Shown: positions 1 through 33,977 of the stretch, in pieces
Position numbering within the stretch: position 1 is the first letter of the stretch
Layout of the letters: each line of letters opens with the position of its first letter
Assembly (NCBI GenBank): GCA_021802945.1
Contig: JAJZRE010000020.1
Coordinates: 9,024 to 43,000, forward strand
DNA: 33,977 bases
DNA from: Pseudomonadota bacterium
GTDB taxonomy: Bacteria > Pseudomonadota > Gammaproteobacteria > Burkholderiales > Thiobacillaceae
Direction: 5' to 3'
Program-made: the position numbers and the translations under genes
The notes under the pieces: generated by a model
Told to the model about the DNA's origin: nothing
What the model saw: the letters and a program-made list of their open reading frames with translations, nothing else
Databases searched by the model: none

Positions 1-1
1 G

Positions 2-82
2 GTGCTGTTCTACACGCTGACCTTCCTCGTCATCCTGGCCGGGATGCGCTGGAGTCGCCCCCGTACCCCCCAAGCAACCTGA
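2..82 (+). CDS. C-terminal end of an unknown membrane protein (5' end outside window)
   Basis: The frame is open from the left edge and stops with TGA at 80-82. The 26 visible residues contain one hydrophobic stretch (LFYTLTFLVILAG) followed by a short, positively charged, proline-containing tail. This pattern fits a last transmembrane helix with a cytoplasmic tail. The stop lies 11 bases before the next start codon on the same strand, so the two genes may be co-transcribed. The family cannot be recognised from so little sequence. Confidence 0.45.
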   Translation: MLFYTLTFLVILAGMRWSRPRTPQAT

Positions 83-93
83 AAGGAAACACC

Positions 94-819
94 ATGAAAT
101 CAACAGCAGCCTTGTTCGCTGCGGTGGGCATGCTTTGCCTGCCATCCGCCCACGCAGGTCCCGCCGACTACGTCTACACGCCCACGGTGGAAAAAGGCGA
201 AAAAGAGATCGACTTCAAATACGGCACCCAGGACAGCGATCCGCGTAAATCCCTCGGCAGCGTGGGATTGGGCTACGGCGCCAACGACTGGTGGTTCACC
301 GAGGTCTACGTGAAATACGCCAAGGAAGGCGGCAGCACCCGATACGACGCCCTCGAGTGGGAGAACAAGTTCCAGCTCACCGAGACCGGAAAATATCCGG
401 TCGATATCGGTTTCATTACCGAGATCGAGATTCCGCGTGACCGCGACGAAGGCATCGAACTGAAAGTCGGCCCGCTGTTCCAGACCGAATTCGGCAAGCT
501 GCAGCTGAACGCCAACATCCTGTTCGAGAAACGCTTCGACGCCGCCGTCTCCACCCCCACCGAAACGGGCTATCAGTGGCAGGCGAAATACCGCTGGCTG
601 CCCGCCTTCGAATACGGGTTGCAGGGCTTTGGCGGAACCGGTCCCTGGAACGATCTGGATGCGTCCGGCGACCAGTCCCACAAGCTGGGACCGGCGATCT
701 TCGGAAAATTTCACGCGGGCGATCGCCAGTTCATCAAGTACAACGCCGCCTGGCTGCTCGGCGTGTCGGACGCCGCGCCGGACAATACGTTCAGGCTCCA
801 GGTCGAATACGAGTTCTGA
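94..819 (+). CDS. Predicted outer-membrane beta-barrel protein, function unknown
   Basis: The 241-residue product starts with a clear Sec signal peptide: a Lys near the N terminus, a hydrophobic core, and an Ala-His-Ala cleavage site at residues 19-21. The mature part shows alternating polar and aromatic residues typical of amphipathic beta strands, and it ends in Phe (EYEF), the usual C-terminal signal of outer-membrane proteins inserted by the BAM machinery. An AAAGGA ribosome-binding site lies about six bases before ATG. I do not recognise a specific family; the substrate or role is unknown. It is followed by a strong rho-independent terminator, so it ends its transcription unit. Confidence 0.75.
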   Translation: MKSTAALFAAVGMLCLPSAHAGPADYVYTPTVEKGEKEIDFKYGTQDSDPRKSLGSVGLGYGANDWWFTEVYVKYAKEGGSTRYDALEWENKFQLTETGKYPVDIGFITEIEIPRDRDEGIELKVGPLFQTEFGKLQLNANILFEKRFDAAVSTPTETGYQWQAKYRWLPAFEYGLQGFGGTGPWNDLDASGDQSHKLGPAIFGKFHAGDRQFIKYNAAWLLGVSDAAPDNTFRLQVEYEF

Positions 820-848
820 CGGCCCTGCCCTGCCCGGTACGCCTCAAG

Positions 849-874
849 GCCCGCAGCAGTGCGGGCTTTTTTTT
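849..874 (+). terminator. Rho-independent terminator after the outer-membrane protein gene
   Basis: A perfect 7-bp stem (GCCCGCA at 849-855, TGCGGGC at 860-866) with a four-base loop is followed directly by eight T residues at 867-874. It lies 30 bases after the stop of the outer-membrane protein gene and is oriented to end that transcript. Confidence 0.9.
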
Positions 875-1018
875 CGCCGCCCCTCCCGGCTGCCCGGCGT
901 CGAGCAGACACGGCCTGCCGGTCGCGGGCGATGAACAGGGGAGCCGAAACTGCGGACAAGGATGGTCTGCGCCGCGCGCCGGCCTATGATGGAAACAGCG
1001 AGACAGGAGAAAACCGCC

Positions 1019-1660
1019 ATGATGTTCGCCAACCGCAATCAGGCCGCCGACCGGCTGGCCGCCGCGCTCGACGCCTACAAGGGCAGGAATCCGCTGATCC
1101 TCGCGATTCCGCGCGGGGCGGTGCCGATGGGGCAGCGGCTGGCGCGGGCGCTGGAAGGCGAACTCGACGTGGTGCTGGTGCGCAAGCTGCGCGCGCCGTT
1201 CAATCCGGAATTCGCGCTCGGCTCGATCGACGAATCGGGCTGGAGCTACATCGCCGACCATGCCGAATCGGCCGGCGGCACGCCGACCTATCTCGCGCAG
1301 GAGAAGCAGGCGCAGCTCGACACCATCAAAAAGCGGCGCGCGCAATACACGCCGCTGCGGCCGCCGATCGACCCGGCGGGGCGCATCGTCATCGTGGTCG
1401 ACGACGGTCTGGCGACGGGTGCAACGATGATTTCCGCGCTGCATGCGCTGCGCGCGAAGCGGCCGGCGAAGCTGATCTGCGCGGTGCCGGTGGCGCCGGC
1501 CGACACGCTGGAAAAGATCCGCGCCTACGCGGACGAGGTGGTGTGCCTGGATACGCCGATGTTCTTCCAGGCGGTGGGGCAGTTCTACGCCGACTTTCCG
1601 CAGGTCGACGATGCGGAAGTGATCGACATCCTCAGGGAGGCGGCTCAGCCCCGGGGCTGA
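1019..1660 (+). CDS. Phosphoribosyltransferase family protein
   Basis: The 213-residue product belongs to the PRTase superfamily. The PRPP-binding loop is visible as VVDDGLATGAT, with the acidic pair at residues 128-129. An N-terminal AIPRGAVPMG segment and the RKLRAPFNPEFALG segment are typical of the PRTase type related to mycobacterial Rv0571c. The substrate base is not known for this family. The reading frame is open from 962, but ATG at 1019 (or the next codon, 1022) is preferred because AGGAGA lies just upstream. In several bacteria this domain is fused to a dienelactone-hydrolase-like domain. Here such a hydrolase is the convergent neighbour, and the two genes overlap by 29 bases at their 3' ends. 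Confidence 0.85.
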   Translation: MMFANRNQAADRLAAALDAYKGRNPLILAIPRGAVPMGQRLARALEGELDVVLVRKLRAPFNPEFALGSIDESGWSYIADHAESAGGTPTYLAQEKQAQLDTIKKRRAQYTPLRPPIDPAGRIVIVVDDGLATGATMISALHALRAKRPAKLICAVPVAPADTLEKIRAYADEVVCLDTPMFFQAVGQFYADFPQVDDAEVIDILREAAQPRG

Positions 1661-2300
1661 ACCGCGGCAGATGCTCCGCGAACCACCCCGCCGCCCGCAT
1701 CGCCACCGCCTCCAGCGTGCCGGGTTCCTCGAACAGGTGGGTGGCGCCGGGCACGACCACCATCTCCTTCTCGCAGCGCAGCTGGTCGTAGGCCAGCTGG
1801 TTGAGATCGATCACGCCGTCGTCGTAGCCACCCACCAATAAAAGGGTTGGCGCCCTCACCTTCTGCAGCGCCAGTTTGCTGGCAAGGTCTGGACGACCGC
1901 CGCGCGACACCACGGCACGGGCCTGGCCGCCCAGCGCCGCGGCGGCCTCGAGCGCGGCGGCGGCGCCGGTGCTGGCACCGAAGAAGCCGAGCGGCAGGTC
2001 TTTCGTGACTTCCTGTACGCCGACCCAGCGCGCCGCCTCCAGCAGGCGCTGCGTCAACAGCCCGATATCGAAGCGGCGGGAGTAATCGCGGTCTTCTTCC
2101 GCGGTCAGCAGGTCCATCAGCAGCGTGCCGATCCCGGCCGCGCGCAGTTCGCCGGCGACGTAGTTGTTGCGCGGAGAATGGCGCGACGAGCCGCTGCCGT
2201 GGGCGAACAGCACGAGGCCGACGGCGCCGTCGGGAATCTCCAGCATGCCTTCGGCCGTGACGCCGCCGGCCGGGATGTGGACCAGGGTGGAGGTGCTCAT
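1632..2300 (-). CDS. Alpha/beta hydrolase, dienelactone hydrolase-like
   Basis: The 222-residue product has the alpha/beta hydrolase fold signature. The nucleophile elbow is GASTG with Ser110, an acid is visible in GGYDDG (Asp160/161), and His188 lies in GATHLF. An oxyanion-type segment, FAHGSGSSRHS, lies near residue 32. Substrate unknown. The longer open frame (to 2669) runs into the upstream gene; ATG at 2300 is chosen because it overlaps the TGA of the radical SAM gene in an ATGA arrangement, which indicates translational coupling. It is therefore the third gene of the AmmeMemoRadiSam operon. Its 3' end overlaps the convergent phosphoribosyltransferase gene. Confidence 0.85.
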   Translation of the reverse strand: MSTSTLVHIPAGGVTAEGMLEIPDGAVGLVLFAHGSGSSRHSPRNNYVAGELRAAGIGTLLMDLLTAEEDRDYSRRFDIGLLTQRLLEAARWVGVQEVTKDLPLGFFGASTGAAAALEAAAALGGQARAVVSRGGRPDLASKLALQKVRAPTLLLVGGYDDGVIDLNQLAYDQLRCEKEMVVVPGATHLFEEPGTLEAVAMRAAGWFAEHLPRFSPGAEPPP

Positions 2301-3391
2301 GCGCGATCCTCCCGGTGCATGGCGATCGGAATGCGGCGGTTGCCGAAGGGATGGCTGAAGGCGCCGAAGCGGCCGGCGATGGCCGTGCCGCAGTGCGGGC
2401 AGTGGCCGTCGGGCGTCACGCTGTAGTGGTCGATGCGGTACCAGTCGCGCACGATCAGCGCTTCGTGGCAGTTCGGGCATGACGTCGTGCCGCCTGCCGG
2501 ATCGTGCACGTTGCCGGTGTAGACGTAGTGCAGACCGGCCTTCAGCGCGATGTCGCGCGCCCGCGTCAGCGTCGACGCCGGCGTCGGCGGCACGTCGAGC
2601 ATCTTCCAGTCGGGGTGGAAGGCGGAGAAGTGCAGCGGCACGTCGGGGCCGAGTTCCTTGGATATCCATGCGCTCATCGCCGCGAGATCGGCGTCGGAGT
2701 CGTTGTGCCCCGGGATCAGCAGTGTGGTGATCTCGAACCAGACGTCGGTCTCGCGCTTGAGGTAGGTCAGCGTGTCGAGCACCGGCTGCAGATGGCCGCC
2801 GGTCAGCTTGACGTAGAAATCGTCGGTGAAGCCCTTCAGGTCGACGTTGGCGGCGTCCATCTTGGCGTAGAACGCGCGCCGGGGCTCATCGGTCATGTAG
2901 CCGGCCGTGACCGCCACCGTCTTGAGGCCGCGCGCGTGGCAGGCGTCGGCCACGTCCATCGCGTATTCGGCGAAGATCACCGGGTCGTTGTAGGTGAAGG
3001 CCACGCTCCTGCAGCCGGCCCGTTCGGCGGCCTCGGCGATCTCGTCCGGCATCGCCCGGTCGACCATGGTGTCGGTCTCGCGCGACTTGGAGATGTCCCA
3101 GTTCTGGCAGAACTTGCACGCGAGGTTGCAGCCGGCGGTTCCGAAGGAGAACACCGAGCTTCCCGGATAAAAATGATTCAGCGGCTTCTTCTCGATGGGG
3201 TCGACGCAGAAGCCGGACGAGCGGCCGTAGGTGGTAAGCACCATCCTGCCGCCTTCCATCTTGCGCACGAAGCACAGGCCGCGCTGGCCCTCGTGCAGCT
3301 TGCAGTAGCGCGGGCACAGGTCGCACTGGATGCGGCCGTCGGGCAGCGCATGCCACCAGCGCGCCGGGTGGTGCGATTCAGGAATGCTCAT
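2297..3391 (-). CDS. amrS: AmmeMemoRadiSam system radical SAM enzyme
   Basis: The 364-residue product carries the radical SAM cluster motif CNLACKFC with Cys88, Cys92 and Cys95, which would bind a [4Fe-4S] cluster and S-adenosylmethionine. A cysteine-rich N terminus (Cys23, Cys26, Cys30, Cys40) and the stretch IEKKPLNHFYPG match the AmmeMemoRadiSam radical SAM family, related to pyruvate formate-lyase activating enzymes. Two CPxC pairs near the C terminus (CPNCHEA and CPHCGTA) look like an added zinc-ribbon tail. The gene starts inside the 3' end of the MEMO-AMMECR1 fusion gene (14-base overlap) and its stop overlaps the hydrolase start. The reaction is unknown for the family. Confidence 0.93.
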   Translation of the reverse strand: MSIPESHHPARWWHALPDGRIQCDLCPRYCKLHEGQRGLCFVRKMEGGRMVLTTYGRSSGFCVDPIEKKPLNHFYPGSSVFSFGTAGCNLACKFCQNWDISKSRETDTMVDRAMPDEIAEAAERAGCRSVAFTYNDPVIFAEYAMDVADACHARGLKTVAVTAGYMTDEPRRAFYAKMDAANVDLKGFTDDFYVKLTGGHLQPVLDTLTYLKRETDVWFEITTLLIPGHNDSDADLAAMSAWISKELGPDVPLHFSAFHPDWKMLDVPPTPASTLTRARDIALKAGLHYVYTGNVHDPAGGTTSCPNCHEALIVRDWYRIDHYSVTPDGHCPHCGTAIAGRFGAFSHPFGNRRIPIAMHREDRA

Positions 3392-4751
3392 GTGCCGTTT
3401 CCTTTTCCTTCCATTTGCTCACCGTATAGCGCGACAGGCGCACCTGTTCGGCCCAGAAATCCGCCGGCAGGCCGGCCTTGCGCTTCAGGTGGGCGAGGAA
3501 CGCGGCCGGCTCGGGCAGCTGCTCCCACACCTGCGGCAGGAAGGTGCTGCGGTAATGGCCGTACTCGAACACCACGCCGTCGACGCCCGGTCGCAGCGCC
3601 GCCAGGGCCGCAGACTCGTCCCTCGCCTCCAGCGGTTCGGCCGGGGAAAGCAGGGACACCTCGACCCGGACCGCCGCGAATTCCGCGCGACTCAGCGGCA
3701 TGAAGCGCGGGTCGCGAAACGCCGCTGCCACCGCGTTTTCGCGCACGTCGATTCCCAGCGGGCGATGCGCCTCCAGGGTGCCGATGCAGCCGCGCAACTC
3801 GCCCTGTCGGGTCAGGGTGACGAAGCTCGCACCCGGTTCCTGCAACCAGCCTGCCTGCGCCGGGGCCGTCACCGCCTGCCCCAGCCTGGAGGCGATTTCG
3901 GAGCGTGCCAGCTTCAGCAGGGTTTCGCCCTTTTCCGTGTCCGGCCGGTCGGGGCCGGCCTCATCCGTGAAAGCGAAGGCGGCATAGCCGACCACCCGCT
4001 CGGGATCGCCGGCGGTATCGCTCGAATTGCGCACATCCAGCACCAGCGGATGCAGGCCGTGCCTGCGCGCTGCCAGCAGCAGGCCGTTGACCGGCGTGGC
4101 GCCGCAGGCCTGCTCGTGGCTCAAATGCGAATCCAGCGCCAGGATGGCGTCCACGGTGCCGCCGTCCACCTTGCGGGCGACTGCGTCGGGCAGGAAGTGC
4201 GACAGGTCCGAGCTGATCACGACCAGCGTCTCGTCGCCGCCCCACACCTGCTCCAGCACCTCGGCCACCTCGGCGGCGGTGGCGTCGCCCACCGCCAGCG
4301 GCAGCAGCAGGAAATCGCCCAGCACCTGCTGCAGGAAGGGCAGCTGCACTTCCAGCGAATGCTCCATCCGGTGCGCCGCCGCGCTGCGCACCACCTGCGG
4401 CAGCGCGGCAACGGCCCGCATGCCCTCGCGATCCAGCGGCACCTCGCCCAGCGGGGTGGCGAAACGGTCTGCCTCGGGCAGCGCCAGCCCGCGCACATAG
4501 ACACGATGGGTAGGCCCAAGCAGCACCACCCGGCGAACGCGGCCGCGCAGCGTGGCCACTTGCGCATAGGCGCTGGCGGCCACCGGACCCGAGTAGATAT
4601 AGCCCGCATGCGGCACGATCACCGCCTTGGGGGGACGCGACGGCGCGGCCGCCCCGGCCTTCGCCAGCAGGCCGGCCACGGTGCGCTTGAGTTCGACGGG
4701 GTCGTCCGGATAGAACATTCCGGCAACGGCGGCGGGTCGGATGGCAGACAT
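3378..4751 (-). CDS. MEMO-AMMECR1 fusion protein (AmmeMemoRadiSam proteins B and A)
   Basis: The 457-residue product joins two domains. Residues 1 to about 265 are a MEMO domain, related to extradiol dioxygenases, with VPHAGYIYSG (His48), LLGPTH and EHSLEVQLPFLQ. Residues from about 285 form an AMMECR1 domain with the diagnostic LRGCIGT motif near residue 317 and a downstream segment FRDPRF. ATG at 4751 is preferred over the ATG at 4766 because GAGGG lies eight bases upstream of it. It is the first gene of a three-gene overlapping operon with the radical SAM enzyme and an alpha/beta hydrolase. The three domain names give the AmmeMemoRadiSam system its name; a biochemical role is not established. 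Confidence 0.92.
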   Translation of the reverse strand: MSAIRPAAVAGMFYPDDPVELKRTVAGLLAKAGAAAPSRPPKAVIVPHAGYIYSGPVAASAYAQVATLRGRVRRVVLLGPTHRVYVRGLALPEADRFATPLGEVPLDREGMRAVAALPQVVRSAAAHRMEHSLEVQLPFLQQVLGDFLLLPLAVGDATAAEVAEVLEQVWGGDETLVVISSDLSHFLPDAVARKVDGGTVDAILALDSHLSHEQACGATPVNGLLLAARRHGLHPLVLDVRNSSDTAGDPERVVGYAAFAFTDEAGPDRPDTEKGETLLKLARSEIASRLGQAVTAPAQAGWLQEPGASFVTLTRQGELRGCIGTLEAHRPLGIDVRENAVAAAFRDPRFMPLSRAEFAAVRVEVSLLSPAEPLEARDESAALAALRPGVDGVVFEYGHYRSTFLPQVWEQLPEPAAFLAHLKRKAGLPADFWAEQVRLSRYTVSKWKEKETAHEHS

Positions 4752-4884
4752 AGGACATTCCCTCATTTGTCAGCTTAGTAGATGCGGGGGAATTGGCCGG
4801 GTTTCAAGCAAGCTGCGCGGAAAATCCGTGTGTACCGTCAACGCCGGGTTCAAGTTGGAGGGGATTACTGCCGTTTCAGGGTCG

Positions 4885-6396
4885 ATGATCAAGAAGAACA
4901 AGGCTTCGTTACATGGCGCCGGCGAAGGCGCGCTCCTGTTGTCGATTTTGCAGGAATCCATCACCGAGGTTCTGATCTTTGACGCAGACACGCTGCATAT
5001 CGTCCAGGCCAACCCGGCCGCGGCACGCAACCTGCAGTATCGGCTCAAGGCCCTGCAGAGACTGACGCCGCAGGATTTGATGGCGCCCCAGGACGGGCGC
5101 GCGTTCAACACCCTGCTGGGCCTGCTGAGAAGCGGCAAAAAGCGCCGAACGGCCCTCAATGTGCACTTCCAGCGCCGCGACGGCACCCGCTATCCGGTCG
5201 AAACCCGGCTGCTCTACTCGGGCGAGCACGACAAGCCGGTGTTCATCTGCATTGCCAATGACGTCAGCCAGCGTGAGGCCACGCGGCAGGCGCTGGCGCA
5301 TTCCGAATCGGATCTGCGCGCCATCGTGGCGCATATCCCCGGCATGGCCTTCCAGATCATGCGCCAGCATGACGCCCCCCCCGTTCTGCGCTATGCCAGC
5401 GAGCAATCCGCCCAGCTGCTCGACATCAAGGCGGCCGCCCTCTGCGCCAGACCGGAGCGCTTCTTCAAGCTGGTCCTGGAAGAGGACAAGCCCGACTATC
5501 TGGCCAAGCTGGCCCAGGCCGGCGGCGGCCACCTGAGTTTCAACTGGGAAGGTCGCATCTGGATGAAGGCATGGAAGGACTTGAAATGGGTGTCGATACG
5601 CGTCAGCCAGCGCAAGGTGGGCGGCAACCTGATCTGGGACGGCATCATGCTGAACGTCACGCAAAGCAAGCTGGCCGAAGACGAGAGCCGCCGTTCGCGG
5701 GCCCAGTTGAGCGCATTGGCCTCGCACGTCGAAAAGGTCAAGGAGCAGGAGCGGCTCAATCTGGCCAGGGAGGTGCACGACGACCTCGGCGGCAACCTCA
5801 CGGCCATCAAGATCGTTCTGTCCTGGCTGAAACAAAACCTGCCGCCCGACGCCACCCGGCTGATCCAGCGCACGGACTATCTTGACCAGGTGGTCGACCA
5901 CACATTCGAGGCAGCCCACCGCATTGCGTCCAACCTGCGGCCCGCCGAACTCGATCTGGGCATCGTACCGGCCATCAAGTGCCAGTTGCAGCGTTTTTCC
6001 CGCAATACCGATATTGCCTACCGGTTCAGCGCAACCGACGAGCCCGTCCCGCTCGATCCCGACGCCGCGATCGCCGTATTCCGCATCGTCCAGGAGGCGC
6101 TGACCAACGTCTCCAAGCATGCCCGCGCCAGCCGGGTCAGGCTCAGGCTTGAGCGGAAGCAGGACAGCCTGCTGGTCAGCCTGACCGACAATGGCATAGG
6201 CATTCCGCCCGTGCGCAATGGCACAGGCGGGACCGGCTTCGGCCTGCTCGGCATGTGCGAGCGCGCGGTCGCGCTGGGCGGCGAATTCAAGGTGCAGCCC
6301 GCCAGGCGCCAGGGCACCCGGGTCAGCCTGCGAATTCCCCTGTCCGCCGCCGCGCCCGGCGCAGCGGAATCACGGCATAATGGATCAAACCCGTGA
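4885..6396 (+). CDS. Soluble PAS-PAS sensor histidine kinase, NarL/DegS type
   Basis: The 503-residue product has two PAS-like domains (about residues 15-125 and 138-265), a HisKA_3 dimerisation domain with LAREVHDDLGG (phospho-acceptor His298), and a HATPase domain with FRIVQEALTNVSKHA (N box) and DNGIGIP (residues 435-441). No transmembrane segment is visible, so sensing is probably cytoplasmic. The start is uncertain: the frame is open upstream, GTG at 4828 is an alternative, and the best Shine-Dalgarno (GGAGGGG at 4857-4863) is too far from ATG 4885. The gene is divergent from the AmmeMemoRadiSam operon and overlaps the following response regulator, its obvious partner. The signal is unknown. 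Confidence 0.88.
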   Translation: MIKKNKASLHGAGEGALLLSILQESITEVLIFDADTLHIVQANPAAARNLQYRLKALQRLTPQDLMAPQDGRAFNTLLGLLRSGKKRRTALNVHFQRRDGTRYPVETRLLYSGEHDKPVFICIANDVSQREATRQALAHSESDLRAIVAHIPGMAFQIMRQHDAPPVLRYASEQSAQLLDIKAAALCARPERFFKLVLEEDKPDYLAKLAQAGGGHLSFNWEGRIWMKAWKDLKWVSIRVSQRKVGGNLIWDGIMLNVTQSKLAEDESRRSRAQLSALASHVEKVKEQERLNLAREVHDDLGGNLTAIKIVLSWLKQNLPPDATRLIQRTDYLDQVVDHTFEAAHRIASNLRPAELDLGIVPAIKCQLQRFSRNTDIAYRFSATDEPVPLDPDAAIAVFRIVQEALTNVSKHARASRVRLRLERKQDSLLVSLTDNGIGIPPVRNGTGGTGFGLLGMCERAVALGGEFKVQPARRQGTRVSLRIPLSAAAPGAAESRHNGSNP

Positions 6397-7057
6397 GCAG
6401 AGAATTTCCGTGGCCGTAGCAAAACCCTATCGCATCCTCATCGTCGACGACCATGCCATCGTGCGCGAAGGACTCAAGCAGATCCTGGCCGAGGTCGAAG
6501 ACATCGAAGTCGCGGGCGAGGCCGACTGTTCCAGCTGTGCCCTGCAGATGGCCCGCCGCGAACCCTGGGATCTGGTCCTGATGGACATCACCATGCCCGA
6601 CCGCAGCGGCCTGGAAACCCTGGAACTGATGAAAAAGGAGCATCCCGGCATCAAGGTGCTGATGCTCTCCATGCACCGCGAGACGCAGTACGCGGTGCGC
6701 GCGCTGAAATCCGGCGCCGCCGGCTATCTGAACAAGCAGAGCGCACCGGCGCAACTGGTCGAGGCCATCCGTCTGGTGGCCTCCGGCAAGAAGTACATCA
6801 GCCCCGAGGTCGCCCAGGAACTCGCCAGCCAGGTGAGCGGCGAACGCACGAACCTGCCGCATGAGGACCTGTCCAATCGCGAATACCAGACCCTGTGCAT
6901 GATCGCCTCGGGCCTGACCGTCACGGCCATCGCCGACAAGCTCGCCTTGTCCGCCAAGACCATCAGCATGTACCGCTCGCGCCTGCTGAAGAAGATGCAA
7001 CTGAAGAACAACGCCGAACTGACGCATTACGCGATCAGGCACGGGCTCCTGGACTGA
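6380..7057 (+). CDS. NarL/LuxR-family response regulator
   Basis: The 225-residue product has an N-terminal receiver domain with VDDH (residues 22-25), phospho-acceptor Asp69 in LMDITMPD and Lys at the conserved GYLNK position. A C-terminal LuxR-type helix-turn-helix follows (LSNREYQTLCMIASG through LSAKTISMYRSRLL). It overlaps the kinase gene by 17 bases and is its likely phosphotransfer partner. ATG 6380 was chosen; GTG 6410, which would trim the first ten residues, is also possible because both Shine-Dalgarno regions are weak. Target promoters cannot be read from the sequence. Confidence 0.9.
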   Translation: MDQTREQRISVAVAKPYRILIVDDHAIVREGLKQILAEVEDIEVAGEADCSSCALQMARREPWDLVLMDITMPDRSGLETLELMKKEHPGIKVLMLSMHRETQYAVRALKSGAAGYLNKQSAPAQLVEAIRLVASGKKYISPEVAQELASQVSGERTNLPHEDLSNREYQTLCMIASGLTVTAIADKLALSAKTISMYRSRLLKKMQLKNNAELTHYAIRHGLLD

Positions 7058-7164
7058 GATGCCGGCGCCCCCTGAACCTGCCTCCTGAATAGCCGGCCTG
7101 TTTCAGAAATACCGGGGTTTTCCCGGCCTAATCTCCCCATCGGCCCCGCCCGGCCCGCCCTACC

Positions 7165-8787
7165 ATGCAGGGCATAGTGAATGCCCCTGCGGGCCCGGGT
7201 GCCGAAATGGCCGAACCAAGCGACAAAATCAACCTTGCCAATCCGACCGAAGTCGCACGTGAAACCCTGCGCCGACTGGCCATGCGCCGGATCGCGCCAA
7301 CCCCCGACAACTACCTGACCCTGTACGAGGAAATCGTCGGCGCGTCCGGCCCCATGGCCGCCGCACCCGCCGGCGCCGCCACGGCCGCCAGCGCCCTCGC
7401 CGGCCTGGTGTTGGATCTCAACCTGCATCATCCGGAACTGGCCGCACCCGTTGAAATCCTGAACCAGGCCATCCGCAAGGGCGAGTGGGCACTCTGCCGC
7501 AAGCAGCTGGGCAAGATCGCGCTGCAGCTCAAGCAGCAGGGGGATAGCGGCAACGGCGGAGAGAACCTGGCCCTGCTGCGCGATCTGCTGGCCAAGACCC
7601 TGGAATTCGGCGTGGCCGCCCAGCTGTCGCACAACCCGCGCCTGGCGGAAAAGGCCCGGCACCTCGCCGACGCCGTGCGCGCCGCCAACAGCGCCGCCAC
7701 CCTGCGCGATGCCGCATCCGGTCTGAAATCCCTGTGGGTCGGCATCGAGATGCAGGCTCCGGACCTCCAGCAGCAGCAGGAAATGCTCAAGCGCATCCTG
7801 CTGCTGCTGGTGGAGAACATCGGCGAAATGCTCGACGACGATACCTGGCTGCGCGGCCAGCTCAACCTGGTGCAGGAAGTCATCGCCGGCCCGCTCAGGA
7901 TCCCGTCGCTGCAGGAAGCCGAAAAGCGCCTCAAGGAGGTCATCTACAAGCAAAGCCTGGTCAAGCACGGCCTGCGCGAGGCGACCGCGACGCTGAAGGC
8001 CACCATGACCACCTTCGTCAGCCGCATGCGCGACGCGGTCGCGGCCAACGACGAGTACCAGGGCAGGATCGCCACCCACATCGAGCGCATCAGCCGCACC
8101 GAAGACGTGCTGGAGCTGAACCGCATCCTCGAGAGCCTGCTGGAAGAAACCCGCACCGCGCAGGCGGACAGCCGCCGCGCGCACGCGCAGCTCGTGGAAG
8201 AGCGCGATATCGCCCTGCAGGCCGAAGGCCGCATCAAGCAGCTGGAAACCGAACTCGCCCAGATGAGCGCCCTGGTGCGCGAGGACCCGATGACCCGCAG
8301 CCTCAACCGGCGCGGTATGGACGATGAATTCGCGCGCGAGGCCGCGCGCGCCGACCGCTACGGCACCCCTTTCAGCATCGCCGTGCTCGACGTCGACAAT
8401 TTCAAGGCGCTGAACGACAGGCGCGGCCACCAGACCGGCGACGAAGCCCTGATCCACCTGGTCAAGGTCGCCAAGGAAGAGTTGCGCATCACCGACCATA
8501 TCGCGCGCATGGGCGGCGAGGAGTTTCTCATCATCCTGCCGAACACCGGGCTGGACGAGGCGGCGAGAATCATCACCCGGCTGCAGCGCAACCTCACCAA
8601 GAAATACTTCCTCGACAACAACGAGCGCGTGCTGGTCACCTTCAGCGCCGGCGTCGCCGAACGCGCCGCCGGCGAGGCGCAGGACGTGCTCATCGCCCGC
8701 ACCGACAGCGCCATGTACGAAGCCAAACACAGCGGCAAGAACCGCGTGTGCCTGGCTCCGCAAGCGCCGGCGCGGCCTGCGGAATGA
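7165..8787 (+). CDS. Diguanylate cyclase with GGEEF active site and I-site
   Basis: The 540-residue product has a long mainly helical N-terminal region, a charged coiled-coil-like stretch at about residues 290-375, and a C-terminal GGDEF domain. The active-site motif is GGEEF at residues 450-454, which is catalytically competent in known enzymes. RITD at residues 441-444, exactly five residues upstream, matches the product-inhibition I-site. It therefore probably makes c-di-GMP from two GTP under feedback control. No signal peptide or membrane segment is visible, and the N-terminal sensory region is not a family I can name. ATG 7207 is an alternative start; neither has a good Shine-Dalgarno. 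It lies directly upstream of fliC, suggesting a link to motility. Confidence 0.88.
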   Translation: MQGIVNAPAGPGAEMAEPSDKINLANPTEVARETLRRLAMRRIAPTPDNYLTLYEEIVGASGPMAAAPAGAATAASALAGLVLDLNLHHPELAAPVEILNQAIRKGEWALCRKQLGKIALQLKQQGDSGNGGENLALLRDLLAKTLEFGVAAQLSHNPRLAEKARHLADAVRAANSAATLRDAASGLKSLWVGIEMQAPDLQQQQEMLKRILLLLVENIGEMLDDDTWLRGQLNLVQEVIAGPLRIPSLQEAEKRLKEVIYKQSLVKHGLREATATLKATMTTFVSRMRDAVAANDEYQGRIATHIERISRTEDVLELNRILESLLEETRTAQADSRRAHAQLVEERDIALQAEGRIKQLETELAQMSALVREDPMTRSLNRRGMDDEFAREAARADRYGTPFSIAVLDVDNFKALNDRRGHQTGDEALIHLVKVAKEELRITDHIARMGGEEFLIILPNTGLDEAARIITRLQRNLTKKYFLDNNERVLVTFSAGVAERAAGEAQDVLIARTDSAMYEAKHSGKNRVCLAPQAPARPAE

Positions 8788-8816
8788 AGCGCATGCAGAT
8801 TTTTGAGTTGACAGCC

Positions 8817-8843
8817 TTAACTTTCTCCCCTCCCCGACGATTC
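8817..8843 (+). promoter_or_regulatory. Sigma-28 (FliA)-type promoter for fliC
   Basis: TTAACTTT at 8817-8824 and GACGATTC at 8836-8843 are separated by exactly 11 bases. The enteric FliA consensus is TAAAGTTT, 11 bases, GCCGATAA. The same arrangement with nearly the same boxes precedes cheY in this window, which strengthens the call. The predicted leader before fliC would be about 80 bases long. Flagellin genes are classic FliA targets. Confidence 0.7.
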
Positions 8844-8932
8844 CTCACACAACGGCGGTTCATGTAGCCCTGGCGGGCAGACCGAAGTTGACGGCGCCTA
8901 GCCGAACAATCGTCCCACTTAAGGAGAAAATC

Positions 8933-10447
8933 ATGGCAGCAGTAATCAATACCAACATCGCTTCGCTGAATACCCAGCGCAACCTGAATGCTTCGCAGTC
9001 CGCTCTGAATACCTCGATCCAGCGGCTGTCTTCCGGTCTGCGTGTCAACAGCGCCAAAGACGACGCCGCCGGCCTGGCGATCGGCGAGCGCATGACCTCG
9101 CAAATCCGCGGCCTCAACCAGGCCGTGCGCAACGCCAACGACGGCATTTCGCTGTCGCAGACCGCTGAAGGCGCGCTCGGCACCGTCACCGACAACCTGC
9201 AGCGTATCCGCGAGCTGGCCGTGCAGGCTGCCAACGCCACCAACAGCGCTTCGGATCGCGCCGCGCTGAACCAGGAAGTTCAGCAACGTCTCGCGGAAAT
9301 CGATCGCGTCGGCAGCCAGACCGCATTCAACGGCCAGAAAGTGCTTGACGGCACCTTCGGCACCGCTACCTTCCAGGTCGGCGCAAACGCCAACGAAACG
9401 ATCGACGTTAACCTGAGCGTCGGTACGCGTACCAATCAGATCGGACAAATTGCGACGGGTACTTCCACTGCCGAGGTAACCACCACCGCCCTTTCCGGCG
9501 CGGGCACCATCCAGGTGGGTTCCAATGCGGCCAAGACCATTGGCGCTTCTCTCCAAGGCTCGTCCGCCGGCCAGTCTGTCGGCAGCGCCTACGCGAAGGC
9601 ACAGGCCATCAACGCTGCCAGCGTGCCGGGGTTGACCGCGACGGCGACGAACAACATCGAACTAACCGCTGCTGCGGTGACTGCTGGTGGTGCTGGTGCC
9701 ACTTACAGTCTCAAGATCAACGGCACGGATATTTTCGCCGGCTACGACTCGTCCGCAACCGGACTGACCACGCAGCAGATTACCGACGCGATCAACGCCC
9801 AAAGTGCAAACACCGGGGTAACCGCTTCCTTGACCGGTACCGACCTGCGTCTGAGCGCCGCAGACGGCCGCGACATCAACATCGGCCAAACGCTTAACCT
9901 ATCGACCGGTGGTATCAGCGCAGGCGCTGGTGGCTCGTCGACCGTCAACGGCGTGACTTATCGTGACGGCACGGTGGGTACCGCCGCCAATGCGACCGCC
10001 TACAGCACGGATGCGACCGCAGTCAACGGTGGAACGCTGACCTTGTCGGCCACGGAAAATATCGTTATCACCGGCGGCGGTACCGATATGGGCTTCGCCT
10101 CGGCGAATACCACGATCGCCCGGGACACGACGACCCTTTCCTCGGTCAACGTCTCAACCGTGGCCGCTGCGAACGACACCCTGAAGCGTGTTGATGCCGC
10201 ACTGACATCGATCAGCACCCTGCGCAGCACCTTCGGCGCGATTCAGAACCGCTTTGAATCCACCATCGCCAACCTGCAAGGCACGGCTGAAAGCCTCTCC
10301 GCAGCGCGCAGCCGCATCCTGGATGCCGACTTCGCAGCCGAGACCGCTTCGCTGACGCGCGGCCAGATCCTGCAGCAGGCCGGTACCGCGATGCTGGCGC
10401 AGGCCAACTCGCTGCCGAACAACGTGCTCTCGCTGCTGCGCGGTTAA
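8933..10447 (+). CDS. fliC: Flagellin (filament subunit)
   Basis: The 504-residue product has the conserved flagellin N terminus (AAVINTNIASLNTQRNLN; then RLSSGLRVNSAKDDAAGLAI) and the C-terminal helical domain ending in PNNVLSLLRG, which together form the D0/D1 core. The central 300 residues are the surface-exposed part and are rich in Thr, Ala, Gly and Asn. They include a Flagellin_IN-like segment around YSLKINGTDIF. LQRIRELAVQ at residues 89-98 matches the TLR5-recognised segment of Salmonella-type flagellins. AAGGAG lies six bases before ATG. A sigma-28-type promoter lies upstream and paired hairpins follow, consistent with a highly expressed, mainly monocistronic mRNA. Confidence 0.97.
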   Translation: MAAVINTNIASLNTQRNLNASQSALNTSIQRLSSGLRVNSAKDDAAGLAIGERMTSQIRGLNQAVRNANDGISLSQTAEGALGTVTDNLQRIRELAVQAANATNSASDRAALNQEVQQRLAEIDRVGSQTAFNGQKVLDGTFGTATFQVGANANETIDVNLSVGTRTNQIGQIATGTSTAEVTTTALSGAGTIQVGSNAAKTIGASLQGSSAGQSVGSAYAKAQAINAASVPGLTATATNNIELTAAAVTAGGAGATYSLKINGTDIFAGYDSSATGLTTQQITDAINAQSANTGVTASLTGTDLRLSAADGRDINIGQTLNLSTGGISAGAGGSSTVNGVTYRDGTVGTAANATAYSTDATAVNGGTLTLSATENIVITGGGTDMGFASANTTIARDTTTLSSVNVSTVAAANDTLKRVDAALTSISTLRSTFGAIQNRFESTIANLQGTAESLSAARSRILDADFAAETASLTRGQILQQAGTAMLAQANSLPNNVLSLLRG

Positions 10448-10454
10448 GTTAAAA

Positions 10455-10472
10455 CAGGCGCTCAGGCGCCTG
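10455..10472 (+). terminator. First hairpin after fliC
   Basis: CAGGCG at 10455-10460 and CGCCTG at 10467-10472 form a 6-bp stem with a six-base loop, starting eight bases after the fliC stop. No T-run follows directly. It may protect the fliC mRNA 3' end or act with the next hairpin. Confidence 0.5.
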
Positions 10473-10515
10473 GGCAAAGCGGCGGAGCAAGGGGATTCCC
10501 TGCTCCGCCTTTGCC
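10473..10515 (+). terminator. Second, larger hairpin between fliC and flaG
   Basis: GGCGGAGCA at 10481-10489 pairs perfectly with TGCTCCGCC at 10501-10509. The stem extends outward through GGCAAA (10473-10478) with TTTGCC (10510-10515) after a two-base bulge, and inward through GGG with CCC. The fold is very stable but lacks a T-tract, so it may give partial termination, allowing lower expression of flaG and fliD than of fliC. Confidence 0.6.
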
Positions 10516-10538
10516 GCAACCAGATCAGGGGAAACATC

Positions 10539-10901
10539 ATGTCCATTGGAAAAGTCGATTCAGTTGACCTTGCCGCCACGAGGCAAGCCCCCGCACCCGC
10601 ACCCACACCCACACCGGTTACGCCTGCGCAGCGCGCCACACAGGACAATCCCGTTTTTCCGCCCGCGCAGCCCGTCACCCGGGAAGCGGTCGCCGCCGCC
10701 GTGCAGTCCGCCAATGCGTATGTGCAATCCATATCAACCAGCATCCAGTTTTCGCTCGATCACGACACCGGACGCACCGTCGTCAAGATGATCGACACGC
10801 AAACCGACGAAGTGCTGCGACAGTTTCCCAGCGAGGAAATGCTGGCGATTTCCCGGTCCATCGACCGCATGCAGGGGTTGATCGTCAATCGGAAAGCTTG
10901 A
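10539..10901 (+). CDS. flaG: FlaG family protein
   Basis: The 120-residue product shows the FlaG-family C-terminal half: an amphipathic segment (IQFSLDHDTGRTVVKMID) followed by EVLRQFPSEEMLAISR. The N-terminal half is a low-complexity Pro/Ala/Thr linker with APAPTPTPVTP. FlaG proteins affect filament length in several polar-flagellated bacteria. The gene sits in the usual place between the flagellin gene and fliD, with AGGGG upstream of its ATG and ten bases before fliD. Confidence 0.9.
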   Translation: MSIGKVDSVDLAATRQAPAPAPTPTPVTPAQRATQDNPVFPPAQPVTREAVAAAVQSANAYVQSISTSIQFSLDHDTGRTVVKMIDTQTDEVLRQFPSEEMLAISRSIDRMQGLIVNRKA

Positions 10902-10911
10902 GGAGACAGCC

Positions 10912-12912
10912 ATGATTAACGCTCCCGGAATCGGATCAGGACTCGATGTCAACGGCATCGTCAGCCAGTTGATGGCTGCCGAACGCCAGCCGCTCGTGGC
11001 CCTGACCAAACAGGAGACGGTCTACACCCAGAAACTGTCCGCCTTCGGTCAGGTGCGCGGCGCGCTCGCCAGCTTCCAGAGCGCCCTGCAGGATCTCGGC
11101 AGCGGCAGCAAGTTCCAGGCGTTCAGCGCCATTGCATCCGATGCCACCGTGCTCAGTGCCAGCGCCAGCGGCACAGCCATCCCCGGCAGCTACCAGATCG
11201 AAGTGAGCCAACTGGCGCAGCAGCAGAAGCTGGCCTCCAGCGGATACGCCACCACCGACACAGTCGTCGGCTCAGGCACGCTGACGATCCAGTTCGGCAC
11301 CTTTGACAGCGGGCTGAACAGTTTTACCGCCAACGCCGACAAGGCAACGAAAAGCATTGCCATCGACCCGGCCAACAACACGCTTGCCGGGGTACGCGAT
11401 GCGATCAACGCCGCCAATGCCGGCGTCACCGCGACGATCGTCAACGACGGCAGTTCCGCCGGCAATCGGCTGGTGCTTACCTCAACTGACAGCGGCGCCG
11501 CCAACAGCCTCAAGATCACTGCCGCCGATGCCGACGGCAACAACCTGGATGGCAGCGGCCTGTCCGCGCTGGCCTACGACCCGACGGCTGCCGCCGGCAG
11601 CGGAAAGAACCTCGGCCAGGTTGCCGCGGCGCAGGATGCCCTGCTGAAGATTGATGGTATCGCGGTCAAGCAGTCCACCAACACGGTAAAAAACGCCATC
11701 GACGGCGTCACCCTGAATCTCGCGCAGACCAATGTCGGCAAGGCGCTGACGCTGACGGTGAGCCGCGACACCAAAACCATCACGGATGCCGTGCAGGCGT
11801 TCGTCAACGCCTATAACACTGCCAACGGAACCATCAAGAAGCTTACTGCCTTCAATGGGCCAGGCGCGCAGAACGGCATCCTGCTGGGTGACGGCACCGC
11901 GCGCGCGATTCAGGTTCAGATGCGCAATGTGCTGAATACGTCGATCGACAGCGGCGGCACGCTCACCACCCTGTCGCAGATCGGCGTCAGCTTCACCAGC
12001 GACGGCACGCTGTCGCTCGACAGCGCCAAGCTCAATACCGCCATCAGCACGAATTTTGACGACATTGCGGCGCTGTTCGCCAAGGCCGGCAAAACGACCG
12101 ACAGCCTGGTCAGCTACAGTGCCAGCACCACCAAGACCCAGCCCGGCAGCTATGCGGTCAACGTCACCCAACTGGCGACACGCGGCTCCACCCGGGGCAG
12201 CCAGGCGGCCTCGCTGACCGTGACGGCAGGCGTCAACGACCAGCTCGATCTGACGATCGACGGTACGGCCGTCAGCGTCACGCTAGCGGCAGCCACCTAT
12301 GCCAGCGCCGATGCCCTCGCCGCCGAAATCCAGAGCAAGGTCAATGGCGCGACGGGGACCTCCGGCAGCGTTCTGGTAAGCCAAAGCGGTGGCGTGCTCA
12401 GCATCGCTTCGACACGCTACGGCAGCGCCTCGCAGGCTGTGGTAACCGGCGGCAACGGCATGGCCAGTCTGCTCGGTGCCTCCCCTACCACCACCACCGG
12501 CGTCGATGTCGTCGGCACGATCAACGGTGCCACTGCCAGTGGCAACGGCCAGACGCTTACGGGAGCAACTGGCAATGCCAGCGAGGGCCTGGCGCTGCTT
12601 ATTGCCGGCGGTGCCCTCGGCACGCGCGGCAACGTCACCTTCAGCCAGGGTTATGCCTTTCAGCTCAGCCAGTACCTCGACACCGTGCTGGCCGACGACG
12701 GCAGTCTGAAGGCGCGCACCAACGGCATCGACAGCAGCATCAAGAATCTGGACCAGCGCCAGGCCCAGCTCGAGGCACGGCTGGCACAGATCGAGAAACG
12801 CTATCGCGCGCAGTTCACCGCGTTGGACTCCATGCTCAGCAGCATGAACAGCACCAGCACTTTTCTGACCCAGCAGCTGGCCAGCCTGCCCGGCAGCAGT
12901 CAAGGCAAATAA
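10912..12912 (+). CDS. fliD: Flagellar filament cap protein FliD
   Basis: The 666-residue product starts with the FliD signature (INAPGIGSGLDVNGIVSQLM). It has an N-terminal domain (about 10-105), a middle region, and a C-terminal region with the coiled-coil end DQRQAQLEARLAQIEKRYRAQ and FTALDSMLSSM typical of the cap. It is exported and forms the pentameric/hexameric cap under which flagellin folds. At 666 residues it is longer than the 450-480 usual in enterics. The extra length includes a second segment starting at Pro411 (PGSYAVNVTQLA) that resembles the first one at Pro91 (PGSYQIEVSQLA), so a domain looks duplicated. GAGGAG precedes the ATG. Confidence 0.95.
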   Translation: MINAPGIGSGLDVNGIVSQLMAAERQPLVALTKQETVYTQKLSAFGQVRGALASFQSALQDLGSGSKFQAFSAIASDATVLSASASGTAIPGSYQIEVSQLAQQQKLASSGYATTDTVVGSGTLTIQFGTFDSGLNSFTANADKATKSIAIDPANNTLAGVRDAINAANAGVTATIVNDGSSAGNRLVLTSTDSGAANSLKITAADADGNNLDGSGLSALAYDPTAAAGSGKNLGQVAAAQDALLKIDGIAVKQSTNTVKNAIDGVTLNLAQTNVGKALTLTVSRDTKTITDAVQAFVNAYNTANGTIKKLTAFNGPGAQNGILLGDGTARAIQVQMRNVLNTSIDSGGTLTTLSQIGVSFTSDGTLSLDSAKLNTAISTNFDDIAALFAKAGKTTDSLVSYSASTTKTQPGSYAVNVTQLATRGSTRGSQAASLTVTAGVNDQLDLTIDGTAVSVTLAAATYASADALAAEIQSKVNGATGTSGSVLVSQSGGVLSIASTRYGSASQAVVTGGNGMASLLGASPTTTTGVDVVGTINGATASGNGQTLTGATGNASEGLALLIAGGALGTRGNVTFSQGYAFQLSQYLDTVLADDGSLKARTNGIDSSIKNLDQRQAQLEARLAQIEKRYRAQFTALDSMLSSMNSTSTFLTQQLASLPGSSQGK

Positions 12913-12927
12913 AACCCGGAGGATGCC

Positions 12928-13362
12928 GTGTACACGACTCATAGAAATGCCGCGCATGCCTACGCCAACGTCGGTCTGGAAACCGGCGTGGCGGCGGCCA
13001 GTCCGCACCAGCTCATCCTGATGCTCTACGACGGTGCCGAACTCGCGGTGCGGATGGCGATCAGGCACATGAACGAAGGCGATCTGACGAAGAAATCCGC
13101 TGCCATTTCCAAGGCCAGCAACATCATCCTCGAAGGCCTCCGTGCTGCGCTCGATCTGCGCCAGGGCGGCGATATCGCCCGGCAGCTGGACGATCTGTAC
13201 AACTACATGAACAAGCGCCTGATGCTCGCCCACGTCAACAACCAGACCGCGCCGCTGGAAGAAGTGCTGGGCCTGCTGCGCGAGCTGCATGACGCGTGGC
13301 AGCAGATCGGTGCCGCCGACCGCGCCGCGCCCCAATCATCCAATCATCCTATTGCCGCCTGA
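12928..13362 (+). CDS. fliS: Flagellin chaperone FliS
   Basis: The 144-residue, mainly helical product has the FliS hallmarks: a Tyr-rich N terminus with AYANVGLETGV, then SPHQLILMLYDGA, and the NYMNKRL segment. FliS binds the flagellin C terminus in the cytoplasm and prevents premature polymerisation before export. Translation starts at GTG 12928; GGAGG lies five bases upstream, and no ATG in frame is better placed. It follows fliD by 15 bases and precedes fliT. Confidence 0.95.
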   Translation: MYTTHRNAAHAYANVGLETGVAAASPHQLILMLYDGAELAVRMAIRHMNEGDLTKKSAAISKASNIILEGLRAALDLRQGGDIARQLDDLYNYMNKRLMLAHVNNQTAPLEEVLGLLRELHDAWQQIGAADRAAPQSSNHPIAA

Positions 13363-13375
13363 TCCGGAGACATTC

Positions 13376-13705
13376 ATGACCAGCAACGAAATGCTCGCCG
13401 CCTATGAAATGCTCTCCGAACTGACGGGCACCATGCTGGACGCCGCCCGCCAGGGCGAATGGGATCACCTGGCCGCGCTGGAACGACGCTGCCAGGGCCA
13501 CGTCGGCGACCTGATGAAGGCCACGCCGGTGCCGCTGAACGAGACCGAGCAGCGCTCCCGGGTAGCGATCATCCGCGCCATCCTGAAAAACGACGCCCAG
13601 ATCCGCGCGCTGACCGAGCCGCGCCTGCACGAGCTGCAGCAGCGCCTCAGCATGAATCGCACCGGCCAGCGCGGTGTCGAGGCCTACGGAGCCCAGCGGG
13701 CGTAA
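13376..13705 (+). CDS. fliT: Flagellar protein FliT-like chaperone
   Basis: The 109-residue all-helical product has a FliT-like pattern (MLDAARQGEWDHLAALERRC near the N terminus and NDAQIRALTEPRLHELQQ later), matching the size of FliT proteins. FliT binds the FliD C terminus as an export chaperone. Position directly after fliS supports the call more than sequence conservation, which is weak in this family. The ATG at 13376 is preceded by GGAGA; it lies 13 bases after fliS. Confidence 0.85.
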   Translation: MTSNEMLAAYEMLSELTGTMLDAARQGEWDHLAALERRCQGHVGDLMKATPVPLNETEQRSRVAIIRAILKNDAQIRALTEPRLHELQQRLSMNRTGQRGVEAYGAQRA

Positions 13706-13717
13706 TGCCCGTTCCCC

Positions 13718-14794
13718 ATGTTCCCGGTTCAGTATCTGGCCCGCATTCTGGAGATCCCGCCCACGCTGGACACGCCAGGGCGGCCGGTGTCCGGGCTGGT
13801 TCCGGTACAGCCGGTACAGAATGCCACCGAACGCGACCAGGCCGCGCCGCGGGCGGCGTTCGAGCACCTGGCCATCGGGCAGACGCTGACCGGCCTGGTG
13901 AAGCGTCTGGCCAAGGGGGTTTCGCTGGTCGAAATGGAAGGCCAGACGGTCGCGATGCGCCTGCCCCATCCGGCAGCGGCCGGCGACACCCTGAAGCTGC
14001 GTTTTGCCGGCCACATGCCGCAACCGGTGTTTCTGATCGAGGCGCCCGAGACCGCCGCCCGCGAGGGTCCGGAGTTGAGCCAGACCGCGCGCATGCTGAG
14101 CGACCTCATGCAGCGCGTGCCCGAACGCATTCTGCCCACCCTCACCCCGCCCGGCCCCCTGCTCGACCAGCCCGCCACGCAGCCCGCCGAACTGGCATTC
14201 GCGCTGCGCAACGCACTGGTCCGCAGCGGCCTGTTCTACGAATCGCACCTGGCCAGCTGGGTGGCCGGACAGGACAGCCTGGACGGCCTGATGCAGGAGC
14301 CGCAGAACCGGCTTGGCGCGGCCGAAGCCCCGCGCGCCGCCGCAGCCAGCCCCGCCAGCGCGCTGGCCCTGCCCGACGCTGGCGCAACCAGCGATCAGAA
14401 GCCGGCCAATCCCATGCATGTCCTGCTGACGCAGCAATTGCAGGTGCTGGAGTCGCCGCAATTCGTCTGGCGCGGCGAAGTATGGCCGGGGCAGCCGCTG
14501 GAGTGGCAGCTGCGCCGGGACGCCGACGCGACGCAGGACCGCCCGGCTTCGGCGACCGCCAGCGAGGGCGAGGCAGGCTGGGAATCGCGCCTCAAGCTGA
14601 CCCTGCCGAAACTGGGCACGGTGACCGTGCACATCAAGCTCGATGCGCGGCAGGCGTTCAGCATCCGCATGGTGCCGGAACAGCCGGGCACCGAACCCCT
14701 GCTGCGGCAAAACCGGCGGCAACTGGCCGAGCAGCTGGCCGCGGCGGGCTGCACGCTCCAGTCCCTGACGGTGCAACGCGATGGCCTCGCCTGA
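13718..14794 (+). CDS. FliK-like flagellar hook-length control C-terminal domain protein
   Basis: The 358-residue product ends in a domain resembling Flg_hook (FliK C-terminal): LKLTLPKLGTVTVHIKLD, then FSIRMVPEQPGTEPLLRQN, then LAEQLAAAGCTLQSLTVQ (about residues 285-355). The N-terminal two thirds are variable and proline/alanine-rich, as in FliK proteins. A separate, canonical fliK is present at 22587-23762, so this is a second FliK-like gene. It overlaps by 14 bases the next gene, which encodes a stand-alone FlhB C-terminal domain. FlhB is the partner of FliK in substrate switching, so the two probably act together. No other function can be read. Confidence 0.75.
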   Translation: MFPVQYLARILEIPPTLDTPGRPVSGLVPVQPVQNATERDQAAPRAAFEHLAIGQTLTGLVKRLAKGVSLVEMEGQTVAMRLPHPAAAGDTLKLRFAGHMPQPVFLIEAPETAAREGPELSQTARMLSDLMQRVPERILPTLTPPGPLLDQPATQPAELAFALRNALVRSGLFYESHLASWVAGQDSLDGLMQEPQNRLGAAEAPRAAAASPASALALPDAGATSDQKPANPMHVLLTQQLQVLESPQFVWRGEVWPGQPLEWQLRRDADATQDRPASATASEGEAGWESRLKLTLPKLGTVTVHIKLDARQAFSIRMVPEQPGTEPLLRQNRRQLAEQLAAAGCTLQSLTVQRDGLA

Positions 14795-15068
14795 CAAGCA
14801 GCACGCCGCCGCCGCGCTCGCCTACCGGGAAGGCGACGGCGCGCCGCGCGTGGTCGCCAAGGGTCGCGGCATCGTGGCCGAGAGCATCATCGAGAAGGCC
14901 CGCGCGTCGGGCGTGTACGTTCACGAGTCGCGCGAACTGCTCGCGCTGTTGATGCAGATCGATCTCGACAGCCACATCCCGCCGCAGTTGTATATCGCGG
15001 TGGCCGAACTGCTGGCCTGGCTCTACCGCCTGGAAGAATCCGGCAAGCCGGCGCCGCCGAAACCCTGA
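14781..15068 (+). CDS. Stand-alone FlhB C-terminal domain protein (EscU/YscU/HrcU-type export switch domain)
   Basis: The 95-residue product matches the part of FlhB C-terminal to the autocleavage site: AALAYREGDGAPRVVAKGRG at 11-30, then IIEKARASGVYVHESRELLALL, then IPPQLYIAVAELLAWLYRLEE. The NPTH cleavage motif and the membrane domain of FlhB are absent, as in FhlX/YlqH-type proteins, some of which can replace the FlhB C-terminal half. It is translationally coupled to the FliK-like gene upstream (14-base overlap). Role in the export gate switch is inferred. Confidence 0.88.
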   Translation: MASPDKQHAAAALAYREGDGAPRVVAKGRGIVAESIIEKARASGVYVHESRELLALLMQIDLDSHIPPQLYIAVAELLAWLYRLEESGKPAPPKP

Positions 15069-15079
15069 CGCCTGACTCC

Positions 15080-15844
15080 ATGCATTCCTCCAAGCACCCC
15101 GCCTCCAACGCTGCGGACCACAACGAACTGCTGGCCCGTTATACCCTGCATTCGCGGACGGAGATTGTCTTTCTGCTGCGCGGGATCCGGAAACGCAAGC
15201 TGCTGGTCAACATCGACCTGAAGGGCAGCCGGCAGATCATCGTCACCTCGGTGCTGGCGGTGAACGAGGCCAGCAACACGCTGATTCTCGATTGCGCCCG
15301 CGGCGACGCGCTCAACCAGGACCTGATGAGCGGCAAGGGCGCCGAGTTCGTGGCCCAGGTGGACGGCGTTTCCATCTCGTTCTCCACCGGGCCGGTGACC
15401 CTGGTCGAGTTCGAAAAACTGCCCGCGCTGCGCATCGCCCTGCCGAAGTCGCTGGTTCGCCTGCAGCGCCGCGAGCATTTCCGGGTACCGATGCCCATCG
15501 CCAATCCGGTGAAATGCATCGTGCCTTCGATGCCGGAAAACGAACCCGAGCCGATATCCACGCACATCGTGGATATCGGCTGCGGCGGCGTGGCCATCGC
15601 CGATACCAGCGGGCGCCTCGGCATGGAAACCGGCCGCATCCTGCGCGGCTGCAAGCTGCTTCTGCCCGAGAGCGACGCGATTTTCACCGACCTGGAAGTG
15701 CGCAACTCGGCGCAGATACGCCTGCAAAACGGGGCGTTTCAAACGCGCCTGGGCTGCATGTTCATTGACCTGCCCAACGACATGGCCGCCAGGTTGCAGC
15801 GCTTCGTCATGGATGTCGAGCGTGCAAGGCGAAACAGCCTCTGA
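15080..15844 (+). CDS. ycgR: YcgR-type PilZ protein, flagellar brake
   Basis: The 254-residue product has an N-terminal YcgR (PilZN) domain and a C-terminal PilZ domain. The c-di-GMP-binding RxxxR is R131-R135 in QRREHFRVP. The second motif is at Asp165, DIGCGG, where the usual Ser of (D/N)xSxxG is Gly167. In enterics YcgR bound to c-di-GMP contacts the motor/switch and slows rotation. The gene sits between the export-switch gene and cheV, within the filament operon. A perfect inverted repeat in the DNA lies over the second motif (see 15550-15580). Binding with Gly at the Ser position is likely but not certain. Confidence 0.9.
   Translation: MHSSKHPASNAADHNELLARYTLHSRTEIVFLLRGIRKRKLLVNIDLKGSRQIIVTSVLAVNEASNTLILDCARGDALNQDLMSGKGAEFVAQVDGVSISFSTGPVTLVEFEKLPALRIALPKSLVRLQRREHFRVPMPIANPVKCIVPSMPENEPEPISTHIVDIGCGGVAIADTSGRLGMETGRILRGCKLLLPESDAIFTDLEVRNSAQIRLQNGAFQTRLGCMFIDLPNDMAARLQRFVMDVERARRNSL
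15550..15580. repeat. Perfect 13-bp inverted repeat inside ycgR
   Basis: GCCGATATCCACG at 15550-15562 is the exact reverse complement of CGTGGATATCGGC at 15568-15580, with a five-base spacer. It lies within the coding sequence at the second PilZ motif. It would form a strong hairpin in the mRNA or a symmetric protein-binding site. No function is known. Confidence 0.7.
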
Positions 15845-15885
15845 CACGCGCATCCCCAACACGATTGATCCAAGGAGATCCCGCC

Positions 15886-16845
15886 ATGCAAACGATCCAG
15901 CAGGAAATTGACGAACGGACCAAGCTGACCAGTTCCAACAAGCTGGAGCTGCTGCTGTTTCGCCTGGGCGGGGACGCCGGCCTCGACCGCAGCGAACTGT
16001 TCGGCATCAATGTGTTCAAGATCCGCGAAATCATCCCCATGCCGGTCATCACGGCCGTCGCCGGCTCGCCCCCCCACATGATGGGCGTGGTCGACCTGCG
16101 CGGCCAGATCCTGCCGGTCATCGACCTGCCGGCCGTGGCGGGCTGCACCCCCCGCACCGGACTGAACATCCTGCTGATCACCGAGTATGCCCGCAGCACG
16201 CAGGCCTTTGCCGTCGAGTCGGTCGAGGACATCGTGCGCCTCGACTGGCGCCAGGTGCTGTCGGCCGAGGGCAACGGCGCGAGCGGCATGGTCACCAGCA
16301 TCGCCCGCCTGGACGGCGACCACAGCGAGCGCCTGGCACAGGTACTCGACGTGGAAACCATCCTGCGCCAGGTGATGCCGCCGAACGAGACGGACGTCTC
16401 CTCAAGCGGCGTGGGCCCGCAGGTCGAGATCAAGCCCGGCACCGTCATCCTGGCCGCCGACGATTCGCTGATCGCGCGCGCCATGATCGAACAGGGGCTC
16501 GACGCCATGGGCCTGCCCTACATCATGTGCAAGACCGGCAAGGAAGCCTGGGACCAGCTGCAGGCCATTTCCGCCAAGGCGCGGGACGAAGGCAAGACCG
16601 TGCGCGACCGGATCGCCCTGGTGCTCACCGACCTGGAAATGCCCGAGATGGATGGCTTCACGCTGACCCGCAACATCAAGCAGGATGCCCGATTCAGCTC
16701 CATTCCGGTGGTGATCCATTCCTCGCTGACCGGATCGACCAACGAGGCGCACATCCGGAAGGTCGGCGCGGATGCCTATGTGGCGAAATTCGTCGCGGAG
16801 GATCTGGCCACCGCGCTGCGGCAGGCGCTCGGCACGGTGCATTGA
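15886..16845 (+). CDS. cheV: Chemotaxis protein CheV (CheW-receiver fusion)
   Basis: The 319-residue product has an N-terminal CheW-like domain (FGINVFKIREII, MMGVVDLRGQILPVIDL) and a C-terminal receiver domain with ADDS at the acidic pocket, phospho-acceptor Asp249 in LTDLEMPEMDG, and Lys in YVAKFVAED. CheV couples receptors to CheA and may act as a phosphate sink or in adaptation. ATG 15886 has AAGGAG eight bases upstream. It follows ycgR and is the last plus-strand gene before the convergent fliE. cheW and cheA are not in the window. Confidence 0.93.
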   Translation: MQTIQQEIDERTKLTSSNKLELLLFRLGGDAGLDRSELFGINVFKIREIIPMPVITAVAGSPPHMMGVVDLRGQILPVIDLPAVAGCTPRTGLNILLITEYARSTQAFAVESVEDIVRLDWRQVLSAEGNGASGMVTSIARLDGDHSERLAQVLDVETILRQVMPPNETDVSSSGVGPQVEIKPGTVILAADDSLIARAMIEQGLDAMGLPYIMCKTGKEAWDQLQAISAKARDEGKTVRDRIALVLTDLEMPEMDGFTLTRNIKQDARFSSIPVVIHSSLTGSTNEAHIRKVGADAYVAKFVAEDLATALRQALGTVH

Positions 16846-16884
16846 GGTCCGGACGGCGCACCGCCATGGCGCAGGAGACCCGGC

Positions 16885-17226
16885 TTAAACGCCCATGTTC
16901 ATGATTTCCTGATACGCGGCCACCAGCTTGTTGCGCACCTGGACGGTCTGCTGCAGGGCGATGCTGGATTTCTGCAATGAAATCATGGCGTCGGACAGGC
17001 TGACGGTGGCGTCGCCCATTTCGAAACGCTGGGCGAGCTGCTGCGACTGCAGCTGGACCTGATTGACCTGGTCGAGCGAGGATTTCAGGGCAGACGAGAA
17101 ATCGACCGCGCCTGCGGCCCTGGCTTGCACGGGGGTGTCGGCCGCGGGGGTCGCGCGCGCCTGCGCGGCCTTCAGCTGCGCCACCATCGCTTCGATCCGG
17201 CTTGTGTCGATCGCTCCTATGCTCAT
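16885..17226 (-). CDS. fliE: Flagellar hook-basal body complex protein FliE
   Basis: The 113-residue product shows the FliE pattern: FSSALKSSLDQVNQVQLQSQ, FEMGDATVSLSDAMISLQKS, and the C-terminal VRNKLVAAYQEIMNMGV. FliE is exported and links the MS ring to the proximal rod and the export gate. AAAGGAGG lies shortly upstream of the ATG at 17226. The gene is divergent from fliF, with a 230-base regulatory region between them, the same arrangement as in E. coli. It converges on cheV with 39 bases between. Confidence 0.96.
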   Translation of the reverse strand: MSIGAIDTSRIEAMVAQLKAAQARATPAADTPVQARAAGAVDFSSALKSSLDQVNQVQLQSQQLAQRFEMGDATVSLSDAMISLQKSSIALQQTVQVRNKLVAAYQEIMNMGV

Positions 17227-17299
17227 CGCGTCCTCCTTTGCTCACCTCGCCCGCCGGGCGGATTTCCACGTGCCCACCTTATCAGTCCGGCGCCCAGCC

Positions 17300-17317
17300 A
17301 TAAGCACGATAAGCACG
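17300..17317. repeat. Tandem 9-bp direct repeat in the fliE-fliF divergent region
   Basis: ATAAGCACG occurs twice head to tail (17300-17308 and 17309-17317). Nearby, GGAAACC is repeated at 17318-17324 and 17344-17350. The 17227-17456 region is the only divergent intergenic region inside the flagellar cluster, so these may be binding sites of a flagellar master regulator. I see no convincing promoter boxes in it. Confidence 0.4.
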
Positions 17318-17456
17318 GGAAACCGGGTTCTTTTCCCCCGATCGGAAACCAGGGCACTGCCGATAATTCGGTCACAGGCGATATTTCCATGGGGTGCCCG
17401 CATGCATGCGGAAACCGACAACACGGCGGCCATGGCGCCAACACGATGGGGGCAGA

Positions 17457-19076
17457 ATGATGGCAGTTGAAGGTGAGATGGTGGTTCCGGCCAGCGTCAT
17501 GGACTTCACCCGCACGGCGGGCGGGCGGAAAATCATGCTGATGCTGGGCGTGGCCGCCGCCGTTGCAATCATGGGCGCGGTCTGGATGTGGGGCCAGCAG
17601 CCCGACTATCGCGTGCTGTTCTCGAACTTCAGCGACCGCGACGGCGGCGCGATAGTCGCCGAACTCGACAAAATGAACATCCCCTACAAATACTCCGAAG
17701 GGGGCGGCGCCCTGCTGGTTCCGGCCGACCGCGTCCATGACGCACGCCTGAAACTCGCTGCCCAGGGGCTGCCCAAGGGCGGCAATGTCGGCTTCGAGCT
17801 GATGGAGAACCAGCGGCTGGGCGCATCCCAGTTCCTCGAGCAGGTCAACTTCCAGCGCGCCATGGAAGGCGAGCTGGCGCGTTCGATCGAATCCCTCTCG
17901 GCCGTTCAGGCCGCGCGCGTGCACCTGGCCATGCCCAAGGACTCGGTGTTTGTCTCCGAACAGAAACAGCCGACCGCTTCGGTGCTGCTCAATCTGCACC
18001 CCGGCCGTGTTCTCGATGCCCAGCAGGTCAGTGCCATCGTGCATCTGGTCGCCAGCAGCGTCCCCGAGCTGTCGCCGAAGAATGTGACCATCGTCGACCA
18101 GAGCGGCAACCTGCTGTCCGAAACCGGCAAGTCGGCGGGCATCAACGGCATGGCCCCCAACCAGATCAAGTACGTCCAGGAACTGCAGCAAAGCGTCGTC
18201 CATCGGATCGAATCGATCATCACCCCGATCGTCGGCCCCAACAACGTCCGCGCCGAGGCGACCGCCGACGTCGATTTCTCGCACAGCGAGCAGGCAGTGG
18301 AATCCTACAAGCCGAACCAGACGCCGGATACGATGGCGATCCGCAGCCAGCAGACCAGCGAGTCGCTGAACGGCACCGCCAGCCCGGGCGGCGTGCCGGG
18401 CGCGCTCACCAACCAGCCGCCGGCACCCGCCACCGCACCGCTCACCGCGCCGGCCCAGAATGCCGCCGCACCGGCCGCAGCCGCGCCCGCCACCGCCACG
18501 CGCAAGGATGCGACCGTCAACTACGAAGTCGACAAGACCATCCAGTATGTCCAGCAGGGCAGCGGCGGGCTCAAGCGGCTGTCGGTCGCGGTGGTCGTCA
18601 ACTACAAGCAGGTCGTCGGCAAGGACGGAAAGGTGGCGATGAAGCCGCTTACCGAGGCCGAGACGGCCCAGATCACCAATCTGGTGAAGGAAGCCATGGG
18701 CTTCAATGCGGAGCGCGGCGACTCCGTCAACGTGGTGAACACGCCATTCGCCCGCGCGGAACCGGAAGTCATCCCCGAAGAGCCGTTCTGGAAGCAGCCG
18801 GAATACATCGAGATGGCCAAGTCGGCGGGCAAGTATCTGCTGATGGCGCTGGTCATGACGCTCCTGTATCTGCGCGTGCTCAAGCCGATGCTGAAGAAGC
18901 TGGCCGAAGCGTCCAAGGCGCCGCCGGCCCAGAGCCCGCAACTGCAGCACGCCATGGCGGCCCTGCCCGGCCAGCGCAACTACGAGGAGAACCTGACACG
19001 CGCACAACAAATGGCCAGCCAGGATCCGCGCGTGGTCGCCAACATCGTGAAAACCTGGGTGGGCAGCAATGAGTGA
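17457..19076 (+). CDS. fliF: Flagellar MS-ring protein FliF
   Basis: The 539-residue product has an N-terminal transmembrane segment (about residues 24-42, MLMLGVAAAVAIMGAVWMW), the periplasmic ring-building domains with YRVLFSNFSDRDGGAIV and ARVHLAMPKDSVF, a Pro/Ala-rich insertion around residues 320-345, and a second transmembrane segment near residue 465. The cytoplasmic C-terminal tail (about the last 55 residues, ending VVANIVKTWVGSNE) should bind FliG. ATG 17457 is chosen because GGGGG lies upstream and the conserved part begins soon after; the frame is open from 17394. First gene of the fliF-R operon; overlaps fliG by 8 bases. Confidence 0.97.
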   Translation: MMAVEGEMVVPASVMDFTRTAGGRKIMLMLGVAAAVAIMGAVWMWGQQPDYRVLFSNFSDRDGGAIVAELDKMNIPYKYSEGGGALLVPADRVHDARLKLAAQGLPKGGNVGFELMENQRLGASQFLEQVNFQRAMEGELARSIESLSAVQAARVHLAMPKDSVFVSEQKQPTASVLLNLHPGRVLDAQQVSAIVHLVASSVPELSPKNVTIVDQSGNLLSETGKSAGINGMAPNQIKYVQELQQSVVHRIESIITPIVGPNNVRAEATADVDFSHSEQAVESYKPNQTPDTMAIRSQQTSESLNGTASPGGVPGALTNQPPAPATAPLTAPAQNAAAPAAAAPATATRKDATVNYEVDKTIQYVQQGSGGLKRLSVAVVVNYKQVVGKDGKVAMKPLTEAETAQITNLVKEAMGFNAERGDSVNVVNTPFARAEPEVIPEEPFWKQPEYIEMAKSAGKYLLMALVMTLLYLRVLKPMLKKLAEASKAPPAQSPQLQHAMAALPGQRNYEENLTRAQQMASQDPRVVANIVKTWVGSNE

Positions 19077-20070
19077 CAACAACGGCGTCACCAAGGGCGC
19101 GATCCTGATGCTGGCGCTGGGCGAGCAGGGCGCCTCGGAAGTGATGAAGTACCTGGGACCGCGCGAAGTCCAGAAGCTCGGCGAGGCCATGACCAGCATG
19201 AAGGCCATTCCGCAGGAAACGGTCGAGAGCGTGCTGCAGGACTTCAATAGGGTGGCCGACCAGAATTCGTCGCTGGGCCTGGATTCGAACGACTATATCC
19301 GCACCGTTCTCAAGAATGCGCTGGGCGAGGACAAGGCCATGTCGCTGCTGAACCGCATCCTCGGCGGCGGCGGCGATGCCAGCGGCATCGAAAGCCTGAA
19401 GTGGATGGATGCCGAATCGGTGGCCGACCTCATCCACAATGAACACCCGCAGACCATCGCGACCATCCTCGTCCACCTCGAGCGCGACCAGGCCTGCGAG
19501 GTGCTGAACTGCTTCACCGAGCGCCTGCGCAACGACGTGCTGCTGCGCATCGCCACGCTCTCCGGCGTGCAGCCTGCCGCGCTGCGCGAACTGAACGACG
19601 TGCTGACCAAATTGCTGTCCGGAAGCGACGTGCTGAAGAAACAGCCGATGGGTGGCACCCGCGCGGCGGCCGACATTCTCAACTTCATGAGCGGCGACAA
19701 CGAATCCGCCGCCATGGAGTATCTGAAAAGCTACGATCCCGAGATGGCGCAGAAGATCATGGACGAGATGTTCGTGTTCGAGAACATCATGGACATCGAG
19801 GACCGCGGCATCCAGCTGCTTCTGCGCGAGGTGCAGTCCGACTCGCTCATCATCGCGCTCAAGGGCGCGTCGGAAGGCATGCGCGAGAAGATCTTCAAGA
19901 ACATGTCGCAGCGTGCCGCCGAGATGATGCGGGAAGATCTCGAGTCCAAGGGCCCGGTGCGGCTGTCCGAAGTCGAGGCGCAGCAGAAGGAAATCCTGGT
20001 GATCGTCCGCCGCCTGGCCGACGAAGGCCAGATCTCGCTCGGCGCGAAAGGGGAAGAACAATATGTCTAG
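19069..20070 (+). CDS. fliG: Flagellar motor switch protein FliG
   Basis: The 333-residue product shows FliG N, middle and C-terminal domains. The EHPQT motif of the middle domain is at residues 125-129. The C-terminal torque-helix region reads MFVFENIMDIEDRGIQLLLR, with the charged residues that interact with MotA. The length matches the family. It forms the upper C ring, bound to FliF above and FliM below. It overlaps both fliF (8 bases) and fliH (8 bases). Confidence 0.98.
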   Translation: MSDNNGVTKGAILMLALGEQGASEVMKYLGPREVQKLGEAMTSMKAIPQETVESVLQDFNRVADQNSSLGLDSNDYIRTVLKNALGEDKAMSLLNRILGGGGDASGIESLKWMDAESVADLIHNEHPQTIATILVHLERDQACEVLNCFTERLRNDVLLRIATLSGVQPAALRELNDVLTKLLSGSDVLKKQPMGGTRAAADILNFMSGDNESAAMEYLKSYDPEMAQKIMDEMFVFENIMDIEDRGIQLLLREVQSDSLIIALKGASEGMREKIFKNMSQRAAEMMREDLESKGPVRLSEVEAQQKEILVIVRRLADEGQISLGAKGEEQYV

Positions 20071-20695
20071 CGTCATCTCCAGTCTGGATCAGGCTGCCTG
20101 CCAGCCCTGGGAGATGACCAGTTTCGACCCCCATCCGGTGAAGAACCCCGCACATGCCGCCGTCGTGCTGCCCACGATCGAGCAGATCAGCGCGATCGAG
20201 GAGCAGGCACGACAGGAAGGCTTTCACGCCGGCCATGCCGAAGGGCTCGCAGCCGGGCGCCAGGAGGCCGCACGCGAAGCCGCACGCCTGCGCGATTTGG
20301 CCGAGGCCTTCTCGGTCGAGGTCGGCAAGGCCGATGAAACCATCTCGCGGCAGGTGCTCGACCTGTCGGTCGACCTTGCCCGTGCGCTGCTGAAATCGGC
20401 GCTGGCGATCCGCCCCGAGCTGGTCATCCCGATCGTGAAGGAGGCGGTGCGCTACCTGCCGGCATTGCACCAGCCGGCGCTGTTGTACCTGAATCCCGAG
20501 GACGCCGTCCTGGTCCGGGATCGGATCGGCGACGAGCTGGCCAAACTGGGCTGGCAGCTGGCCGACGACACGCAGCTCGAATGCGGCGGTTGTCGCGTGG
20601 ACACCGCCAGCAACCAGATCGACGCCTCCCTGCCCACCCGCTGGCAACGCCTGACCGCCGCGCTGAGCAAGCAATCGGACTGGCTCGCAGACTGA
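20063..20695 (+). CDS. fliH: Flagellar assembly protein FliH
   Basis: The 210-residue product has the FliH pattern: a Trp-containing N-terminal region (CQPWEMTSF) that would anchor to FlhA or FliN, a coiled coil with the GxxxG-type repeats [15 protein letters not shown], and a C-terminal globular region ([19 protein letters not shown]). It is the stator-like regulator of the FliI ATPase. Start at 20063 overlaps fliG; its stop shares a base with the fliI start. Confidence 0.93.
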
Positions 20696-22095
20696 TGAAT
20701 GCCCAGCCGCACAGCGCCCGCTGGCATGCCTATCTGAAGGATTGCAGGGAACTGCTCGCCATCGCGGAGCCGATGCAGGTGTCGGGGCGCGTCACCCGCG
20801 TCGCCGGGCTGGTCATGGAAGCGGTCGGGCTGAAGCTGCCGGTCGGCAGCGCATGCACCGTGCCGTTGCCGAATGGTTCGCAGCTGGAAGCCGAAGTGGT
20901 GGGCTTCGCCGGCGACCATCTCTACCTGATGCCCCAAAGCGACATCGAGGGGCTCGTTCCGGGCGCCCGCGTATTCCCGGTGGAAGTGATCCCCACCCTG
21001 CCCGGCCTCGGCCAGGTCGGCCATCCGCGCCGCCGCCCGAGCGACCGCACCCGCCATCTGCCGGTCGGCGATGCCCTGCTGGGCCGCGTGCTCGACAGCC
21101 GGGGGTGCCCGCTCGATCACCTCGGCCCGCTGCTGACCACTGCCACCGCCCCCTTGAGCAACCGTGCCGCCAACCCGCTGTCGCGCGCCCCGATCACCGA
21201 CATCCTCGACGTCGGCGTGCGTGCGATCAACAGCATGCTGACGGTCGGGCGCGGCCAGCGCATGGGGCTGTTCGCCGGCTCCGGCGTCGGCAAGAGCGTG
21301 CTGCTGGGGATGATGGCGCGCTACACCAGCGCCGACGTGATCGTGGTCGGCCTGATCGGCGAACGCGGCCGCGAGGTCAAGGAGTTCATCGAACAGATCC
21401 TCGGCGAGGAAGGCCTGGCGCGCGCCGTCGTGGTGGCCGCCCCGGCCGACACCCCGCCGCTGATGCGGATGCAGGGCGCGGCCTATGCCACGGCCATCGC
21501 CGAACATTTCCGTGACCAGGGCAAGAACGTCCTGCTGATCATGGACTCGCTCACCCGCTATGCCATGGCGCAGCGCGAAATCGCCCTGGCCATCGGCGAG
21601 CCGCCGGCCACCAAGGGCTATCCGCCTTCGGTGTTCGCCAAGCTGCCGGCGCTGGTCGAGCGCACCGGCAACGGCAAGCCGGGCGGCGGCTCGATCACCG
21701 CCTTCTATACCGTGCTGACCGAGGGCGACGACCAGCAGGACCCGATCGCCGATGCGGCGCGCGCCATTCTCGACGGCCACATCGTGCTCGATCGCGCGCT
21801 GGCCGAGAGCGGCCACTACCCGGCCATCAACATCGAACAGTCGATCAGCCGCGTGATGCAGAACATCACCACGCCGGAGCACCAGCAGCTCGCGCGGCGC
21901 CTGAAGAAACTCTATTCGCGCTACGAGCGCAGCCGCGACCTGATCAACGTCGGCGCCTATGCCGCAGGCACCGACCCGCTGCTGGACGAGGCCATCCGCC
22001 TGCAGACCGCCTTCGAGGCCTTCCTGCAGCAGAACATTTCCGAACGTTCCGACGCCCGGTCAAGCCTGGCCGAGCTCGAAGCCCTGTTCAACTGA
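20695..22095 (+). CDS. fliI: Flagellum-specific export ATPase FliI
   Basis: The 466-residue product is an F1-beta-like ATPase. Walker A is GSGVGKS at residues 195-201 and the Walker B region reads [37 protein letters not shown] is the type III ATPase signature. It powers unfolding and delivery of flagellar substrates with FliH and FliJ. ATG 20695 overlaps the fliH TGA by one base (TGATG), which decides the start over the longer open frame from 20581. Confidence 0.98.
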
Positions 22096-22120
22096 ACCCA
22101 GCGAGCGACAGACACCTTCA

Positions 22121-22570
22121 ATGGCAAACCCTTCCGCACTCCACACCCTGATCGATCTTGCGAACAAGGAGACCGACGAGGCCGCCAGAATTCTCGGCCT
22201 CGCGTTGCGCACCGGCGAGGAAGCGGAGCAGAAACTCGACCTGCTGATGCAATACCGCGACGACTACGCCGCCCGCTGCCAGTCGACCCTGGCCAGCGGA
22301 ATCAGCACGACGCAGCTCAACAACTTCCGGGTCTTCATGCTGAAACTCGAGCACGCCATCGCCGGCCAGAAAAAGGTCGTCGGCGAGGCCCGGCAGAAGA
22401 CCGCCCAGGCACGCGCCGCCTGGCAGGCCTGCGAGCAGAAGAAGATGGCCTTCGTCACGCTGGCCGAACGGGCAAACAGGGAACAGTCGCGCCGCGAGCT
22501 GTGGCGCGACCAGAAGCAGAACGACGAGCACGCCGCCCGGCGTTCGCAGGCCAAGAGAACCCTTTCCTGA
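22121..22570 (+). CDS. fliJ: Flagellar export protein FliJ
   Basis: The 149-residue product is one long charged coiled coil, as in FliJ (KLDLLMQYRDDYAARCQ, LNNFRVFMLKLEHAI, VTLAERANREQSRRELWRD). FliJ acts as the central stalk of the FliHIJ ATPase ring and as a chaperone escort. The size is typical. It follows fliI by 25 bases and precedes fliK. ATG 22121 is chosen from the family start pattern; the longer open frame from 21959 is within fliI. Confidence 0.92.
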   Translation: MANPSALHTLIDLANKETDEAARILGLALRTGEEAEQKLDLLMQYRDDYAARCQSTLASGISTTQLNNFRVFMLKLEHAIAGQKKVVGEARQKTAQARAAWQACEQKKMAFVTLAERANREQSRRELWRDQKQNDEHAARRSQAKRTLS

Positions 22571-22586
22571 GACAGGACAAGACACC

Positions 22587-23762
22587 ATGAACGCGACCCC
22601 CACCCATCTCACGCCCGCCCGGGCGGGTCAGGCTTCGCCGCAGGCCGGCAAGGAAGCCACGTCCCCGGACGTTCCGTTCAGTCAGGTGCTGTCCAGTGAA
22701 ATTGCCCAGAGCCGCAAAAGCGATGCGGCCAGGGAAAATGACGATACCGGCGCGGAGGCCGGCTCCGACGCCCAGGCCGCCAGCCCGGCCGCAGGCAAGA
22801 CGGATGCCGCGCAGCGCGCCAAGGCGGGCGAGGACGCCACGCAGGCGCCCCGTACCGCGGCGCCGGATGAACTTGCCGCGGTCGCGCCGGAAGCCCTGCT
22901 GGGTCTGCCCATCAGCCCGGATGCGCTCAAGACCGCGCCCGCCGCCGTCGGAACGCAGGGCGCCGCCACGGAGGCGGCGTCCGCCCCGGGTGCGCCTGCC
23001 GTGCCCGTCCTGGCTGCGCCCACGGAACGCGCCATTGCGATCCCGCAGGCTGGCCAGCGCGCGGTTGATGCGCGCGCCGCGCAACAAGCCGATTTAGCGC
23101 GCCCCGGCCGGCAGGCGCTGCACACCGCCACGGCAGAAGACCGGGCCGCAGCCACGCCCACGGCAACGGACCCCGCCCTGCCCTTCGCCGATCGCCTGGC
23201 GGCCGCCTTGCGGGGCGAATCCGCGAAGCCGGGGGAGATCCCGGCGGAGCTCACGGACAACCCCGCCCTGCGCGCCGCGGCGCACGCGCCGCTCGCGGCA
23301 CAACGCTCGCCGGCCGACCCCGCGTCGCCCCGGCTGGCGCCGACGGTCGGAACGGCCGCCTGGGGCCAGGCCCTCGGCGAAAAACTGGTCTGGATGGCGG
23401 CGGGCTCCCAGCAGACCGCCTCGATCACGCTCAATCCGCCCAACCTGGGCCCGCTGCAGATCGTGCTGCATGTCACCAACGACCAGGCCACGGCCAGCTT
23501 CTTCTCGGCCCAGCCCGAAGTCCGCCACGCGCTGGAATCCGCCTTTCCCCGGCTGCGTGAAATGATGAACGACGCCGGGATCCAGCTGGGGCAGGCCTCT
23601 GTCAGCGCAGACACGCCGCAGCAGAACGACGCCCACGACCGCCAGGCACAACGCCTCGCGCCGGCGTTTCCCGGCACCGGCCTCGCCGCGTCGGGCGACC
23701 TGCCGGCCGCCCACGTTCCGGAACCGCGGGCCGGGCGTGGCCTGGTCGATACCTTCGCCTGA
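22587..23762 (+). CDS. fliK: Flagellar hook-length control protein FliK
   Basis: The 391-residue product has a long Ala/Pro/Thr-rich N-terminal region, low in aromatic residues, as expected of the molecular ruler. The Flg_hook C-terminal domain begins near residue 255 and contains SITLNPPNLGPLQIVLHV followed by FSAQPEVRHALESAFPRLRE. FliK is exported and measures hook length, then contacts FlhB to switch export to filament proteins. The N-terminal half is probably fast-evolving. It lies 16 bases after fliJ; a second FliK-like gene lies at 13718-14794. Confidence 0.93.
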   Translation: MNATPTHLTPARAGQASPQAGKEATSPDVPFSQVLSSEIAQSRKSDAARENDDTGAEAGSDAQAASPAAGKTDAAQRAKAGEDATQAPRTAAPDELAAVAPEALLGLPISPDALKTAPAAVGTQGAATEAASAPGAPAVPVLAAPTERAIAIPQAGQRAVDARAAQQADLARPGRQALHTATAEDRAAATPTATDPALPFADRLAAALRGESAKPGEIPAELTDNPALRAAAHAPLAAQRSPADPASPRLAPTVGTAAWGQALGEKLVWMAAGSQQTASITLNPPNLGPLQIVLHVTNDQATASFFSAQPEVRHALESAFPRLREMMNDAGIQLGQASVSADTPQQNDAHDRQAQRLAPAFPGTGLAASGDLPAAHVPEPRAGRGLVDTFA

Positions 23763-23889
23763 CCCGGTCGCGCACGACATCGAACGATATGCGTGCCTTT
23801 TCCCCCTCTTTTTCAGGCATCGGCGCCGCGGGTTTGTTTCGATAATGACGAACATCCGCTCCCCATTGCGCCTATAGAGGAACGCATCC

Positions 23890-24378
23890 ATGGCCGAACC
23901 TGCCGTACCCATCGAAGCCGTCGACGACGCCGAAGCCGCCCCGGCCGGGAAATCGAGGAAGAAGCTGCTCGTCGTCATCATTGCCCTCGTGGTTCTGACG
24001 GGCGGTGGCGCCGGCGTGTGGTATTTCACCCAGGGCGGCCATGCTGCCAAGGAGGCCCCACCCCAGAAGGTGCCGGTATATCTGGCGCTCGACACGTTTA
24101 CCGTCAATCTTCAGGGCGGCGAACAATATCTGCAGACCGACCTCACCCTCCAGGTGGCCGACCAGGCCCAGGCCGATGCGATCAAGGTGCACATGCCGCG
24201 CGTCCGCAGCCGCCTGCTGACCCTGCTCTCCGGCAAGCAGGCCGATGAACTGGCTTCGGCCACGGACAAGAAAAAGCTGGCGCAGGAAATCCTGGCACAG
24301 GTGAAACAGCCGTTCGATCCCAACGGAAAGCCTCAGCAGGTCGACGACGTCCTGTTCACTTCATTCGTGATCCAGTAA
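23890..24378 (+). CDS. fliL: Flagellar basal body-associated protein FliL
   Basis: The 162-residue product has a short acidic N terminus, one transmembrane helix at residues 26-46 (LLVVIIALVVLTGGGAG), and a periplasmic domain with YLALDTFTVNLQGGEQYLQTD and FTSFVIQ at the C terminus, typical of FliL. It surrounds the stator units. The gap to fliK (127 bases) is the largest within the fliF-R run and holds a T-rich stretch but no clear promoter or terminator. It is followed by fliM after seven bases. Confidence 0.94.
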   Translation: MAEPAVPIEAVDDAEAAPAGKSRKKLLVVIIALVVLTGGGAGVWYFTQGGHAAKEAPPQKVPVYLALDTFTVNLQGGEQYLQTDLTLQVADQAQADAIKVHMPRVRSRLLTLLSGKQADELASATDKKKLAQEILAQVKQPFDPNGKPQQVDDVLFTSFVIQ

Positions 24379-24385
24379 AACGTCC

Positions 24386-25390
24386 ATGGCCGACAATTTT
24401 CTATCCCAGGACGAAGTCGATGCGCTGCTGAAGGGCGTAAGCGGCGAAGTCGACGAGGCGCCGGCCGAATCGGACGATCATGGCGGCGCGCGCCCCTACA
24501 ACCTCGCCACGCAGGAACGCATCGTGCGCGGCCGGATGCCGACGCTCGAGATCATCAACGAACGCTTTGCGCGACAGCTCCGGATCGGCCTCTACAATTT
24601 CCTGCGGCGCGGCGTGGAAATCTCGGTCGGCCCGGTACGGGTGTCGAAATACAGCGAATTCATCCGCAACCTGGTCGTGCCCACCAACCTCAACCTGGTC
24701 CAGTTCAAGCCGCTGCGCGGCACGGCGCTGATGATCTTCAATCCCGACCTGGTCTTCCTCATGGTCGACAACCTGTTCGGCGGCGACGGGCGCTTCCATA
24801 CCCGCGTCGAAGGCCGCGACTTCACCCAGACCGAACACCGCATCATCCAGCGCATCCTGAACATCGTGTTCGAGGCCTACTCGAAATCCTGGGAACCGGT
24901 CTACCCGGTCGAGTTCGAGTTCATCCGCTCGGAAATGAACACCCAGTTCGCCAACATCGCCACCCCCAACGAAGTGGTGGTGGCGGTCACCTTCGCCATC
25001 GAGCTCGGCCAGATCAGCGGCGAAATGCACTTCTGCATGCCCTATTCGATGATCGAGCCGATCAAGGACCTGCTGACCAGCGCCCTGCAGGCCGAAAACC
25101 TGGAAGTCGACAAGCGCTGGATCCGCCTCATGCGGCAGCAGGTCCAGATGGCGGAAGTCGAGATCGTCGCCGACCTCGGCACGGCCGCCATCAGCCTGCG
25201 CGACATCGTCGACATGAAGGTGGGCGACATCATCCCGCTCGACATTCCGCAGACGATCGAGGCCAAGGTGGACGGCGTCCCGGTCATGGAATGCGCCTAC
25301 GGAAAATTCAACGGTCAATACACCTTGCGGGTCGAGAAACTGCTGTCGACCAGCGCAATCGAGCCGCAAACAGGAGATCAACATGCCTGA
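24386..25390 (+). CDS. fliM: Flagellar motor switch protein FliM
   Basis: The 334-residue product starts with the phospho-CheY-binding peptide LSQDEVDALL (residues 5-14). The middle CheC-like domain follows (RIVRGRMPTLEIINERFARQ, FGGDGRFHTRVEGRDFTQTE), then a C-terminal SpoA domain for FliN contact. Length is typical. FliM forms the C-ring wall and transmits CheY binding to FliG. It overlaps fliN by eight bases. Confidence 0.98.
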   Translation: MADNFLSQDEVDALLKGVSGEVDEAPAESDDHGGARPYNLATQERIVRGRMPTLEIINERFARQLRIGLYNFLRRGVEISVGPVRVSKYSEFIRNLVVPTNLNLVQFKPLRGTALMIFNPDLVFLMVDNLFGGDGRFHTRVEGRDFTQTEHRIIQRILNIVFEAYSKSWEPVYPVEFEFIRSEMNTQFANIATPNEVVVAVTFAIELGQISGEMHFCMPYSMIEPIKDLLTSALQAENLEVDKRWIRLMRQQVQMAEVEIVADLGTAAISLRDIVDMKVGDIIPLDIPQTIEAKVDGVPVMECAYGKFNGQYTLRVEKLLSTSAIEPQTGDQHA

Positions 25391-25778
25391 AGACACCACC
25401 CAAACCATCGCCGAAGACGACTGGGCGGCCGCCATGGCCGAACAGACGGCCCCCGCCGCGCCGAGTCCGGCGGTCTTCCAGGACCTGTCGGGCACCGCCG
25501 CATCGGGCGGGCTGGCCAAGGACATCGACTTCATCCTGGATATCCCGGTCCTGCTGACCGTGGAGCTGGGACGCACCAAGATCGCGATCAAGAACCTGCT
25601 CCAGCTGGCGCAGGGCTCGGTGGTCGAACTCGACGGCCTGGCAGGCGAGCCGATGGACGTGCTCGTCAACGGCTGCCTGATCGCCCAGGGCGAAGTCGTG
25701 GTGGTGAACGACAAGTTCGGCGTGCGCCTCACCGACATCATCACCCCCGCCGAGCGGATCCGGAAACTCAACAAATGA
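25383..25778 (+). CDS. fliN: Flagellar motor switch protein FliN
   Basis: The 131-residue product has an acidic/Ala-rich N-terminal extension (DDWAAAMAEQ), also common in proteobacterial FliN, and a C-terminal SpoA domain (IDFILDIPVLLTVELGRTKI, LLQLAQGSVVELD, VVVNDKFGVRLTDI). FliN forms the base of the C ring and docks FliH. It overlaps fliM at the start and fliO by four bases at the end. Confidence 0.97.
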   Translation: MPEDTTQTIAEDDWAAAMAEQTAPAAPSPAVFQDLSGTAASGGLAKDIDFILDIPVLLTVELGRTKIAIKNLLQLAQGSVVELDGLAGEPMDVLVNGCLIAQGEVVVVNDKFGVRLTDIITPAERIRKLNK

Positions 25779-26194
25779 AGCGCCTTGCCGCCGCCATGGC
25801 GCTGGGACTTCCGATGCTGGCGCACGCGGCCGATGCCGCTGCGCCGGCCCCGGCCGTCTCGGCTGCGGGCAGCCTGCTGCAGGTCTTCATCGGTCTCGCC
25901 GCCGTATTGCTCCTGATCGCCGCCACCGCCTGGGTGGCCAAACGCTTCGGCGTCACCCGTGGCGGCGCGTCCCATGTGCTGCAGGTGATCAGTTCCGCGT
26001 CGGTCGGCGCGCGCGAGCGCGTCGTGGTGGTCGAAGTGGGCGAATCATGGCTGGTGGTGGGCGTGGCGCCCGGCAGCGTCAATGCCCTGATGACCCTGCC
26101 GCGCGGCGAAATCCAGGCGCCGCCCGCCCCCGGCCTCAACGCCAGCTTTGCCGCAGGCCTGCAGAACCTGATCGAGAAACGCCGTGCAAAATAA
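25775..26194 (+). CDS. fliO: Flagellar biosynthetic protein FliO
   Basis: The 139-residue product has a cleavable-looking signal peptide (to AHA at 16-18), a transmembrane helix at about residues 33-52 ([19 protein letters not shown]), and a cytoplasmic FliO domain with [19 protein letters not shown] and WLVVGVAPG. FliO assists assembly of the FliP ring of the export gate. The ATG overlaps the fliN stop by four bases, and the end overlaps fliP by eleven. Confidence 0.92.
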
Positions 26195-26942
26195 GCCGTT
26201 CTCGCGCGCGGCCCAATACCTGCTCGCGTTCGCCGCGCTGGCCCTGCCCTCGCTGGCGCTGGCCCAGGGCGCGGGACTGCCCGCTTTCACCAGCACCCCC
26301 AGCGGCGGCGGCCAGACCTACACGCTGAGCCTGCAGACCCTGCTGCTGCTCACCTCGCTGTCCTTCCTGCCGGCCGCGCTGCTGATGATGACCAGCTTCA
26401 CCCGCATCATCATCGTGCTGTCGCTGCTGCGCCATGCGCTGGGCACGCAGTCGTCGCCGCCCAATCAGGTGATGATCGGCCTGGCGCTGTTCCTGACCCT
26501 GTTCGTGATGGGCCCCACCCTGGACAAGATCTACGTCGAGGCCTACCAGCCGCTGGCCGAGAATCGCATCCAGATGGGCGAGGCGCTCGACAGGGGCGCC
26601 GTGCCGCTGCGGGCGTTCATGCTGAAGCAGACGCGCGAGACCGATCTCGCCCTGTTCGTGAAGATGTCCGGCTCGGCGCCGCTGAAGACGGCCGCCGACA
26701 TCCCGATGCGCGTGCTGATCCCCGCCTACATCACCAGCGAGCTCAAGACCGCCTTCCAGATCGGCTTCGCCGTGTTCATTCCCTTCCTCATCATCGACAT
26801 GGTCGTCGCCAGCATCCTGATGGCGATGGGCATGATGATGGTGTCGCCCGCCATCGTCTCGCTGCCCTTCAAGATCATCCTGTTCGTCCTGGTGGACGGC
26901 TGGAATCTGCTGCTGGGCTCGCTCGCGCAAAGCTTCTATTAA
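26184..26942 (+). CDS. fliP: Flagellar biosynthetic protein FliP
   Basis: The 252-residue product has a signal peptide (ALA at about 25-27) and four hydrophobic segments. The conserved FliP region reads [20 protein letters not shown], then [20 protein letters not shown] and [19 protein letters not shown]. It forms the core of the FliPQR export gate. Translation begins at GTG 26184, inside the end of fliO; no in-frame ATG is close enough to keep the signal peptide. Confidence 0.96.
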
Positions 26943-26964
26943 CCCGACCCTGACGAGAACCGCC

Positions 26965-27234
26965 ATGACGCCAGAAAGCGTAATGACCATCGGCCGCACC
27001 GCGCTGGAAATGACCATTCTGGTGGCCTCGCCCGTGCTGCTGGTCACCCTGGTGGTCGGCCTGATCGTCAGCGTCTTCCAGGCTGCCACGCAGATCAACG
27101 ACGCCAGCCTTTCCTTCATTCCGAAGGTCATCGCGGTGCTTGCCACCTTTGCGATCGCCGGGCCGTGGATGCTGACGGTCATGACCGACTACATGCGGCG
27201 GGTATTGACCGATCTCCCCGGCATCATCGGCTAG
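26965..27234 (+). CDS. fliQ: Flagellar biosynthetic protein FliQ
   Basis: The 89-residue product has two transmembrane helices (about residues 16-40 and 53-75) and the conserved FQAATQINDASLSFIPK linker between them, diagnostic for FliQ. Size is exactly as in the family. It sits in the export gate with FliP and FliR. GAGAA lies upstream of the ATG; 22 bases separate it from fliP and 19 from fliR. Confidence 0.97.
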   Translation: MTPESVMTIGRTALEMTILVASPVLLVTLVVGLIVSVFQAATQINDASLSFIPKVIAVLATFAIAGPWMLTVMTDYMRRVLTDLPGIIG

Positions 27235-27253
27235 TCCTTTTTAGCAGAACGCC

Positions 27254-28048
27254 ATGATCAGCCTCACCGATGCCCAGCTCAACGCCTGGCTGATCAGCTT
27301 CATCTGGCCGCTCACGCGGATACTCGGCCTGATCATGCTGGTTCCGGTCTTCGGCCATCGATCGGTGCCGAAGCACGTCAAGATCGGCCTCGGCGTGTTC
27401 ATCACCCTGATCATCGCGCCCACGCTGCCGCCCATGCCCGCTGTGGGGCTGGATTCCTGGCATGGCCTGTTCATTCTGGTCCAGCAATTCCTGATCGGCA
27501 TGGCGATCGGCTTCACCATGCGCGTCGCGTTTGCCGCGGTCGAGGCGGCGGGAGAGATTGTCGGCCTGCAGATGGGCCTGGGATTTGCCTCCTTCTTCGA
27601 TCCGCAAAGTGCCGGCCAGACGCTCGTTCTCGCCCAGTTCTTCAATCTCCTGGCGACACTGCTGTTCCTGGCGGTCAACGCGCATCTGCTGTTGCTGGGC
27701 GTGCTTGCAGACAGCTTCAGGAGCCTGCCGATCAGCCCGCAACCGCTGTCAGCCTCCGGGTTCTACGCGGTCGCCGCCTACGGATCCACCGTGTTTTCCG
27801 TCGGCCTGCGGCTTGCGTTGCCGCTGATCGCCATCCTGCTGATGACCAACCTGGCGCTCGGCATCCTCACACGCTCGGCGCCCCAGCTCAACATCTTCGC
27901 AATCGGATTTCCCATCACCCTGGGGGTGGGCCTGATCGCGCTGGACATTACCCTGCCCTACTTCGCGCCCCAACTGGAACAGGTGTTCCAGAACGGGCTC
28001 AAGGCGGGCACGATGGTGATCCATGCGCTGCGTCCCGGCGGGACGTAG
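27254..28048 (+). CDS. fliR: Flagellar biosynthetic protein FliR
   Basis: The 264-residue product is a multi-spanning membrane protein with FliR motifs: WPLTRILGLIMLVPVFGHRS near the N terminus, GEIVGLQMGLGFASFFDP in the middle and LGILTRSAPQLNIFAIGFP towards the C terminus. FliR forms the export gate with FliP and FliQ. It is the last gene of the operon in this window; flhB and flhA do not follow, and the next genes converge on it. A hairpin lies seven bases past the stop. Confidence 0.97.
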   Translation: MISLTDAQLNAWLISFIWPLTRILGLIMLVPVFGHRSVPKHVKIGLGVFITLIIAPTLPPMPAVGLDSWHGLFILVQQFLIGMAIGFTMRVAFAAVEAAGEIVGLQMGLGFASFFDPQSAGQTLVLAQFFNLLATLLFLAVNAHLLLLGVLADSFRSLPISPQPLSASGFYAVAAYGSTVFSVGLRLALPLIAILLMTNLALGILTRSAPQLNIFAIGFPITLGVGLIALDITLPYFAPQLEQVFQNGLKAGTMVIHALRPGGT

Positions 28049-28054
28049 GAAGTC

Positions 28055-28081
28055 CACGTTGCCGGGCGCTCCTGCAACGTG
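28055..28081. terminator. Symmetric hairpin between fliR and cheZ
   Basis: CACGTTGC at 28055-28062 pairs perfectly with GCAACGTG at 28074-28081 over an 11-base loop. It lies between the convergent ends of fliR and cheZ, so it could serve both transcripts. It lacks a T-run on either side, so termination is only inferred. Confidence 0.5.
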
Positions 28082-28102
28082 CCATTTGAGAGATGCAGCC
28101 GT

Positions 28103-28777
28103 CTAAAAGCCGAGGCTGTCGAGCAGGTCGTCCACCTGGCTCTGGTCGGCCACCACGTCGCTCTTGCTCGCGGGGTTGATCTGGGGGCCATTGAGGAGAC
28201 CGCTGCCGGATTCACGGCGCAGCTCGGCGGGCGAGTAATCGATCAGCAACTGAACCAGTTGCTGCTCCAGGCCATGCGCAAGTTCGGTCACCTTGCGGAT
28301 GACCTGACCGGTGAGATCCTGAAAATCCTGCGCCATCATGATGTCCAGCAACTGCCGCTTGGTGGCGCTGGTGTCGTTGCGCATATCGGCCAGGCACTGC
28401 ATGGTCAGGGTGGCCATGTCGCGGTAGTTGGCCTCCGAGAACGGCGCCTTCAGCGCGGCCTGCCAGCCGTTCAGGATTTCGTCGGCCCCCGCGTCGATCC
28501 GCTCCTGCAGGGGGATCGCGGTATCGGTGGCGTTCAGCACGCGTTGCGCAGCCTGCTCGGTCATGCGGGCCACATAGTTCAGGCGCTCCCGTACATCGGG
28601 AATGTCCGTCGTCGCCTTTTCCAGCACCTTGTCCAGTCCCAGCTCGCGCAGGCTGTCATGCAGCGTCCGGGTGATCTGTCCCACCCGCGCCAGCATTTCG
28701 TCGTGATCGCCGCCTTCGGCGCGGCCACTATGGGGCATGGCGGCCGCCGCAGGGGATCCCGCGAATAGCGTATCCAC
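28103..28777 (-). CDS. cheZ: Protein phosphatase CheZ
   Basis: The 224-residue product has the CheZ active-site motif QDFQDLTGQVI. Asp154 and Gln158 correspond to Asp143 and Gln147 of the E. coli enzyme. The C-terminal CheY-binding peptide VDDLLDSLGF is intact and separated by a flexible Ser/Asn-rich linker. CheZ dephosphorylates CheY-P and so ends the tumble signal. The gene follows cheY with one base between; both should be co-transcribed from the sigma-28-type promoter upstream of cheY. Confidence 0.97.
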   Translation of the reverse strand: MDTLFAGSPAAAAMPHSGRAEGGDHDEMLARVGQITRTLHDSLRELGLDKVLEKATTDIPDVRERLNYVARMTEQAAQRVLNATDTAIPLQERIDAGADEILNGWQAALKAPFSEANYRDMATLTMQCLADMRNDTSATKRQLLDIMMAQDFQDLTGQVIRKVTELAHGLEQQLVQLLIDYSPAELRRESGSGLLNGPQINPASKSDVVADQSQVDDLLDSLGF

Positions 28778-28778
28778 G

Positions 28779-29177
28779 TCAGGCCCCCGCTTTTTCGAGT
28801 TTTTCGAATATCTTCGAGAGCTTCTCGTCCAGGGTGGCCGCGGTGAAAGGCTTGACCACGTAACCGTTGGCGCCGGCCTGCGCCGCGGCGATGATGTTTT
28901 CCTTCTTGGCTTCGGCCGTCACCATCAGCACCGGCAGCCTGGACAGCGCGGCATCGGCGCGAATCTGCTGCAGCATCGTCAGGCCGTCCATGTTCGGCAT
29001 GTTCCAGTCGGAAACGACGAAATCGAAGTTCCCCGCACGCAGCTTGGCCAGTCCGTCGACACCGTCCTCGGCTTCTTCAACGTTGGAATAACCCAGTTCC
29101 TTGAGCAGATTGCGCACGATGCGGCGCATCGTGGAAAAGTCGTCGACAACCAGGAATTTCGTGTTCGGATCGGCCAT
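28779..29177 (-). CDS. cheY: Chemotaxis response regulator CheY
   Basis: The 132-residue product is a single receiver domain with Asp12-Asp13 and phospho-acceptor Asp57 ([12 protein letters not shown]), Thr in VMVTAEA and Lys in [11 protein letters not shown]. It matches E. coli CheY in length and numbering. CheY-P binds FliM/FliN to change rotation direction. ATG 29177 is chosen over 29189 because GGAG lies six bases before it. A well-formed sigma-28-type promoter precedes it at 29214-29240. Confidence 0.98.
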
Positions 29178-29213
29178 GCGGTACTCCATTGGTGCAGTTC
29201 ATCGTTACTGGGT

Positions 29214-29240
29214 TAATCGGCATCGCCGCGTCAAACTTAA
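29214..29240 (-). promoter_or_regulatory. Sigma-28 (FliA)-type promoter for cheYZ
   Basis: On the minus strand TTAAGTTT (complement of 29233-29240) and GCCGATTA (complement of 29214-29221) are separated by exactly 11 bases. Each box differs from the enteric FliA consensus TAAAGTTT / GCCGATAA at one position. Transcription would start about 30 bases before the cheY ATG. It lies in the 102-base gap after cheB, so cheYZ can be transcribed apart from cheRDB. Confidence 0.85.
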
Positions 29241-29279
29241 GCGGGGAAACCCGCATGGAAAGCGGGGCCAGGCAGCCCC

Positions 29280-30350
29280 TCAAACCCGCATCGCGCGGTT
29301 GCCATGCGCGGCGAAAAATGCCATCACGCGGCCCGGCAGCTCGTGCAGGGGCGCGACCTCATGGGTGGCGCCGACAGCGATGGCCTCCCTGGGCATGCCG
29401 AACACCACGCACGACGTCTCGTCCTGCGCCAGGTTGTAGGCGCCGGCCTTTTTCATTTCCAGCATCCCCGCCGCGCCATCCTTGCCCATGCCGGTGAGGA
29501 TGACGCCGACCGCGTTCCTGCCCGCCGCGATTGCGGCCGAATTGAACAGCACGTCGACGGAGGGCCGGTGGCGGTTCACCGGCGGCCCCTGATCCAGCCG
29601 GGTCATGTAGTTGGCCCCGCTGCGCACCAGCAGCAGGTGGGAATGCCCTGGCGCGAGATAGGCGTGGCCGGGCAGCACCCGTTCCCCGCCCTCGGCTTCC
29701 TTGACGGCAATCCTGCACAGCTTGTCGAGCCGGTTCGCGAACGAGCGCGTGAAGCCTTCCGGCATGTGCTGGGTGATCAGGACCCCCGGACAATCCGATG
29801 GCAACTGGATGAGAAAATCCTTGATGGCTTCCGTGCCGCCGGTGGAAGCGCCGATGATGATCAGCTTTTCGCTGCTGACGAAGGTATTGTGGACCGCTGC
29901 CAGCGGGGTGCCGTCGGGATGGGGCTGAACCCTGACGCGCGGCCTGATGTTGGCCCGCGAAGCAATGCGGATTTTCTCGGCGATCAGGTCGGTATATTCC
30001 AGCATGCCGCTCTGGATGGACATCTTTGGCTTGGTCACGAAATCGACGGCGCCAAGCTCGAGCGCGCGCATGGTGATGTCCGATCCACGCTCGGTCAGCG
30101 ACGACACCATGACCACCGGCATGGGACGCAGGCGCATCAGCCGTTCGAGAAAATCCAGCCCGTCCATCTTCGGCATTTCCACGTCGAGCGTCAGCACGTC
30201 CGGGTTGGTCTGCTTGATGAGATCGCGCGCCACCAGCGGGTCGGGGGCGGCCCCCACCACTTCCATGTCCGGCTGGCTGTTGATGATTTCCTTCATCACG
30301 CCGCGGATCAACGCCGAGTCGTCCACGATCAGGACCTTGATTTTTACCAT
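29280..30350 (-). CDS. cheB: Chemotaxis protein-glutamate methylesterase CheB
   Basis: The 356-residue product has a receiver domain (phospho-acceptor Asp56 in [12 protein letters not shown]), a linker, and a methylesterase domain with catalytic Ser169 (IIGASTGG), His195 (ITQHMPEGF) and Asp291 (TGMGKDGA). These match E. coli Ser164, His190 and Asp286. It removes methyl groups from, and deamidates, receptors, opposing CheR. It follows cheD by 29 bases in the cheR-cheD-cheB order. Confidence 0.98.
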
Positions 30351-30379
30351 GCTGACTTTCCGTGCATCCCCGCGGGCGA

Positions 30380-30985
30380 TCAGAACAAATCGATCTCGCC
30401 GCTCACCTCGTTGGACTTGAGCCGGCTCGCATAATCCTGCTCACGCTTCACCAGAGTGTAGTTGTTGAGTTGCTTGAGTTTCTTCACGAGGACCTTGCCG
30501 GTCTGCGGGAAGAAATACACCTTGCGCGGATGCACGTCGTTGAGGTCCTCCGCCACCACCCGGATGTTTTCCGATCGGAGGAAGTCGAGCACGAACCGGG
30601 CGTTGCGTTCCCCGACGTTCATGCTGGTGAAACCGCGCAGGACATTGCCTCCGCCGAACACCTTGGCCTCCAGGTTGTCGCGTCGCGCCCCCGCCTTGAG
30701 GAGCTGGTTGATCAGCACTTCCATCGCATACGCGCCGTAGCGCATCGACACCGACATCGGATTGCTCGCATCGCCGCCGTCCGGCAGCATGAAATGATTC
30801 ATGCCGCCAACCCCGGATATCCGGTCGCGGATGCACGCCGCGACACAGGAGCCGAGCACGGTGACGATGAGCATGGGCCGGTTGGTGAAGTAGTACTCGC
30901 CAGGCAATATCTTGGCGGCCTCGCAATCGAATGTGCGGTCATAGTACAGATTGGTCGCAAGCTGCTCCTCGATGGCGGGATTCAT
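30380..30985 (-). CDS. cheD: Chemoreceptor glutamine deamidase CheD
   Basis: The 201-residue product has the CheD catalytic pair: Cys47 in LGSCVAACI and His64 in GGMNHFMLP, with the family-typical VFGGGNVL segment later. CheD deamidates specific glutamines of MCPs so they can be methylated. The ATG overlaps the cheR stop by four bases, so translation is coupled to cheR. Slightly long for the family, with a C-terminal extension rich in Lys and Ser. Confidence 0.95.
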
Positions 30986-31851
30986 GCGTTTTTCCTTGCG
31001 CCGGATTGACGGGGGCTCAGTTCGTAGACCGTCTTGCCGCGCAGCCGGAAGGCATCGGAGGCATACATGAAATTCTCGGAATGCCCTGCGAACAGCAGTC
31101 CCTCCGGCTTCAGCAGCGGAACGAAGCGCTCGAGTATCCTGCCCTGCGTCGGCTTGTCGAAATAGATCATCACGTTGCGGCAGAAAATCGCGTCAAATGG
31201 CCCGCTGACCGGCCAGGTTCCGGCCAGCAGGTTGAGGGGCTTGAACGTGACCAGCTGGCGCAGCTCGGGACGAACCCGAACCAGCCCGGAGCGTTCGCCC
31301 TTGCCTCGCTGAAAGAAACGCTTGACCCGCCCCTGCGCCATCTTGTCGATTCGCTCGATCGGGTACACGCCGTTCGCCGCGGTTTCGAGCACATTGGTAT
31401 CGATGTCCGTGGCGACGATGCTGACCGGCGGCGTCAGCGTCCCGAACGCCTCGCATGCCGCCATCGCGATCGAATAGGGTTCTTCGCCGGTCGAACTGGC
31501 AGAGCACCAGATCGACAGCGGCGCCTTCATGTTTTGCAGGTGCTCGGCCAGGATCGGAAAATGATGCGCCTCGCGAAAGAACGACGTCAGGTTGGTCGTC
31601 AGGGCATTGGTGAACGCTTCCCACTCGTCGCCGTCGCGCCCGTTTTCCAGTCCGTCAAGGTATTCCGCGAAGGAGCTCAGGCCCTTTGCCCGCAGGCGGC
31701 GCGCCAGGCGGCTATAGACCATTTCCTGCTTGCTCTCGGCCAGCGCAATCCCTGCCTGCCGGTAAATCAACGCGCGGATGCGGGCAAAGTCGCGCGGCGT
31801 GAATGCGAATACCTTGGTGCCGTCAGGCGGATTCTTCAGAACCTGTTTCAT
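30982..31851 (-). CDS. cheR: Chemotaxis protein methyltransferase CheR
   Basis: The 289-residue product has the CheR N-terminal helical domain (FTPRDFARIRALIYRQAGI) and the SAM-dependent methyltransferase domain with LTTNLTSFFRE (85-94), SASSTGEEPYS (SAM-binding, about 117-127), ATDIDTNVLE and FCRNVMIYFDK. It methylates receptor glutamates. It is the first of cheR-cheD-cheB; the 131 bases before it, after the Aer-like receptor gene, hold no promoter I can recognise. Confidence 0.97.
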   Translation of the reverse strand: MKQVLKNPPDGTKVFAFTPRDFARIRALIYRQAGIALAESKQEMVYSRLARRLRAKGLSSFAEYLDGLENGRDGDEWEAFTNALTTNLTSFFREAHHFPILAEHLQNMKAPLSIWCSASSTGEEPYSIAMAACEAFGTLTPPVSIVATDIDTNVLETAANGVYPIERIDKMAQGRVKRFFQRGKGERSGLVRVRPELRQLVTFKPLNLLAGTWPVSGPFDAIFCRNVMIYFDKPTQGRILERFVPLLKPEGLLFAGHSENFMYASDAFRLRGKTVYELSPRQSGARKNA

Positions 31852-31982
31852 GTCGAAATGTGCGTCCCGTCAATATCGCGTTCCAGCTCAACGCACGAAG
31901 CCAACCCAGGCCCTTGAAAACCGTTCCGGGCCATTCCGCGCAATGCCATCCATCCGCCCCTTGTGCTGCATGGCGCGCGGCC

Positions 31983-33650
31983 TTACGCAGCCAGGCTCTC
32001 CGTTGCCTCAGGGGATCGGGATTGCCCCGGCGGGGATGCCATGGCCTGACGACGGCCGCCCCCGGGCGCCTGCCCCGTGCGGACAAGCTTGAAGGTCTTC
32101 ACCAGTTCCGCAAGCTTCGTTGCCTGGTCCTGCAGGCTCTCGGCCGCGGCCGCGGCCTCTTCCACCAGCGCGGCGTTCTGCTGGGTCATCTCGTCCATCT
32201 GGGTGACGGCCTGGTTGACCTGCTCGATGCCGGCGCTCTGTTCCTGGCTCGCCGTCGCGGTTCCGCCGATGATATCGGCCACCAGCTGCACCGAGGTCAC
32301 GATGTCCTCCATGGCCTCACCCGCCTGATCGACCAGCCTGCCGCCGGCGTCGACCTTGCCGACGGAATCCTCGATCAGGGCCTTGATCTCCTTGGCGGCG
32401 CCGGCGCTCCTCTGGGCGAGGTTCCTCACTTCGGAGGCGACGACGGCGAAGCCCCGACCCTGTTCGCCGGCGCGCGCGGCCTCGACGGCGGCGTTCAGGG
32501 CGAGGATGTTGGTCTGGAAGGCGATGCCGTCGATGACGCCGATGATGTCGGCGATCTTGCGCGAGCTGTCCTTGATGGAGGCCATGGTGTCGACCACCTG
32601 GCCGACGACCTGCCCGCCCTTGGCGGCGATGTCGGCGGTGGAGACGACCAGCTGGTTGGCCTGGCGCGCGTTCTCGGCGTTCTGCCTGACGGTGCTGGTC
32701 AGCTCTTCCATCGAGCTGGCCGTCTCTTCCAGGGACGAGGCCTGCGATTCGGTGCGGCTCGACAGGTCGGCATTGCCGCCGGCGATCTCGCTCGCCCCCG
32801 CGTTCACCAGATCAACGCTTTCCTTGATCTGCCCGACCAGCAATTTGACGTTGGTCTGCAACACGCGCAGCGACTGCATCAGCCGCACCAGCTCGGCAGC
32901 ACCCCTCGCTTCGATCCGTCCGGTCAGGTCACCCGAACTCATCCGATCGATATCGGTCCGGATGCGGTCCAGCGGCACCACCACACTGCGATAGGACAGC
33001 ACTCCGAACACTCCCGCCAGCGGCACGCCCAATGCCGCGATCGCCATCAGCCAGTCCAGGTAATACGCGCTGTTTCCGGCCGTGGCCAGCCAGGCCAGCG
33101 CCCCCATTCCCGCGAACAGCGCACCGACCGAGCCTGCGGCGATTGCCAGCATTGTCTTCAGCGACAGGTTCTTCAGCAGATGGAAGCGCCGCGTGAAGCT
33201 GCGTTTCACAGCCTGTCCCTCGCAGATTTCGAACGTCGTATCACCTGCTTTGATTGCCCGATAGGCACTGTCCGCCGCCTGCACCTGCTCACGGCTCGGT
33301 TTCAGCCGGATGGAAGCATAGCCGACGATCTCGTGATTCTCGATAATGGGCGCAGCGTGCGCCTCGACCCAGTAGTAATCGCCGTTCTTGCATCGGTTCT
33401 TCACCAGGCCGGTCCATACCTTGCCGTTCCTGAGCGTATGCCAGAAATCGGCGAAGGCCTCGACCGGCATGTCGGGATGGCGGACGATGTTCTGCGGCTG
33501 CCCCAGGAGTTCGGCTTCGGAAAAGCCGCTGATGTTGATGAAGTCCTGGTTGACGTAGGTGATGTTGCCGTGCAGGTCCGTCTTCGACACGACGGTTTCC
33601 GTGTCCTTGAGGACATACTCGACATTGGTGACCGGCATGTTAGTTCGCAT
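31983..33650 (-). CDS. aer: Aer-like PAS methyl-accepting chemotaxis protein
   Basis: The 555-residue product has the Aer arrangement: an N-terminal PAS domain (about 12-118; [18 protein letters not shown] and [15 protein letters not shown] resemble the FAD-binding PAS of E. coli Aer), two transmembrane segments at about 166-190 and 198-220 with almost no periplasmic loop, a HAMP domain, and the MCP signalling domain with the tip [20 protein letters not shown]. It probably senses redox or oxygen state. The C terminus ends SLAA, with no CheR-binding pentapeptide. AAAGAG lies eight bases before the ATG at 33650. Confidence 0.92.
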
Positions 33651-33693
33651 GACACATTCTCTTTAATTGGGGTCGGGGCTTCTTCTCTCTCTC

Positions 33694-33735
33694 AGACCCG
33701 CGATCCAATTTCCATATGAGATCCGATCGCGGTCT
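33694..33735. repeat. Imperfect inverted repeat between the two receptor genes
   Basis: AGACCCGCGATC at 33694-33705 pairs with GATCGCGGTCT at 33725-33735 with one bulged base, around a 19-base spacer. It lies between the end of the partial receptor gene and the start of the Aer-like gene. It may be a terminator without a T-tract or an operator for the Aer-like gene. Confidence 0.45.
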
Positions 33736-33753
33736 CGACGGCTTATTTATTGC

Positions 33754-33977
33754 TCAGAACGCTTCCCACTCCTCGCTGCCGCCGGCGACAGCCCGCTTCT
33801 TCGGACGCGCCACCGGGGCGGGCGCGGCCTTGGGCTGCCGCTTCGGCCAGGCCGTCACGACGTCCTTCAGCACGGGCAACTCCGTCCGCACGCTATGTGC
33901 CCCGCCTTCCAGCCTGAACACGCTGACCGCCTCGGCCAGCTTCGCCGCCTGCTCCTGCAGGCTCTCGGCCGCGGCCG
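33754..33977 (-). CDS. C-terminal end of a methyl-accepting chemotaxis protein (5' end outside window)
   Basis: A frame open to the right edge and ending at TGA (complement of 33754-33756) encodes the last 73 residues of an MCP. It starts in the conserved AAAESLQEQAAKLAEAV segment found near the end of signalling domains, continues through a Lys/Pro/Ala-rich flexible linker, and ends EEWEAF. That ending matches the xWxxF pattern of the pentapeptide that tethers CheR and CheB. The first 25 bases are identical to part of the neighbouring Aer-like gene. The gene was probably missed by simple ORF searches because it lacks a start in the window. Confidence 0.88.
   Translation of the reverse strand, partial: AAAESLQEQAAKLAEAVSVFRLEGGAHSVRTELPVLKDVVTAWPKRQPKAAPAPVARPKKRAVAGGSEEWEAF

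Follow-up and report, generated by a model that had tools for sequence, protein, structure and literature searches.

An AmmeMemoRadiSam operon joined by a phosphoribosyltransferase and a hydrolase, with catalytically dead hydrolases at the same position in one family of its order

The window, by which we mean the whole stretch of 33,977 nucleotides analyzed here (Thiobacillaceae, order Burkholderiales), contains an AmmeMemoRadiSam operon that we read, with a probability of roughly 0.4, as carrying a docked phosphoribosyltransferase (PRTase)-hydrolase module whose hydrolase fold has a second allegiance, to AmmeMemoRadiSam itself. The neighborhood of AmmeMemoRadiSam, hydrolase, and PRTase genes is real but lineage-bound. 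In the family of genome G382, the gene behind the radical SAM enzyme often encodes a dead hydrolase, which is a new observation. MEMO and AMMECR1 range from archaea to humans.

The four genes and their regulatory neighbors are listed in Table 1. The first-pass annotation had described a chain of overlapping genes facing a convergent PRTase gene, and this layout, with its strands and its overlaps of 29, 4, and 14 bases, holds throughout on re-reading of the open reading frames (ORFs) and the sequence. The MEMO-AMMECR1 and radical SAM genes share 14 bases (3378 through 3391), and the radical SAM and hydrolase genes share the four bases ATGA (2297 through 2300).

Table 1. Genes and overlap at the AmmeMemoRadiSam locus of the window
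Feature	Coordinates	Strand	Remarks
PRTase, 1wd5/TT1426 type (PF00156)	1019..1660	+	ATG at 1019, stop 1658-1660; convergent with hydrolase
Alpha/beta hydrolase, 2o2g (dienelactone hydrolase) type	1632..2300	-	Start 2300, stop 1632-1634; motifs intact
3'-end overlap between the convergent hydrolase and PRTase genes, 29 bases	1632..1660		From ORFs and sequence
AmmeMemoRadiSam radical SAM enzyme (TIGR04337)	2297..3391	-	CNLACKFCQ cluster motif
MEMO-AMMECR1 fusion (TIGR04336 + TIGR04335; PF01875 + PF01871)	3378..4751	-	Domain matches
PAS-HisKA_3 sensor kinase	4885..6396	+	Divergent from operon; start guessed, longest ORF from 4741
NarL/LuxR-type response regulator	6377..7057	+	Domain matches

The radical SAM protein scores 644.7 bits against TIGR04337 (cut-off 220) with its cluster motif intact, and its four nearest named relatives come from Thiobacillus genomes (92, 88, 88, and 89% identity). 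In the fusion protein, the Memo domain (protein B) reaches 268.7 bits against TIGR04336 (cut-off 26) and the AMMECR1 domain (protein A) 199.2 bits against TIGR04335 (cut-off 99). The PRTase matches PF00156 at 84.2 bits (cut-off 26.3), and its closest solved structure is 1wd5 (2.9e-42); judged by eye, VIVVDDGLATGATM in this protein resembles a PRPP-binding loop. For the hydrolase, Pfam yields two sub-threshold matches (PF20408 and PF12146), and 2o2g, the structure of a dienelactone hydrolase from Anabaena variabilis, matches residues 7 through 211 of 222 at 3.4e-63. The alignment retains Ser-Asp-His and the oxyanion motif (HGSGSS, GASTG, GGYDD, and ATHLFEEP), and judged by these motifs the protein is catalytically intact. 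The PAS-HisKA_3 kinase is a neighbor and possibly a regulator of the operon, with the NarL/LuxR-type regulator as its probable partner; a similar kinase gene adjoins the operon at the Thiobacillus loci L032 through L034.

Across 200 genomes of the window's order, the radical SAM enzyme is over its cut-off in 84, the PRTase is found in 64, and the hydrolase in 40. The sample holds 86 radical SAM loci, counting once a locus assembled from two stretches of a single frame. At 25 of these loci, spread over 11 families, the hydrolase gene lies directly downstream of the radical SAM gene, always on the same strand and with 14 to 226 bp between match ends; at 24, a PRTase gene lies downstream within 7 kb, always on the opposite strand (convergent). 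Both genes are present at 18 loci, the hydrolase only at 7, the PRTase only at 6, and neither at 55. Profiles for intact hydrolase, dead hydrolase, and PRTase found no match in the stretches fetched for 54 of these last 55, seven of which keep less than 2 kb downstream (G432, at a contig end, was left out), and contig ends may hide adjacency in every sample. A linked hydrolase domain of 150 residues or more is present at 30 of 80 named loci, of which 24 are intact, 5 are dead, and one, at L037, is cut by the contig end. Of the 25 linked copies in the order sample, those of G382 and G419 are dead. Chance adjacency of hydrolase and PRTase with the radical SAM gene is ruled out by the constancy of orientation, the spacing, and the breadth of the arrangement.

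The first-pass annotation had suggested counting how often the radical SAM enzyme co-occurs with this hydrolase and PRTase across genomes, and had held that co-occurrence confined to close relatives, or PRTase-hydrolase pairs lying mostly apart from radical SAM genes, would speak against its proposal. At the scale of the class, this is what we found. The class sample comprises 274 genomes including that of the window, with the radical SAM enzyme over its cut-off in 141, the PRTase in 62, and the hydrolase in 33. Radical SAM is present in 21 of the 33 hydrolase genomes, against 141 of 274 overall, and lies side by side with the hydrolase in 2 of those 21, the window and G082 (tables compared by eye). 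G082 belongs to another order; at its locus, L163, the radical SAM gene is divergent and is followed by MEMO, AMMECR1, PRTase, and hydrolase genes on one strand. In G196, a PRTase gene lies about 6 kb from the radical SAM gene, without a hydrolase. Neither co-occurrence nor adjacency of the four genes emerged as a pattern beyond the order in this sample of 274 genomes, which rules out a universal four-gene system. What stands of the suggested link between the pair and AmmeMemoRadiSam is its presence in 11 families of the order and, rearranged, at G082; as a class-wide association it falls away.

The partnership of PRTase and hydrolase themselves, which had been proposed on the model of Rv0571c, presumably a fusion of the two, is well supported by co-occurrence. 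Every one of the 33 hydrolase genomes in the class sample also has the PRTase, as do 37 of 40 in the order (one of the 37, G371, with a 40-residue fragment), and the three exceptions (G283, G302, and G382) have hydrolases without catalytic residues. The PRTase is present in all 60 numbered genomes with a hydrolase copy classed as intact. A PRTase without a hydrolase is frequent (29 of 62 PRTase genomes of the class sample and 27 of 64 of the order sample), which makes the dependence one-way, of the hydrolase on the PRTase. Among four plasmid regions viewed, one from Rhizobium encodes a fusion of PRTase, hydrolase, and erythromycin esterase, which bears out the partnership further, and one from Sphingobium has the three as neighbors near a PRPP synthetase gene; the Azoarcus and Haladaptatus stretches have no PRTase among the genes listed in their incomplete gene tables.

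Dead hydrolases were examined in the family of G382, whose copies cluster, in the hydrolase tree, with those of named Accumulibacter, Propionivibrio, and Cognatazoarcus loci. The sample of 121 genomes has the radical SAM enzyme over its cut-off in 89 and hydrolase profile matches in 64. Intact and dead states were judged from alignment columns: with few exceptions, aligned intact copies keep HGSGS, GxSxG, the Asp, and the His of ATHLFEE. In 43 of the 89 radical SAM genomes, the gene immediately following radical SAM encodes a dead copy; the nucleophile Ser column is lost in all 43 and the His column in 42. Among the 64 hydrolase genomes, an intact copy is linked in 3 and unlinked in 8, and 14 have an unlinked dead copy without any linked dead one (categories overlap). 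The PRTase is present in 11 of 11 genomes with an intact copy, in 8 of 53 with dead copies only, and in 5 of 57 without a hydrolase. As far as sequence allows, hydrolase catalysis thus tracks the PRTase, and the position within AmmeMemoRadiSam outlives catalysis. As the linked hydrolase is dead in 43 genomes against 3 with an intact one, and most of the family lacks the PRTase, hydrolysis together with the PRTase is not an obligatory step of AmmeMemoRadiSam function. Of the four genomes with two copies, one linked in each, three (G419, G473, and G520) pair a dead linked copy with an intact unlinked one, and G337 has both intact. Since the named loci and the numbered genomes partly overlap (with 100% identity between some of their radical SAM proteins), the two sets were not summed.

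The radical SAM cluster motif is kept at all 50 loci where the linked hydrolase was classed as dead or cut off, and the MEMO and AMMECR1 motifs at 17 to 24 of 24 such loci. The dead proteins themselves share conserved residues, with E69, R85, G135, and D138 of the window's hydrolase (columns 61, 77, 127, and 130) kept in 97, 100, 100, and 95% of 62 dead rows. Nine genomes (G526, G483, G542, G524, G518, G525, G564, G510, and G578) have a dead hydrolase with neither a Memo match nor a radical SAM enzyme over the cut-off, and in G559 (52% complete) a dead hydrolase gene comes after those for MEMO and AMMECR1 without an intervening radical SAM gene. Elsewhere in the class, 22 matches in 175 genomes included no dead copy; 21 pass a strict three-motif check, and the 22nd has HLFS for HLFE.

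To assess constraint, dN/dS was calculated for non-overlapping pairs of more than 150 codons, with dS between 0.1 and 1.2 and identity above 55%. The 13 dead pairs range from 0.07 to 0.84 (median 0.235), 11 of them below 0.4, and 31 intact pairs chosen in the same way have a median of 0.29; one of the 13, L231/L256, consists of two copies of one genome. Close dead pairs are, by these ratios, under purifying selection. The lowest value (0.07) belongs to the unlinked pair L254/L260, from two of the nine genomes just named, both of one genus, and such strong constraint indicates that a dead copy can serve some purpose where AmmeMemoRadiSam is missing. Two of the 13 are high (0.84 and 0.44), and more distant dead pairs span 0.23 to 1.13, which makes relaxed constraint likely in part of the lineage; slow decay of dead copies is possible given distant pairs at 0.4 to 1.1. 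The copies are unlikely to be sequencing errors or fresh pseudogenes, given uninterrupted frames across many genera and ratios under 0.4 in all but two of the 13 close pairs. Five dead proteins matched no Pfam family at E 0.01. A dead-copy profile matches 2o2g at 4.6e-35 over positions 1 through 204 of 206, and an AlphaFold2 (AF2) model built for the dead protein of L072 from a five-row alignment (pLDDT 87) has 2o2g as its best PDB match (TM 0.88); profile and fold together rule out an unrelated family.

In a tree of 151 rows, well supported branches separate the dead forms of the family of G382 from the intact group. Additional dead rows (L128, L151, L157, and L286), some of them long-branched, fall on the intact side, and the dead state requires five changes. 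The placement and the number of changes suggest one main catalytic loss plus a few separate ones, so tests that need independent events are underpowered: the comparison of dead state with PRTase absence yields between 2 and 5 independent contrasts, too few for a test (p 1 by sign test). Root-to-tip distances of linked and unlinked dead copies do not differ (p 0.69), giving no significant sign of faster evolution in the unlinked copies.

In the reading we prefer, the PRTase-hydrolase module docked onto the MEMO-AMMECR1/radical SAM operon in the window's order. PRTase and hydrolase would share one small molecule, subject to phosphoribosyl transfer or removal and to ester or lactone hydrolysis, and the hydrolase fold may also bind an AmmeMemoRadiSam protein or product. 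Such a second allegiance would account for the gene staying behind radical SAM after the loss of the catalytic Ser and His in the family of G382, mostly where the PRTase is missing. Because the link survives that loss, it points to binding or regulation rather than to obligatory hydrolysis; the window, which has an intact hydrolase and a PRTase, probably makes use of both allegiances. A more specific version, in which the dead hydrolase of the family of G382 is a standing noncatalytic subunit or ligand-binding protein of AmmeMemoRadiSam, descended from an enzyme that elsewhere, as in the window, works with the PRTase, strikes us as rather unlikely; if true, the system's substrate or product would be recognized by the hydrolase fold and would probably be able to carry phosphoribose. 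Against the docked module we counted the nine dead-copy genomes without the set, G337, the high ratios of distant dead pairs, the 55 of 86 loci with neither partner, the 8 of 53 dead-only genomes with a PRTase, the small number of independent contrasts, the equal root-to-tip distances, and the hydrolase's almost constant separation from radical SAM outside the order.

The main rival is a stress or low-oxygen regulon, which we hold to be a tentative alternative and somewhat doubtful: regulation rather than chemistry would be shared, a portable PRTase-hydrolase module of a low-oxygen or dormancy stress set having joined AmmeMemoRadiSam in this order because the cell requires both in the same circumstances, with kinase and NarL-type control possible. 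A PAS-HisKA_3/LuxR pair does adjoin the window's operon, but such a kinase cluster is found at only 4 of 81 mapped loci, those of the window and the three Thiobacillus loci. In other orders, PRTase or hydrolase loci have RtcB close by (L160, L163, L165, L167, and L171) and, at L163 and L169, a ribonucleotide reductase, where the calls come from Pfam at L163 and from similarity to L163 elsewhere. The same three kinds of gene appear together in a review's list of mycobacterial dormancy genes: Rv0570 (B12-dependent ribonucleotide reductase), Rv0571c (PRTase), and Rv2631 (RtcB) (PMC5309233). Plasmid copies sit beside universal stress, Hsp20, and CBS genes, or beside PRPP synthetase and erythromycin esterase. 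The four-base overlap and short gaps, however, suggest more than co-regulation, and the position outlasts the loss of both catalysis and the PRTase.

It is possible that all four proteins act in one pathway. A full scheme that makes or repairs a ribosylated or nucleotide-like compound, in which radical SAM and MEMO (extradiol-dioxygenase fold) would modify a base-like molecule, the hydrolase would open a lactone or ester, and the PRTase would add or remove a phosphoribosyl group, seems improbable to us. Hydrolase and PRTase are both near radical SAM at 18 of 86 order loci, and L163 has its single-strand run of MEMO, AMMECR1, PRTase, and hydrolase, but many radical SAM genomes lack both partners, and the family of G382 combines dead hydrolases with missing PRTases. 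Human MEMO1 binds iron in a way that resembles extradiol dioxygenases but had no dioxygenase activity on the substrates its authors tried (PMC11081632). Lower still we place hitchhiking, which we think very unlikely: the hydrolase gene would have landed behind radical SAM in an ancestor and been kept by inertia, with the dead copies in slow decay. That the class sample has only one adjacency beyond the order, and that some dead-pair ratios are high (0.84 and 0.44; distant pairs up to 1.1), fits such a course; retention in 11 families with fixed orientation, dN/dS below 0.4 in 11 of 13 close dead pairs, and the conserved residues common to dead copies argue against it.

Intact and dead versions of the hydrolase at one operon position, with a PRTase partner whose presence tends to follow hydrolase catalysis, offer a new way to test AmmeMemoRadiSam function. 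The ligand of the hydrolase fold, its contact with MEMO or radical SAM, and whether the product is phosphoribosylated provide the handles.

A literature search found nothing recognizable on this gene neighborhood. Burroughs et al. 2019 (J Biol Chem) reportedly describe gene contexts of the Memo clade tied to base and isoprenoid modification; those contexts have Memo, AMMECR1, and radical SAM in common with the window. Genes read as ispD and ispF lie near the operon here too. That study is cited in PMC7159879. Measured against the AmmeMemoRadiSam system (TIGR04335, TIGR04336, and TIGR04337), the window has all three components far over their cut-offs but encodes proteins A and B as one fusion, and its set is extended by the hydrolase and the convergent PRTase. 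MEMO and AMMECR1 share a single ORF at 37 of the 149 loci where coverage of both domains is good. Like the 2o2g-type dienelactone hydrolase, which it matches over residues 7 through 211, the window's copy keeps the catalytic motifs, but it lies in a radical SAM operon, and the homologue at the same position is mostly dead in the family of G382. With the Rv0571c type and the Rhizobium plasmid fusion the window shares the same two families, and hydrolase genomes also have the PRTase; in contrast to the Rv0571c type, its PRTase and hydrolase are separate convergent genes rather than one fused protein.

MEMO and AMMECR1 form a single open reading frame in 37 of the 149 loci where both domains have good coverage, and since these loci are scattered, fusion or fission of the two genes has probably occurred repeatedly. 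A run of MEMO, AMMECR1 and a dead hydrolase (a homologue without catalytic residues), with no intervening radical SAM gene, is seen in L246, from a genome that is 52% complete (G559).

Upstream of MEMO, a divergent IspD-like gene lies near the operon in L047, L048, L082, L102, L104 and other loci; the sequence cluster of this gene is present in 16/81 loci, and IspF-like and Mfd-like genes at times accompany it (all three names come from sequence reading). The window and the Thiobacillus loci L032-L034 share a sensor kinase and regulator pair. In L032, transporter genes separate the hydrolase from the convergent PRTase, the orientation of which is unchanged despite the insertion.

Features and coordinates by locus
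Feature	Locus	Position	Remark
MEMO-AMMECR1-dead hydrolase run	L246 (G559)	1420-3611	
PAS-HisKA_3 kinase + NarL-type regulator	window	4885-7057	divergent from operon
ABC transporter ATPase + FtsX permease + HlyD protein	L032	9851-14214	between hydrolase and PRTase
RtcB and ribonucleotide reductase	L163	538-1968 and 1-519	

Among loci from other orders (L163 annotated with Pfam, the others by similarity to it), RtcB is close to PRTase or hydrolase genes in L160, L163, L165, L167 and L171, as is ribonucleotide reductase in L163 and L169. A review passage on mycobacterial dormancy genes (PMC5309233) groups genes of these kinds: an RtcB, a ribonucleotide reductase and a PRTase.
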